Assembly: GCF_005937985.2 (NCBI RefSeq)
Contig: NZ_CP042172.1
Location: 1,302,001 to 1,366,000, forward strand
Length of the DNA: 64,000 nt
Source of the DNA: Arthrobacter sp. KBS0702
GTDB taxonomy: Bacteria > Actinomycetota > Actinomycetes > Actinomycetales > Micrococcaceae
Reading direction: 5' to 3'
Shown: piece by piece, positions 1 through 64,000 of the stretch
Layout of the letters: the number at the start of each line of letters is the position of its first letter
Position numbering within the stretch: the stretch's first letter is position 1
Notes under the pieces: model-generated
The model's input: the letters and a program-made list of their open reading frames with translations, nothing else
Told to the model about the DNA's origin: nothing
The model's database searches: none
Made by a program: the position numbers and the translations under genes

Positions 1-6
1 TTCGGT

Positions 7-22
7 TCGGTTCTGTGTTCGA
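7..22 (-). promoter_or_regulatory. possible degenerate LexA (SOS) operator
   Basis: Read on the minus strand the site is TCGAACACAGAACCGA. Its left half fits the actinobacterial SOS box (TCGAAC-N4-GTTCGA) exactly, while the right half matches only at its outer three bases. In related genomes lexA often lies divergent from a LysM gene like the one starting at 134, which would place lexA just left of the window. That neighbour is not visible, so this is a weak call. Confidence 0.28.
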
Positions 23-133
23 ACGTAGTGATCAAGATTTGCGGTCCAGGTTTGCGTTAGATGGTTCGGCCGGTTGGCGGCGAGTACGTGGAGTACGCCG
101 GGCGGCACAGATAAGTCCAGGAGGGCTCAGTTC

Positions 134-592
134 ATGTCAGCAGTAAGCGCTATTTCCGGTTCACAGGTTTCCGTTCCCGTGCAGGCGTCACGGTTCGAGG
201 CTTTCGGCCCGCACGGCATCTTCGACGGGCAGGAAGCCAGCCGCGGGCAGCGGGCTGTGCCTGCCGTTGCGCCCAGGCAGGCGCCGCTGCGGCTGACCCG
301 CCGGGGCCGCTTCGTCTTCTTCGGCCTGCCGTTGATTCTGCTGGCTGCCCTCGTCCTTTCGCTCGCCGGTTTCCTGAATGCGCCGGCCAAAGCCGCCGAC
401 TCGACCGCGGAGCTCTCGCTCACCCCTACGGTCACCGTGACGGTCCAGCCGGGGGAGTCGCTGTGGGCCATCGCCGGCGCAGTGGCACCGGAGCGCGACC
501 CCCGCGACGTGGTCGCCGACATTGTGCAGCTCAACAACCTCGATGCCGCCCGCGTTATCCCCGGCCAGCAGCTCTACGTGCCCTCCAGGTAA
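134..592 (+). CDS. LysM-domain single-pass membrane protein
   Basis: 152 residues. A disordered N-terminal part of about 55 residues ends in a basic patch (LTRRGR), followed by one membrane segment at about 60-82 and a C-terminal LysM domain at about 101-151 (VQPGESLWAIA ... VQLNNLDAARVIPGQQLYVP). LysM domains bind N-acetylglucosamine polymers, so the protein is probably anchored in the membrane with its LysM facing the peptidoglycan. The ATG at 134 is chosen because AGGAGGG lies 8 nt upstream; an upstream in-frame ATG at 74 has no such site. It lies 64 nt before hisC, which has its own promoter. LysM proteins beside lexA and next to his genes are common in Arthrobacter relatives; the exact role is unknown. 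Confidence 0.85.
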   Translation: MSAVSAISGSQVSVPVQASRFEAFGPHGIFDGQEASRGQRAVPAVAPRQAPLRLTRRGRFVFFGLPLILLAALVLSLAGFLNAPAKAADSTAELSLTPTVTVTVQPGESLWAIAGAVAPERDPRDVVADIVQLNNLDAARVIPGQQLYVPSR

Positions 593-644
593 TCCCCGGC
601 CGCCCTCTGGAGGTCACAGTTTCGGGGCCGGGCGTGGTCTCACT

Positions 645-650
645 TAAACT
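645..650 (+). promoter_or_regulatory. -10 box of a leaderless hisC promoter
   Basis: TAAACT is followed by 6 nt and then the GTG of hisC at 657, which puts the expected transcription start at or next to the start codon. No Shine-Dalgarno sequence precedes the GTG. The -35 region is not recognisable. Confidence 0.6.
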
Positions 651-656
651 AGGCAC

Positions 657-1775
657 GTGACTGACCAGCTAGAGCGCCTCAACCGACTGCCCCTCCGGAC
701 CAATCTGCGGGGGTTGCGGCCTTACGGCGCGCCCCAGCTGGATGTTCCGATCTTGCTGAACGTCAACGAAAACACCCATGGCGTCCCGGACGACGTCCGC
801 GCGGCCATCGCAGAGGCAGTGACCGAGGCTGCCGCCGGGCTGAACCGGTACCCTGACCGCGAGTTCACCGAATTGCGGGAAGGGCTGGCCGAGTATCTCG
901 GCCACGGCCTCGACGCCGCCAACATCTGGGCCGCCAACGGCTCCAACGAAGTCCTCCAGCAAATCCTCCAGGCCTTCGGCGGTCCGGGCCGCACTGCGCT
1001 CGGGTTCCCTCCCACGTACTCCATGTACCCGCTGCTGGCCGCCGGCACGGACACCGAGTACATCGTGGGGGTGCGTGCCGACGACTACGGGCTCAGTGCC
1101 GAATCGGCCGCCCGGCAGGTACGGGAGCTGAAACCCAACGTTGTCTTCCTCTGCTCTCCGAACAACCCCACGGGCACCGGTCTGGGTCTCGACGTCGTCG
1201 AGGCCGTCTACGAGGCCGGGGAAGCCAGCCAGACCATCGTGATCGTCGACGAGGCCTACCACGAGTTCGCCCACGACGGTACGCCCAGCGCCCTGACGTT
1301 GCTGCCCGGACGCGAGCGGCTGATCGTGTCCCGGACCATGAGCAAGGCCTTTGCCCTGGCCGGCGCGCGGCTGGGCTACATGGCGGCCGCGCCGGAGGTC
1401 ACCGATGCCCTGCGCCTGGTCCGGCTGCCATACCACCTGTCCGCCATCACGCAGGCCACTGCGCTGGCCGCGCTGCGCCACCGCGTGGCCCTGATGGCCG
1501 ATGTTGAAGACATCAAGCGCCAGCGGGACCGAATCGTCTCGGAGCTGACCCGGATGGGACTGAAACCGGCCGCTTCGGATTCGAACTACGTGTTCTTCGG
1601 CGGCCTCGACAACCCGCACGAGACCTGGCAGGGGCTGCTGGACGCCGGTGTGCTGATCCGCGACGTCGGAATCCCCGGCCACCTGCGCGTGACCGCCGGT
1701 ACTGAGACGGAAACCACAGCGTTTCTGCACGCGCTCGAACGCATCCTGACCGGCCACGAAGCACAGTCCGCCTAG
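657..1775 (+). CDS. hisC: histidinol-phosphate aminotransferase
   Basis: 372 residues, a class I/II fold PLP aminotransferase that converts imidazole-acetol phosphate and glutamate to histidinol phosphate in histidine synthesis. Visible signatures are NGSNEVLQQI near residue 95, the CSPNNPTGTG motif, IVDEAYHEF, and SRTMSKAFALAGARLGY, which carries the PLP-binding Lys at about 230. The C-terminal arginine motif lies in HLRVTAGTETET. The length is normal for HisC. The GTG start follows a leaderless-type -10 box. hisB begins 69 nt downstream, so this is the first gene of a hisCBH-A group; hisD, hisF, hisG and hisI are not in the window. Confidence 0.95.
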   Translation: MTDQLERLNRLPLRTNLRGLRPYGAPQLDVPILLNVNENTHGVPDDVRAAIAEAVTEAAAGLNRYPDREFTELREGLAEYLGHGLDAANIWAANGSNEVLQQILQAFGGPGRTALGFPPTYSMYPLLAAGTDTEYIVGVRADDYGLSAESAARQVRELKPNVVFLCSPNNPTGTGLGLDVVEAVYEAGEASQTIVIVDEAYHEFAHDGTPSALTLLPGRERLIVSRTMSKAFALAGARLGYMAAAPEVTDALRLVRLPYHLSAITQATALAALRHRVALMADVEDIKRQRDRIVSELTRMGLKPAASDSNYVFFGGLDNPHETWQGLLDAGVLIRDVGIPGHLRVTAGTETETTAFLHALERILTGHEAQSA

Positions 1776-1844
1776 ACTTAAGCCAGGACCCACGCACACC
1801 ACCGGCGTTCGCCGGGCGCCCGCCTCATCCAAAGGACACCCCAC

Positions 1845-2471
1845 ATGAGCAACACCGGAACTGCCGCTGCCGAGGCCCGGACCGCACGCCTCGAACGGAC
1901 CACCAGCGAGTCGTCCGTGCTGGTCGAGATCGACCTCGACGGCACCGGCGTCTCGGACATCAGCACGTCGGTGCCGTTCTACGACCACATGCTGACGGCG
2001 CTGAGCAAGCACTCCCTGATCGACATGACGGTCAAGGCCACCGGTGACACCCACATTGATGTCCACCACACCGTGGAAGACGTCGCCATCACCTTCGGCG
2101 AGGTCCTGCGCACCGCCCTGGGGAACAAGGCCGGCATCCGCCGCTTCGGCGAGGCCACGGTGCCGCTCGACGAGGCGCTCGCACACGCCGTCGTCGACGT
2201 CTCCGGCCGGCCCTACCTCGTGCACGCCGGAGAACCGGCGGGCCAGGAATACCACCTCATCGGCGGCCACTTCACCGGGTCCCTGACCCGGCACGTTTTC
2301 GAGGCGATCACCCTGCACGCCGGCATCTGCCTGCACATGAACGTCACCGCCGGCCGGGATCCGCACCACATCGTCGAGGCGCAGTTCAAGGCCTTTGCCC
2401 GGGCCCTCCGCGCGGCTGTTGAGCCGGATCCCCGGGTCGAGGGCATTCCCTCCACCAAGGGTGCGCTGTGA
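1845..2471 (+). CDS. hisB: imidazoleglycerol-phosphate dehydratase
   Basis: 208 residues, a monofunctional HisB that dehydrates imidazole-glycerol phosphate to imidazole-acetol phosphate using two Mn(II) ions. Metal-binding motifs are present: [11 protein letters not shown] in the first half and a matching His-rich stretch, [16 protein letters not shown], in the second half. There is no fused histidinol phosphatase domain. The ATG is preceded by AAAGGA at suitable spacing. The last 4 nt overlap the hisH GTG start, which indicates translational coupling with the next enzyme. Confidence 0.95.
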
Positions 2472-3241
2472 GCGGCAAAGTTCTCCAGGACGGCGCGATC
2501 ATCGACCCTGACGCCCACCGGAAGCCCGCGTCGCCCGACGGTAAGCCCACGGTCACCGTGCTGGACTACGGTTCGGGTAACGTCCGATCGGCCGTGCGCG
2601 CCCTCGAGCGTGCCGGCGCCGAGGTCATCCTCAGCGCCAAGCCGGAAGATGTGCTCAACGCCGACGGGCTCGTCGTCCCCGGCGTCGGGGCCTTCGAAAC
2701 CGTCATGAACGAGCTCAAGGCCGTCGACGCCGTCCGGATGATCGGACGCCGGGTCGCCGGCGGCCGGCCCGTGCTGGCGATCTGCGTCGGACTCCAGGTC
2801 TTGTTTGAGGCCGGCGTCGAACACGGCACCGTCGCCGAGGGCATGGGGGAGTGGCCCGGCAAGGTCGAGCTGCTGCCGGCCGACGTGGTGCCGCACATGG
2901 GCTGGAATACCGTCACCGTGCCGGAGGGCTCCCGGCTCTTTGCCGGCGTCGAGAACGAGCGCTTCTACTTCGTGCACTCCTACGGTGTGCAGCACTGGGA
3001 TTTCGACGTGATCCAGCCGCGCATGAAGGCGCCGCTCGTCACCTGGTCCGAACACGGTGCCCCGTTCATCGCAGCGGTGGAAAACGGTCCGCTCTGCGCC
3101 ACCCAGTTCCACCCCGAAAAGTCCGGCGACGCCGGCGCGCGCCTGCTCCGCAACTGGGTGGACGGTCTGCGCAGCAGCGCCACCACCAGTGCCGCCGAGG
3201 CCGGAACAGCCCAGCCTGGCACCCCGGAACAGACCGCCTAG
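2468..3241 (+). CDS. hisH: imidazole glycerol phosphate synthase, glutaminase subunit
   Basis: 257 residues, a class I glutamine amidotransferase that supplies ammonia to HisF. The nucleophile is Cys at about 106 in [11 protein letters not shown]. The oxyanion motif and the His-Glu pair ([13 protein letters not shown]) are present, as is the start motif [10 protein letters not shown]. HisH is usually 200-215 residues. Here about 28 extra residues precede the conserved start motif and about 25 Ala/Thr/Pro-rich residues follow the fold. The GTG at 2468 overlaps hisB by 4 nt, which supports it as the real start even though the extension is unusual. The partner hisF is not in the window. Confidence 0.93.
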
Positions 3242-3400
3242 ATGTGGTCCATAGTCCTGATGGGCCTCGCCGGATTGCTGGTGGGCGGCGCCCTGTCCTT
3301 CCGGCAGCAGAAAAGCCCTCTCTGGGTCCAGATCGTGTTCTACATCCTGGCCGGCATGTCGCTGCTGGCCGCCTGGCTATTAACCCTGCCGGGGAACTGA
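3242..3400 (+). CDS. small two-helix membrane protein between hisH and hisA
   Basis: 52 residues starting [20 protein letters not shown]. Helix 1 spans about 3-20, a short charged loop RQQKSP follows, and helix 2 spans about 28-49. The ATG follows the hisH stop codon directly with no gap, as expected for a co-translated gene. The reading frame has normal high-G+C codon use. I do not recognise a function. The position inside the his cluster and the clean membrane topology make it a real gene rather than spacer. Confidence 0.7.
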
Positions 3401-3470
3401 CCCTCCCGGGCACCTGACCACCACGTCCCCGCCCGCCCCGACCGCCACCCCAATACGTGAGGACCCAACG

Positions 3471-4217
3471 ATGACCACCGAAACCCCGCTGCCGGTACTC
3501 GAGCTGCTCCCCGCCGTCGACGTCGTCAACGGCCAGGCCGTGCGCCTGGTCCAGGGCGAAGCCGGCAGCGAAACCAGCTACGGCACTCCGCTGGAGGCAG
3601 CGCTCAACTGGCAGGAACAGGGCGCCGAATGGGTCCACCTGGTGGACCTCGATGCAGCCTTCGGCCGTGGCTCCAACGCCGAACTGCTGCGCGAGGTCGT
3701 CGGGCGGCTGGACATCAAAGTCGAACTCTCCGGCGGCCTGCGCGACGACGAGTCGCTGGAAAAGGCCCTCGACCTCGGTGTGGCCCGGGTGAACCTCGGC
3801 ACCGCCGCGCTGGAGAATCCCGAGTGGACGTCCCGTGTGATCGAGCGTTTCGGCGACAAGATCGCCGTCGGCCTCGACGTCCGCGGCACCACCCTCGCCG
3901 GCCGCGGCTGGACCAAAGAGGGCGGCGACCTCTGGGACGTGCTCGGCCGCCTCGAGGAAGCCGGCTGCGCCCGCTACGTCGTCACCGACGTCACCAAGGA
4001 CGGCACCCTGCAGGGCCCCAACGTCGAGCTGCTGCGCCAAATGGTGGAGAGGACCGGCAAGCCTGTTGTAGCCTCCGGCGGCATCTCCAGCCTCGAGGAC
4101 CTCAAAGTCCTGCGCTCCCTGGTACCGCTCGGGGTCGAGGGCGCCATCATCGGCAAGGCCCTCTACAACGGCAACTTCACGCTGCCCGAAGCCCTCGACA
4201 TCGCCGGCCGCCGCTAG
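3471..4217 (+). CDS. hisA: phosphoribosyl isomerase, HisA/PriA type
   Basis: 248 residues, a (beta-alpha)8 barrel that isomerises ProFAR to PRFAR in histidine synthesis. The catalytic aspartates are in [18 protein letters not shown] (Asp at about 17) and in [16 protein letters not shown]. The phosphate-binding motifs are ELSGGLRDD and [12 protein letters not shown]. In actinobacteria lacking trpF this enzyme is usually the bifunctional PriA, which also isomerises phosphoribosyl anthranilate. The [17 protein letters not shown] loop resembles PriA, so dual activity is likely but not proven from sequence. It lies 70 nt after the small membrane protein and 13 nt before the SseB gene. Confidence 0.93.
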
Positions 4218-4230
4218 GGAAGTCCGGGCC

Positions 4231-5166
4231 ATGGAGCACAACCCCCTGTCTAAGGGAACATTGCCCGAGCACCGCCAGCCCGGCGGACGCCCCTTGCCCG
4301 GCCACATCGCCGCCGCCCTCGCCGGCACCGGGGGCGCGACGGACTCCGCCGGCCAGCCCTGGGCCGGCCGCAGCCTCAGCGGTGACGACGCCAAGATCCA
4401 CAACTTCGAGGACGACGACGGCGCCGCCGACGCCGGCTACCTGGCCGCGCTGGACGCCCTCGCCGCCGGCACCGGGGACGAGGCAGCAGTGGTGGCATCG
4501 CTGGCTACCGCGCGCGTCTTCGTGCCGATCGTGGCCCGGCTTGCCGAAGAAGGCGAGGGCGTGGCCGGCCAGGAGGGCAAGAAACAGCACGGGGAGGAAC
4601 TGCAGGGCGACAAACAGGCGGACATGGCCCTCGTGACCCTGCAGGCCCCCGACGGCCGGACCGCGCTGCCGGTCTTCACCTCTGCCCGGGCCCTGGCGGC
4701 CTGGCACGCGGAGGCGAGGCCCGTGGCGGTCTACGCGGCGCGGGCCGCGCTCTCCGCCGTCGCCGAGGGGGCCGAACTGCTGGTCCTCGACCCCGGCTCG
4801 GCTGCCACCTTTGTGGTGCGCCGGCCCGCCGTCTGGGCCCTGGCCCGGCAGCACGGCTGGACGCCGAGCTACAGCGATCCGGCGGTGGCCGAGGCTGTCG
4901 CCAGCGCGGCGGCTGGTCTTCCGGCGCTCCGGCGCGTTGAGATCCTTCCCGGCGGGGGAGTGGCATCGGCGCAGGCCGGCGGCGGCCAGCTCCCCGGCGG
5001 GGGCGCCGGTCCGGAGCTGCGGATGGTGCTGTACCTTGAAGACGGGCTCGACGCCGCCGCGGTGCAGTCCCTCGTGGCCGGGCTGAACAACGCTCTGGCC
5101 CGGAATGAAACATTTGCCGAGCGGGTTGACTCGATCGACATCAAGTTGCAGCGCGCAGCACCCTAG
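4231..5166 (+). CDS. SseB-domain protein
   Basis: 311 residues. The first 70 are Gly/Pro/Ala-rich and probably disordered. An SseB N-terminal-like domain follows at about 75-220, including FVPIVARL, MALVTLQAPDGRTALPVFTS and AVYAARAALSAVAEGAELLVLDPGS. The tail at about 225-311 contains a Gly-rich linker and a second small fold. There are no membrane segments or signal peptide. SseB-like proteins are common in actinobacteria, often next to hisA; no biochemical function is established. It begins 13 nt after hisA, so it is probably co-transcribed. Confidence 0.8.
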   Translation: MEHNPLSKGTLPEHRQPGGRPLPGHIAAALAGTGGATDSAGQPWAGRSLSGDDAKIHNFEDDDGAADAGYLAALDALAAGTGDEAAVVASLATARVFVPIVARLAEEGEGVAGQEGKKQHGEELQGDKQADMALVTLQAPDGRTALPVFTSARALAAWHAEARPVAVYAARAALSAVAEGAELLVLDPGSAATFVVRRPAVWALARQHGWTPSYSDPAVAEAVASAAAGLPALRRVEILPGGGVASAQAGGGQLPGGGAGPELRMVLYLEDGLDAAAVQSLVAGLNNALARNETFAERVDSIDIKLQRAAP

Positions 5167-5229
5167 CCGAAAGCCGGCACGAGGGCCTCCGGGTGCTGCC
5201 AACGGCAGTACACAAAGGAAAGCAGTTTC

Positions 5230-6549
5230 GTGAATTTCGCGCTCTACCGGGACCTGCTGGCCGTGAGGCCCGTCAGGAACCTCCTGCTCGTTGGCATGGT
5301 CGCCCGCATCCCGCACTCCGCGGCCGGGGTGCTGCTGACGCTGCACATCGTCCTCACCCTGGGACAGGGCTACGCGGCCGCCGGGGCTGCCGCGGCCGTC
5401 ATGACGATCGGCATCGCCGTCGGAGCCCCGTGGCGCGGACGCCGGGTGGACACCGTGGGCCTGCGCCGGGCGCTGATCCCGTCCGTCGTCTCGGAGACCG
5501 TCATCTGGTCGATCGTGCCGCACGTCGGCTACGAACTGCTGCTGCCCCTGGTCTTCGTGGGAGGCCTGCTGACGCTGCCGATCTTCAGCGTCGTGCGCCA
5601 ATCGCTGGGCATCCTCGCCGGCGGCGAGCAACGCCGGACGGCCTTCGCCCTGGACGCGATCAGCACCGAACTGGTCTTTATGATCGGCCCCGCGGCCGGC
5701 GCCGTCGTCGCCACCGCAGGATACTCCGCGCTGGGCCTGACCGTGGTGGGCATCGCCACCTCCCTGTCCGGCCTGTTCCTGATGTGGATCAACCCGCCCA
5801 CCCGCAGCGCCGACTCCGGGGCTGAGCCGGACACAGCGTTCGAGGCGGCCCAGCAGGAAGGCGCGGAAACGGCCCTGGTGGCCGCGGCACCCCACGTCCA
5901 GGAAGCCGCTGCCGAACTGGCACCACTGGCCGCCGCGGAGCAGCGGCGGCAGGGCCGCCCCGGCCTGCGGCACAAGGTCGTCCGCAATTTCGCCTGGTTC
6001 ACGGCTGGCGTGGCGGCGGTCTTCGCCGTCGCGGCCGGCGCCGGCATGGTGCTCAGCGGCACCGACGTCGGCATCGTCGCGGCCCTCGAGAGGGGAGGGC
6101 ACCAGGCCGAAATCGGCATCGTTTTCCTCCTCTGGTGCGCGGCATCCGTGCTGGGCGGACTGGTCTACGGCGCCATGCACCGGCCGGTGTCCCCGGTCCT
6201 GCTGCTGCTGGGCATGTCCGCACTGACGATTCCGATGGCCTTCGCGCACGACACCTGGACACTCGCGGTGCTGTCGCTGCTGCCGGGCCTGCTCTGCGCG
6301 CCGGTGCTCTCCGCCGCGTCGGAGAAGGTGGCAGAACTGGTCGAGGAGGGCCGCCGCGGCGAGGCGATGGGCTGGTACGGCTCTGCCCTCACCGGCGGCG
6401 TGGCACTCGGCGCTCCGCTGGCCGGGCTCTTTATCGACGGCGTGGGCCCGGGCGCGGGGTTCGTCGCGGTGGGGGTGGCCGGCGTCGTGTTGTGCCTGGT
6501 GGGACTGGTCCTGCAGCACCGCCGGCGGCGGCGGCTCGCCCCGGCCTGA
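5230..6549 (+). CDS. MFS transporter
   Basis: 439 residues with about 12 hydrophobic segments and a long hydrophilic central loop (around residues 195-245, rich in Ala/Glu/Gln), the usual split between the two six-helix halves of a major facilitator. The ending is arginine-rich (QHRRRRRLAPA). The GTG start at 5230 is preceded by AAAGGAAA. The substrate cannot be told from sequence; drug or metabolite efflux is the common annotation. It is the last gene of the rightward his-linked group and is closed by the hairpin at 6599-6641. Confidence 0.85.
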   Translation: MNFALYRDLLAVRPVRNLLLVGMVARIPHSAAGVLLTLHIVLTLGQGYAAAGAAAAVMTIGIAVGAPWRGRRVDTVGLRRALIPSVVSETVIWSIVPHVGYELLLPLVFVGGLLTLPIFSVVRQSLGILAGGEQRRTAFALDAISTELVFMIGPAAGAVVATAGYSALGLTVVGIATSLSGLFLMWINPPTRSADSGAEPDTAFEAAQQEGAETALVAAAPHVQEAAAELAPLAAAEQRRQGRPGLRHKVVRNFAWFTAGVAAVFAVAAGAGMVLSGTDVGIVAALERGGHQAEIGIVFLLWCAASVLGGLVYGAMHRPVSPVLLLLGMSALTIPMAFAHDTWTLAVLSLLPGLLCAPVLSAASEKVAELVEEGRRGEAMGWYGSALTGGVALGAPLAGLFIDGVGPGAGFVAVGVAGVVLCLVGLVLQHRRRRRLAPA

Positions 6550-6598
6550 CCGGCTCGCTCCGATCCCGCAGGCCGCTCCTGCCGGCCAGCCGGTTAAA

Positions 6599-6641
6599 CG
6601 ACGACGGCGGGCGGACCGTTCTGGTCCTCCCGCCGCCGTCG
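6599..6641. terminator. bidirectional terminator between convergent genes
   Basis: A GC-rich hairpin: outer CGACG/CGTCG, one mismatch, CGGCGGG/CCCGCCG, then inner GGACC/GGTCC around a GTTCT loop. It sits between the rightward MFS gene and the leftward DUF1844 gene. It has no strong U tract, which is typical for actinobacteria. Confidence 0.7.
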
Positions 6642-6671
6642 CTGTGGGCTGCTGGTTCGCAGCCCGTTGCC

Positions 6672-7058
6672 TTAGTTGACCGGGCCGGTGTACTTCTCGC
6701 CCGGGCCTTTGCCCGGCGCGTCCGGGATGACGGATTCCTCGCGGAAAGCGAGCTGCAGGGAGCGCAGCCCGTCGCGCAAGGGCCCGGCGTGCTGGGAACC
6801 GATTTCGGGTGCCGCGGACGTGACGAGTCCGGCCAGGGCCGTGATCAGCTTGCGCGCTTCGTCGAGGTCCTTGAGCTCTTCGGCGTTGTCCTCGGCGGCC
6901 AGGCCGAGCTTCACGGCGGCGGCGCTCATCAGGTGAACGGCGGCGGTGGTAATGACCTCGATCGCGGGGACCTCGGAGATGTCGCGGATCTGCTGGGAGA
7001 CGTCGGCCTGCGCGTCGGCCGGCTGGTAAACGTGTGAATTACTATCTGAAGTGCTCAT
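6672..7058 (-). CDS. DUF1844 protein
   Basis: 128 residues: a short polar N-terminus (MSTSDSNSHVYQP), a helical DUF1844 core (ISEVPAIEVITTAAVHLMSA, then AAVKLGLA and DEARKLITALAGLV), and a Pro/Gly-rich tail. No catalytic motif is visible. The start at 7058 is chosen because the protein then begins at the conserved part; translation further upstream would read through the tandem repeat at 7105-7160. DUF1844 genes regularly sit divergent from infC in actinobacteria, as here. The function is unknown. Confidence 0.82.
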   Translation of the reverse strand: MSTSDSNSHVYQPADAQADVSQQIRDISEVPAIEVITTAAVHLMSAAAVKLGLAAEDNAEELKDLDEARKLITALAGLVTSAAPEIGSQHAGPLRDGLRSLQLAFREESVIPDAPGKGPGEKYTGPVN

Positions 7059-7104
7059 GCTGGTAAGCTTGTCACAGACCGACTGAATGTCGTTATTTCT
7101 GCAG

Positions 7105-7160
7105 GGTTGAGAAACGCCGGTTGAGAAACACCGGTTAGGAAACACCGGTTGAGACACACC
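7105..7160. repeat. four tandem copies of a 14-bp repeat
   Basis: The copies are GGTTGAGAAACGCC, GGTTGAGAAACACC, GGTTAGGAAACACC and GGTTGAGACACACC, head to tail without spacers. They lie between the DUF1844 start and the infC promoter region and could bind a regulator or simply be a slippage product. Confidence 0.85.
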
Positions 7161-7207
7161 ACGTGGAACCCGCCGGCGCATAAGTGCGTTGACCGGGTGC
7201 CTTTCTG

Positions 7208-7213
7208 TAGAAT
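7208..7213 (+). promoter_or_regulatory. candidate -10 box of the infC operon
   Basis: TAGAAT fits the actinobacterial TANNNT -10 element. A TTGACC lies upstream at 7189-7194, but the 13-nt spacing is too short for a classical pair, so the -35 is uncertain. If used, it gives an infC leader of about 240 nt. Confidence 0.45.
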
Positions 7214-7374
7214 GGCTTTCAGTTTGCAAGCGGAGTTCTCTCCCACCCGCGCCAGCCGCGCGTATTCTTCACGGAATCAAGGTTGCCGGGTACCTGGTCG
7301 GGCATCCTTCCTGGGCGTTACGCCTGGCGGGGGACGCATGCCGTCTCCTCAAGGGGAGGGCAGTTCCGATCTTC

Positions 7375-7408
7375 GAGGCCTTCGATTGCTCCGGCAATTG
7401 GAGGCCTT
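7375..7408 (+). ncRNA. infC leader hairpin with UCCG tetraloop
   Basis: An almost perfect stem of 15 pairs (GAGGCCTTCGATTGC against GCAATTGGAGGCCTT, with three G-U pairs) is closed by a UCCG loop of the stable UNCG class. No U tract follows, so it is not a simple terminator. It ends about 45 nt before the ATT start of infC. Leaders of infC-rpmI-rplT operons are known sites of autoregulation in other bacteria; a regulatory role here is inferred. Confidence 0.6.
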
Positions 7409-7453
7409 CTTCATTTGCCGGCGAAGTACCCCCACGATCACAGGAGCTTTAAC

Positions 7454-8554
7454 ATTAGCGAGCCAAGAATCAATGAGCGTATCCGCGTCCCCGAGGTGCG
7501 GCTGGTCGGCCCTGCAGGTGAACAGGTAGGAGTCGTCCGTATTGAGGATGCCCTGCGTTTGGCTGCCGAGTCCGATCTTGATCTCGTTGAAGTTGCACCG
7601 CAGGCGAAGCCTCCGGTGTGCAAGCTGATGGACTTCGGCAAGTACAAGTACGAAGCCGCCGTCAAGGCACGCGAGGCCCGGAAGAACCAGACCAACACGG
7701 TTCTGAAGGAAATCCGGTTCCGGCTCAAGATCGACACCCACGACTACGAGACGAAGCGCGGCCACGCGCTCCGGTTCCTCGGCGCCGGTGACAAGGTCAA
7801 GGCCATGATCCAGTTCCGCGGCCGTGAGCAGCAGCGCCCCGAGATGGGCATCCGCCTGCTCCAGCGTTTCGCCGACGACGTTGCCGAAGTGGGCGTCGTG
7901 GAGTCCAGCCCGCGTATCGATGGCCGCAACATGGTCATGGTGGTTGGTCCGCTGAAGAACAAGGCCGAGGCGAAGGCAGAAGCCCGCCGTGCAACGCAGC
8001 GCGCAGAAGCCAAGGCCGAGAACGAAGCCAAGGCGTCCGGTGGAGGCCGCGTTGACACGTCCGGCCCCGAGGCACCCCTGACACAGTCCCTGGCTGATCT
8101 CCTTCCGGAGGGCTACCAGGTCCGGACAGAGGCACCTGAGGCTGAGGAAGCCGCGACGGAGGCTCCGGCAACGGAAGCTCCCGCCGTCGAGGTGCCGAAG
8201 GCCGAGGAAGCCGCTGCCGAGAAGGCTCCGGCTGTTGAAGCTCCCGCCCCGGAAGAGCCGAAGCAGGAGGCCCCCAAGGCCCCGGCGGCAGCTCCGAAGC
8301 AGGCGGCTCCCAAGGCCGACGCGAAGCCGGCAGTAAGCAAGGCACCGGCTGCTCCTAAGGCCGCGGCCCCCAAGGCTGCACCGAAGGCGCCCGCTGCTGC
8401 GACCCCCGCCGCCGCGACGCCGGCCGCCGAGAAGCCTGCTCCGAAGCCGGCCGCGGCTCCGAAGCCGGTGGCCCGGCCTGCGGCGCCGAAGCCTGCGGCA
8501 CGGCCGGCAGCCCCCAAGGCCGCCCCGAAGCCGGGCAGCAAGAAGACCAACTAG
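7454..8554 (+). CDS. infC: translation initiation factor IF-3, ATT start, long C-terminal tail
   Basis: 366 residues counted from the ATT at 7454. The conserved IF-3 start ([19 protein letters not shown]) follows this codon directly and AGGAG lies 7 nt upstream, so ATT is the best-supported start; no ATG/GTG/TTG in frame fits. IF-3 binds the 30S subunit and controls start-codon fidelity, and a rare AUU start is known to allow IF-3 to limit its own synthesis in E. coli. The N and C domains with their linker (residues about 1-180, [20 protein letters not shown]) are normal. After residue about 190 comes a tail of some 170 residues made of Ala, Pro, Lys and Glu repeats (such as [15 protein letters not shown]). 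Ordinary IF-3 has about 180 residues. rpmI and rplT follow in the classic order. Confidence 0.93.
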
Positions 8555-8560
8555 TTCACG

Positions 8561-8586
8561 GCTGCCGGACAGCAATGTCCGGCAGC
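8561..8586 (+). ncRNA. intercistronic hairpin infC/rpmI with GCAA loop
   Basis: GCTGCCGGACA pairs perfectly with TGTCCGGCAGC around a GCAA (GNRA) tetraloop, 7 nt after the infC stop codon. No U tract follows. It may reduce read-through, stabilise the upstream message or take part in ribosomal protein feedback on rpmI-rplT. Confidence 0.6.
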
Positions 8587-8669
8587 AAGCAACCAGCACG
8601 CCGCCCGCAGGGGTGGCTGCACGAAAGACTGCAGACCCAGTCTGCGGATACGTAAGGAGATCGGTTCCC

Positions 8670-8864
8670 ATGCCGAAGATGAAGACCCACAGCGGTGCTA
8701 AGAAGCGCTTCAAGCTGACCGGTAGCGGCAAGCTGCGCCGCCAGCAGGCCAACCGCCGCCACTACCTCGAGCACAAGTCCTCCAGGCTGACCCGCCGCCT
8801 CGCCGGCGACAAGATCGTCTTCAAGGGCGACGCCAAGGTCATCCGGAAGATGCTCGGCATCTAA
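8670..8864 (+). CDS. rpmI: 50S ribosomal protein L35
   Basis: 64 residues starting [20 protein letters not shown], the typical L35 start. The chain is very basic and ends IRKMLGI. The ATG is preceded by AAGGAGA with about 9 nt spacing. It is a structural protein of the large subunit, between infC and rplT. Confidence 0.97.
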
Positions 8865-8982
8865 GTTCCAAGTTCTCGGATCGATTGCCACCTGGCAGCG
8901 GTCCACTACCAAAAAGGCTTCTCAGGCCAGCCGGTTTTCCGGCAGTAGACGCTTGGGATCAGAATTCTGAAGGAGTACGCAC

Positions 8983-9453
8983 GTGGCACGTGTGAAGAGG
9001 GCGGTCAACGCCCACAAGAAGCGCCGGGTTATCCTCGAACGCGCAAAGGGCTACCGTGGACAGCGTTCACGCCTGTACCGCAAGGCCAAAGAGCAGCTGC
9101 TGCACTCGTTTGTGTACAGCTACGGCGACCGCAAGAAGAAGAAGGGCGACTTCCGCCGCCTGTGGATCCAGCGCATCAACGCTGCGTCCCGCGCCAACGG
9201 CCTCACCTACAACCGTCTGATCCAGGGCCTCAAGGCCGCTGAGGTCGAGGTTGACCGCCGTATGCTGGCCGAGCTGGCCGTCTCCGACGCCAACGCCTTC
9301 GCCGCACTGGTCAAGGTCGCCAAGGACTCGCTGCCGGCAGACACCTCCGCTCCGGCCGTCCAGGCTGAAGCCGCTCCGGCTCCGAAGGCCGCCAAGAAGG
9401 CTCCCGCGAAGAAGCCTGCTGCCAAGAAGGCTGATGCCGAGGCCGCAAAGTAG
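8983..9453 (+). CDS. rplT: 50S ribosomal protein L20
   Basis: 156 residues from a GTG start preceded by AAGGAG. The L20 signature runs [19 protein letters not shown], with [17 protein letters not shown] and [12 protein letters not shown]20 is required for early 50S assembly and in several bacteria represses its own operon. The usual length is about 117-130 residues; the extra C-terminal part is an Ala/Lys/Pro tail ([14 protein letters not shown]) similar in composition to the IF-3 tail. Confidence 0.97.
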
Positions 9454-9506
9454 TCCCTGCCGCCGTCGAAAGACAGCGCAGTTCAAGGACCGGCTGCGAA
9501 AGCAAC

Positions 9507-9512
9507 TAAGGT
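9507..9512 (+). promoter_or_regulatory. -10 box, leaderless promoter of the RNA methyltransferase gene
   Basis: TAAGGT is followed by 6 nt and the ATG at 9519. The same bases include a weak AAGG that could also act as a ribosome site on read-through transcripts from rplT. Confidence 0.5.
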
Positions 9513-9518
9513 TCTTAT

Positions 9519-10424
9519 ATGAACGAAACCGGGCGCCCGCAAGACTTTCCACTTTCCAATCCTCGAGCCGATCGAGTGAGGAAGGTGGCACAGCTTGCCG
9601 GGCGCCCGGCCCGTTTAAAGCGCAGCGAGTTCCTGGCTGAGGGCCCCCAGGCTGTCCGGGAGGCACTGGTCCTGCACCAGAAGAGGATCGCCGCGGGAGA
9701 ACCCGGGCTCGTCTATGAGGTCTACGCCAGCGAGGCCTGCCTCGACCGGCACCCCGACCTGGAGGCCCTGGCGGAGGGTACCGCCGCATACCTCGCCACC
9801 GACGAAGTGCTGGCCGCGATGGCGGACACGGTCACCCCGCAGGGCATCCTCGCGGTCTGCGGTTTCCTGGACGTCGGGCTCGACCAGGTCCTGGACGCGG
9901 CCCCGCAGCTGATCGCGGTGCTGTGTCAGGTCCGCGATCCCGGCAACGCCGGAACCGTGCTCCGGGCGGCCGACGCCGCCGGCGCGGACGCCGTCATCCT
10001 GACTGCCTCCAGCGTCGACATCTACAACCCCAAGGCCGTCCGCTCGACGGCTGGATCGCTCTTCCACCTGCCCGTGGTGCTCGGCGCCGACGTCGAGGAG
10101 CTGGTGGCCCGCTGCAAGGAACGCGGCATCGGAATCCTCGCGGCGGACGGCCAGGGCCAGCTGAACCTGGACCGCCTCCAGGACGAGAACGCGGCCCGGC
10201 GCCTGGGCGCCTCCGCCGCAGAGTCGGCCTTCGCGCTGGAACAGCCCACCGCCTGGCTCTTCGGCAACGAGGCGCAGGGACTGTCCGAGGAGGAACTCGC
10301 GCTGGCTGACCACCGGGTGGCCGTGCCCGTCTACGGGGCCGCCGAAAGCCTCAACCTCGGCACCGCGGCGACCGTGTGCCTGTACGCCAGCGCGCGGTCC
10401 CAGCAGCCGACGGCCTCTTCATAG
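9519..10424 (+). CDS. TrmH/SpoU-family RNA 2'-O-methyltransferase
   Basis: 301 residues. The N-terminal substrate-binding domain (about 20-125) includes RVRKVAQLAGRPARLKRSEFLAEG without the line breaks typical of tRNA Gm18 enzymes. The C-terminal SPOUT knot domain carries motif 1 (CQVRDPGNAGTVLRAADAAG), motif 2 (TAWLFGNEAQGLSEEE) and motif 3 (YGAAESLNLGTAATVCLYA). It methylates ribose in rRNA or tRNA using SAM; the exact target cannot be read from the sequence. In many actinobacteria this gene lies between rplT and pheS. Here the rplT side is conserved but pheS is 12.6 kb away. Confidence 0.9.
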   Translation: MNETGRPQDFPLSNPRADRVRKVAQLAGRPARLKRSEFLAEGPQAVREALVLHQKRIAAGEPGLVYEVYASEACLDRHPDLEALAEGTAAYLATDEVLAAMADTVTPQGILAVCGFLDVGLDQVLDAAPQLIAVLCQVRDPGNAGTVLRAADAAGADAVILTASSVDIYNPKAVRSTAGSLFHLPVVLGADVEELVARCKERGIGILAADGQGQLNLDRLQDENAARRLGASAAESAFALEQPTAWLFGNEAQGLSEEELALADHRVAVPVYGAAESLNLGTAATVCLYASARSQQPTASS

Positions 10425-10442
10425 CGCGCGTCCCCAGAAACA

Positions 10443-10484
10443 ACGACGGCGGGGGCCCACCAGTAGGTGGGCCCCCGCCGTCGT
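10443..10484. terminator. strong bidirectional terminator
   Basis: A 19-bp perfect stem, ACGACGGCGGGGGCCCACC with its complement, around an AGTA loop, followed by CCTTTC. It lies between the rightward methyltransferase and the leftward GlsB-like gene and closes the infC operon. Confidence 0.85.
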
Positions 10485-10529
10485 CCTTTCACCGCTGCGG
10501 CACTGCTGCCGGGGCGGTGGCTTGAGAGA

Positions 10530-10796
10530 TTATGTGGTCCGGTTGCGGCCGGTGACTGCGCCGTAGATGCCGGCAACAAGGAGGCCGCCGACAATGGCCA
10601 GGAGCCAGGAACCGAGATTCCAGAATTCCATCTTGCCGCCGCCGAACAGCAGGTCGCCGATCCAGCCGCCGACAATGGCTCCGACGACGCCGAGCACGAG
10701 GCTGGTGACCCAGCCGCCGCCGACCTTGCCAGGCATAACTGCCTTAACGATTGCACCTACAATGAGTCCGAGAATGATCCAGCCTAGAAAGCCCAT
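10530..10796 (-). CDS. GlsB/YeaQ/YmgE-family membrane protein
   Basis: 88 residues, almost entirely hydrophobic and glycine-rich, with three membrane segments (MGFLGWIILGLIVGAIVKAV; WVTSLVLGVVGAIVGGWIGD; NLGSWLLAIVGGLLVAGIYG). The PGKVGGGWVTSLVLGVVGA motif and the GGWIGD motif are hallmarks of the transglycosylase-associated/GlsB family, which is linked to stress responses but has no settled activity. The ATG at 10796 is preceded by AGGAGGAG. Its own promoter lies at 10825-10852. Confidence 0.88.
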   Translation of the reverse strand: MGFLGWIILGLIVGAIVKAVMPGKVGGGWVTSLVLGVVGAIVGGWIGDLLFGGGKMEFWNLGSWLLAIVGGLLVAGIYGAVTGRNRTT

Positions 10797-10824
10797 TTCT
10801 CCTCCTACATATTCGTCGGCATTC

Positions 10825-10852
10825 ACCTTAGGAATCCCGATTATGGCTTCAA
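10825..10852 (-). promoter_or_regulatory. promoter of the GlsB-like gene
   Basis: On the minus strand, -35 TTGAAG (10847-10852), a 16-nt spacer and -10 TAAGGT (10825-10830). The implied leader of about 25 nt contains the AGGAGGAG ribosome site. Confidence 0.55.
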
Positions 10853-11025
10853 GCTAACACACGGCCTCATCCCATGTCAGCAACATCACCCCCAATCGTT
10901 ACGTGCTTCCGGATGCCCCGCCGCGGTGCGGGAGCGGGCCCGGAACGGGTACGGTGTTGCTTGCGGATGCAGGCCCTTCCCGGCGTCCGCGATTCCCTCA
11001 AAAAACCTCCAAAGGAGAAGCTCTC

Positions 11026-11946
11026 TTGGCTGCAAATGGCGGTACCAAGGCGATTGTCGCGGCGCTGGCCGCCAACCTGACGATCGCCGTCCTGAAGTTC
11101 GTCGCGTACATCCTGACGTTCTCCTCATCGATGCTGGCCGAGGCGATCCACTCCCTCGCCGACTCCGGCAACCAGTTGCTGCTCCTGATCGGCGGCAAGC
11201 GCGCCAAGAAGGAAGCAAGCCCCGAGCATCCCTTCGGCTACGGGCGCGAGCGGTACATCTACGCGTTCATCGTCTCGATTGTGCTGTTCAGCGTCGGCGG
11301 CCTCTTTGCCCTCTACGAGGCGTGGGGCAAGCTGCAGCACCCCCACGGCATCGAGGGCGACTTCTGGTGGGTGCCGCTCGCGGTCCTCGTCGGCGCCATC
11401 ATCGCCGAGTCGTTCTCGTTCCGGACGGCAATCATTGAATCCAACCACATCCGCGGCAAGCAGAGCTGGGTGCACTTCATCCGCAACGCCAAGCAGCCCG
11501 AGCTGCCGGTGATCCTGCTGGAGGACTTCGGCGCCCTGCTGGGCCTGGCCTTCGCACTGTTCGGCGTGAGCCTGACGCTGGTCACCGGCAACGGCATCTG
11601 GGACGCGCTGGGCACTGCCATGATCGGTCTGCTGCTGGTGGCGATCGCCGGGGTGCTGGCCGTGGAAACCAAGTCCCTGCTCCTCGGCGAGTCCGCCACG
11701 AAGGCCGACGTCGCGAAGATCCGCGGCGCCATCGAAGCGGACGGCACCCGCATCATCCACCTCAAGACCATGCACCTGGGCCCCGAGGAACTGCTGGTGG
11801 CGGCCAAGATCGGTGTCGGCCACTCCGATACGGGCCGGGCAGTCGCGGCGGCAATCGACGCCGCCGAGACCCGGATCCGGGACGCCGTGCCGACGGCGCG
11901 GGTCATCTACCTGGAGCCGGACCTGGAGCGCGTCAACGCCGGCTAG
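11026..11946 (+). CDS. cation diffusion facilitator (CDF) transporter
   Basis: 306 residues from a TTG start that has AAAGGAG 8 nt upstream; conserved sequence (AANGGTKAIVAALAANLTIA) begins right there. Six membrane segments are visible. The helix 2 metal site has the form SLADSGNQ instead of the more usual HSxxD, and the helix 5 region (NSxxxD in many members) reads LLEDFGALLGLAFAL. A cytoplasmic dimerisation domain follows after about residue 215. It probably exports a divalent cation (Zn, Mn, Fe or Co) against protons; the metal cannot be assigned. It is a monocistronic gene convergent with the MFS gene. Confidence 0.85.
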   Translation: MAANGGTKAIVAALAANLTIAVLKFVAYILTFSSSMLAEAIHSLADSGNQLLLLIGGKRAKKEASPEHPFGYGRERYIYAFIVSIVLFSVGGLFALYEAWGKLQHPHGIEGDFWWVPLAVLVGAIIAESFSFRTAIIESNHIRGKQSWVHFIRNAKQPELPVILLEDFGALLGLAFALFGVSLTLVTGNGIWDALGTAMIGLLLVAIAGVLAVETKSLLLGESATKADVAKIRGAIEADGTRIIHLKTMHLGPEELLVAAKIGVGHSDTGRAVAAAIDAAETRIRDAVPTARVIYLEPDLERVNAG

Positions 11947-11994
11947 GGCCGGGCGTCGCACCGAGGCCGCTGGGCCGGGGCCGCATTTCGCGGG

Positions 11995-13203
11995 CTACCG
12001 GACCAGCGGTCTCTTGCGTTCCACCGCACCGCTGAGCACCGCGACGCCGAGGCCCAGGATGGCCAGCACAGCTCCCACCAGGGCCGGGGCCACGTAGCCC
12101 CAGCCCCACGCGATGACGAGGCCGCCGAGGAACGCGCCCAGGGCGTTGGCCACATTCAGTGCGGCATGGTTCAACGAGGACGCCAGCGACGGCGCATCGG
12201 GGGAGGCATCGAGGAGGCGGGTCTGCAGCGCCGGAACGAGCATGGAACCGGCCGCGCCCACCACGAAGACCATTACGTAGGCGGACCAGGGCCAGTGCAC
12301 GGCCACCGCGTAGACCACGAGCGCCACGGCCACGCCGGGCAGGACCCAGTAGATGGTGCCCATGACCGACCTGTCCGCGATGCGGCCGCCGATGATGTTG
12401 CCGGCCACCATGCCCACACCGTACAGCGCGACGACGAGCGGCAGCCATTGGGCGGGGATGCCGGCCACCGAGGTCATGGTGTGGGCAATGTAGGTGTACG
12501 TGGCGAAGAAACCGCCGAAACCGACAATGCCGATCAGGATGGCCAGCCAGACCTGCAGACGCTTCAGCGCACCGAGTTCGCGCCGAATGCTGGCGTCGGC
12601 ATGCGGTTTCTGGAACGGCACGAACTTCCACAGCATCGCCATCGTGGCAATGCCGATCAGGCCCACGAGCAGGAAGAGCAGGCGCCAGCCGAAGTTCTGG
12701 CCCAGCCAGGTCCCGAACGGCACACCGATCACGTTGGACACGGTCAGGCCGGCCATCACCATCGAGATCGCCCAGCCGCGCCGGGTCGGGGCCACGAGCG
12801 ACGAGGCGATGACCGCGGCAACCCCGAAGAAGGCGCCGTGCGGCAGCCCCGCAGCGAAACGGGACACCAGCATGGTGCCGTAGTCCGGCGCAATGAAGGA
12901 GCTGAGGTTGGCGAGGCTGAAAAACAGCATGAGCCCCAGCGCGAGGTACTTGCGCGGCAGCTTGGCGCCGACCGCGGCCAGCACCGGGGCGCCGACCACC
13001 ACGCCCAGGGCGTAGGCGGAGATCAGGTGCCCGGCCTCCGGGGTGCCGATGCCCAGGCCCTGCTCCACCTCCTTGAGCAGGCCCATCATGGTGAACTCCG
13101 TGGTGCCGATGCCGAACCCGCCCATGGCGAGCGAGATGATGGCGAGGGCGAGGTGGCGGGTGCCGGTTTTGGGCGTCGCGGGGGCGTCTTTAGTGATGGT
13201 CAT
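11995..13203 (-). CDS. MFS transporter, AraJ/drug efflux type
   Basis: 402 residues from the ATG at 13203 (MTITKDAPATPK). It has twelve membrane segments. Family marks are FGIGTTEFTMMGLLKEVEQG in helix 1, GAPVLAAVGAKLPRKY in the loop 2-3 region, and SRFAAGLPHGAFFGVAAV in helix 4. This N-terminal pattern is that of DHA1 carriers such as AraJ and chloramphenicol exporters. The substrate is unknown. It ends at 11995, 49 nt from the convergent CDF gene, and diverges from the Nudix gene. Confidence 0.87.
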   Translation of the reverse strand: MTITKDAPATPKTGTRHLALAIISLAMGGFGIGTTEFTMMGLLKEVEQGLGIGTPEAGHLISAYALGVVVGAPVLAAVGAKLPRKYLALGLMLFFSLANLSSFIAPDYGTMLVSRFAAGLPHGAFFGVAAVIASSLVAPTRRGWAISMVMAGLTVSNVIGVPFGTWLGQNFGWRLLFLLVGLIGIATMAMLWKFVPFQKPHADASIRRELGALKRLQVWLAILIGIVGFGGFFATYTYIAHTMTSVAGIPAQWLPLVVALYGVGMVAGNIIGGRIADRSVMGTIYWVLPGVAVALVVYAVAVHWPWSAYVMVFVVGAAGSMLVPALQTRLLDASPDAPSLASSLNHAALNVANALGAFLGGLVIAWGWGYVAPALVGAVLAILGLGVAVLSGAVERKRPLVR

Positions 13204-13366
13204 CCGTCTGCTTTTCGGTAACAATCCCGGCCGGGGCCGGGAGAATGCGGCGTGGTGGATCGGCTCTTGCTGTCAGTGGGGCAACGCGGGGCGCGGGGCC
13301 TGGTATTCCGGCGCCTGACGTGGTGCGTCCCACCATTGTCCCCCGGCAGCGCCGGCGGCGCGCCCC

Positions 13367-13372
13367 TAGACT
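13367..13372 (+). promoter_or_regulatory. -10 box, leaderless promoter of the Nudix gene
   Basis: TAGACT followed by 7 nt and GTG at 13380. No Shine-Dalgarno sequence lies in the gap. Confidence 0.6.
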
Positions 13373-13379
13373 GGTGGAC

Positions 13380-13823
13380 GTGACTGAACTCATCAGCGTC
13401 GTCGGCGGCGCAGTAGTGGATTCCCTGGCCGCACCCCGGACCCTCCTGGTGGCACGGCGGACGGCGCCGCCCCAGTTCGCGGGCATGTGGGAGTTCCCCG
13501 GCGGCAAGGTGGATCCCGGCGAGGCCCCGGAGCGTGCCCTGCACCGCGAGCTGTACGAGGAACTCGGGGTGGAGGTCCGGCTGGGGCCGGAACTGCCCGC
13601 CGAATCCCCGACGGGCTGGCCGCTCAACGGTAGGGCGGCAATGCGGGTCTGGTTCGCCGAGCTGGCGGCAGGCACCCCCCAGCCATTGGAGGACCACGAC
13701 GAGCTGCGCTGGGTCGCGCTGGCGGACCCGGCGGAGGTACTGGGCCTGCCGTGGATCCCGGCGGACCTTCCGATCGTCGAGGCCCTGCTGGCGGCCGTCG
13801 CGGGCGAGCCCTCGCCAAACTGA
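13380..13823 (+). CDS. MutT-like Nudix hydrolase
   Basis: 147 residues. The Nudix box GX5EX7REUXEEXGU is complete, running from GGKVDPGEAPERA to HRELYEELGV, and is preceded by FAGMWEFPGGK as in 8-oxo-dGTP hydrolases of the MutT group. It ends with PWIPADLPIVEALL, also MutT-like. The likely role is hydrolysis of oxidised nucleotides in the cytoplasm. The GTG start is set by the leaderless -10 box; a longer frame upstream lacks conservation. The transhydrogenase genes start 43 nt downstream. Confidence 0.9.
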   Translation: MTELISVVGGAVVDSLAAPRTLLVARRTAPPQFAGMWEFPGGKVDPGEAPERALHRELYEELGVEVRLGPELPAESPTGWPLNGRAAMRVWFAELAAGTPQPLEDHDELRWVALADPAEVLGLPWIPADLPIVEALLAAVAGEPSPN

Positions 13824-13865
13824 GCTCCGTGTGTCTACGCTGGGCCCAACTGGGAGGAGCTGGGC

Positions 13866-15023
13866 GTGCAGGTCGGGGTCAGACGGGAACAGCGTGCGGG
13901 GGAACGCCGGGTTGCGGCGACACCGGAGACGGTGCGGCAACTGGCGGGCCTCGGCCTGGCGCTGCTGGTGGAATGCGGTGCCGGGCTCGAATCCGGCTAC
14001 GGCGACGCCGACTATGAGGCGGCCGGGGCTGCCCTTGTTCCGCACCTACCGCTCCGGGCGCTGGATGTCCTGCTGCACGTCCGACCGCTCACCCCTGAGA
14101 TCGCCGCCGCTCTGAGGCCGGGCGCCGTTACCATCGGCTTCGGTTCGCCGGCCTCGGAGCTGCCTGCGGTCGGCGCCCTGGCCGCCGCCGGGGTGACGTC
14201 CTTCGCCCTGGAACTCGTTCCCCGGATTTCCCGCGCCCAGTCGATGGACGCCCTCAGCTCCCAGTCCCTCGTCGCCGGCTACCGCGCCGTCCTGGAAGCG
14301 GCCCTGCGGTACCCGCGGTTTTTCCCGCTCTACATGACCGCCGCCGGCACAATCCCGCCGGCCCGCGTGCTGGTCCTGGGCGCCGGCGTCGCGGGCCTGC
14401 AGGCGATCGGCACCGCCAAACGGCTCGGTGCCCGCGTCTCCGCCAACGACATCCGGGCGGCCTCCGCGGACGAGGTCGCGTCGATGGGCGGCACCTTCAT
14501 CAACCTGGACCTCGACACTCGGGCCGCAGACACGTCCGCTGAGGGCACCGGCGGCTACGCCCGGGAACTCGGCGAGGACCGCGCCGCCCGGCAGCGCGCG
14601 CTCTTGGCGCCGCACGTCGCCGCCGCGGACGTGCTCATCACAACGGCGGCGATCCCGGGCAGGGCCGCCCCGTTGCTCGTCACCGCCGACATGGTGGCCG
14701 GCATGCGGGCCGGGTCCGTCGTCGTGGACCTGGCCGCCGAGTCCGGCGGCAACGTCGAGGGCGTCATCGCCGGCCGGGACGTCCTGGTGCCGGTCCCCGG
14801 CGGCGCCGTGACTCTGGTGGGGATGCAGGACGCGGCATCCGCCGTCGCCTCCGACGCGTCCCGCCTCTACGCCAAAAACGTCGCCAACCTGCTCGCCCTG
14901 ATGACCACTGACGGCACGGTGGCACCCGACTTCGACGACGACGTCGTCGCCGGAGCCTGCTTGACCCGCGACGGCGCCGTCCGGCACGCCGGGACGGCCG
15001 CGGCTATGGAGGCGCATAACTAA
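13866..15023 (+). CDS. pntAA: NAD(P) transhydrogenase, alpha subunit part 1
   Basis: 385 residues, the soluble domain I that binds NAD(H). It belongs to the alanine dehydrogenase/PNT fold: N-terminal VRREQRAGERRVAATPETV, catalytic region AQSMDALSSQSLVAGY, Rossmann motif VLVLGAGVAGLQAIGTAKRL, and the mobile-loop region LITTAAIPGRAAPLLVT. The GTG start is preceded by GGAGGAG. It overlaps the next gene by 1 nt (TAATG). The complex couples proton flow to hydride transfer from NADH to NADP at the cell membrane. Confidence 0.93.
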   Translation: MQVGVRREQRAGERRVAATPETVRQLAGLGLALLVECGAGLESGYGDADYEAAGAALVPHLPLRALDVLLHVRPLTPEIAAALRPGAVTIGFGSPASELPAVGALAAAGVTSFALELVPRISRAQSMDALSSQSLVAGYRAVLEAALRYPRFFPLYMTAAGTIPPARVLVLGAGVAGLQAIGTAKRLGARVSANDIRAASADEVASMGGTFINLDLDTRAADTSAEGTGGYARELGEDRAARQRALLAPHVAAADVLITTAAIPGRAAPLLVTADMVAGMRAGSVVVDLAAESGGNVEGVIAGRDVLVPVPGGAVTLVGMQDAASAVASDASRLYAKNVANLLALMTTDGTVAPDFDDDVVAGACLTRDGAVRHAGTAAAMEAHN

Positions 15024-15385
15024 TGGACGCGGTCACGTTACTCACGGTGGTGGTACTCGCCGTTTTCGTCGGCTTTGAAGTCGTCTCCAAGGTCACCAGC
15101 AAGCTGCACACGCCGCTGATGTCCGGGGCCAATGCAATCCACGGGATCATTCTGGTCGGCGCGATCATCGTGGCGGGCCAGGCCGACGACCCCTGGCTGC
15201 TGGCCGTCGCCCTGCTGGCGGTGGCCCTCGCGACCGTCAACCTGGTGGGCGGCTTTGTGGTCACTGACCGGATGCTGGAAATGTTCGGCCCGCGGAAAGC
15301 AGCCGCCGCACACCCGGCGGACGGTGCCGGCACCCCGGCGGGGACGTCGGAAGCCGCCGGTCGGGCGGGGGAGGAGCGCCCGTGA
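15023..15385 (+). CDS. pntAB: NAD(P) transhydrogenase, alpha subunit part 2
   Basis: 120 residues, the small membrane part of domain II with three membrane segments (LLTVVVLAVFVGFEVV; GANAIHGIILVGAIIVAG; WLLAVALLAVALATVNLVGG). VGGFVVTDRMLEMF is a family signature. It ends in a hydrophilic tail rich in Ala, Gly and Pro. The stop codon overlaps the pntB GTG by 4 nt. The split of PntA into two chains is the arrangement of the three-subunit enzymes known from Rhodospirillum and many actinobacteria. Confidence 0.92.
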   Translation: MDAVTLLTVVVLAVFVGFEVVSKVTSKLHTPLMSGANAIHGIILVGAIIVAGQADDPWLLAVALLAVALATVNLVGGFVVTDRMLEMFGPRKAAAAHPADGAGTPAGTSEAAGRAGEERP

Positions 15386-16755
15386 GCATCCTCGCCCCCG
15401 CCTGGACCGCCCTGCTCTACCTCGTGGCGGCCGTGTGCTTCATCCTGGCGCTGAAGGGCCTCAGCTCCCCCCGGACCGCCCGGCGCGGAAACGTCATCGG
15501 AGCAGCCGGTGCCGCGGTGGCCGTCGTAACCGTGTTCCTCTCGGCGCGGCTGGAGAACATCCCGCTGATCCTGGCCGCCATTGCGGTCGGAACCGCCCTC
15601 GCAGTTCCGGTCGCCCGGCGCGTGCAGATGACGCAGATGCCCCAACTGGTTGCCTTGTTCAACGGCGTCGGCGGCGGCGCGGCCGCGCTCGTCGCGGTGC
15701 TGGAACTCGGGCACAGCGGGGATTCCTGGGTCCGGCTGGCAGTCGTCTTCACCATGCTGGTCGGTGCCGTGTCCTTCGCCGGCTCGGCCGTCACGGTCGG
15801 GAAGCTGCAGGAGCTGATCAGCACCCGGCCGCTGTTGTTCCCGGGCATGCCCGCCGTGATGGTGGTCGTGCTGGCCGGCGCGCTCACCGCCGGTGGCTTC
15901 ATTGTGGGGACGGGCTCGCCCGGCTGGGCCGGTGCGTTGCTGGTGCTCGGACTGGCCGCGGGGCTGCTGCTCGTGCTCCCGGTCGGCGGTGCCGACGTCC
16001 CCATCGTGATCTCGCTGCTGAACGCCTTCACCGGCCTCGCCGTCGCGGCGTCCGGGATCGTGCTGGGCAACGTGCTGTTGCTCGTCGCCGGGACGCTCGT
16101 CGGCGCCAGCGGCACCATCCTGACCAAGGTGATGGCCTCCGCGATGGGCCGCGGCGTAGCCGGCATCATGTTCGGCGCCTTCCGGGGCGGGTCCACGGCA
16201 GGCTCGACCACGCTCAGCGACCGGCCGGTGCGCTCATCCTCGCCTGAGGACGTCGCCGTCCAGCTCGGGTATGCCCAGCGCGTCGTGATCGTGCCCGGCT
16301 ACGGCCTGGCCGTCGCGCAGGGCCAGCACACGGTGGCCGAACTGGCGACCGCCCTGACCGCCCGGGGAGTCGACGTCGTCTTCGCCATCCATCCCGTCGC
16401 CGGCCGGATGCCCGGGCACATGAATGTGCTGCTGGCCGAGGCGAACGTGCCCTACGAGTCGCTGCGGGAACTCGAAGAAGTCAATCCGGAGTTCGCGAGC
16501 ACGGATATCGTCCTCGTGGTGGGCGCGAACGACGTCGTCAACCCGGCCGCAAAGACCTCCCCGGGGTCACCGATCTTCGGGATGCCCATCCTGGAGGTGG
16601 TCCAGGCCCAGCAGGTGGTGTTCCTCAAACGCTCGATGCGCCCGGGTTTTGCCGGCATCGAGAATGAGCTGCTGCACGATCCGAAGACCACCCTGTTGTT
16701 TGGCGACGCCAAGGATTCGCTCTCCAAGGTCCTCGGCGCGGTCAAGATCCTCTAG
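15382..16755 (+). CDS. pntB: NAD(P) transhydrogenase, beta subunit
   Basis: 457 residues. The first 260 form the remaining membrane helices of domain II (starting LYLVAAVCFILALKGLSSP). The last 175 are domain III, which binds NADP(H): VIVPGYGLAVAQGQHTVAEL, then FAIHPVAGRMPGHMNVLLAE, LVVGANDVVNPAAKT and FLKRSMRPGFAGIENEL. All key motifs are present. It is the last gene of the group and converges on the radical SAM gene 46 nt downstream. Confidence 0.95.
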   Translation: MSILAPAWTALLYLVAAVCFILALKGLSSPRTARRGNVIGAAGAAVAVVTVFLSARLENIPLILAAIAVGTALAVPVARRVQMTQMPQLVALFNGVGGGAAALVAVLELGHSGDSWVRLAVVFTMLVGAVSFAGSAVTVGKLQELISTRPLLFPGMPAVMVVVLAGALTAGGFIVGTGSPGWAGALLVLGLAAGLLLVLPVGGADVPIVISLLNAFTGLAVAASGIVLGNVLLLVAGTLVGASGTILTKVMASAMGRGVAGIMFGAFRGGSTAGSTTLSDRPVRSSSPEDVAVQLGYAQRVVIVPGYGLAVAQGQHTVAELATALTARGVDVVFAIHPVAGRMPGHMNVLLAEANVPYESLRELEEVNPEFASTDIVLVVGANDVVNPAAKTSPGSPIFGMPILEVVQAQQVVFLKRSMRPGFAGIENELLHDPKTTLLFGDAKDSLSKVLGAVKIL

Positions 16756-16800
16756 GGGCCGAGGCAGGATCCGGCCAGGGGCCGGGCCCAACCGCGCTGC

Positions 16801-17961
16801 TCAGAACAAGGTGGGCTGAGCGGCCCCGGCGCTGGCAGCGGCATGGCGCGGAGGCGTTCCTGCCGCGAACGCGCGCTGCGCCGCCGGGTCGGGGATGCTG
16901 CCGGCCGGGTACTGGGCTTCCTCTTCCCGTGGATCGTCGTCGAGGTCCCGGTGGCTGAACCCCGAGGAACCGAGGAAGCCGTGCCGGGACTTGAAGTACC
17001 GGATCCGCGCGGCCAGCCAGGCCCGGTATTCCCTCGAGGCGTAGGACCCGCCGCCGTACAACCGGCGGTACTTGCCGGCGAGCTGCGGGTGTTCCTTGGC
17101 AATCCACTGCATGAACCATTCGCGGGTGCCAGGCTTGAGGTAGAGCGCCCCGGCTGTAACACCGGTGGCGCCGGCAGCGGCAAGCGAGCCGAAGAGGGAA
17201 TCCAATGCTTCGTCCGAGTCGGAGAGCCACGGCAGGATCGGCATCGCCATCACACCGCAGGGAAGACCCGCCTCACGCAGCCGGGATACCAGCTTCAGCC
17301 GGGCCCGCGGTCCGGGAGTCCCCGGCTCCACCGCCTCGGAGAGCCCTTCGTCAGTCATCGCCAGCGATATCCCCACACCCACGGGGACCTGGGCGGCCGC
17401 GTGCTTCAGCAGCGGAATATCTCGGGCCAGCAGTGTGCCCTTGGTCAGGATGGACAGGGGAGTGCCGGAGTCGGCCAGGGCGCTGATGATGCCGGGCATC
17501 AGCTGGTACCGGCCCTCGGCGCGCTGGTACGGGTCCGTGTTGGTGCCGAGGGCGACGTGATGGCGCTGCCAGGACGGCTTGGCGAGCTCCTTGCGCAGGA
17601 CCTCGGCGGCGTTGATCTTGACCACCACTTGGCTGTCGAAGTCCAGGCCGGCGTCGAAGTCCAGATAGGTGTGGGTCTTGCGGGCGAAGCAGTACACGCA
17701 GGCGTGGCTGCAACCGCGGTACGGGTTCACCGTCCACTCGAAGGGCATCCGGGAACCGGCGGCCACCTTGTTGAGCACCGATTTGGCAGTGACCTCATGG
17801 AAAGTGACCCCGGCAAACTCAGGGGTGGAGACGGAGCGCACCAACCCGGCCAGCGGCAGCAACGCCGGAGCGGCCGGGCCCGCGCCGGGGGCGGCATCCC
17901 CGGATACCCGACCATCGGCTGTGGTGTCAGCCGGCCTGAGTGCCTGCGCGTCCCATCTCAT
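16801..17961 (-). CDS. Rv2578c-family radical SAM protein
   Basis: 386 residues from ATG at 17961 (MRWDAQALRP). The iron-sulfur cluster motif is CSHACVYC (Cys at about 84, 88, 91) after PFEWTVNPYRG, a pattern shared with spore photoproduct lyase-like proteins. Further marks are ALGTNTDPYQRAEGRYQLMP and SILTKGTLLARDIPLL. The C-terminus has GKYRRLYGGGSYASREYRAW. The function is not established in the family. A LexA box lies inside its promoter, so I infer a role in the DNA damage response. The start codon is fixed by the conserved MRWD and the promoter geometry. Confidence 0.88.
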   Translation of the reverse strand: MRWDAQALRPADTTADGRVSGDAAPGAGPAAPALLPLAGLVRSVSTPEFAGVTFHEVTAKSVLNKVAAGSRMPFEWTVNPYRGCSHACVYCFARKTHTYLDFDAGLDFDSQVVVKINAAEVLRKELAKPSWQRHHVALGTNTDPYQRAEGRYQLMPGIISALADSGTPLSILTKGTLLARDIPLLKHAAAQVPVGVGISLAMTDEGLSEAVEPGTPGPRARLKLVSRLREAGLPCGVMAMPILPWLSDSDEALDSLFGSLAAAGATGVTAGALYLKPGTREWFMQWIAKEHPQLAGKYRRLYGGGSYASREYRAWLAARIRYFKSRHGFLGSSGFSHRDLDDDPREEEAQYPAGSIPDPAAQRAFAAGTPPRHAAASAGAAQPTLF

Positions 17962-17967
17962 GACTAC

Positions 17968-17996
17968 ATTCGAATATATGTTCGATCTTAAGTCAA
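17968..17996 (-). promoter_or_regulatory. SOS-controlled leaderless promoter of the radical SAM gene
   Basis: On the minus strand, -35 TTGACT (17991-17996), a 17-nt spacer and -10 TCGAAT (17968-17973), then 6 nt to the ATG at 17961. The LexA box occupies the spacer and most of the -10, so repressor and polymerase could not bind together. Confidence 0.65.
17970..17985. promoter_or_regulatory. LexA (SOS) box
   Basis: TCGAATATATGTTCGA differs at a single base from the perfect palindrome TCGAACATATGTTCGA, the actinobacterial SOS box. It is AT-rich in a G+C-rich neighbourhood and centred in the promoter of the Rv2578c-type gene. It could also affect the divergent histidine kinase gene 162 nt to the right. 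Confidence 0.8.
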
Positions 17997-18134
17997 GGAT
18001 GTCGCATCGCACGTGGCGTCACTGGTCAGCAGCGCCGGCCTTGGGTCGACGGAGCAGTCATCCCCTCGGGGGAACTTCCTCATCATCGGGTTGGAACTTA
18101 CCCGAATGGCGCCTCTGTGGTGACGGAGCCCGCA

Positions 18135-18140
18135 TAGGGT
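18135..18140 (+). promoter_or_regulatory. -10 box, leaderless promoter of the two-component system
   Basis: TAGGGT, 6 nt, then ATG at 18147. GAAGG in the gap might also serve as a weak ribosome site. Confidence 0.5.
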
Positions 18141-18146
18141 GAAGGC

Positions 18147-19403
18147 ATGTTCAAACCGATCCAGTCCCTGCGGCTCCTCGCGGCCCCGGCCGCCGCCGTG
18201 CTGCTTACGGGGGCCCTCTTTGTCCTCGAGGAGCGCCATTTCGACCAGAACAGCGCGCTGCTGCTGGCGCTGCTCACCGGCATCGCTGTGGCTGAGCTCC
18301 TTCCGGCCGCCGCCTTGGGGCTGGTTTTCGTCGCCCTGGTCCTGCAGAGCGTCAGGTTCTTTCCGTTGGTCCTGCTGTCCGGCGTGCTGAGCTACGCAGC
18401 CGTTCCGGTGGCCATCTTCTTCGCGGTGATCGGGTGGAAAGCCGGCAACCGGTGGATTGCACCCGTGGCCGCTGTCATCTTTGCCGGCATCACGACCGCC
18501 AGCTGGTTCACCGACCAGACGTGGATCAATTTCATCTTCGGCAACCAGTTGTATGGCCGTGGACCATTGCGGACCCTCACCTATGCTTTTCTGGTCTTCG
18601 GGGCGTTCGCCGCGCTGAATCTCGCCGCCTGGGCCGTCGGTGTGGCAGTGAACAACGTATCGAGAAGCCGAAGGGCGCAGCTTGCGGCGGAAACCCGGTA
18701 CCGGGAGACAGCGACTGAACTGGCCGTCGAACAGGAACGCAACAGGATCGCCATGGAGCTTCACGACGTCCTGGCGCATTCACTGACAGTCATCGTGGCC
18801 CAGGCCGACGGCATACGCTTCATCCACCGCACCGAACCGGACGCCGTCGAGGGCGCCTCCACGGTCATCGCCGAATCAGCCAGGACCGCACTGATCGAAA
18901 CCCGCCGGCTGATCGAAGGCTTCTCCGCGGCGCTCAGCGACCATCCAAATCACGAGGTGGAGGACCTCGCGCTGCTTGCCGAGCGTCTGCGCTCCAGCGG
19001 CATGCCCGTCACGATCGAAACAACCGGCGAGCCGTGGGCCTTGACCGCCGCGCAGCAGCTGACGGTCTACCGCCTGGCGCAGGAGAGCTTGACCAACGCC
19101 TTCAAGCACGGGGATCGAAAGCAAGGCGCGCACCTGCACCTCATCTGGACCGCGGCGTCCCTCGAACTCCGGTGCGGATCGTCGCTGACCACCGGCCACA
19201 CCGCGACGTCGACGCCTCCCTCCGGTCGCGGACTGGCAGGCATGAGGGCCCGCGCCGCCGCCGTCGGCGGGTGGATCGAAACGGTCCGGGGCGAAGAGAC
19301 GTTCGAAGTACTGGCGTTCCTGCCCGCGACGGGTCCGGACAGGTGCCCGGAATCCGCCCCCGCGGCAGCTGACCTTCCGGTCCTGGACGGAGCGCTGCTG
19401 TGA
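18147..19403 (+). CDS. sensor histidine kinase, NarL/DesK class
   Basis: 418 residues. Five or so membrane helices occupy about 8-170 and no large extracellular domain is present, so it senses the membrane or a small ligand. A coiled linker follows at 172-197. The HisKA_3 box is RIAMELHDVLAHSLTVI with the phosphorylated His at about 206. The N box is RLAQESLTNAFKHGD and the G2-like box is GRGLAGMRARAAAVGG. A Pro/Ala-rich tail of about 25 residues ends the protein. It overlaps the response regulator by 4 nt. The signal is unknown; the neighbouring exported protein gene is a candidate target or ligand partner. Confidence 0.9.
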   Translation: MFKPIQSLRLLAAPAAAVLLTGALFVLEERHFDQNSALLLALLTGIAVAELLPAAALGLVFVALVLQSVRFFPLVLLSGVLSYAAVPVAIFFAVIGWKAGNRWIAPVAAVIFAGITTASWFTDQTWINFIFGNQLYGRGPLRTLTYAFLVFGAFAALNLAAWAVGVAVNNVSRSRRAQLAAETRYRETATELAVEQERNRIAMELHDVLAHSLTVIVAQADGIRFIHRTEPDAVEGASTVIAESARTALIETRRLIEGFSAALSDHPNHEVEDLALLAERLRSSGMPVTIETTGEPWALTAAQQLTVYRLAQESLTNAFKHGDRKQGAHLHLIWTAASLELRCGSSLTTGHTATSTPPSGRGLAGMRARAAAVGGWIETVRGEETFEVLAFLPATGPDRCPESAPAAADLPVLDGALL

Positions 19404-20056
19404 CCGGCATGCCGATCCGGATTGCGCTGGCCGACGACCAGCCGCTGTTCAGCGCCGGACTCAAAATGATCCTGCGCAGCCAGGCGGACCTGGACCTTGT
19501 CGGCGAAGCAGTCAATGGAGAGGCCGCCGTCGAACTCGTCCAGGCGACCTGCCCCGACGTGCTCCTGATGGATATCCGGATGCCTGTTATGGACGGAATC
19601 ACTGCGACAAAGAAGATTGTGGCAACTCCCGGCAACGCCGGCACCAAGATCATCGTTTTGACCACGATCCAGCACGACGAGGCCGTCGTCCGGGCGATCC
19701 AGGCCGGTGCTGCCGGTTTCCTGACCAAGGACACCACACCGGACTTCCTGTTGGCCGCCATCCGAACAGTGCACTCGGGGCACTCGGTCATCGCCCCGGC
19801 CATCACCAACGAGCTGTTGCGCGACTACACCACGCCGTCCTCCGGGAACGACGCCGCACTGGCAGACCTGTCCGGGAGGGAACGCGACGTGTTTTTGCTA
19901 ACGGCCAAAGGGCTCGGAAACGCCGAGATCGCGGCCTCACTGGTGCTCAGCGAGGCCACGGTGAAATCCCACGTCGGCAGCATCCTGGCGAAGTTGAAGC
20001 TGAAGAACCGGATCCAGCTCGTCGCCTTCGCTTACGAAAACAACGTCCTCAACTAG
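19400..20056 (+). CDS. response regulator, NarL/FixJ family
   Basis: 218 residues. The receiver domain has the acidic pair at Asp12-Asp13, the phosphoacceptor Asp at about 58 (VLLMDIRMPVMDG), Thr in IIVLTTIQ and Lys at about 110 (GFLTKDT). The LuxR-type DNA-binding domain (about 150-205) reads LSGRERDVFLLTAKGLGNAE and SEATVKSHVGSILAKL. All key residues are present. The GTG start overlaps the kinase gene by 4 nt (GTGA), so the pair is translationally coupled. Confidence 0.93.
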   Translation: MTGMPIRIALADDQPLFSAGLKMILRSQADLDLVGEAVNGEAAVELVQATCPDVLLMDIRMPVMDGITATKKIVATPGNAGTKIIVLTTIQHDEAVVRAIQAGAAGFLTKDTTPDFLLAAIRTVHSGHSVIAPAITNELLRDYTTPSSGNDAALADLSGRERDVFLLTAKGLGNAEIAASLVLSEATVKSHVGSILAKLKLKNRIQLVAFAYENNVLN

Positions 20057-20158
20057 CCCCCGCAGCAGCACCGTCCTACCCACCGAGACCTTCGCGCGCA
20101 GCGAAGGCCCGCCACAGCATTGCCCAAAACAGCATTGCCCACAACAGAAGGAGCCATC

Positions 20159-21037
20159 ATGAACAAGAGAGTCTTCGGCGCTGCCGTCCTGATCGTAGGC
20201 ACGGGCGCCGCTCTCGGCGCGGCTGCGATCCCGGCCGGGTCAGTTACCGCGTCCCCGGAGCCCATCCCAGGGATTATCCGGCAGGCGGAGGCCTACGCCG
20301 CAGCGGATCCGATCGCCGAAAAGGGCATGCAGGAGGCTGTCCGGCTCTGCATGGCCAAGGCCGGCTTCGACTACACGCCGCCCACCGCCGCGATGACCTT
20401 GGACCTCAACGGAGCGATCGGATTCAAACGGCTCACGGTCGACGCCGCGAAGGCCAGCGGCTATGCCAGCACCGGATCTCTTGGACCCCGCGAGCCGGCT
20501 CCCGAGTCAACCGATGGCAGGCTCTTCGCTAATCCGGCCTTCACGAAGGCACTCACCGGCCCCGCGGACACCGCCTCAATGACGACGGTGGGCGGCATGG
20601 GAACCTCCTCCGGCGGTTGCCGGGGCGAGTCCATGACACAGATCTACGGCAGCGCCGAAAACTACATGCTGGCCACGGGCGTGGCGGCCAACGCATTGTT
20701 CCCCGCCAGCGGGTCGGCATCTCAGGACCCGGGAACGGCCAAGGCCATCAAGGACTGGGAAGCGTGCATGAAGGACACCCCTTTCGCCACGTTCACCAAC
20801 CCGCAGCAGGCCGCCGATGCGGGAAGGCGGGCCGGCGGGCAGGAAGAGTTCAGAATCGCCGTGACCGACGCGGTCTGCCGGGACAAGACCGGGTTCCACG
20901 CCGCGCTCGACAAGGTTTTGGACAAGTACCTGACAACGCGCATGCAGGAGCTCGCCCCGCAGATCGCCAAGGTCAAGGAGATCCGCCGGACGGCTGCTGC
21001 GAACGCGGCGACGCTGGGGGTCACCGCGTCGAAATAG
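20159..21037 (+). CDS. exported protein with four cysteines, unknown function
   Basis: 292 residues from ATG 20159, preceded by AGAAGGAG. The signal peptide MNKRVFGAAVLIVGTGAALG is followed by a likely cleavage site near residue 30 (SVTASP). Cysteines at about 64 (VRLCMAKAGF), 154 (GGCRGES), 203 (KDWEACMKD) and 240 (DAVCRDKTG) suggest two disulfides outside the cell. The WEACM motif recurs in actinobacterial exported proteins of unknown role. It has no lipobox. It lies 102 nt after the response regulator on the same strand and may be its target. The 5' region holds two copies of ACAGCATTGCCCA. Confidence 0.75.
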   Translation: MNKRVFGAAVLIVGTGAALGAAAIPAGSVTASPEPIPGIIRQAEAYAAADPIAEKGMQEAVRLCMAKAGFDYTPPTAAMTLDLNGAIGFKRLTVDAAKASGYASTGSLGPREPAPESTDGRLFANPAFTKALTGPADTASMTTVGGMGTSSGGCRGESMTQIYGSAENYMLATGVAANALFPASGSASQDPGTAKAIKDWEACMKDTPFATFTNPQQAADAGRRAGGQEEFRIAVTDAVCRDKTGFHAALDKVLDKYLTTRMQELAPQIAKVKEIRRTAAANAATLGVTASK

Positions 21038-21073
21038 GCAGGGGCCAAAGAATCGGCGGCGTCCTGACGTTGC

Positions 21074-21079
21074 TAGGCT
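21074..21079 (+). promoter_or_regulatory. -10 box, leaderless promoter of pcp
   Basis: TAGGCT followed by 6 nt (GGGCCC) and ATG at 21086; there is no Shine-Dalgarno sequence. Confidence 0.6.
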
Positions 21080-21085
21080 GGGCCC

Positions 21086-21727
21086 ATGATTCTCCTGACC
21101 GGGTTCGAACCGTTTGGCGGCGAAACCACCAATCCGTCGTGGACCGCGGCGCGCGGAGCCGCCGCCCTGCTTCAAGCCGAAGGGCTCGAGGTCGCGGCGG
21201 TGGAGCTGCCCTGCGTCTTCCGCGACGCCATCGCCGTCCTGCAGGGCGCCATCGCCGAGCACGGGCCGGAGCTCGTCATTTGCGCGGGCCAGGCCGGGGG
21301 CAGGGCCCGAATCTCGCTGGAACGGATCGCGATCAACTGCGACGACGCGCGGATCCCGGACAACGCCGGGAACGCCCCAGTCGACGAGCCCGTGGTCCCC
21401 GGCGGACCGGCGGCCTACTTCAGCACCCTGCCGGTCAAGGCGGCCCTGGCGGCGCTGGGCTCGGCCGGCATTCCGGCGGAGGTGTCCCAGACCGCGGGGA
21501 CCTACGTCTGCAACCACGTCTTCTACGCCCTGATGCACGCCCTGCGACTCACCCCCGGCACCCGGGGCGGCTTCGTCCACGTCCCGTACGCACCGGACCA
21601 GGTTCCGCCGGGGAGCGGCCTGGCCTCGCTGCCGCTGGAGCAGATGACGCAGGCGCTCGCCGTCGTGGTCCGCACCGCGCTGGCGACGGCGGCGGACCTC
21701 AAGCTCGCAGCAGGCGCCACCCACTAG
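21086..21727 (+). CDS. pcp: pyroglutamyl-peptidase I
   Basis: 213 residues, a cytoplasmic cysteine peptidase (family C15) that removes N-terminal pyroglutamate. The start motif is MILLTGFEPFGG. The catalytic Glu is in RARISLERIAIN (about 80), Cys at 142 in GTYVCNHVFYALMH and His in GGFVHVPYAPDQ. All three catalytic residues are present and the length is typical. It is transcribed alone and converges on the SIMPL gene. Confidence 0.95.
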   Translation: MILLTGFEPFGGETTNPSWTAARGAAALLQAEGLEVAAVELPCVFRDAIAVLQGAIAEHGPELVICAGQAGGRARISLERIAINCDDARIPDNAGNAPVDEPVVPGGPAAYFSTLPVKAALAALGSAGIPAEVSQTAGTYVCNHVFYALMHALRLTPGTRGGFVHVPYAPDQVPPGSGLASLPLEQMTQALAVVVRTALATAADLKLAAGATH

Positions 21728-21763
21728 CGCCGGCCCCCGGCGCCGGAACCGCGCCGGAACCGA

Positions 21764-22402
21764 TCAGTCCAGCAGTTCCCAGACAACGCCGACGGCCGCG
21801 GTGATACCGGCCGCGCCCGCCTCGACGGTCAGCGGCTCGGACGCCACGGCGCGCTGCATGGCGGCCAGCGGCAGCGGCGGAGCGGTCCCCGGCTGCTGGG
21901 TAACGGAGATGGCCTTGCCCAGCCGCGTCCCGGCCAGTGCGGCGAAATGTTCCGCGGCCGCCCGGGCATTGTTCCACGCGGCCTCACGGGCCCGGGCTTC
22001 GACCGCAGCAGGATCCGAGAAGCCCAGTTCGAGTCCGTTGAGGCGGGCGTCGTCCCCGGCGGCCTCGACGGCGGCCGCAATGAGCCCGGAGGAGGCCGCC
22101 AGGTCGCGAAGCCGGACGGTGAGCATGCTGGAGGCCAGGTAGCCGGAGACAATGTGGCCCCGTCCCTCCTGCCAGCTGACCTCGGCCCGGACGTTCAGCC
22201 CCGAGGTGGTGATGTCCGGATTTCCGACGCCGTGATCCCGGAGCACGGCCGTGATCGCGGACGAGGCGCGGGCGGCGTCCCGGTAAGCCGCGTCCACGCC
22301 CGGGCGCCTGCATTCGACGCCGAGGGAGAGCATGAGCAGGTCCGGCGCCGCCTCCGCAGTGGCCGAGCCGGTCACCGAAATGGACCTGGGATTTTCCGTC
22401 AT
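21764..22402 (-). CDS. SIMPL-domain (DUF541) protein
   Basis: 212 residues starting MTENPRSISVTGSATAEAAPD. The SIMPL signature is seen in SVTGSATAEAAPDLLMLSLG, then AVLRDHGVGNPDITTSGLNV and VSGYLASSMLTVRLRDL. There is no signal peptide, although many SIMPL proteins are exported or periplasmic. The family has no assigned biochemical activity. It begins 1 nt after the stop of the HExxH gene and is surely co-transcribed with it. Confidence 0.85.
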   Translation of the reverse strand: MTENPRSISVTGSATAEAAPDLLMLSLGVECRRPGVDAAYRDAARASSAITAVLRDHGVGNPDITTSGLNVRAEVSWQEGRGHIVSGYLASSMLTVRLRDLAASSGLIAAAVEAAGDDARLNGLELGFSDPAAVEARAREAAWNNARAAAEHFAALAGTRLGKAISVTQQPGTAPPLPLAAMQRAVASEPLTVEAGAAGITAAVGVVWELLD

Positions 22403-22403
22403 G

Positions 22404-22832
22404 TTATGCCTCGTTCCGTTCGTGGGTCGGGAGTGCCGGAGGGTAGCCGCCGGCCTGCAGTCCGGCGTGCCGCTCGAAGAAATTGGCGGATCCGGGGTTG
22501 CCCGTCCGGATCAAGGACCAGGCCGCCGCCAGGAAGTACAGCGGCAGGAACGGCACCCCGAGGCACCAGGCGTACTGGGTGGCGTGCCGCTCTTCATGAC
22601 CCAGCAGTGCCGGGTTGCCCACAGCCTCGTCCGGCCCGGCGCGGAAGAGCACCACATTCCCCACGGTAAACGCCGCCGCGAACGGCAGGCGCCAGCGGTA
22701 GCCGGTGGCCAGGAGCAGGCCGCGCGGGCCGCGGCGGAGCCTGGTCCGTGCGCAGGCCGCCAGCAACAGCCCCAGCGGGGTCGATGCATTCACCACGTTG
22801 GCAAGCTGCCGCAGCCGCTGTCCGGGAGTCAT
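22404..22832 (-). CDS. small HExxH-motif protein (possible minimal metalloprotease)
   Basis: 142 residues. A hydrophobic stretch at about 51-64 is followed by LLGHEERHATQYAWCLG, which holds HExxH at 79-83, another hydrophobic stretch at about 92-105, and SANFFERHAG with Glu at about 120 as a possible third zinc ligand. The tail is Pro-rich. The layout recalls very small gluzincin-like proteins. I infer a membrane-associated zinc protein; proteolysis is not shown. It has a leaderless-type promoter (TAGCAT at 22839-22844, 6 nt before ATG) and runs directly into the SIMPL gene. Confidence 0.7.
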   Translation of the reverse strand: MTPGQRLRQLANVVNASTPLGLLLAACARTRLRRGPRGLLLATGYRWRLPFAAAFTVGNVVLFRAGPDEAVGNPALLGHEERHATQYAWCLGVPFLPLYFLAAAWSLIRTGNPGSANFFERHAGLQAGGYPPALPTHERNEA

Positions 22833-22838
22833 GAGGCC

Positions 22839-22844
22839 ATGCTA
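22839..22844 (-). promoter_or_regulatory. -10 box, leaderless promoter of the HExxH-SIMPL pair
   Basis: Minus strand TAGCAT, 6 nt, then ATG at 22832; no ribosome site is visible. Confidence 0.55.
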
Positions 22845-23024
22845 GCGGGGCACCCGCGCGCGGGATATGACGCAGTGCGGGAGGCCGGTGGGCGCAGCGC
22901 CGTCACGTTCGGGCACCTGAGTGCCTTCAACTAGACTGAGGGGGAGCGCCCGCCGGAACGATTTTGGCGAGCCCTGCCCTTTGTCAACGCACTGGTCCCT
23001 GCTCCTGTTGAAGGTCCTGTGCCG

Positions 23025-23052
23025 TTGGCATGAACCGACTCGTAGCTAAGAA
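23025..23052 (+). promoter_or_regulatory. candidate pheST promoter
   Basis: -35 TTGGCA (23025-23030), a 16-nt spacer, -10 TAAGAA (23047-23052), then 6 nt to the pheS ATG. The last base of the -10 is A instead of T, so strength is doubtful. A second -10 candidate, TAGACT, lies at 22932-22937 beside the hairpin GGCAC-CTGA-GTGCC and would give a 115-nt leader. No T-box features are visible. Confidence 0.4.
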
Positions 23053-23058
23053 CAGTAG

Positions 23059-24120
<1,062 letters not shown>

Positions 24121-24122
24121 CA

Positions 24123-26666
24123 GTGCGTATCCCACTTTCCTGGCTGCGTGAATTTGCAGCCGTACCGGCCGGAGCGACGGCCGAAGACGTGATGGCGGAC
24201 CTCGTCAAGGTCGGCTTTGAAGAAGAGGCAGTCCACCGCCCCACCGACGCCCTCCAGGGCCCCGTGGTGGTGGGCCAGGTGCTGAGCATCGTCAAGGAAC
24301 CCCAGACCAACGGCAAGACCATCAACTGGTGCCAGGTCCGGGTCGTCCCGGAAGGCCAGCAGCAGACCCTGACGGGCGAGGGCATCGACCCCTCGGGCGT
24401 CCAGGGCATCATCTGCGGCGCCCATAACTTCGTGGAGGGGGACAAGGTGGTGGTCACCCTTCCCGGCGCCGTGCTGCCCGGGGACTTCCGCATCTCCGCC
24501 CGCAAAACCTACGGGCACCTCTCCGCCGGCATGATCGCCTCCGTGCGCGAGCTCGGCATCGGCGAGGACCACGACGGCATCCTGGTGCTCTCCCGGATCG
24601 GACTAGACCCGGAAATCGGCACCGACGCCATGGAACTGCTGGGCCTCTACGACCAGGCCGCCGAAATCAACGTCACCCCGGACCGCGGCTACGCGTTCTC
24701 GATCCGCGGCGTGGCCCGGGAGTACGCCCACGCCACCGGCACGCCCTTCACCGACCCGGCGTCCAAGGTGCAGGCGCCCGCGGACCTCACCGGCGGCTAC
24801 GGCGTCAAGCTCAACGACGACGCGCCGATCTACGGCAAGCCCGGCTGTGACCGTTTCGTGGCACGCACCGTCCGCGGAGTCGACGCCACCCGGCCGACCC
24901 CGCCGTGGATGAGCTCCCGGCTCCGGCTCGCCGGCATCCGGTCCATCTCGTTGCCGGTGGACATCTCCAACTACGTCATGCTGGAACTCGGGCAGCCCAC
25001 CCACTGCTACGACCTCGACACGCTGTCCGGCGACATTGTGGTGCGGCGTGCGGTGGCCGGGGAGAAGATCACCACGCTGGACGCCAAGGAACGCACCCTC
25101 GACGCCGAGGACCTCCTCATCACCGACGGTTCCGGCGCGATCGGCATCGCCGGTGTGATGGGCGGCGCCGCCACCGAGGTGTCCGACGCCACCACCAACG
25201 TCCTGATCGAGGCCGCGCACTTCGACGAAGTGTCGATCGCACGCTCCCGCCGCCGCCACAAACTGCCGTCCGAGGCCTCCAAGCGCTTCGAACGCGGCGT
25301 CGACTGGCACATCGCCCCGGTGGCCGCCCAGCGGGTCGTCGACCTCCTGGTCGAGCTCGCCGGCGGCACCGCCGTGGCCGAGGGGACCGACGTCGGCACC
25401 GCACCGGACGCCGTCGCCGTCGAACTGCCCGCGGCCTTCGCCGCGGAGCGGATCGGCATCGACTTCACCGAGGACCAGATCCTGACCTCGCTGCAGGATC
25501 TCGGCGCCGTCGTCGAGAAGACCGGCACCGGCTACGCCGTGACGGCCCCGAGCTGGCGCACCGACCTGGAAACCAAGGAGGACCTCTCCGAGGAGATCGC
25601 CCGCCTGGTCGGCTATGACAAGATCCCCGCCACCCTGCCCGTGGCCCCTCCGGGCCGCGGACTGACCCGCGTGCAGCAGCAGCGCCGCCGGCTCGTCCAG
25701 GCCCTGGCGGACGCCGGCCTCACCGAAGTGCTGGCCTACCCGTTTGTCTCCAAGGCCGCCAACGACACCTTCGGGACCCCCGAGGCCGGCGCGGAGCGAA
25801 AAGCGCTCAAGCTGGCCAACCCGATCAGCGAAGAGCACGGCTACCTGCGGACCTCCATCCTGCCGGGCCTGATCGAGGTCGCCAAGCGCAACCACTCCCG
25901 TGGCTTCCGCGACCTCGCGCTGTTCGAGTCCGGGCTCGTCTTCCTGCCCGGGGACACGCTGGGCACGGCCTCCATCCCGCCGCTGGGCGCCAAGCCCGCC
26001 GACGAGGTGCTGGACGGACTGTACGACGGCGTCCCGGACCAGCCGTTGTACCTCGCCGCGGTGCTGACCGGCCACGATTCGCCTGCCGCACCGGCGCATG
26101 CGCCCCGCGCCTGGGACTGGGCTGACGCGCTGGACATCGCCCGGCTCGCCGGCGACGTCCTCGGCGTCGAGATCGTCATCAGCCAGGGCCAGCACCAGGC
26201 CTTCCACCCGGGACGGGCCGCGCAGCTGGCGCTCCGCAACGGCGAGGTCCTGGGCTACGCCGGCGAACTGCACCCGAAGCTGCTCGCGGCGCACGACATG
26301 CCGGCCCGCTCAGTGGCGCTGGAACTGAACGCCGACGCACTGTTCGAAGCCGCCGCCGACGTGATCGTCGCCCGGCACATCTCCACCTACCCGGTGGCCA
26401 CCCAGGACGTCGCCCTCGTGGTGGCGGCCGAGGTTGCCGCGGACGAGGTGCTGGCCGCCCTGCGTGACGGTGCAGGGGAGCTGCTCGAGGACGTCGCACT
26501 GTTCGACGTATATGCGGGAAAGGGCATCGAAGAGGGCAAGAAGTCGCTGGCCTTCAACCTGCGCTTCCGCGCCGATGACCGGACGCTGACCGCGGACGAG
26601 GCCTCGGCGGCCCGGGACAGCGCGGTTGCCGCCGCCCATGAGCGGTTCGGTGCGGTCCAGCGCTAA
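24123..26666 (+). CDS. pheT: phenylalanyl-tRNA synthetase beta subunit
   Basis: 847 residues from GTG. Domains in order: start MRIPLSWLREFA, a tRNA-binding OB domain (about 45-160), the B3/4 editing domain (about 220-390, HKLPSEASKRFERGVDW), B5 (about 420-490), the catalytic-like core (about 500-740, DLALFESGLVFLPGD) and a C-terminal FDX-ACB anticodon domain (about 755-847, RHISTYPVATQDVALVV). The length is normal. The B3/4 domain removes mischarged tyrosine. Confidence 0.97.
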   Translation: MRIPLSWLREFAAVPAGATAEDVMADLVKVGFEEEAVHRPTDALQGPVVVGQVLSIVKEPQTNGKTINWCQVRVVPEGQQQTLTGEGIDPSGVQGIICGAHNFVEGDKVVVTLPGAVLPGDFRISARKTYGHLSAGMIASVRELGIGEDHDGILVLSRIGLDPEIGTDAMELLGLYDQAAEINVTPDRGYAFSIRGVAREYAHATGTPFTDPASKVQAPADLTGGYGVKLNDDAPIYGKPGCDRFVARTVRGVDATRPTPPWMSSRLRLAGIRSISLPVDISNYVMLELGQPTHCYDLDTLSGDIVVRRAVAGEKITTLDAKERTLDAEDLLITDGSGAIGIAGVMGGAATEVSDATTNVLIEAAHFDEVSIARSRRRHKLPSEASKRFERGVDWHIAPVAAQRVVDLLVELAGGTAVAEGTDVGTAPDAVAVELPAAFAAERIGIDFTEDQILTSLQDLGAVVEKTGTGYAVTAPSWRTDLETKEDLSEEIARLVGYDKIPATLPVAPPGRGLTRVQQQRRRLVQALADAGLTEVLAYPFVSKAANDTFGTPEAGAERKALKLANPISEEHGYLRTSILPGLIEVAKRNHSRGFRDLALFESGLVFLPGDTLGTASIPPLGAKPADEVLDGLYDGVPDQPLYLAAVLTGHDSPAAPAHAPRAWDWADALDIARLAGDVLGVEIVISQGQHQAFHPGRAAQLALRNGEVLGYAGELHPKLLAAHDMPARSVALELNADALFEAAADVIVARHISTYPVATQDVALVVAAEVAADEVLAALRDGAGELLEDVALFDVYAGKGIEEGKKSLAFNLRFRADDRTLTADEASAARDSAVAAAHERFGAVQR

Positions 26667-26719
26667 CGGCACATAGCCTCCGGAGCTAAACACCGGCGGT
26701 AAACATAGGAGGGCGGGAT

Positions 26720-27541
26720 ATGACGTCGCAGCTGATGGTGCGGTCGGTCCCGCCCTTCCGCGTTCCCGGCGCCGCGGAAGTTCCCGGCGCCACGGGGTCC
26801 CTGGAGGCGGCAGCCCATGGGCTGTTGGACGACGTCGAACTCGGCCGTGCGCGGGCGCTGGAACCCCGTCCGCGGCAGGACTTCCTGGCCGGCCGGCTGG
26901 CGCTGCGGCGCTTTGCGGCGGAACTGCTGGGTGTGCCGGCGGCGGACCTCCGGGCGGCCTATAACTGTCCGCAGTGCGGCCCCGGTAGTCCGCACGGCCG
27001 GCCCGGCTACACGCTGCATGGCGTGCCGGTGCCGCTGCTGCTGAGCCTCTCGCGGAGCGCGGGCTGGGTCCTGCTGGCAGCGGTGCCGGATCCTGCGCCG
27101 GGACTCCGGCTCGGCGTCGACGTGCAGGACCCTGCGGGCACGGACTTTGCCGGCTTCGACGAGCTGGTGCTCGGCCCGGCCGAACGCGCGAGCCTGCGCA
27201 GCCTGGCCGGCGCCGAGCTGTTGGCCGAACGTGCCCGGCTCTGGGCCCGTAAGGAGGCCTGGCTCAAGCTGTGCGGTACCGGGCTGCGGACCGCGCCGGA
27301 CAGCGTGGAGGTGCTTGGGCACCCCGGCATCAGGGACCTGCCGCCCGCCGAATCCGGGCTCCCCGCGCATTTTGCCGCCGCTGTCGCCCTGGCCGGCACC
27401 CCGGACGGCCTCCCACCGGGACAACCGCCGGGACCACCGGCGCGCCAACGGCCGTCAGCGGGGGTCAGCCGGCGGGCAGCGGCGGGAGTGCCTCTTCATA
27501 GAGCCAGGGGTGGAGCACGGCCTCGGCGTCGATCCCGGTGA
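26720..27541 (+). CDS. 4'-phosphopantetheinyl transferase, Sfp type
   Basis: 273 residues. Superfamily motifs are LGVDVQD (about 131-137, magnesium-binding Asp) and WARKEAWLKLCGTGL (about 175-189, catalytic Lys-Glu). The substrate region reads RPGYTLHGVPVPLLLSLSRSAGWVLLA. It attaches the phosphopantetheine arm of CoA to carrier-domain serines. ATG 26720 has AGGAGGG 8 nt upstream. The last 26 codons overlap the convergent M1 gene and read as a Pro/Arg-rich tail without fold, so the functional part may end near residue 235. The Pls-type synthetase 1.4 kb away has a carrier domain that needs this modification. Confidence 0.87.
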   Translation: MTSQLMVRSVPPFRVPGAAEVPGATGSLEAAAHGLLDDVELGRARALEPRPRQDFLAGRLALRRFAAELLGVPAADLRAAYNCPQCGPGSPHGRPGYTLHGVPVPLLLSLSRSAGWVLLAAVPDPAPGLRLGVDVQDPAGTDFAGFDELVLGPAERASLRSLAGAELLAERARLWARKEAWLKLCGTGLRTAPDSVEVLGHPGIRDLPPAESGLPAHFAAAVALAGTPDGLPPGQPPGPPARQRPSAGVSRRAAAGVPLHRARGGARPRRRSR

Positions 27542-28838
27542 CGCGGTGCGCTGCCAGGATAAAGTCCTCCGTCGTGACCGAGCCGTGGCGGCGGCCCCCG
27601 GTCCAGTCGTGCAGCAGTGCGAAGAATGCCAGATCGCCGCAACTGAGGCGGATCGCGTGCAGGGCGAGGGCGCCGCGTTTGTAGACACGGTCGTCGAACA
27701 TCAGTTCCGGCCCGGGATCACCCACCAGCAGGTCCTGGTCCTCCGCCCTGAGCATCCGCCAGGCCGCCCGGGCCCGGTCGGCCACGGTCATGACCCGGGC
27801 CTCCTCGGACCATATCCATTCGGCGTAGCAGGCGAAACCTTCGTGCAGCCAGATATCCCTCCACGAGGCCGCGGTCAGTGAATTCCCGAACCACTGGTGG
27901 GACAGTTCGTGGGCGATCAGCCGCTGCGATTCCCAGTCCTGCCCCAGGTGGTTGCGGCCGAAAATGGACAGGGACTGCGCCTCCAGCGGGATTTCCAGGG
28001 CATCTTCTGTGACCACCACGGTGTAGCCGGCGAAGGGATACGGCCCAAAGCAGCTGGTGAAGGTGCGCATCATCTCCGGCTGGCGGGCGAGCCCGGTGCG
28101 CGCCTCGGCCGAGAGCTCCGCCGGCACCGCTGCCACCTGGGCGACGTCGCCGGCAGGCCGCTCCGGGTTGAGGGGAAGCAGTTCGTACCGGCCGATCTGG
28201 ACCGTGGCGAGGTAGCTTGCCATCGGTTCGGACTGCTCGTAAACCCAGGTTTCGCGGCTGGACCGGGCCTGGTGGGAGACCAGCACACCGTTGCAGACGG
28301 CCCGGTAGTTCGCATCCGTGGTGACCGCGATCCGGTAGCTGGCCTTATCCCGCGGGTGGTCGTTGCAGGGGAACCAGGACGCCGCGCCGTTGGGCTGCCC
28401 GGCGACCAGGACGCCGTCGGTCAGCTCCTCCCAGCCCACCTCCCCCCAGAGCCCGCGGCGCGGGGCCGGATTGCCCTCGTAGCGGATGTCGAGGGTGAAT
28501 TCGTCGCCGGGCAGCAGCGCCGCGTCCGGCACCACAACGAGGCGTTCGGCCCGCTGGGTGAACTTGCGCACTTTCCGGCCCGGCATCAGCACCTTGGTGG
28601 CCCGGAGCCCCGTCAGGTCCAGGACAATCGCCGAGCTCTGGCGCCGCGCGACCGCGTGCAGCGTCGCCCTGCCGGCGAGGTGGTTGCTGTTGATCCGGTA
28701 GTCGAGCTCGAGCTCGTAGCGGGTCACCCGGTAGACCTCGGTGCCGTGGCCGGGCATGTACGGGTCCGGGGCCTCGGCGGGCAGTTCGGGAGGCAATTCA
28801 GCGGGAAATTCCTCGGCGGCTGAAGCGGTTGGACTCAT
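27465..28838 (-). CDS. M1-family zinc metallopeptidase
   Basis: 457 residues. The zinc site HELSHQWFG (His310, Glu311, His314) with Glu333 in WLHEGFACYAEW is complete. The exopeptidase motif usually written GAMEN is replaced by ALEIPLEAQS. The N-terminal domain 1 (about 35-220) is normal, but the length of 457 shows that the C-terminal helical domain of large M1 enzymes is absent. No signal peptide is present. It lies between the PPTase gene (77-nt tail overlap) and the Pls-type synthetase on the synthetase strand, 65 nt downstream of it, probably in one transcript. From memory, an M1-like enzyme degrades epsilon-polylysine in Streptomyces albulus, so a product-cleaving or protective role is inferred. 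Confidence 0.88.
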   Translation of the reverse strand: MSPTASAAEEFPAELPPELPAEAPDPYMPGHGTEVYRVTRYELELDYRINSNHLAGRATLHAVARRQSSAIVLDLTGLRATKVLMPGRKVRKFTQRAERLVVVPDAALLPGDEFTLDIRYEGNPAPRRGLWGEVGWEELTDGVLVAGQPNGAASWFPCNDHPRDKASYRIAVTTDANYRAVCNGVLVSHQARSSRETWVYEQSEPMASYLATVQIGRYELLPLNPERPAGDVAQVAAVPAELSAEARTGLARQPEMMRTFTSCFGPYPFAGYTVVVTEDALEIPLEAQSLSIFGRNHLGQDWESQRLIAHELSHQWFGNSLTAASWRDIWLHEGFACYAEWIWSEEARVMTVADRARAAWRMLRAEDQDLLVGDPGPELMFDDRVYKRGALALHAIRLSCGDLAFFALLHDWTGGRRHGSVTTEDFILAAHRVTGIDAEAVLHPWLYEEALPPLPAG

Positions 28839-28903
28839 CAGTTGGCCTTAGTGGTTGCGGTGGGCGTGGTGCTCTCGGTGTGTCCTGCACGGACGGGGCG
28901 GGG

Positions 28904-31900
28904 CTACTTCGGCTTGGGCGCCGGAACGTCCGGGCCGCCCCACGGACTGACCGGATTTCCCATCCAGTAGGTGGCGGCCGGCACCGTTTCACCCCTCATC
29001 ACGAGTGATGCCGGGCCGACCGTGCCACCCTTGCCGATCCGGGCGCGCGGCAGGATCACTCCGTGCGGGCCCATCGTGGCCCCGTCTTCGAGGGTAACAG
29101 TGTCAATGCTCATCACCCGGTCGTGGAACAGATGGGTCTGGACCACGCAGCCGCGGTTGACCGTGGCGCTGCGGCCCAGGGTGACAAGGTCCGCCTCGGG
29201 GAGCCAGTAGCTTTCGCACCACGTTCCGGCTCCGATCTTGGCGCCGAGGGCGCGCAGCCACCACACCAGCGCCGGGGTGCCGGACGCGGCCCGCGCGAAC
29301 CACGGGGCGCTGACCATTTCGATGAAGGTGTCCACCACCTCATTCCGCCAGATGAAGGAGCTCCAGAGCGGGTGCTCGCCGGGGCGGATGCGTCCCACCA
29401 GAAGCCACTTGGCGACGACGGCGCTTCCGGCGGCGACGGCGCCGGCCAGCAGGACCACCATACCGCCCAGCAGCGCCGCCACGGCGTAGTTGAAGGTGCC
29501 GGCCAGCCAGTCGAGGGCCACCAGCACGCCGGCGGCGACGGCGACGGTGAGCACCAGCGGGACAAAGCGGCAGAGCTCCCACAGGGCACGCGCCAGCTTG
29601 AGCCGCCGGGGCGGCTGGAAGGTGCGGGTGTCGTCCGAGGCGATGGCGGTCCGTCGCAGCCGCACCGGCGGGCTGCCCAGCCAGGACGTGCCGGACTTCG
29701 CCTTCGCAGGGGTGGCCGAGAGCACGGCCACGAGGGAGTTCTTGGGGACGTTCCGTCCCGCGGCGGTCATCCCGGAGTTGCCGAGGAAGGAGCGTTTCCC
29801 CACTTTCGCGGGCGCGATCCGCATCCAGCCGCCGCCGAGCTCGTAGGACGCGATCAACGTGTCATCGGCGAGGAAGGCGCCTTCGCCCACGGTCGTCATT
29901 TTCGGGATCAGCAACACCGTGGACGCCTCCACGTTCCTGCCGACCCTGGCCCCGAGCAGCCGCAGCCAGACGGGGGTGAACAGGCTGGCATAGACCGGAA
30001 ACAGCAGGTCGCGGGCCAAGTCGAGGACCCGCTCAGTCGCCCAGACCTGCCAGCCCATCCGGCTGCGCACCCGGTAATAGCCGGCGCGCAGGCCGATCCC
30101 GAGGAGCCGCGTGCTGGCGAGGACCAGCGCCAGGTTTGTGCCGAACCACGCCAAGGCGGCCAGCGGGAGCGACACAGCCAGCTGCGGCAGGGCCTCGGCC
30201 AGTGAGTCCCGGCCCTGGATGAAGCCGAACATCACCAGCGCGGCGGCCGCGGCGGACAGGTAGGGGATCAGGGCCAGCACGGCCGAGGCGGAGGCGAAGC
30301 CGGCAAACCAGAGCCGGCCGATCAGGTGGTGCTCCGGCGGGGCGTCCGGCCAGCCTTGTTTGGCCTTGCCGCGGCGTTCCGCCGGGGACCCGGCCACCAA
30401 GTGACCGGCCTTGACCCGACCGAGGACGGCGGAGCCTGGTTCCACCTGCGCCCCGGCCCCGATGCTCGCACCGGGCATGAGGGTGCTGCGGGCGCCGACG
30501 ACGGCCCCGGCGCCGATGCGGATCGCGCCGATGTGGACAGAGTCGCCGTCGATCCACCAGCCGGACAGATCGACCTCGGGTTCGATGTTGCAGCCGTTGC
30601 CCAGCGACAGCATTCCCGTGACCGGCGGCAGCGAGTGGAGTTGGACGTTGGCGCCAATGGTGGCGCCGAGGGCCCGTGCGTAGTACGGCACCCACGGCGC
30701 GCTGGCCAGGCTGATGGCGCCGGCCAGGTCCTGGATCTGCTCGGCCAGCCACAGGCGCAGGTGCACCTTGCCCGAGCGGGGGTAGCGTCCCTCGGCGACG
30801 TTGCGCAGCAGGAGCCGGGCCGCGGCGACCGAGATCGCCATCCGCCCGGCCGGGCTCACGAACACCAGCCAGGATGCGGCCACCCACCACCAGGACAGCG
30901 TCGGCGCCGCGGTGAAACCGGCCAGGGACGACAGCAGGTTGTTTGCCACCATCAGGTACGTCAGCCAGCGCATGCCGACGAGGATATGCAGCGGAACCCC
31001 CAGCAGCGTCTGGGCCCATTGGGCGCGGCGGGAGGTGGGACGCACGGATCGCTCGCCGGCGGCGGCGGCTCCGCCCTCCGGCAGGGACTGGCGGGCGGCG
31101 TCGATCAAGGCGCCGATCCGGGGTGTCGCGTAGATGTCCGCCACCGTGATCGTCGGGTAGCGCACCCGCAGGGCGGAGACAAGTTGGGCCGCGGCCAGGG
31201 AACCGCCGCCGAAGGCGAAGAAGTCGGCGTCCAGGTCCGCAACGGTCCCGCCCAGCACGGCACTCCACTGTTCGACGATCCAGCGGGCGTCGTCAGGCAG
31301 GTTCAACGGCGCCGACGCGGCGTCCGCGGCCCCTGCGCCGGCCAGCGGCCACGGCAGGGCATGCCGGTCCACCTTGCCGCTGGTTTTGGTCGGCAGGGCG
31401 TCCACGACGGTAAGCAGCGGGATCAGCGGGGCGGGCAGGCTGGAGGCGAGCAGGGCCCGCGCGGCCGCCAGGTCCAGCTCGCGGCCGTCGACCGGGGAGA
31501 GGTAACCGACCAGCACCTGGTTCCCGGCCGCCGTCGTGCGGACCGCCGCCGCCGCGCCGGCGACGTCGGGCAGGGACTGGAGCGCGGCGTCGATCTCGCC
31601 GAGCTCGATCCGGCGGCCGCCGAGTTTGACCTGTTCGTCGGCACGGCCCACGAAGAGCAGGCCCGCCCGTTCGTAGCGGACCAGATCCCCGGAGCGGTAG
31701 GCCCGGGACCAGCCCAGGGCCGGCAGCGGAGCGTATTTTTCCGCGTCCTTGGCCGGATCGAGGTAGCGGGCAAGCCCGACGCCGCCGATGATCAGCTCCC
31801 CGATGCCGCCCTCGGCGACCGGCACCCCGTCGGAGCCGACGACGGCGAGGTCCCAGCCGTCCAGTGGCAGTCCGATCCGGACCGGTCCCGGCCCGCCCAG

Positions 31901-32857
31901 CGGCGCGGCGCAGGCGACGACGGTGGTCTCGGTGGGCCCGTAGGTGTTCCAGACCTCGCGTCCGTCCACGGCGAGGCGCTCGGCAAGTTCGGGCGGGCAG
32001 GCCTCGCCGCCGAAGATCAGCAGCCGGACACTTTCCAGCGACTCGACGGGCCACAGCGCGGCGAGCGTGGGCACCGTGGACACCACCGTGATGCCATGGT
32101 TGATGAGCCACGGGCCGAGGTCCATGCCGGTCCGGACCAAGGCCCGGGGCGCCGGGACCAGGCATGCCCCGTTCCGCCACGCGAGCCACATTTCCTCGCA
32201 GGAGGCGTCGAAGGCGACCGAGAGTCCGGCCAGCACCCGGTCCTGGGGTCCCACCGGCTCGGCCTGCAGGAAGATCCGCGCCTCGGCGTCGACGAACGCG
32301 GCTGCCGAGCTGTGCCGCACCGCGACGCCTTTGGGGGTGCCGGTGGATCCGGAGGTGAAAATGACCCAGGCGTCGTCGGCGGGGACCGGCTGCCTGGCGG
32401 CCGGGAACGGCCGGGGGCGGGCGGTGTCCGCGACGATGGTGCCGCCGGCGCGCATGATTCCGGAGACGCGGGCCTCGCCGAACACCAGTTTGGCGCGCTC
32501 GTCGGGGTCGTCAGCGTCCACCGGAACGTAGGCGGCCCCGACGAACATCACGGCCAGGATGGAGATGTAGAGCTCGTTGGTGCCCGAGGGGATCCGGACG
32601 CCGATCTTGTCGCCGGCGCCGAGCCCGGCGAGGTGCAGCTTCCTCGCGGCGGCACGGACCTCGTCCATCAGCTGGGCATAGCTGAGGGAACGGTGACCGT
32701 CGTCGAGCGCGGAGGCATCCGGGAAGCGGGCGGCGGTGTCCTGCAGGACATCGATCAGCGTCCGTTCCGGCGGTGCAGCGAAGGCACCCGCCAGCTGCGG
32801 CTGGTAGGTGGGGCTGGCCGGGGGAGTGCCGCCGGCGGGCGGTAGCTGCTCGATCAC
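28904..32857 (-). CDS. Pls/PosA-type non-ribosomal peptide synthetase (epsilon-polylysine synthetase-like)
   Basis: 1317 residues, matching the roughly 1320 of Streptomyces Pls. Order of parts: adenylation domain 35-500 (FTSGSTGTPKG at 167-177, YGPTETT, YRSGDLVRY, KTSGKVDR); carrier domain 520-590 with Ser553 in FGGGSLAAAQ; then six membrane helices in pairs (about 617-690, 850-920, 1097-1150), each pair followed by a left-handed beta-helix hexapeptide domain (about 725-830, 965-1050, 1205-1300, for example IRIGAGAVVGARSTLMPGAS). There is no ordinary condensation or thioesterase domain. In Pls this layout polymerises an amino acid through its side-chain amine. Pocket residues, aligned by eye to PheA, are Asp217, Ala218, Glu221, Ser260, Ile281, Gly283, Thr305, Val313, Val314, Lys495. 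The acidic Glu suits lysine or a related diamino acid. The product is inferred, not shown. Confidence 0.9.
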   Translation of the reverse strand: MIEQLPPAGGTPPASPTYQPQLAGAFAAPPERTLIDVLQDTAARFPDASALDDGHRSLSYAQLMDEVRAAARKLHLAGLGAGDKIGVRIPSGTNELYISILAVMFVGAAYVPVDADDPDERAKLVFGEARVSGIMRAGGTIVADTARPRPFPAARQPVPADDAWVIFTSGSTGTPKGVAVRHSSAAAFVDAEARIFLQAEPVGPQDRVLAGLSVAFDASCEEMWLAWRNGACLVPAPRALVRTGMDLGPWLINHGITVVSTVPTLAALWPVESLESVRLLIFGGEACPPELAERLAVDGREVWNTYGPTETTVVACAAPLGGPGPVRIGLPLDGWDLAVVGSDGVPVAEGGIGELIIGGVGLARYLDPAKDAEKYAPLPALGWSRAYRSGDLVRYERAGLLFVGRADEQVKLGGRRIELGEIDAALQSLPDVAGAAAAVRTTAAGNQVLVGYLSPVDGRELDLAAARALLASSLPAPLIPLLTVVDALPTKTSGKVDRHALPWPLAGAGAADAASAPLNLPDDARWIVEQWSAVLGGTVADLDADFFAFGGGSLAAAQLVSALRVRYPTITVADIYATPRIGALIDAARQSLPEGGAAAAGERSVRPTSRRAQWAQTLLGVPLHILVGMRWLTYLMVANNLLSSLAGFTAAPTLSWWWVAASWLVFVSPAGRMAISVAAARLLLRNVAEGRYPRSGKVHLRLWLAEQIQDLAGAISLASAPWVPYYARALGATIGANVQLHSLPPVTGMLSLGNGCNIEPEVDLSGWWIDGDSVHIGAIRIGAGAVVGARSTLMPGASIGAGAQVEPGSAVLGRVKAGHLVAGSPAERRGKAKQGWPDAPPEHHLIGRLWFAGFASASAVLALIPYLSAAAAALVMFGFIQGRDSLAEALPQLAVSLPLAALAWFGTNLALVLASTRLLGIGLRAGYYRVRSRMGWQVWATERVLDLARDLLFPVYASLFTPVWLRLLGARVGRNVEASTVLLIPKMTTVGEGAFLADDTLIASYELGGGWMRIAPAKVGKRSFLGNSGMTAAGRNVPKNSLVAVLSATPAKAKSGTSWLGSPPVRLRRTAIASDDTRTFQPPRRLKLARALWELCRFVPLVLTVAVAAGVLVALDWLAGTFNYAVAALLGGMVVLLAGAVAAGSAVVAKWLLVGRIRPGEHPLWSSFIWRNEVVDTFIEMVSAPWFARAASGTPALVWWLRALGAKIGAGTWCESYWLPEADLVTLGRSATVNRGCVVQTHLFHDRVMSIDTVTLEDGATMGPHGVILPRARIGKGGTVGPASLVMRGETVPAATYWMGNPVSPWGGPDVPAPKPK

Positions 32858-32915
32858 AGCGTGATTCTCCTCGGGGCAGATGAACGGGAGAATTCGGCGT
32901 CGCTCCCGTGCGGGA

Positions 32916-33881
32916 TCAGGGAACCAGGATGACTTTGCCGGTGGTGCGCCGCTGCTCCAGGTCGGTGTGGGCCGTGGCGGCGTCGGCGAGGTCGTAGCGG
33001 GCGCCGATCCGGACCTTGAGGCTGCCGTCCGCCACGGCGGCGAAGAGCTCGTCGGAGCGCCAGCGGCGTTCCTGTGCGTCCTGGAGGAAGTGCGTGATCG
33101 TCGGCCGGGTCAGGTACAGCGAGCCTCCGGCGTTCAAACGTTGCGGGTCGAACGGCGGCACCGGACCCGATGCCGCGCCGAAGAGCACCAGCGTGCCGCG
33201 GATCCGGAGGGCAGCCAGCGATCCGTCGAAGGTGTCCTTCCCGACGCCGTCGTACACCACGTGCGCGCCGGCGCCGCCGGTCAGTTCGCGCACCCTGGCG
33301 GCGAAGCCGTCGTAACGCAGCACGTGGTCGGCGCCGGCTTCGCGGGCCAGCGCTTCCTTCTCGTCGGTGGAGACCGTGGTGATGACGTTCGCGCCCCGGG
33401 CCTTGAGCAGCTGGATCAGGAGCAGGCCGACGCCGCCGGCGCCGGCGTGCAGCAGCACCGTGTGGCCCGGTTCCACCTTGAAGGAGGAGTTGATCAGGTA
33501 GTGCGCGGTGATGCCCTGCAGGGGGAGCGCGGCAGCGGTGAAGTCGTCGACGCCGCGCGGCACCGGCAGCGCCTTGTCCGCGTCCACGAGGGCGTACCCG
33601 GCGTAGCAGTTGACGCCCTCGGCCGTCGCCACCCGGTCACCGGCGGAGAAGCCGGTCACGCCGTCGCCGGTTTCCTCCACGGTTCCGGAGGCCTCGGAAC
33701 CCGGGGTGAAGGGGTACTGCACCTTGTAGACGCCGCTGCGCTTGTAGGTGTCGATGAAGTTCACGCCCACGGCGGCGACCTTGATCAGCAGCTGGCCGGG
33801 GCCCGGAACCGGACGGTCGACTTCTGCCAGTTCGAGGACCTCGGGTCCGCCGGACTGCCGGGCCACAATTGCGTGCGTCAT
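32916..33881 (-). CDS. NADPH:quinone oxidoreductase (zinc-independent MDR family)
   Basis: 321 residues starting MTHAIVARQSGGPEVLELAE. Typical zeta-crystallin/QOR features are AAVGVNFIDTYKRSGVY and PFTPGSEASGTVEETGDGV, the nucleotide-binding motif HAGAGGVGLLLIQLLKARG, and the ending AHTDLEQRRTTGKVILVP. No structural or catalytic zinc cysteines are present. It reduces quinones or enones with NADPH. The ATG follows AGGAGA at good distance. It lies 58 nt upstream of the Pls gene on the same strand and may be co-transcribed by chance; a metabolic link is not evident. Confidence 0.92.
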   Translation of the reverse strand: MTHAIVARQSGGPEVLELAEVDRPVPGPGQLLIKVAAVGVNFIDTYKRSGVYKVQYPFTPGSEASGTVEETGDGVTGFSAGDRVATAEGVNCYAGYALVDADKALPVPRGVDDFTAAALPLQGITAHYLINSSFKVEPGHTVLLHAGAGGVGLLLIQLLKARGANVITTVSTDEKEALAREAGADHVLRYDGFAARVRELTGGAGAHVVYDGVGKDTFDGSLAALRIRGTLVLFGAASGPVPPFDPQRLNAGGSLYLTRPTITHFLQDAQERRWRSDELFAAVADGSLKVRIGARYDLADAATAHTDLEQRRTTGKVILVP

Positions 33882-34022
33882 GTGTCTCCTTCTGAAGTGC
33901 AGCGCTGCGATTCATCAGCGCACCGAATTATCAGCGCACCGGGGGAGAAGGGTTTCTCGGCCCGGATCCTGAGACCATCCTAGGGACAGGGCCGCGCCGG
34001 GCGAAGCATGCCCGGCCGGAGG

Positions 34023-35126
34023 CTAGTAACGGCGGGTAACGGTGGCCATCGGGCATTCGAAGTGGCGGCCCGCGGCGAGGCCGACGTCGTTGAGGTAGCG
34101 CACGATGATGCCGTAGGACTGAAGCAGCGTGGTTTCGGTATACGGGACCTGGTGCTTGGCGCAGAACTCGCGAACGATCACTGCCGCCTTGTCCAGCTGC
34201 GGGCGCGCCATGTCCGGGAAGAGGTGATGCTCGGCCTGGCGGTTGAGGCCACCGAGCAGGATGTCCATAAAGCGGCCGCCGGAGATGTTTCGCGAGGTCA
34301 GGACCTGGCGGCTGAAGAAGTCCACCCGGCTGTCTGCAGGCAGCACCGGCATGCCCTTGTGGTTTGGTGCGAAGGAGGCGCCCATGTAGAAGCCGAAGAC
34401 GGCGAGTTGCACACCGATGAAGGCAAACGCCATGCCCAAGGGCAGGAACGTGAAGGCGAGGACCGGCAGCACGCTCAGGCGGGCCACCAGGATGGGGATC
34501 TCCACCCAGCGGTGCGTGACCTTGGCGCGCTGGAAGATGAACTTGACCGAATCGATCTGCAGGCCAAGGCCGACCAGGAACAGCAGCGGGAAGAAGAACC
34601 AGCCCTGCTTGCGGGTCAGGAAGGAGAACCGCCCCTGCCGGGTTGCGGCGGCTTCCGGGAAGAAGGCGATCGCGCCGGTGGCGATGTCCGGGTCCTTGGA
34701 GATGACGTTGGGGTGGTTGTGGTGCGCGCCGTGCTTTTGCTCCCACCAGGAGTAGCTGATGCCGGCCACGGAGGTGGCGAGCAGCCGCGCGGCCCAGTCG
34801 TTGGCGCGGCGCGAGGCGAAGATCTGCCGGTGCCCGGCCTCGTGGGCCAGGAAGCTCAGCTGGGTGCAGAGAATGCCCAGGGCGGCGGCGATAAGGAGCT
34901 GGAACCAGCTGTCACCGATCAGGGCGAACCCGAACCAGGTGGCGGTCATCAGCAGGACCAAAACGGAAAACACCGTGAGGTAGAACCCGGTGCGGCGTTC
35001 CAGCAGGCCTTCGGCCTTGACGCGCTTCAGCAGCTCGGAATAGCTCAGGACGACGGTGTTCGGTTGCCGGACCCGCGGCTGCGGGCGCGCCGGTTTTTCG
35101 GCGGAAAGTGTGGTGGTGGGGGTCAT
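34023..35126 (-). CDS. membrane fatty-acid (acyl) desaturase
   Basis: 367 residues from the second ATG (35126); GAGG lies 10 nt before it, while it sits too close to the first ATG (35135). The three histidine boxes of di-iron desaturases are present: HEAGH (about 95-99), HGAHH (about 132-136) and NRQAEHHLFP near residue 300. Four or more membrane helices are seen. The arrangement resembles the linoleoyl-CoA/front-end type desaturases of actinobacteria. It introduces a double bond into acyl chains of membrane lipids. The upstream region contains two inverted repeats (35140-35180) that could bind a regulator. Confidence 0.92.
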   Translation of the reverse strand: MTPTTTLSAEKPARPQPRVRQPNTVVLSYSELLKRVKAEGLLERRTGFYLTVFSVLVLLMTATWFGFALIGDSWFQLLIAAALGILCTQLSFLAHEAGHRQIFASRRANDWAARLLATSVAGISYSWWEQKHGAHHNHPNVISKDPDIATGAIAFFPEAAATRQGRFSFLTRKQGWFFFPLLFLVGLGLQIDSVKFIFQRAKVTHRWVEIPILVARLSVLPVLAFTFLPLGMAFAFIGVQLAVFGFYMGASFAPNHKGMPVLPADSRVDFFSRQVLTSRNISGGRFMDILLGGLNRQAEHHLFPDMARPQLDKAAVIVREFCAKHQVPYTETTLLQSYGIIVRYLNDVGLAAGRHFECPMATVTRRY

Positions 35127-35139
35127 GGAACGCATGCCT

Positions 35140-35152
35140 CGTAACTGTTACG
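35140..35152. promoter_or_regulatory. 13-bp palindrome before the desaturase gene
   Basis: CGTAAC-T-GTTACG lies 13 nt upstream of the ATG at 35126 and overlaps the ribosome-binding area, so a bound protein or the RNA hairpin could block expression. Confidence 0.5.
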
Positions 35153-35157
35153 GGCAA

Positions 35158-35180
35158 CGCTGCAGCTGACATTTGCAGCG
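35158..35180. promoter_or_regulatory. second inverted repeat upstream of the desaturase gene
   Basis: CGCTGCA, 9 nt, TGCAGCG. It stands 5 nt further upstream from the palindrome at 35140-35152. Confidence 0.4.
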
Positions 35181-35260
35181 GCACGGTCTGGATCACCCTC
35201 TACCCAGCATACGCGGGAGGTTGGCGCGGTGGGGCCGAGGCGCAGGGCACGGCCAACTAG

Positions 35261-35286
35261 ATGCATAAATATCGGGTTCTATGCAT
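35261..35286. promoter_or_regulatory. ArgR operator (ARG box) of the arginine operon
   Basis: ATGCATA and TATGCAT form an inverted repeat spaced by 12 nt in an AT-rich island just ahead of argC, covering the expected -35 position. The half-sites resemble ARG boxes of actinobacteria. argR is encoded within the operon, so self-contained arginine feedback is expected. Confidence 0.65.
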
Positions 35287-35288
35287 AG

Positions 35289-37504
<2,216 letters not shown>

Positions 37505-37544
37505 GCCGGCCCGGGAGGGACAAACAACAGTTGGGACGAACAGC

Positions 37545-38474
37545 ATGAACACGCAGACCCGCGAAACCACCTCCATGGCAGATGCCCGGGGCAAGGCCGG
37601 CACCCTGATCGAGGCGCTGCCCTGGATCCAGCGCTTCGCCGGGACCACCATGGTGATCAAGTATGGCGGCAACGCCATGGTCAACGACGAGCTCCGCCGC
37701 GCCTTCGCCGAGGACGTCGTCTTCCTGCACCACGTTGGCATCCACCCGGTCGTGGTGCACGGCGGCGGTCCGCAGATCAACGCCATGCTCAGCAGGCTCG
37801 GCATCGAATCCGAGTTCAAGGGCGGCCTGCGCGTCACCACGCCCGAAGCGATGGACGTGGTCCGCATGGTCCTTACCGGCCAGGTGGGCCGCGAACTGGT
37901 AGGCCTGATCAACTCGCACGGCCCCTACGCCGTCGGCATGTCCGGCGAGGACGGCGGGCTGCTGCGCGCGGTCCGGACCGGCACCGTGGTCGACGGTGAA
38001 GAAGTGGACCTGGGCCTCGTCGGCGAAGTCGTCGGCGTGAACCCCGAAGGCATCCTGGACATCATCGCGGCCGGCCGGATCCCGGTGATCTCGACCGTCG
38101 CGCCGGAAATCCACGACGACGGCTCCACCACCGGCCAGGTGCTCAACGTCAACGCGGACACTGCCGCCGCCGCCGTCGCGTCCGCCCTGGGCGCCTCCAA
38201 ACTGGTTATCCTGACCGACGTCGAAGGCCTCTACGCCAACTGGCCGGACCGCTCCTCGCTGATCTCCTCCCTGACGGCCTCGGAGCTGCGCGAGATGCTA
38301 CCCCGGCTGGAGTCGGGCATGATCCCGAAAATGGCGGCCTGCCTGAAAGCCATCGACGACGGCGTTGAACGCGCGCACATCGTGGACGGCCGCCTGCCGC
38401 ACTCAATGCTGCTGGAAACCTTCACGACCGCCGGCATCGGCACCCAGGTCGTCCCGGATGAGGAAAGCAAATGA
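37545..38474 (+). CDS. argB: acetylglutamate kinase
   Basis: 309 residues of the amino-acid kinase family. The glycine-rich motifs are [11 protein letters not shown] and [18 protein letters not shown]. The Arg-sensitive type N-terminal helix is seen in [20 protein letters not shown], which suggests feedback inhibition by arginine. The ATG lies 41 nt after argJ. The stop codon overlaps argD by 4 nt. Confidence 0.97.
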
Positions 38475-39745
38475 ACCAGATTGAAACTGCACCATCCACG
38501 GACCTCGACCACTCCCCGGTCGGCGAGCTCGTCGCTTCGCACGCCACCGGCGCGCAGTGGCTGTCCCGCTATTCCTCGGCGCTGCTCGGCGTATTCGGCA
38601 CCCCGCAGCGGGTCCTGGTGCGCGGCGCCGGATGCCTGGTCTGGGACGCCGACGGCAAGGAGTACCTGGACCTGCTCGGCGGGATCGCAGTGAACGCGCT
38701 CGGCCACGCACACCCGTTCGTCACCTCCGTGATCTCCAGCCAGCTCGCCACCCTGGGCCACGTCTCCAACTTCTTCACCAGCCCCACGCAGGTGGCCCTC
38801 GCCGAGAAGCTGCTGGAGATCAGCAAAGCGCCGGCCGGGTCCAAGGTGTTCTTCGCCAACTCCGGCACCGAGGCCGTCGAGGCGGCCTTCAAGCTGGCCC
38901 GGCGGAACGCCGGCTCGCCGGACGCGCCGCGCACTAAAATCATCGCCCTCGAGGGCGCCTTCCACGGCCGCACCATGGGCGCCCTGGCGCTGACCGCCAA
39001 GGAGGCCTACCGGGCACCGTTCGCGCCGTTGCCCGGCGGCGTCGTGCACGTGCCGTTCGGCGACATCGAGGCCCTGCGCGCCGCGATCGACGACACCACC
39101 GCCGCCGTCTTCCTCGAACCGATCCAGGGCGAAGCGGGCGTCCGCCCGCTGCCCGCCGGTTACCTGCTGGCGGCCCGCGAGGCCACTACCGCGGCCGGCG
39201 CGCTGCTGATCCTGGACGAGGTCCAGACCGGCATCGGACGTACCGGCAAGTGGCTGGCCAGTGAGGACGCCGGGATCGTCCCCGACGCGGTGACCCTTGC
39301 CAAGGGCCTCGGCGGCGGTTTCCCGATCGGCGCACTGCTCACCTTCGGCCCGGAGGTGTCCGCCCTGCTGTCCGCCGGCCAGCACGGGACGACCTTTGGC
39401 GGAAACCCGGTGGCCACCGCGGCGGCCCTGGCCACCCTGCACGTGCTGGAAAGCCAGCAGGTGCTGGCCCACGTCCGGAAGGTGGGGGAGCACCTGCGCT
39501 CCGGCCTCGCCGCGATCGACGGCGTCACCGAGGTCCGCGGCGAAGGACTGCTGATCGGTTTCGACCTCGACGCCGACGTCGCCCCCGCGGTCGTCACCGC
39601 GGGGCTCGACGCCGGGTTCATCGTCAACAGCCCCGGACCGCACACCATCCGGCTCGCGCCGCCGCTGATCCTTTCCAAGGAGCAGGCCGACCGCTTCCTC
39701 GCCGCGCTGCCCGCTCTCCTCCAGACCGCAAAGGACGCCCAGTGA
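38471..39745 (+). CDS. argD: acetylornithine aminotransferase
   Basis: 424 residues, a class III PLP aminotransferase. Motifs are [51 protein letters not shown] and [16 protein letters not shown], which holds the PLP Lys. It converts N-acetylglutamate semialdehyde to N-acetylornithine. It starts in the ATGA overlap with argB and its stop overlaps the argF GTG. Confidence 0.97.
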
Positions 39746-40755
39746 CTGCACCTGTGACCACCCGCCACTTCCTCAAGGACACGGACCTCACCCCGGCCGA
39801 GCAGGCCGAGGTCCTGAACCTCGCCGTCCGGATGAAGGCCGCGCCGTACAGCGTCCAGCCCTTTGCCGCGGAGGGCAGCGGGCGCAAGACGGTGGCGGTG
39901 ATCTTCGACAAAACATCCACCCGCACCCGCGTCTCCTTCGCCACCGGCATCGCGGACATGGGCGGCAACGCCCTCATCATCAACCCGGGCGAGGCCCAGA
40001 TCGGCCACAAGGAATCGGTCGAGGACACTGCCAAGGTCCTCGAGCGCATGGTCTCCACCATCGTGTGGCGGACCGGCGCGCACGCCGGCCTCGTCGCGAT
40101 GGCGGAAAACTCCCGTGTCCCGGTCATCAACGCCCTCTGCGACGACTACCACCCCTGCCAGCTCCTGGCCGACCTGCTGACCGTCAAGGAGCACAAGGGC
40201 GGGCTGGCGGGCCTGACCATGAGCTACCTCGGCGACGCGGCCAACAACATGGCCAACTCCTACCTGCTGGCCGGCGTCACGGCCGGCATGCACGTGCGCA
40301 TCGCCGGCCCGCAGGGCTACCTGCCCGCCGCCGAGATCGTCGCCGCCGCCGAGGAGCGTGCCGCCCAGACCGGCGGCTCGGTGCTCGTCACGGTCGACGC
40401 CGCCGAGGCGCTCCGGGGTGCCGACGTCGTCGCCACCGACACCTGGGTGTCGATGGGCCAGGAGGACGAGAAGGAAGCGCGGCTGCAGCTGTTCCGCGAC
40501 TACTCCGTCGACGAGGCCGCGATGAAGCTCGCCGCTCCCGACGCCGTCGTGCTGCACTGCCTGCCCGCCTACCGCGGCTACGAAATTGCCGCCGGCGTGA
40601 TCGACGGCCCGCAGTCCGTGGTCTGGGACGAGGCCGAGAACCGGCTCCATGCCCAAAAGGCCCTGATGGCGTGGCTCATGCACCGCTCCGGCCTGGCCGT
40701 TGTTGACGGGCTCGCGCCAGTCGAGGGGCTGGCGCCGGTGGACGGGCTGGACTGA
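39742..40755 (+). CDS. argF: ornithine carbamoyltransferase
   Basis: 337 residues. The carbamoyl phosphate motif is [14 protein letters not shown]. The ornithine region contains [11 protein letters not shown], and the catalytic Cys motif is [15 protein letters not shown]. All are normal for OTC. The last 20 residues are an added tail with an internal repeat ([17 protein letters not shown]) not expected in the family. The stop codon shares bases with the argR ATG (TGATG). Confidence 0.96.
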
Positions 40756-41285
40756 TGTCCGTCCAGCCCGCCGCCCAGGGGGCCAGTCCGGCCACCAAAA
40801 CGGCCCGGCAGGCGCGGATCACCGCGATCCTCACCGGCGAGTCCGTCCGCTCGCAGGCGGAGCTCGCGGCGCTGCTCGCGGACGACGGCGTCCAGGTCAC
40901 CCAGGCGACGCTGTCCCGCGACCTCGTGGAGCTCGGCGCCGTCCGGGTCCGCGGCAAGGATGGCGTGCTCGTCTACGCCGTGCCGGGGGAGGGCGGCGAA
41001 CGCGGCGCCAAGAGCGGGGTGACCCAGGAAATCCTCGACGCCCGCCTCGCGCGGCTCTGCGGCGAACTGCTCGTCACGGCCGAGGCGTCCGCGAACCTCG
41101 TGGTGCTCCGGACCCCGCCGGGGGCCGCGAACTTCCTGGCCCTCGCGATCGACCACTCGGTGATGCCCTCGATCCTGGGCACCATCGCCGGGGACGACAC
41201 CGTGCTGCTGGTCACCCGCGACCCGGCCGGTGGCGCCGCCGTCGCCGCCCGCTTCCTGCAGCTGGCCGAAGAGGCCGGCCAATGA
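40755..41285 (+). CDS. argR: arginine repressor
   Basis: 176 residues. An N-terminal winged helix ([20 protein letters not shown], then [19 protein letters not shown]) binds ARG boxes. The C-terminal hexamerisation and arginine-binding domain holds [20 protein letters not shown] and [11 protein letters not shown], with the Asp pair that contacts arginine. About 20 extra residues stand at the N-terminus. It is encoded inside the operon it should repress, starting within the argF stop. Confidence 0.95.
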
Positions 41286-41345
41286 GCTTTACCCGTGAAC
41301 TTTCACCAGACAACCAAGAACCCAAACAACTAAGGAGCATTTGAA

Positions 41346-43984
<2,639 letters not shown>

Positions 43985-43991
43985 CAACCAG

Positions 43992-44039
43992 ACGCTCCCT
44001 CACCTTTGGCACCGATTCCTGCCAAAGGTGAGGGAGCGT
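43992..44039 (+). terminator. terminator of the arginine operon
   Basis: A 20-bp perfect stem, beginning ACGCTCCCTCACCTTTGGCA and ending in its exact complement, around an 8-nt loop, starting 7 nt after the argH stop. Confidence 0.88.
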
Positions 44040-44067
44040 TGTGCGTTGGCCGCCGACCACTCCTCGG

Positions 44068-44073
44068 TAGCAT
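44068..44073 (+). promoter_or_regulatory. -10 box, leaderless promoter of the PNPOx-like gene
   Basis: TAGCAT, 6 nt, ATG at 44080; no ribosome site. Confidence 0.58.
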
Positions 44074-44079
44074 TACGGC

Positions 44080-44601
44080 ATGAGCGAATCGTTCCGCCAG
44101 TTCCTGCGTGCCCTGCCCGATTTCCCGGACGTGCTCCCGGACTTCGACCCTGCGGCGGCGCCCGCGGACCCCGCGGAACTGTTCCGGCAGTGGCTCGGCG
44201 AAGCGCTGGCCGCCGGGGTCCCGCAGCCCAACGCCTGCAGCCTCGCCACGGCCGATGAACACGGCCGGCCGTCCTCGCGGATGCTGATCCTCAAGGACAT
44301 TGACGCCGACGGCTGGCATTTCGCCACCTCCCGTGAGTCCCGCAAGGGCCGGGAGCTGAGGGCCAACCCGAACGCCGCGTTGAACTTCTTCTGGCAGCAG
44401 CAGGGCCGGCAGGTCCGCGTGGCCGGGGACGTCGTGGAGCTCTCCTCCGCGGCCTCCGCGGCCGACTGGCATGCCCGGCCCGGCGCCGACGGGAGTGAGA
44501 ACTCAGCCTGGCAGCTTTACGCGCTGCGTCCGAGGGAGCTCGAATTCTGGCAGGCACGGCACGACCGCCGGCACATCCGGCACCGCTACGGGCCGCAATA
44601 A
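44080..44601 (+). CDS. pyridoxamine 5'-phosphate oxidase-like flavoprotein
   Basis: 173 residues. The FMN-binding split barrel contains NACSLATADEHGRPSSRMLI, GWHFATSRESRKGRELRANP and ALNFFWQQQGRQVRVAG. The C-terminal PdxH-type dimerisation part reads YALRPRELEFWQARHDRRHI. That C-terminus favours a true PNP/PMP oxidase of vitamin B6 salvage, but PdxH is normally 210-230 residues and this one lacks part of the N-terminal and central region. PdxH-like is the safe call. Confidence 0.82.
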   Translation: MSESFRQFLRALPDFPDVLPDFDPAAAPADPAELFRQWLGEALAAGVPQPNACSLATADEHGRPSSRMLILKDIDADGWHFATSRESRKGRELRANPNAALNFFWQQQGRQVRVAGDVVELSSAASAADWHARPGADGSENSAWQLYALRPRELEFWQARHDRRHIRHRYGPQ

Positions 44602-44636
44602 GCGGAACTCCCGGCGTCCGCGGCGCGGGGCGCCGG

Positions 44637-44650
44637 TTAATCCGGATTAA
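44637..44650. promoter_or_regulatory. 14-bp perfect palindrome, candidate operator
   Basis: TTAATCCGGATTAA is a perfect palindrome whose right half covers the expected -35 position (TAGGAT -10 at 44665-44670) in an AT-rich patch. A repressor bound here would block the DinB/MDMPI gene. Confidence 0.5.
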
Positions 44651-44664
44651 TCAAACGGCTCCGT

Positions 44665-44670
44665 TAGGAT
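44665..44670 (+). promoter_or_regulatory. -10 box, leaderless promoter of the DinB/MDMPI gene
   Basis: TAGGAT followed by 7 nt and the ATG at 44678. An earlier ATG at 44669 lies inside the -10 box and cannot be the start if this promoter is used. Confidence 0.55.
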
Positions 44671-44677
44671 GGGCGCC

Positions 44678-45418
44678 ATGACTTCAATCACGCCCGAATA
44701 TCTACTGGCAGAACTCCGCCGCGCCGCCGACGTCGTGACCGGAATCGCCGCCAGCCTCGACGACGCCGCGGTGGCCGCGCCGTCGGAACTGCCCGGCTGG
44801 ACCCGCGGGCACGTCCTGGCCCACGTGACCGGGATCGCCAACGCCATGGCCCGCCAGGTGGAGTACTCCACCCGCGGGGAACGCATCGAGCTCTACGACG
44901 GCGGCTTCGAAGGCCGCAACCGCGCCATCGAGCTGGCCGCCGGCCACGGCGCGGAGCAGCACCGCGCCGCCGTGGGAGCTGCCATCGACCGCGCCCTGGC
45001 CGCCTTCGGCTCCCTCGACGAGGAAGGCTGGCAGGCGCCCATCACCTTCCGCGACGGCGTGGTGTTCGACGGCGGCCTGGCACTCTGGCGCGAACTCACC
45101 ATCCACGCCACCGACCTCGGCACGGGCCGGGGCCCGGAAACCTGGAGCCGGCCGTTCTGCGAGCACCTCTTCGAATTCCTCGCCGCCCGGGTGCCCGAGG
45201 GGGAGAGATTCGTGCTGCAGCCGCTCGGCCTGCCGTCCGTCGCCCTCGGCGCAGCGGGTGGGCGCTCGACCGTGATCAACGGCATGCTCACCGACATCGC
45301 GGCGTGGCTCGCCGGGCGGACGCCCACCCTGGGCAGCCTGCGCGCCACGGCCGCGGCCGACGGCGTCGAGCTGCCGGCGCTGCTGCCCTGGCCCGCGGGT
45401 GTCCCCGTGACCAAGTAG
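44678..45418 (+). CDS. maleylpyruvate isomerase-family (DinB-fold) protein
   Basis: 246 residues. The MDMPI N-terminal four-helix domain carries GWTRGHVLAHVTGIANAMAR and LWRELTIHATDLGTGR, where the three metal-binding positions (His in HVLAHV, Glu and His in RELTIHATDL) are kept. A small C-terminal MDMPI_C/SCP2-like domain follows (GRSTVINGMLTDIAAWLAGR). Such proteins are mycothiol-dependent transferases; the natural substrate need not be maleylpyruvate. No gentisate pathway genes are nearby. ATG 44678 is preferred over the one 9 nt upstream. Confidence 0.85.
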   Translation: MTSITPEYLLAELRRAADVVTGIAASLDDAAVAAPSELPGWTRGHVLAHVTGIANAMARQVEYSTRGERIELYDGGFEGRNRAIELAAGHGAEQHRAAVGAAIDRALAAFGSLDEEGWQAPITFRDGVVFDGGLALWRELTIHATDLGTGRGPETWSRPFCEHLFEFLAARVPEGERFVLQPLGLPSVALGAAGGRSTVINGMLTDIAAWLAGRTPTLGSLRATAAADGVELPALLPWPAGVPVTK

Positions 45419-45457
45419 GGCCGCTGGAACGAGGCGTGCTTGATTAGGCGTGCTTGA

Positions 45458-45973
45458 TTAGGCCTGCGCGGCCAGGGCCAGCTGCCGCTCGCGGTCCAGC
45501 AGGCTCTCCTTGATCGCCAGTCCCCAGCGGAAACCGCCCAAGCTCCCGTCGGTCCGGATCACCCGGTGGCACGGCACAAACAACGCGGCCGCATTGAAGG
45601 CGCAGGCACTTGCCGCCGCCCGGACAGCCTTGGCGTTGCCCGACAGTTCCGCGTACTCGGTGTAGGTCACCGGATGTCCCGCGGCAACGGTCCGCAGCAT
45701 GTCCCATGCGTGGCTGCGGAACGGCCCGGATTTCTGCAGCACGGGGACCTCCATCGCGGCCCCGGGGTTGCCCGCGTAGAACTCCTCGACGGCAGCCGAG
45801 ATCCCGCCCAGCCCCGCGACCGGTTCGTAGCCGCCCGGCAGCAGCTCCGGGTGGATCTGGCCGGTGAGTTCGCCGGGCACCGCAGTCCAGCCGGAGGCCA
45901 GGACGGCGCCGTCGCGGGCGATGATGGTGAACGGGCCGTCGGGCGTGTCCATGGTCAATAACTGGGCGTTCAT
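45458..45973 (-). CDS. ogt: methylated-DNA--protein-cysteine methyltransferase
   Basis: 171 residues. The acceptor Cys135 is in [17 protein letters not shown], the recognition helix region is [17 protein letters not shown], and the substrate pocket reads [16 protein letters not shown]. It removes O6-methyl groups from guanine in one suicidal reaction. The ATG overlaps the stop of adaA-alkA by 4 nt, so both repair proteins are produced together. The same adjacent pair is known from Mycobacterium (Rv1316c-Rv1317c). Confidence 0.95.
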
Positions 45974-47526
45974 TGCGTCACTTTCTTCGGGGCAAGTGTG
46001 CTGTTACGGGCTGATGTGGTGCGGACCGCCCTGGTCCGGGCTCTGGACTGGGCCGCGGCAGCCGCGCGCCACAGGTGCATGGTGGCGTAGGAGCGCCAGG
46101 GGCTGAGCTCGCGAAAATCCGGGGAGAGCGAATCGGGCGAAAGGGAATCCGGGGCCGCCGCCTCGGCCAGTGAAAGGATGCCGTTGCGGACCGCGGCGTC
46201 GTTGGCCAGGAAGACGTCCGGCGCGCCGATCACCCGCATCGCGAGGTATCCCACCGTCCACGGTCCGACGCCGGGCAGCGGCAGGAGCTTGGTCTGCAGC
46301 CCGGCCAGGTCGTCGCCGTAGCCGAAATCCAGCTCGCCGGCGGCCATCGCCGCCGCTGCGCCGCGGATGGAATCGATCCTGCGCTGCGGTCCGCGGAGCA
46401 ACTGGAATCCGGTGTCCGCGATTTCGGCCGGCGTCGGGAAGATCCGGTGCAGTCCGTCCGTGGGAACCAGGCTTCCGCTGCCGCACTCGGAGAGCTGGAC
46501 CAGGGCTGTCCTGGCAGCCGCCACGGTGATCTGTTGGCCGATCATGGCGCGGATCAACAGCTCCTGAGGATCCACGGCGCCGGGCATCCGCATCCCCGGC
46601 GCAGCCGCAACGCTGGCCGCCAGGCGGGAATCCGCCCCCAGCGCCCCGTCGATGGCGACGGGATCGGCGTCGAGGTCCAAGAGGCGGCGGACCCGGCTCA
46701 GCAGCGAGGCCAGGTCCCGCAGGTCCACCGCGCCGATGCTGAGCCTGATCGGGCGTCCCGGAGCATCGGCGCAGTACTCCACCCGGAATCGGGCGTCCCC
46801 GTGGGCCAGCCGAAGCGTCCGGGCGTACGAGGTCGACGTGCCTTCCTCGATGGCTGGGATGGCACGGACGGCCAGGAACTCGAAGACGCCGGGATCGAAC
46901 GGCTCCCGGTAGGGCAGATTCAACGTCAGGGCCGTGGAGGACACCGCGGCCCGGCCCGGGGGGTGCTGGTGCCGGGCCGTGGCCCGCAGCTCCGAGGGGG
47001 TCATGGCAAAGACCTCGGCGATGGTCTCGTTGAACTGGCGCACGCTGCTGAACCCCGAGGCGAAAGCGATGTCGGCGGCCTTCATCGGGGTGGAGACCAG
47101 CAGTGTCCGGGCGGTCTGGGCGCGGCTGGCCCGCGCCAGGGACAGTGGACCGGCGCCGAGTTCGTGGCTGAGGATCCGGTTGAGCTGGCGCGAGGAGTAG
47201 CCCAGCCGGGACGCCAGCCCTTCGACGCCGTCGCGGTTGATCACGCCGTCGTTGATCAACCGCATGGCCCGGCCCGCGATGTCCGAGCGCACGTTCCACG
47301 CCGGCGTGCCGGGCACAGCCTCGGGCAGGCAACGTTTGCAGGCCCGGTAGCCGGCGTCGTGTGCGGCAGCGGACGTTTCATAGAACGTGACGTTGTCCGC
47401 CTTGGGTGTCCGGGCTGGGCATGAAGGACGGCAGTAAATGCCGGTGGTCCGGACAGCGGTGTAGAACTGCCCGTCGAAGCGGGTATCCCGGGCGTCGATT
47501 GCCCGGTAGCGCTGCCAGAAGTCCAT
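45970..47526 (-). CDS. AdaA-AlkA fusion: methyl-sensing regulator with 3-methyladenine DNA glycosylase
   Basis: 518 residues. The N-terminal Ada zinc domain has Cys32, Cys36, Cys63 and Cys66 ([19 protein letters not shown]); Cys32 is the likely methyl acceptor for phosphotriesters. An AraC-type DNA-binding domain follows (about 85-180, [20 protein letters not shown] and [15 protein letters not shown]). An AlkA N-domain (about 200-310) and a HhH-GPD glycosylase (about 320-490, [18 protein letters not shown], catalytic Asp in FLANDAAV) complete it. Before the last conserved block ([11 protein letters not shown]) there is a short repeat [11 protein letters not shown], absent from typical AlkA. 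It should sense alkylation, activate its own operon and excise damaged bases. Confidence 0.93.
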
Positions 47527-47532
47527 GGCTCC

Positions 47533-47538
47533 ATCCTG
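47533..47538 (-). promoter_or_regulatory. candidate -10 of the adaA-alkA/ogt operon
   Basis: Minus strand CAGGAT, 6 nt, then ATG at 47526. It deviates from TANNNT at the first base, as expected for a weak activator-dependent promoter; methylated AdaA may activate it. Confidence 0.4.
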
Positions 47539-47618
47539 CCAGCTTCGAACCAGTCCCTGCTAGCGGAAATCGGACACGGCCGTGGAGGCCTGGCCGCAGC
47601 CCGCCGCCTTGGGTTTGT

Positions 47619-47624
47619 TAAAGT
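47619..47624 (+). promoter_or_regulatory. -10 box of the aag gene
   Basis: TAAAGT, 6 nt, then ATG at 47631. The gap contains GGAGG directly before the ATG, too near for normal ribosome binding, so leaderless translation is more likely. It is divergent from the adaA-alkA promoter about 80 bp away. Confidence 0.5.
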
Positions 47625-47630
47625 CGGAGG

Positions 47631-48272
47631 ATGGATTCGCGCCTGACCCCTGAGGCCCTGCGCGGGCTGTTGTCCGGCGACGCCCGCACCGTGGCGCCGC
47701 TGCTGCTCGGCGCGGTGCTCACTCACGAGAGCCACGGCGGGCCCGTGGCGGTGCGGATCACCGAGGTCGAGGCCTACCTGGGACCGGAGGACTCGCTCCA
47801 CCCAGATCCCGGCTCGCACACATTCCGCGGCCAGACCAGGCGGAACGCCCCGATGTTCGGCCCGGCGGGCCACCTCTACGTGTACTTCACCTACGGCATG
47901 CACCACTGCGCCAACATCGTCTGCGGCCCCGAGGGGGTCGCTTCGGCCCTGCTGCTGCGCGCCGGCGAAGTGGTGGCGGGGGAGGAGTTGGCCCTGGCCC
48001 GGAGGCCGACGTCGAAATCCCCGAAGGACCTGGCCAGCGGCCCCGCCCGCTTCGCCACCACCCTGGGACTCACGACGGCGGACAGCGGCCGTGACGCGCT
48101 CGGGCCGCCGTTCCGGCTCGAGCTGCCGGACAAACCGGCGTCGGGTATCAGCTCCGGGCCCCGGGTCGGCGTCTCCGGCGCAGGCGGCACCGATGACTAC
48201 CCCTGGCGCTTTTGGCTCAGCGGGGACCCGACGGTCTCCCGTTACAAGTCCGCGAAGGTCCGAACGGCGTAG
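47631..48272 (+). CDS. DNA-3-methyladenine glycosylase, AAG/MPG family
   Basis: 213 residues. Family motifs are ITEVEAYLGPEDSLHP (catalytic Glu region), QTRRNAPMFGPAGHLYVYFT and YGMHHCANIVCG, plus LASGPARFATTLGL. It excises alkylated purines such as 3-methyladenine and hypoxanthine. It is divergent from adaA-alkA, so three alkylation-repair activities lie side by side. The last 31 nt overlap the end of the convergent GNAT gene. Confidence 0.95.
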   Translation: MDSRLTPEALRGLLSGDARTVAPLLLGAVLTHESHGGPVAVRITEVEAYLGPEDSLHPDPGSHTFRGQTRRNAPMFGPAGHLYVYFTYGMHHCANIVCGPEGVASALLLRAGEVVAGEELALARRPTSKSPKDLASGPARFATTLGLTTADSGRDALGPPFRLELPDKPASGISSGPRVGVSGAGGTDDYPWRFWLSGDPTVSRYKSAKVRTA

Positions 48273-48859
48273 CCGGCAGGAACTTCAAAAGGGGCCAGCC
48301 GGGACCTCAGGCCGTCCCGTACCCGGGGCCACTCGCCGGCCAGGATCGAAAAGACGGCGGTGTTCGAGCGCCCGCCGTCCTGAGCGGTCCGGTGTCCGCG
48401 CAGGACCCCCTCGAACTGGGCGCCCAGGCGCTCGATCGCGGCGGCGCTGCGCAGGTTCGTGGCATCGCAGCGGAAGCCCACGCGGTGCGCTCCGAGCACC
48501 TCGAAGGCGTAGCCAAGCAGCATGTTCTTCGTCGCCGCGTTGACGTGGCTGCCCCAGAACTGACGGCCGAAGAACGTGCCGCCGATCTCGATGCGGTCTT
48601 GCGTGGGGACGTAGTCGCACAGCGAGGTGGTGCCCAGCAGCGCACCGGTCCGCTGGTCCGCCACTGCGAACGGGAGCACGGACGGGTCCTCCAGCCGCGC
48701 ACGGAACAAAGCGGCCAGCCCCGCCGCGTCGAGCGGCCGGGCCGCGGCCATGCCGGCCCACATCTCCGGATCCACAAAGTCAAAGAGCGCCGACGCGTGC
48801 CGCGGCGAGAGCGGTACGGCGCAAACGCCGTGTCCGGACAAGGCGATTTCGTGCTGCAT
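48242..48859 (-). CDS. GNAT acetyltransferase, RimJ/RimL type
   Basis: 205 residues. The acetyl-CoA-binding part is visible in FGRQFWGSHVNAATKNMLLG and FEVLGAHRVGFRCDATNLRS, followed by AAIERLGAQFEGVLRGHR. This is the pattern of protein N-terminal or small-molecule acetyltransferases of the Acetyltransf_3 group. The substrate is unknown. It converges on aag with a 31-nt overlap. Confidence 0.88.
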   Translation of the reverse strand: MQHEIALSGHGVCAVPLSPRHASALFDFVDPEMWAGMAAARPLDAAGLAALFRARLEDPSVLPFAVADQRTGALLGTTSLCDYVPTQDRIEIGGTFFGRQFWGSHVNAATKNMLLGYAFEVLGAHRVGFRCDATNLRSAAAIERLGAQFEGVLRGHRTAQDGGRSNTAVFSILAGEWPRVRDGLRSRLAPFEVPAGYAVRTFADL

Positions 48860-48985
48860 TGCAGTATTGAATCACCGCGGCAGGCCCTGGGTAACGGAAA
48901 AACGGGGCCCTCAGCATGAACAGTTGGCAACGCCCGGGTGGCCTCAGTGCAGACCGGCCCCCGCCTGCGGTTTGGCGCCACCGCG

Positions 48986-48991
48986 TAAGGT
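48986..48991 (+). promoter_or_regulatory. -10 box, leaderless promoter of apt
   Basis: TAAGGT, 6 nt, GTG at 48998; no ribosome site. Confidence 0.58.
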
Positions 48992-48997
48992 GGACGG

Positions 48998-49585
48998 GTG
49001 AATCCAAGCCGACGCGAACCCCAAGCCAATCCAGCAGAACACCCCCAGCAGGCCGCCACCAGCGTGCCGGTGCAGGAGCTGATTGCCAGCCTGTGCGCCA
49101 CCGTCCCGGATTATCCCAAGCCGGGCATCGTCTTCAAGGACCTGACCCCGGTCTTCGCCGACGGCGCCGCGCTCAAGGCCATGGTGGATGCCCTGGTGGA
49201 GCCCTTCCACGGGCAGTTCGACGCCGTCGCCGGGGTGGAAGCGCGCGGCTTCCTGCTGGCTGCGGCGGCCGCCTACGCCACAGACACCGGCGTCGTCACC
49301 GTCCGCAAGGCCGGCAAGCTGCCCCGCGAGGTCGTCTCGGAGGACTACTCGCTGGAGTACGGCACCGCCACCCTGGAACTGCATAGCGCGGACCTGGCCC
49401 CAGGCACCCGGGTGCTTATCCTCGACGACGTCCTCGCGACCGGCGGCACCCTGGGCGCCGCCGCACGGCTGTTCGCGCGCTGCGGCGTAGAAGTGGCCGG
49501 CGTCGGCGTGGTGATGGAGCTTGGCGAACTGAAGGGCCGGGACGCCCTGGACGGACACCGCGTGCACTCCCTGCTCAGCCTCTAA
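48998..49585 (+). CDS. apt: adenine phosphoribosyltransferase
   Basis: 195 residues. The PRPP motif is RVLILDDVLATGGTLGAAAR. Other APRT marks are DYPKPGIVFKDLTPVFADG and VEARGFLLAAAAAYATDTGV, VRKAGKLPREV. It salvages adenine to AMP. The first 25 residues form a polar leader not found in shorter APRTs. The GTG is set by the leaderless -10 box. Confidence 0.95.
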   Translation: MNPSRREPQANPAEHPQQAATSVPVQELIASLCATVPDYPKPGIVFKDLTPVFADGAALKAMVDALVEPFHGQFDAVAGVEARGFLLAAAAAYATDTGVVTVRKAGKLPREVVSEDYSLEYGTATLELHSADLAPGTRVLILDDVLATGGTLGAAARLFARCGVEVAGVGVVMELGELKGRDALDGHRVHSLLSL

Positions 49586-49627
49586 CCCGGGCACGCCGGG
49601 CGGCGGCGCCCGCCGGCTGCGCGGCGG

Positions 49628-49655
49628 GACCGCTGGCTGGACCGCTGGCTGGACC
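49628..49655. repeat. short tandem repeat upstream of the HelD-type gene
   Basis: Two perfect copies of GACCGCTGGCTG plus GACC of a third, in the apt/helD gap. Confidence 0.7.
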
Positions 49656-49711
49656 CTGGCGGCCGCCTCGGTAGAATGCCTGAAAAAGTGCGGCCGGAAG
49701 AAAACCGACAT

Positions 49712-49734
49712 ATTTCGGGAGAGATCACCGAAAT
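49712..49734. promoter_or_regulatory. inverted repeat covering the -35 of the HelD-type gene
   Basis: ATTTCGG, 9 nt, CCGAAAT. It ends 5 nt before the TAGAAT -10 at 49740-49745, so a bound factor would cover the -35. Confidence 0.5.
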
Positions 49735-49739
49735 CGCTG

Positions 49740-49745
49740 TAGAAT
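49740..49745 (+). promoter_or_regulatory. -10 box of the HelD-type gene
   Basis: TAGAAT; transcription would start near 49752 and leave a leader of about 28 nt with AGGGGA before the ATG at 49780. A second TAGAAT lies at 49672-49677. Confidence 0.5.
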
Positions 49746-49779
49746 GGTTGGTCTGTCTTTTTCGATAGGGGAACGCTCG

Positions 49780-52029
49780 ATGCACGACGCTGATTTGGCC
49801 CATGAACGCGACTATGTGGCCGGCCTGTACGCCCGGCTGGATGAGCTGCGGGCGGAAAAGCGCGCCCAGCTGGCCCAGGTCCGCCGCGCCGGCGCCGTGG
49901 GCACCATGCAGAACGTCTCGGAGCGGGACGCGTTTGCCGCACTCTACGAGGACCGCCTCGCCCAGCTCGATGCCGTCGACGACCGCCTCGTGTTTGGACG
50001 CCTCGACCTGGACTCCGGTGAGGCCCAGTACATCGGGCGCATCGGCCTGACCACCGAGGACCTGCAACGCTTGATGGTCGACTGGCGCGCCCCCGAGGCC
50101 GGCCACTTCTACCAGGCCACAGCCTTCGACCGGCAAGGCGTTCGCCGCCGCCGGCACCTGATCCTGCAGGGCCGCGAGGTCAAGGCCATCGAGGACGACG
50201 TGCTCGACGCCGACCTGCTGGCGGACAACGACTCCCTGCAGGGCGAAGGGGCGCTGCTCGCCGCGCTGAATTCCAAGCGCACCGGCCGGATGTCGGATAT
50301 CGTCGGCACCATCCAGTCCGAGCAGGACCGGATCATCCGCTCCTCCATCTCCGGCGCGCTGGTGGTCCAGGGCGGCCCCGGCACGGGCAAGACCGCCGTG
50401 GCCCTGCACCGTGCCGCCTACCTGCTCTACACCCACCGGGACCGGCTCAAGACAGCCGGCGTGCTGCTGGTGGGCCCGTCCTCGTCGTTTATGAACTACA
50501 TCGAACGGGTGCTGCCGTCCCTGGGTGAGACCGGCGTCGTCATGGCCAGCCTGGGCCGGCTGATGCCCGGCATCCACGCCGTCGCCGAGGACGACGCCGA
50601 TGTCGCGGCGATCAAGGGCCGGCTCGACATGGCCGAGGTCGTGGCCAACGCAGTCGCCAACCGGCAGCGGATCCCGGCGGAAAACCGGATCCTCGAGGTG
50701 GACGGCCGCAAACTCGTGCTGACCCCCCGGCAGGTGCGCCGTGCCCGGGACAAGGCACGTGCCACCGGAAAACCGCACAACGAGGCCCGGGTCTCCTTCG
50801 TCAAGATCCTGCTGCGCGAACTGACCGAGCAGATGACCGAGCTGGTCGAGGCGGGCAGCATCGGCAACAACGCCGACCGCTCCTACCTCGCCGAGGACGT
50901 CCGCTCGGCGCGGGACGTCCGCGTGGCCCTGAACCTGTGCTGGATGCCGATGACCCCGGAGAAGCTGGTGGGGGAGCTGCTGAGTAAGCCAGCCATCCTG
51001 GAGGCCTGCACCCCCAGCCTCAGCCCGGCCGAGCGGGCCCTGCTGCTCCGGCCGGCCGGTTCGCCGTGGACCGAGGCGGACGTGCCGCTGCTGGACGAGG
51101 CCGCGGAACTGCTTGGTGAACTGGACCCGGCTGCCGGCCGCGGCCTGGCCCAGCAGGAGCACGACCGTGCCCGTGACCTGGCCAACGCCAAGCAGACGCT
51201 GGTCAACATGGAAACCGCCGGTGTCGATGTGCTGATCTCGGCCGAGGAACTGGTGGACCAGAACCAGGAACGCGAGGGTCGGCTGACCGCGGCCGAGCGC
51301 GCCACCAGCGACCGCACCTGGGCCTTCGGGCACATTGTGGTGGACGAGGCGCAGGAGCTTTCGCCGATGCAGTGGCGGCTGCTGGTGCGCCGCTGCCCGC
51401 TGAAGTCCTTCACGATCGTCGGCGACATCGCCCAGACGAGCTCGGTGGCCGGGGCCAAATCCTGGCAGAGCGCCTTGGCCCCGATGTTCGGGGACCGCTG
51501 GCAGCTCGAGGAACTCACCGTCAACTACCGCACCCCCGCCCAGATCGCCGAGGCGGCAGCGCGGATGGCCAACGCCGCCGGACTCGTCGTCTCCGCCCCC
51601 AAGGCCGTCCGGGACGGCCGCTGGTCGCCGGTGATCGACCGCGTCGAGCCCGGCACGATCGTCGACCGGCTCCTGGAGGTCCTTCCCGACGAGCTGGACG
51701 CGCTCGACGGCGGCCTGCTCGCGGTGATTGCCGACGGCGGACTCCTGCCCGAAGCCACCGCCGCGCTGCGCGGCGCCTACGGCCGCCGCGTCGGCACCGG
51801 CGCCGGCAGCTACGAGCAGGACATCGTGGTGATCAGCCCCCGCGAGGCCAAGGGGCTGGAGTTCGACGGCGTCGTGGTGCTGGAACCGTCTGCCATGCTC
51901 AACCATGAGCACGGCAAGGTGGGGGATCTGTACGTGGCAATGACCCGCCCCACCCAGCGGCTGCGCCTCATCGCGGCCGCCGGCGTGCCGGCCGGCATCG
52001 AAGAGGAAGCCCGCGGACCACGGAGCTAG
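49780..52029 (+). CDS. HelD/HelR-type RNA polymerase-associated ATPase (UvrD-like)
   Basis: 749 residues from ATG 49780 (AGGGGA 8 nt upstream). A possible ATG at 49744 overlaps the -10 box and is rejected. The N-terminal coiled arm (HERDYVAGLYARLDELRAEK) that in HelD reaches into the polymerase secondary channel is present. Walker A is GGPGTGKTAVALHRAAYLLY (about 198-217), the DEAQ box is VVDEAQELSPMQWRLLVRRC, and the C-terminal helicase motifs are LTVNYRTPAQIAEAA, PREAKGLEFDGVVVLEP and LYVAMTRPTQRL. HelD proteins release stalled RNA polymerase; HelR members protect it from rifamycins. I cannot tell which applies. Confidence 0.9.
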   Translation: MHDADLAHERDYVAGLYARLDELRAEKRAQLAQVRRAGAVGTMQNVSERDAFAALYEDRLAQLDAVDDRLVFGRLDLDSGEAQYIGRIGLTTEDLQRLMVDWRAPEAGHFYQATAFDRQGVRRRRHLILQGREVKAIEDDVLDADLLADNDSLQGEGALLAALNSKRTGRMSDIVGTIQSEQDRIIRSSISGALVVQGGPGTGKTAVALHRAAYLLYTHRDRLKTAGVLLVGPSSSFMNYIERVLPSLGETGVVMASLGRLMPGIHAVAEDDADVAAIKGRLDMAEVVANAVANRQRIPAENRILEVDGRKLVLTPRQVRRARDKARATGKPHNEARVSFVKILLRELTEQMTELVEAGSIGNNADRSYLAEDVRSARDVRVALNLCWMPMTPEKLVGELLSKPAILEACTPSLSPAERALLLRPAGSPWTEADVPLLDEAAELLGELDPAAGRGLAQQEHDRARDLANAKQTLVNMETAGVDVLISAEELVDQNQEREGRLTAAERATSDRTWAFGHIVVDEAQELSPMQWRLLVRRCPLKSFTIVGDIAQTSSVAGAKSWQSALAPMFGDRWQLEELTVNYRTPAQIAEAAARMANAAGLVVSAPKAVRDGRWSPVIDRVEPGTIVDRLLEVLPDELDALDGGLLAVIADGGLLPEATAALRGAYGRRVGTGAGSYEQDIVVISPREAKGLEFDGVVVLEPSAMLNHEHGKVGDLYVAMTRPTQRLRLIAAAGVPAGIEEEARGPRS

Positions 52030-52101
52030 GGACGGGCGGGGACCGGCACGTGGTGTTCCGTCACGTGCCGGGGACGGGCCGTCCGGCCCCGGCGTTCCTG
52101 C

Positions 52102-52107
52102 TAACTT
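52102..52107 (+). promoter_or_regulatory. -10 box, leaderless promoter of tyrS
   Basis: TAACTT, 7 nt, GTG at 52115; no ribosome site. Confidence 0.55.
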
Positions 52108-52114
52108 AGATTCC

Positions 52115-53428
52115 GTGTCCCAGCTAAATGATCTTCAGTCCCAGCAGAACGACCCCGGCTTCGCCAACATCTGGCAGGAGCTGAAGTGGCGCGGCCTTGT
52201 CCACGTGTCCACGGATGAGGCCGAGCTGGAGAAACTGCTCGCCGGCGACCCCGTGACGTACTACTGCGGCTTCGACCCCACCGCGCCCAGCCTCCACCTC
52301 GGAAACCTCGTGCAACTTCTGCTGATGCGCCGGCTCCAGCTGGCCGGGCACAAGCCCCTGGGCCTGGTGGGAGGTTCCACCGGGCTGATCGGAGACCCGC
52401 GGCAGACCGCCGAGCGCGTGCTCAACACCCCGGAGACGGTGGCGGAATGGGTCGGCAGGCTGCAGGGACAGGTCCAGCGCTTCCTCAGCTTCGACGGCGA
52501 GAACGCGGCCCGGATGGTGAACAACCTCGACTGGACCGCCCCCCTGAGCGCCATCGATTTCCTGCGCGGCATCGGGAAGCACTTCCGCGTCGGCACGATG
52601 ATCAAAAAGGACATCGTGGCCACCCGCCTGAATTCCGACGAGGGCATCAGCTACACCGAGTTCAGCTACCAGATCCTGCAGGGCATGGACTACCTGCAGC
52701 TGTTCCGCGACTACGGCTGCGTCCTGCAGACCGGCGGCTCGGACCAGTGGGGCAACCTCACCAGCGGCACGGACCTGATCCGCAAGGTGGAGGGCAAGCA
52801 CGTCCACGCACTGGGCACGCCGCTGATCACCAACTCGGACGGCACCAAATTCGGTAAGAGCGAGGGCAACGCGATCTGGCTGGACGCCGACATGTGCAGC
52901 CCCTATGCCTTCTACCAGTTCTGGCTCAACACTGCCGACGCCGACGTCGCGGCCCGGCTCAAGGTCTTCACCTTCCTCAGCCGGGCCGAGATCGAAGCCC
53001 TTGAGACCTCGGTGGCTGAGCGGCCGTTCGCCCGCGAGGGCCAGCGCAAACTCGCGTACGAGGTGACCTCGCTGGTGCACGGCGTGGAAGCTACGGAGAA
53101 AGTCATTGCGGCATCGGCTGCCGTGTTTGGCGGGGGAGACCTGACGGTCCTCGATGCTGCGAGCCTGCAGGCCGCCACGGCGGAGCTGCCCTCCGCCACC
53201 GTGGATGGCTCCAGCCTCGGCATCATCGACCTGCTGGTGGCCACCGGGCTGTCCGAAAGTAAGTCCGCTGCCCGGCGGACCGTCGGCGAGGGCGGCGCCT
53301 ACGTGAACAACACCAAGATCTCGGACCCCGACGCCGTCATCGCCCCCGCGGAACTTCTGCACGGCCGGTTCCTGCTGCTGCGCCGCGGCAAGAAGAACCT
53401 GGCAACCGTGGAGGTTTCCGGCGTCTAG
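52115..53428 (+). CDS. tyrS: tyrosyl-tRNA synthetase
   Basis: 437 residues, a class I enzyme. The HIGH-like motif is FDPTAPSLHLGNLVQLLLMR and the KMSKS-like motif is GTKFGKSEGNAIWLD. The tyrosine site includes FSYQILQGMDYLQLF and GGSDQWGNLTSGTDLIRKVE. The C-terminal S4-like RNA-binding domain (about 370-430) holds ESKSAARRTVGEGGAYVNN. The length is normal. It is followed by a terminator and the rRNA operon. Confidence 0.97.
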   Translation: MSQLNDLQSQQNDPGFANIWQELKWRGLVHVSTDEAELEKLLAGDPVTYYCGFDPTAPSLHLGNLVQLLLMRRLQLAGHKPLGLVGGSTGLIGDPRQTAERVLNTPETVAEWVGRLQGQVQRFLSFDGENAARMVNNLDWTAPLSAIDFLRGIGKHFRVGTMIKKDIVATRLNSDEGISYTEFSYQILQGMDYLQLFRDYGCVLQTGGSDQWGNLTSGTDLIRKVEGKHVHALGTPLITNSDGTKFGKSEGNAIWLDADMCSPYAFYQFWLNTADADVAARLKVFTFLSRAEIEALETSVAERPFAREGQRKLAYEVTSLVHGVEATEKVIAASAAVFGGGDLTVLDAASLQAATAELPSATVDGSSLGIIDLLVATGLSESKSAARRTVGEGGAYVNNTKISDPDAVIAPAELLHGRFLLLRRGKKNLATVEVSGV

Positions 53429-53472
53429 CCGGCTGCTCCGCGCGTCTGCCGCGCCGCCCGTGACCCTTCCTG

Positions 53473-53515
53473 CACGCTCCTCTCCAGCCGATTTGCACGG
53501 CCGGAGAGGAGCGTG
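53473..53515 (+). terminator. tyrS terminator
   Basis: CACGCTCCTCTCC pairs with GGAGAGGAGCGTG (13 bp), with an inner GCCG/CGGC stem, followed by TATTGTTTTC. Confidence 0.82.
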
Positions 53516-53566
53516 TATTGTTTTCTGAGTCGCCGCCGCTGAGTGGTGACAAACCCCCAAACAAGA

Positions 53567-53618
53567 GAAGCAATTCTTCCGTCGCTCGTCGCTCGTCGTC
53601 GGAAATCGAAATTGCTTC
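53567..53618. repeat. inverted repeat upstream of the rRNA promoter
   Basis: GAAGCAATT and TTCCG pair with CGGAA and AATTGCTTC around an 18-nt region made of TCG/CTCG repeats. It ends 56 nt before the -35 box, a place where upstream activators or UP-like elements act. Confidence 0.65.
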
Positions 53619-53674
53619 GCATTTTGCTGGGCGGATTCGCTTCCACGAGGTGAATTCCGGAAAAACTTCCGGGT

Positions 53675-53703
53675 TTGCAAAGTGGAAATGAATGAAATAA
53701 GCT
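53675..53703 (+). promoter_or_regulatory. rRNA operon promoter
   Basis: -35 TTGCAA (53675-53680), a 17-nt spacer and -10 TAAGCT (53698-53703), in the AT-rich leader about 250 nt before the 16S gene. Confidence 0.6.
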
Positions 53704-53780
53704 AAATACATCGCAACGAAGAAAAACGAGACAAATAAATTCACTAAGTGAATTGTTTCGGCAAGTATTCGAATGTGTCT

Positions 53781-53804
53781 GTTGTTTGAGAACTCAATAG
53801 TGTG
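53781..53804 (+). promoter_or_regulatory. boxA-like antitermination element, 16S leader
   Basis: The 18-nt core GTTGTTTGAGAACTCAAT is followed by AGTGTG. It matches leader elements conserved in actinobacterial rRNA operons. A close copy stands in the 16S-23S spacer (55837-55857). Confidence 0.7.
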
Positions 53805-53850
53805 CCAAGTTTGTTGATACCAATTTATTGTATTGAATTGGTTGATTGTG

Positions 53851-53887
53851 CCGGATCCGCCACCCCGTGGATGGGTCCGGTGTTTTT
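53851..53887 (+). terminator. terminator-like hairpin inside the rRNA leader
   Basis: CCGGATCC pairs with GGGTCCGG, an inner CCAC/GTGG stem follows, and TGTTTTT comes directly after. It stands between the boxA-like element and 16S, so polymerase must be antiterminated to pass. Confidence 0.6.
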
Positions 53888-53954
53888 AGCTGGTTTCAAA
53901 TTTTGTGCATTGTGTGCATCCCGTTTTCCCGGGGGCGCATGGTGTGTCTGTTTT

Positions 53955-59098
<5,144 letters not shown>

Positions 59099-59168
59099 CA
59101 CACACCCCCTTCCGTGAACGGATTCAAAAGACGTTCACACCATGGAAGAGGGTACAAAGAAACAAGAC

Positions 59169-59206
59169 TGCTTGCGTCCACTATGTGGTTCCCAAACAAC
59201 AAACCC
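59169..59206 (+). other. 3' arm of the 23S processing stem
   Basis: Starts TGCTTGCGTCCACTATGTGG and continues through CCCAAACAACAAACCC; complementary to 55832-55868 on the other side of the 23S gene. Confidence 0.75.
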
Positions 59207-59347
59207 GTCACCAGACGAAACGTTGCACAGGAACCGACAACAAAATAACAACACCACAACTGCAGGTCACTGCAGGAAACATGTTGTAACCACAGATTTC
59301 CCACCCAGGGGGCGGCTTTCACAGACCCCAAGGGCGCGGACACAGGG

Positions 59348-59465
59348 TTACGGCGGTCATAGCGTGGGGGAAACGCCCGGTCCCATTCCGAACCCGGAAG
59401 CTAAGACCCACAGCGCCGATGGTACTGCACCCGGGAGGGTGTGGGAGAGTAGGTCACCGCCGGAC
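59348..59465 (+). rRNA. rrf: 5S ribosomal RNA
   Basis: About 118 nt. It begins TTACGGCGGTCATAGCG and ends GTCACCGCCGGACA, whose ends pair (GGCGGT/ACCGCC) to form helix I. CCCATTCCGAACCCGGAAGC is the conserved loop B-C region. Confidence 0.96.
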
Positions 59466-59477
59466 AACCATTACAGC

Positions 59478-59506
59478 CAGGCCCCGACACACAGTGTCGG
59501 GGCCTG
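59478..59506 (+). terminator. terminator of the rRNA operon
   Basis: CAGGCCCCGACAC pairs with GTGTCGGGGCCTG around ACA (13 bp), followed by CGCCATTT. Confidence 0.88.
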
Positions 59507-59753
59507 CGCCATTTAACACCCAAAACGCACCCGGAGCGCCGGCTGCCGGCAACAATGGCGGTGCCCCCGCGAAAGGGCCGACCACAACGATCCGGAAACA
59601 AATAGCGGGAGCTGGCGAATGTCTGGGGCCGGGAAGTTAGGGTGGGATAGCTTTGGGGAATGGAAATCGCCGGCGGGCTATTGACGGCGCTACGGTCCCG
59701 TCCCCGCCCGATACCGGAGACTACTTTTTCAGCTTGTGATTTTGGGGGATTCA

Positions 59754-61682
59754 TTGATTAGCAAATCCGTTGGGCGTATCTACGCCGCTGCCGCCCTGGC
59801 AGGTGTTCTCGCCATCGGTGCCATAGCACCGGCATCAGCCGCCGATGGCACTCCGGCTCCGAGTCCGACCACCACGGTCGCCGTTCCGCAGCCGACACCG
59901 AGCCCCAGTGAGAGCGCCACCGGCGGCGCCACACCGGTTCCGACGTCGACGTCGACGTCCCCCGTAGCGACCCCGACTGCGACGACGGCGCCCATGCCCA
60001 GCGCGGCGCCCACTGCCACCGTACCGACGGCGCCGGCAAAGACCGTCAACGCTGCTGTCGTGTCCGCCGGCATTGCCGCCATCGATGATAAGTGGGCGGC
60101 ACTGGGCGGGGCCACGGGATCCTATGGGCCTGCGCTGGCTCCCGCTGAATGTGGGCTCGCCGCCGACGGCTGCAAACGTGACTTCACCTCCGGATCCATC
60201 TATTGGACCGCAACAACCGGCGCCGTTGCCGTGTGGAACGGTGCAATTGGCGGACAGTGGAAGAGGCTCGGTGCCGAGGGCTCCTGGCTGAAGTACCCGC
60301 TTTCCGCCGAGCGCTGTGGCCTGGCGGGCGATGGCTGCTCCCAAGACTTCCAGTCGGGCACCCTCTATTGGTCGCCGCGGACCGGCGCGTTCCCCACCGG
60401 CGGCGGCATCGGCCAGCGGTGGAACCAGATTGGCGGCGTTTCAAGCCGCCTTGGCTACCCGGCGGGCCTGCTCGTGTGCGGACTTGCCCAAGGTGGGTGC
60501 GTCCAGCGCTTTGAGCGCGGATCGATTGGCTGGACCGCAACAGCGGGTGCTTGGGAGGTCGGCGGCGGAATCGGCTTGCGCTGGCTTGAGCTCAATGCGC
60601 AGGACGGCGGCCTCGGCTACCCCACGAGCAGGGAGATCTGTGGCCTGACGGCGTCCGGCTGTTTCCAGAACTTCCAGCGCGGAACGATGATGTGGTCACC
60701 GGCGTCGGGCGCGCAGCCCACCTGGGGCGCCATCCGGACCCGCTGGGCCGAGTACGGCTACGAGAACAGCTGGATGGGATACCCCGTCGGGCGGGAAACG
60801 TGTGGCCTCCCGGGCAACGGCTGCCTGCAGGAGTTCCAGCGAGCCACGTTCTACTGGTCCCCGGCAACCGGCGCCCAGCCGAGCAGCGGAGCTATCCGCG
60901 GTGAATTCCAGCAGCGCGGCAGCGGCGGGGGCGCCCTCGGCTACCCGAACTCGCCGGAATACTGCAGCGCCTCCGGCTGCCGCCAGTACTTCCAGTGGGG
61001 ATGGCTCGACTGGGAGCCCTCCGGCTGGGTGATGTTCCACCTGAACCCGGTGGGCTATTGCGAGGCACTCAACCGCGGCGGCGTTAAGTACGGTACGGCC
61101 GGCGCGCAGCGCGTGTCCTTCGCCATCGCAGAGCGCTACGTCGCCACGCCCGTCTCCTTCGCAACCTGCCTCAAGGGCGACAGCGGCTACACGCTGGAGT
61201 GGAACGTGCCGGGCTACGCCGGCGAGAGCGGCTTCGCGTGGGCCGGTGTACCGACCGGTCCGACGATCAATAAGTACTCGCCTACCGGATCCTTCACTGT
61301 CACGGACGCTTTCGGCCTGGGGAACCCGGGTACTAAACTGAACTACCTCACGCTCAACTCCTACTCGCGCTGGGGCGGCAGGCTCAACGGCAACTACAAC
61401 AAGTACTTTGAGTCCAGTGCAGACGTTTTCCCCGACGAGAACATGTGGTACTACGCCACCCGCCCGTCGCACGACTACCGACAGGGCGTGGTGATCAATT
61501 ACAACCGGCCGCCGGATTCGCCCATCGTGATGAACGCTGGCTTCGCCATCTTCCTGCACGCCAACCGGGTCCCGACCTGGGGCTGTATTTCGCTGCTGGA
61601 AGATGACGTCACCCGCTACATCAGGTCTGCTGCGCCGGGCGACCGGATTGTCATGGGAGTGGGTGGAGATGTCTTCCGCTAG
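59754..61682 (+). CDS. exported LGFP-repeat protein with L,D-transpeptidase-like C-terminus
   Basis: 642 residues from TTG 59754, which has GGGGGA 4 nt upstream; GTG 59736 is an alternative without a ribosome site. A signal peptide (VGRIYAAAALAGVLAIGAIA, cleavage after ASA) is followed by a Thr/Pro/Ser-rich linker (about 33-105). Five or more LGFP repeats (about 110-430) each contain LGYP/MGYP, a Cys-Gly pair, F-Q/E-R-G and Y/M-W-S-P. The C-terminal domain (about 440-642) ends with AIFLHANRVPTWGCISLLED, the His...Gly-Cys pattern of YkuD-type L,D-transpeptidases. LGFP repeats bind the cell wall. It should act outside the cell on or at the wall. Confidence 0.8.
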   Translation: MISKSVGRIYAAAALAGVLAIGAIAPASAADGTPAPSPTTTVAVPQPTPSPSESATGGATPVPTSTSTSPVATPTATTAPMPSAAPTATVPTAPAKTVNAAVVSAGIAAIDDKWAALGGATGSYGPALAPAECGLAADGCKRDFTSGSIYWTATTGAVAVWNGAIGGQWKRLGAEGSWLKYPLSAERCGLAGDGCSQDFQSGTLYWSPRTGAFPTGGGIGQRWNQIGGVSSRLGYPAGLLVCGLAQGGCVQRFERGSIGWTATAGAWEVGGGIGLRWLELNAQDGGLGYPTSREICGLTASGCFQNFQRGTMMWSPASGAQPTWGAIRTRWAEYGYENSWMGYPVGRETCGLPGNGCLQEFQRATFYWSPATGAQPSSGAIRGEFQQRGSGGGALGYPNSPEYCSASGCRQYFQWGWLDWEPSGWVMFHLNPVGYCEALNRGGVKYGTAGAQRVSFAIAERYVATPVSFATCLKGDSGYTLEWNVPGYAGESGFAWAGVPTGPTINKYSPTGSFTVTDAFGLGNPGTKLNYLTLNSYSRWGGRLNGNYNKYFESSADVFPDENMWYYATRPSHDYRQGVVINYNRPPDSPIVMNAGFAIFLHANRVPTWGCISLLEDDVTRYIRSAAPGDRIVMGVGGDVFR

Positions 61683-62301
61683 CCAACGCTGGACGAGCGG
61701 CCTCCGGGCGGTCTCCGCCTGTGGGCTGCTCGTCGTTGGGCTTGCAGCCTGCACGGCCACAGCGCCGCCGCCCACTCCGTCGATTTCCACGGAGACCCCG
61801 GGGGTTCCGGAGTCGGCATCGCCGGGGCGTACCACTCCGTCCCTGATACCCACCGGGCAGACCCGGGCCTGTGGCGTGCTTGACCCAACTGAGCTCAAGA
61901 ACGCCCTGGGCAGCGTTGCCTCTTCGATGAAGGCGCCGGAACCGTCGGGTGTCCGCCTCGAAGATGGCCTCGAGAAGGACACATGCGTGTATCCGCTCGA
62001 CGCGAGCGGGGTGACGACGAACGCCGTCGTGATGGAGGTTATCTGGGACGGCACAGGTTCAAAGGCTCCTGCCATCGCCGACTTCGGCCCGGTGACAGAC
62101 GCCCAGGACGTGTCCGGACTCGGATCCAAAGCCCAATATTCGATGGTGCGGCTCTCCGGCTCCAGTGAGTTCAGTCTCAGGGTGCAAACGTCCCAAGCCG
62201 CCTATCGACTGCTTGTCGCGCGGCCAAACGGCGCAGACGGCTGGGACCGGGAGCAGGGCCGAGCCGTTCTGGAGCGGATAATACGCAAGGCCAAAATCTG
62301 A
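61669..62301 (+). CDS. lipoprotein, DUF3558-like
   Basis: 210 residues from ATG 61669 preceded by GGTGGAG. The signal sequence ends in the lipobox LVVGLAAC, followed by a Thr/Pro/Ser linker. The mature part starts RACGVLDPTELKNALGSVAS, the Cys-Gly-Leu-x-x-x-Glu-Leu pattern of DUF3558 lipoproteins, and has a second Cys in KDTCVYPLD for a disulfide. It overlaps the LGFP gene by 14 nt, so the two exported proteins are translationally coupled and may work together at the wall. The function is unknown. Confidence 0.8.
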   Translation: MSSASQRWTSGLRAVSACGLLVVGLAACTATAPPPTPSISTETPGVPESASPGRTTPSLIPTGQTRACGVLDPTELKNALGSVASSMKAPEPSGVRLEDGLEKDTCVYPLDASGVTTNAVVMEVIWDGTGSKAPAIADFGPVTDAQDVSGLGSKAQYSMVRLSGSSEFSLRVQTSQAAYRLLVARPNGADGWDREQGRAVLERIIRKAKI

Positions 62302-62330
62302 ACCTCCGCACTGCAATAGAATGGACGGGA

Positions 62331-62366
62331 CTCGCGTAGTTCGCACGGTTGATCCTGCGAAGCGAG
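62331..62366 (+). other. hairpin in the gap before the repeat protein gene
   Basis: CTCGC-(GTAG)-TTCGCA pairs with TGCGAA-GCGAG, with a 4-nt bulge and 10-nt loop. A TAGAAT lies just upstream (62317-62322). It may be a weak terminator of the lipoprotein gene or a leader structure. Confidence 0.4.
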
Positions 62367-62438
62367 TTGTCCAAAAGACTATTGAGAAGAGTGGTGCGGC
62401 TGTGTCGAGAGAACGGCTGCCTCGGACAGGAACCCAGC

Positions 62439-64000
62439 ATGGCTGAGCACAACGACGGCAACCGCGGCGGCAACGACCGCGGCAACTTCGGCGGCGGACG
62501 CAATTCCGGCGGCGGGGGATTCCGCGGCGCGAACAACTCCGGCGGAGCCCCGCGCGGTTTCCGGGCCAGGGATGACCGTTCGGAGGGATCGCGCCCGTCC
62601 TTCAACGACCGGGATCGTAAGCCGTTTGGTGATCGCCCGTCCCGTGAAGGTGATCGTAAGCCGTTCAGTGGTGGTGGCGACCGGGACCGTAAGCCGTTTG
62701 GTGATCGCCCGTCGCGTGAAGGTGATCGTAAGCCGTTCAGTGGTGGTGGTGACCGGGATCGTAAGCCGTTTGGTGATCGCCCGTCGCGTGAAGGTGATCG
62801 TAAGCCGTTCAGTGGTGGTGGCGACCGGGATCGTAAGCCGTTCAGTGGTGGTGACCGGGATCGTAAGCCGTTCAGTGGTGGTGACCGGGATCGTAAGCCG
62901 TTCAGTGGTGGTGACCGGGATCGTAAGCCGTTCAGTGGTGGTGATCGGGATCGTAAGCCGTTTGGTGATCGTCCGTCCCGTGAGGGCGGCGAGCGTCGGA
63001 GCTTCGGCGGCGACCGTGATCGTAAGCCGTTCAGTGGTGGTGGTGACCGTGATCGTAAGCCGTTTGGTGATCGTCCGTCCCGTGAGGGCGGCGAGCGTCG
63101 GAGCTTCGGCGGTGACCGTGATCGTAAGCCGTTCAGCGGCGGCGACAACCGCAAGCCCTTCGGCAACCGCGAGGACCGTCCGGCTCGCAGCTTCGACCGC
63201 GGCGACTCAGGTCCCCGACAGTTCGGCCGCGACCGCGCCGAGGATCGTCCCGTTCGCGAACCGAACGCCAGGGACCTGCGCAGTGCCAACCGCCCGGACC
63301 GCGAGCGTTCACCCCAGATCGATGAGGACGTCACGGGCAAGGAACTGGACCGCGCCACGCAGCACCAGATCAAGACCCTTGAAGACAACAGTGCCGAGTG
63401 GGTTGCACGCCACCTCGTCATGGCCGGCCGCCTCATCGACGACGAGCCGGAACTCGCCTTCCAGCACGCCCTGGCCGCCAGCCGCCGCGGTGGCCGCCTC
63501 GCAGCGGTCCGCGAAGCCGTCGGCCTGACCGCCTACGCGGCGGGCCACTACGGCGAAGCGCTGCGCGAATTCCGGACCTACCGCCGGATCAGCGGATCCA
63601 ACATGCACCTCCCGGTGATGGCGGACTGCGAACGCGGCCTGGGCCGCCCCGACCGGGCACTGGACATGGCCCGCTCCGAAGAAGCCAAGGACCTTGACGC
63701 TCCCGGCAAGGTGGAGCTCGCAATCGTCGCCGCCGGCGCCCGCACCGACCTGGGCCAGCTCGACGCCGCCGTCTCCGAGCTGGAAATCGCGCAACTGGAC
63801 ATGAACCGCGCCTTCTCCTACAGCCCCCGGCTTTTCCGTGCCTACGCCGATGCCTTGACCGCCGTCGGCCGCGAAACCGAAGCCGCGAAGTGGCAGCGCC
63901 AGGCCGTTGTGGCCGAGAATGCCCTCGGCCTGGGCGTCGACGAGGAGCCGGACATCATCGACCTCGGCTGGGACGAGGAAGAGGAAGCCCGCGAGGAACA
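62439..64000 (+). CDS. Arg/Gly/Asp-repeat protein with TPR-like domain (cut by window end)
   Basis: At least 520 residues; no stop before the window edge. ATG 62439 has AGGA 7 nt upstream. Residues 1-56 are Gly/Asn/Arg-rich (GGNDRGNFGGGRNSGGGGFR). Residues 57-235 are tandem repeats of DRDRKPFSGG and DRDRKPFGDRPSREG. A charged linker to about 290 follows, then a helical TPR-like region (DNSAEWVARHLVMAGRLIDD, AYAAGHYGEALREFRTYRRI) and an acidic stretch (IDLGWDEEEEAREE). The repeats prefer GGT and CGT codons, unlike the GGC/CGC of the flanks, a sign of recent internal amplification. The disordered Arg/Gly part recalls RNA-binding RGG regions; this is inference. Confidence 0.82.
   Translation, partial: MAEHNDGNRGGNDRGNFGGGRNSGGGGFRGANNSGGAPRGFRARDDRSEGSRPSFNDRDRKPFGDRPSREGDRKPFSGGGDRDRKPFGDRPSREGDRKPFSGGGDRDRKPFGDRPSREGDRKPFSGGGDRDRKPFSGGDRDRKPFSGGDRDRKPFSGGDRDRKPFSGGDRDRKPFGDRPSREGGERRSFGGDRDRKPFSGGGDRDRKPFGDRPSREGGERRSFGGDRDRKPFSGGDNRKPFGNREDRPARSFDRGDSGPRQFGRDRAEDRPVREPNARDLRSANRPDRERSPQIDEDVTGKELDRATQHQIKTLEDNSAEWVARHLVMAGRLIDDEPELAFQHALAASRRGGRLAAVREAVGLTAYAAGHYGEALREFRTYRRISGSNMHLPVMADCERGLGRPDRALDMARSEEAKDLDAPGKVELAIVAAGARTDLGQLDAAVSELEIAQLDMNRAFSYSPRLFRAYADALTAVGRETEAAKWQRQAVVAENALGLGVDEEPDIIDLGWDEEEEAREE
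62607..63141 (+). repeat. in-frame tandem DNA repeats (72-bp and 30-bp units)
   Basis: Three near-identical 72-bp units start at 62607, 62679 and 62751. Four 30-bp units start at 62823, 62853, 62883 and 62913. Mixed units then run to about 63141. All lengths are multiples of three, so copy changes keep the frame. Confidence 0.9.

Follow-up and report, generated by a model that had tools for sequence, protein, structure and literature searches.

The region analysed here is a window of 64,000 nt from Arthrobacter sp. KBS0702, and all coordinates are positions within it. The gene pls1 (28904..32857, minus strand) encodes a Pls/PosA-family synthetase of 1317 aa, the Streptomyces Pls being 1319 aa long. 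As a sequence-only reading of this DNA had correctly delimited it, the frame is complete and full-length, running on the minus strand from a GTG start at 32857 to a stop at 28904, with a GAGGAG ribosome-binding sequence (32867..32872, minus strand) 9 nt before the GTG; its GC content by codon position (0.71/0.54/0.91) is in line with that of the adjacent housekeeping genes. Upstream on the same strand are genes for a zinc-binding dehydrogenase (32916..33881; PF00107/PF08240) and a fatty acid desaturase (34023..35135; PF00487). The plus-strand frames at 32880-33983 and 34008-35144 were rejected as genes, since their GC by codon position is unfit and it is the minus-strand frames that match a dehydrogenase and a desaturase. 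From about 175 nt past the desaturase, argC, an ArgJ match, an amino acid kinase and a class III aminotransferase occupy 35310-39745 on the opposite strand. Downstream of pls1, 65 nt away and on the same strand, is the gene for an M1 metallopeptidase of 457 aa (27465..28838; PF01433, PF17900) with an HELSH motif at 310, a partner of the PldII type, and convergent with it is that for an Sfp-size 4'-phosphopantetheinyl transferase (PPTase) of 273 aa (26720..27541, plus strand; PF01648). The genome has two ACPS matches, this one and a 118-aa frame, and the window copy is the only one of Sfp size.

The TIGR02353 terminal-domain model matches the pls1 product at 692.2 bits against a curated cut-off of 423.1, and the E value of 7.4e-208 means that this Pls/PosA match is not due to chance. 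At E 0.001 Pfam recognizes only AMP-binding (residues 39-364), PP-binding (525-587) and a single Hexapep (779-811), with no condensation or thioesterase domain. The adenylation (A) domain spans about residues 39-505 (31343..32743, minus strand) and is followed by a carrier (T) domain at residues 525-587 (31097..31285, minus strand; PF00550, E 5e-9), in which the position of GGGS marks Ser553, and by a C1-C2-C3 membrane half at residues 590-1317 (28907..31090, minus strand). In the AlphaFold model of this half (pLDDT 92.5, pTM 0.92) there are three repeats, each a pair of long helices plus a beta-helix, which Foldseek and VIA-align match to hexapeptide acyltransferases. In the C half nine local hydropathy maxima exceed 1.0, six of them on the three modelled long-helix pairs (619-637 and 659-677, 859-877 and 895-913, 1098-1116 and 1125-1143); a further maximum at 951-969 (1.41) is about as high as those of the first pair (1.42 and 1.43), yet falls on short helices in the model. 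Hydropathy and the predicted structure thus support a layout of the Pls/PosA type, in which A and T domains would be followed by six transmembrane helices in three pairs and three beta-helix modules. Setting the seventh maximum aside, this agrees with what the sequence-only reading had described, namely an A domain with one carrier (Ser553), six membrane helices in three pairs, three beta-helix domains and neither a classical condensation nor a thioesterase domain; its assignment of a Pls-like enzyme type acting on a cationic substrate likewise accords with the TIGR02353 match and the lysine-type pocket.

The A domain matches 7WEW, that of the epsilon-poly-L-lysine synthase of S. albulus, with E 5e-193 over residues 12-507 and 66% identity. 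The pocket code DAESIGTVVK (including D217, A218 and E221) was re-derived exactly as first read and is the same as that of 7WEW at ten of ten positions, a lysine pocket; the domain order is also that of S. albulus Pls (PMC8117764). The exact monomer, which had been left open, is best supported as lysine, because the pocket is letter-identical to that of S. albulus Pls and the neighbouring gene encodes an M1 peptidase of the type found with Pls. In PMC10522769, code position 2 is given as Ala for lysine, Met for ornithine and Phe for diaminopropionate (DAP) or diaminobutyrate (DAB), and the beta-lysine code as DGESISVVNK; position 2 in Pls1 is Ala218, neither the Met of the PosA ornithine rule nor the Phe of the DAB/DAP rule, and the beta-lysine code is absent. 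That Pls1 polymerizes ornithine, beta-lysine, DAB or DAP instead is therefore improbable, even though A-domain codes are degenerate, near relatives in the family make such polymers, and PosA is described in PMC10522769 as activating lysine weakly beside ornithine. The arginine genes nearby, whose pathway partly makes ornithine, are divergent and lie beyond the dehydrogenase and desaturase. Among the genes from the PPTase to the desaturase there is no match to the dat (diaminobutyrate transaminase), sbnA/B or aspartate-kinase families, whereas of the enzymes with the code DFECLSVVTK, which also occur in some members of the genus, one (L117) has dat and aspartate kinase as neighbours and another (L119) has dat. 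Both code and neighbours make these monomers less likely. ASCEEMW and GAAYVPVD were the peptides used to collect the 80 named loci; as ASCEEMW dictates the residues at code positions 2 and 3, an independent test of the code comes only from loci obtained with the terminal-domain model.

A phylogeny, which the sequence-only reading had recommended, places Pls1 among the Pls enzymes and separates it from the DFE-code (DAB/DAP-type) ones. Pls1 falls inside a Pls clade of 29 rows (support 92) that includes a Streptomyces enzyme (L033) with 92% identity to 7WEW in the A domain; the larger Lys-type clade has support of 100, and the eight DFE-code enzymes are split off from it, also with support of 100. 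This tree is a quick search of 54 chosen rows without PosA, the beta-lysine synthetase or the Corynebacterium variabile Pls, and it was flagged for long branches and for an odd composition in 12 of the rows. The terminal half of Pls1 is 47% identical to that of L033, taken as the Streptomyces stand-in, and linkage and chain length therefore rest on homology. The synthetases of poly-DAB and poly-DAP share family and domain order with Pls1, but the DFE-code enzymes differ in the start of the code, the dat neighbours (L117 and L119) and the separate clade, their polymer being assigned by code and neighbours only. As described in PMC10522769, PosA belongs to the same family, has the D217 and E221 pocket residues in common with Pls1, and has C1-C3 modelled as three packed left-handed beta-helices, with which the Pls1 model agrees; it differs in having Met at code position 2, where Pls1 has Ala, and in being a single-gene operon.

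The beta-helix fold is shared with LacA and maltose acetyltransferase, both hexapeptide acetyltransferases, although unlike these Pls1 is predicted to be membrane-anchored and has three modules in a chain. Only the third module contains an invariant histidine: His1242 (codon 29132..29134, minus strand) is the sole histidine of the C half that is never substituted in the alignment (170 of 170 non-gap rows of 171, cut and near-identical copies included), and it aligns with His115 of E. coli LacA. This restriction to the third module, together with the LacA alignment, makes C3 the likely site at which Pls forms the bond, and His1242 the likely catalytic base. The donor would differ, a carrier thioester being proposed for Pls1 in place of the acetyl-CoA used by hexapeptide acetyltransferases. 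The three domains were reportedly the subject of an older mutational paper (by Kito, from 2013).

A same-strand M1 peptidase gene lies within 800 nt downstream at 106 of 111 Pls1-type loci, including 34 of 34 in the genus and family set, and at none of 11 DFE-code loci, each protein being counted once and only where 300 nt or more follow the gene (111 of 112 for pls1, 29 of 29 for pls2, the second synthetase gene discussed below, and 11 of 11 for DFE). A pls-peptidase operon is a context reported to set Pls apart from three other synthetases (PMC8117764). The Streptomyces locus L033 also has an M1 frame after pls, matching the window peptidase at 362 bits, while the dehydrogenase and desaturase upstream and the PPTase nearby distinguish the Arthrobacter locus from that of Streptomyces Pls. 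The flanks of 11 loci indicate that the place of pls1 is common to several relatives, not all. The entire order pheS-pheT-PPTase-M1-pls-dehydrogenase-desaturase-argC is kept in L114 and L103, the M1-to-argC half in L115, and the pheS-to-argC order without the desaturase in L079 (Kocuria); the dehydrogenase adjoins pls in all four, and the desaturase is in the same place in L114, L115 and L103. In L051 argC and the dehydrogenase are some 6.5 kb away, and pheS, pheT and argC are absent around L055, L126, L127, L107, L091 and L195, some of these flanks being short. The genomes of L126 and L127 hold another gene of the Pls/PosA family. Recent gain of pls1 as a movable cluster is not favoured, given the flanking order common to several relatives.

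The best overall explanation is that pls1 very probably encodes a membrane-bound synthetase of the antimicrobial polymer epsilon-poly-L-lysine. The supports computed here are family, pocket, modelled fold, clade, gene neighbour and invariant histidine; lysine activation, epsilon linkage, export and the role of the peptidase we infer from characterized relatives. Ser553 would be armed by the neighbouring PPTase, and L-lysine would be adenylated by the A domain and loaded onto the carrier. In the membrane half, the three anchored beta-helix modules may together form a single acyltransferase-like unit, in which the lysyl thioester would react with the epsilon-amine of the growing chain and His1242 of C3 is the likely base; the polylysine chain would leave the cell, and cutting of the polymer by the M1 peptidase would provide self-protection.

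The C. variabile Pls, of the same architecture, made epsilon-polylysine (epsilon-PL) in S. coelicolor (PMC8117764); as described there, it and its coryneform homologues also have the peptidase neighbour. Because epsilon-PL was undetectable under test in C. variabile despite its proven pls (PMC8117764), the Arthrobacter host strain may be silent too. Of 101 genomes sampled from the genus, 85 carry the family, a count that takes in its other types, and Jiang et al. (2021; PMC8117764) had already described Pls homologues from Arthrobacter, Glutamicibacter and Micrococcus, so that pls1 is ordinary as an occurrence and not, as had been suggested, notable for a soil Micrococcaceae strain. This wide distribution could also fit a lysine oligomer that is modified further or remains associated with the cell envelope, as opposed to a secreted antimicrobial homopolymer, as could the position of pls1 amid housekeeping genes in the same place in several relatives, an unusual setting for an antibiotic; the flanking genes searched include no exporter, and the literature searched no producer from the genus. 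We nevertheless consider such a product unlikely, in that the Pls enzymes of Streptomyces and C. variabile yield free epsilon-PL (PMC8117764), the M1 peptidase partner suggests that free polymer is encountered, and an HGSNAT-like gene follows pls2 but none of 111 pls1 genes within 1500 nt.

A fresher lead than pls1 is pls2, a second and divergent lysine-type synthetase gene elsewhere in the same genome. Its relatives of at least 56% identity number 42 rows in 41 genomes, with flanks taken for part of them, and the cassette pls2-dapA-HGSNAT-like recurs in Micrococcaceae. Tentatively, there may be two lysine-polymer pathways, one formed by pls1 and its peptidase and the other by pls2 with dapA as a private source of lysine and an HGSNAT-like acyltransferase that would cap, N-acylate or anchor the polymer, giving a modified polylysine absent from the literature searched; in both, the bond would form at the one surviving histidine site, in C3, of a beta-helix unit with pseudo-threefold symmetry made from a single chain. 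The pls2 cassette bears on which modified polylysines exist, and the C3 histidine on which C module makes the bond. A Pls/PosA synthetase is close to core in the genus, and this, with the housekeeping site of pls1 beside a peptidase and the only Sfp-size PPTase of the genome, points to a function in the physiology of the organism that goes beyond occasional antibiosis.

The window gene pls1 (28904-32857, minus strand), which belongs to the Pls/PosA family, is very probably a well-formed epsilon-polylysine synthetase. The frame proposed from the sequence alone is borne out: it has a GTG start with a ribosome-binding GAGGAG 9 nt before it, its GC content by codon position (0.71/0.54/0.91) is close to that of pheT (0.74/0.47/0.91) and argC (0.71/0.52/0.89), and its product matches the NCBIfam Pls/PosA model TIGR02353 with 692.2 bits against a cut-off of 423.1. 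The sequence-only reading was also correct in placing the carrier serine at Ser553 and in finding neither a condensation nor a thioesterase domain, the Pfam matches being AMP-binding, PP-binding and one Hexapep and nothing else. The minus-strand dehydrogenase and fatty acid desaturase genes next to pls1 adjoin it in some relatives too; two plus-strand frames at 32880-35144 are shadows of these real genes and were rejected.

The best solved relative of pls1 is 7WEW, the adenylation (A) domain of the S. albulus epsilon-poly-L-lysine synthase (E 5e-193, 66% identity), and all ten specificity residues are the same, so that the pocket DAESIGTVVK, as read earlier, is of the lysine type. Code position 2 is described as a size gate, with Ala for lysine, Met for ornithine and Phe for diaminopropionate or diaminobutyrate (DAP/DAB), and the code of the beta-lysine enzyme is DGESISVVNK (both from PMC10522769, in part). 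DAESIGTVVK is present in 112/112 unique Pls1-group proteins, the window's included, the named Pls1 loci having been pre-selected with a peptide spanning code positions 2 and 3; the fairer test is the set of 34 Pls1 proteins from the genus and family, again including the window's, most of which the terminal-domain model retrieved. Counted against the lysine reading are the nearby arg genes, whose pathway makes ornithine; these are divergent from pls1 and separated from it by two other genes.

Phylogeny agrees with the lysine reading. In a quick IQ-TREE analysis of 54 rows, with PosA, the beta-lysine enzyme and C. variabile Pls left out, the window protein groups with Pls of Arthrobacter and Pseudarthrobacter (support 99-100), and this group falls within a larger Pls clade (92) that encloses Streptomyces, Kitasatospora, Nocardia, Rhodococcus and others. 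Proteins of the pls2 type, named for a second, divergent synthetase of the same genome, form their own clade of 17 rows (99), and the DAB/DAP-type enzymes with DFE codes, also the chosen outgroup, form a separate third group (100), the tool warning of long branches in the latter and of an unusual residue composition in 12 rows.

An M1 peptidase gene with a HELSH motif lies 65 nt downstream of pls1. Where enough downstream sequence is available, and with each unique protein counted once, an M1 gene on the same strand follows within 800 nt at 106 of 111 Pls1-type genes (34/34 in the genus and family set, 72/77 in the others), at 0/29 pls2 genes and at 0/11 DFE-code genes; two Kitasatospora, Corynebacterium curieae and Amycolatopsis orientalis account for four of the five Pls1 exceptions, the fifth being a split gene (L110), and at five pls2 loci a same-strand M1 gene lies 3.3-3.8 kb downstream. 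In Streptomyces, pls and the polylysine-degrading peptidase gene pldII form one operon, a criterion separating Pls from other synthetases (PMC8117764, in part), and PldII is one of two degrading enzymes (PMC8506220, in part). Beyond the M1 gene, and convergent, is that of a 273-aa phosphopantetheinyl transferase (PPTase); the genome's only other ACPS-family match is a 118-aa frame. The order pheS-pheT-PPTase-M1-pls-dehydrogenase-desaturase-argC is complete at two loci (L114 and L103), is kept apart from the desaturase at the Kocuria dechangensis locus L079 and is partial at L115; at 6 of the 11 loci whose flanks, some of them short, were examined, none of pheS, pheT and argC is seen.

Some genomes of the genus additionally carry an enzyme with the code DFECLSVVTK; loci with this code are L003, L004, L116, L118, L139, and L117 and L119, whose neighbours were compared. 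That of L117 adjoins an aspartate kinase and a transaminase scoring above the cut-off of the diaminobutyrate-2-oxoglutarate transaminase model TIGR00709, and that of L119 an EctB-type transaminase and an aspartate kinase recognized by eye; dat and ask are among the genes drawn in a figure of synthetase contexts (PMC8117764, in part). L117 (8522-15675) and L119 (3029-10203) are likely poly-diaminobutyrate loci, and the concordance of code and neighbours in them strengthens the lysine call for pls1. Among other relatives, a K. dechangensis synthetase (L182, 4495-11096) has the code DFEPQSAVSK and adjoins diaminopropionate ammonia-lyase-like and HGSNAT-like genes. Loci L122 (7335-17398, genome G060) and L120 and L121 (G088) encode synthetases of about 1040 aa that combine carrier domains with the TIGR02353 half and have no A domain; the L122 protein has three carrier-domain matches and SbnA, SbnB, a separate A-carrier protein and LuxE as neighbours, and open reading frames of about 1050-1130 aa turn up repeatedly in the family-wide TIGR02353 search.

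The pls2 gene, which encodes a second lysine-type Pls, lies outside the window (source genome G000, C1, 3375769-3379890; with its downstream genes, L113, 7769-14171). Its A domain shares 64% identity with that of pls1 and its terminal half 40%, and its code is DAESIGTVIK. A dapA gene, one of three in the genome, begins 3 nt after its stop codon (TIGR00674, 258 bits against a cut-off of 206), followed by a gene for an HGSNAT_cat membrane protein (PF07786). This cassette recurs in Micrococcaceae: among 29 unique pls2 proteins with flanks, dapA lies within 800 nt in 21 and an HGSNAT-like gene within 1500 nt in all 29, and the 21 codes read are DAESIGTVIK (18) or DAESIGTVVK (3). At 56% identity or more, the family search gave 42 pls2 rows in 41 of 295 genomes, the next match being at 50%. 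The private lysine-pathway gene supports lysine as the pls2 monomer; that the acyltransferase-like partner yields a modified or anchored product is speculation. In one genome (G322; L195, 6104-15459) pls1 and pls2 are divergent and about 1.3 kb apart.

Conservation in the C half was scored over 171 rows, near-copies included (154 lysine-code, 13 DFE and 4 other, of which three lack an A domain and one is truncated). His1242 is the sole histidine kept everywhere (170/170 non-gap rows); Gln1240 and Glu1221 are likewise kept in 170/170 and Asp1246 in 168/171, while His699 (154/171) and His1245 (151/170) are restricted to lysine-code proteins. With profiles of the three membrane-anchored beta-helix modules (C1, C2 and C3) aligned with E. 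coli LacA, both programs place His1242 of C3 on LacA His115, the catalytic base of that enzyme; this position holds an aromatic residue in C1 and a gap or no histidine in C2. C3 may therefore be the site of amide bond formation, with C1 and C2 perhaps completing a threefold scaffold; the part of PMC10522769 consulted holds no statement of C3 as the bond-forming module.

The occurrence of pls1 is ordinary, a known kind of gene in a known place. Matches above the cut-off of the TIGR02353 terminal-domain family occur in 85 of the 101 genus genomes and in 57 of 100 from the family, with 21 of the 32 genera represented at E 1e-50; these tallies take in pls2, the DFE type and proteins that lack an A domain. 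The best 120 relatives of the window protein are 78-93% identical to it, the named ones being from Arthrobacter, Pseudarthrobacter, Paenarthrobacter or near kin and many called Pls/PosA. Homologues in Arthrobacter, Glutamicibacter and Micrococcus were listed by Jiang et al. (2021), who proved the product of the C. variabile enzyme in S. coelicolor (PMC8117764, in part), and a NAPAA cluster is reported in Pseudarthrobacter (PMC12025171, in part). The expectation that such an enzyme would be notable in a soil Micrococcaceae strain is, given this prevalence and the 2021 list, not upheld. A Corynebacterium glutamicum control genome (strain unspecified) was also above the TIGR02353 cut-off; C. glutamicum MB001(DE3) was an expression host of Jiang et al. 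(2021), with polymer not detectable (PMC8117764, in part). The weight of the pls1 finding lies in the spread of the family in the genus and in two by-products, the pls2 cassette and the C3 histidine.
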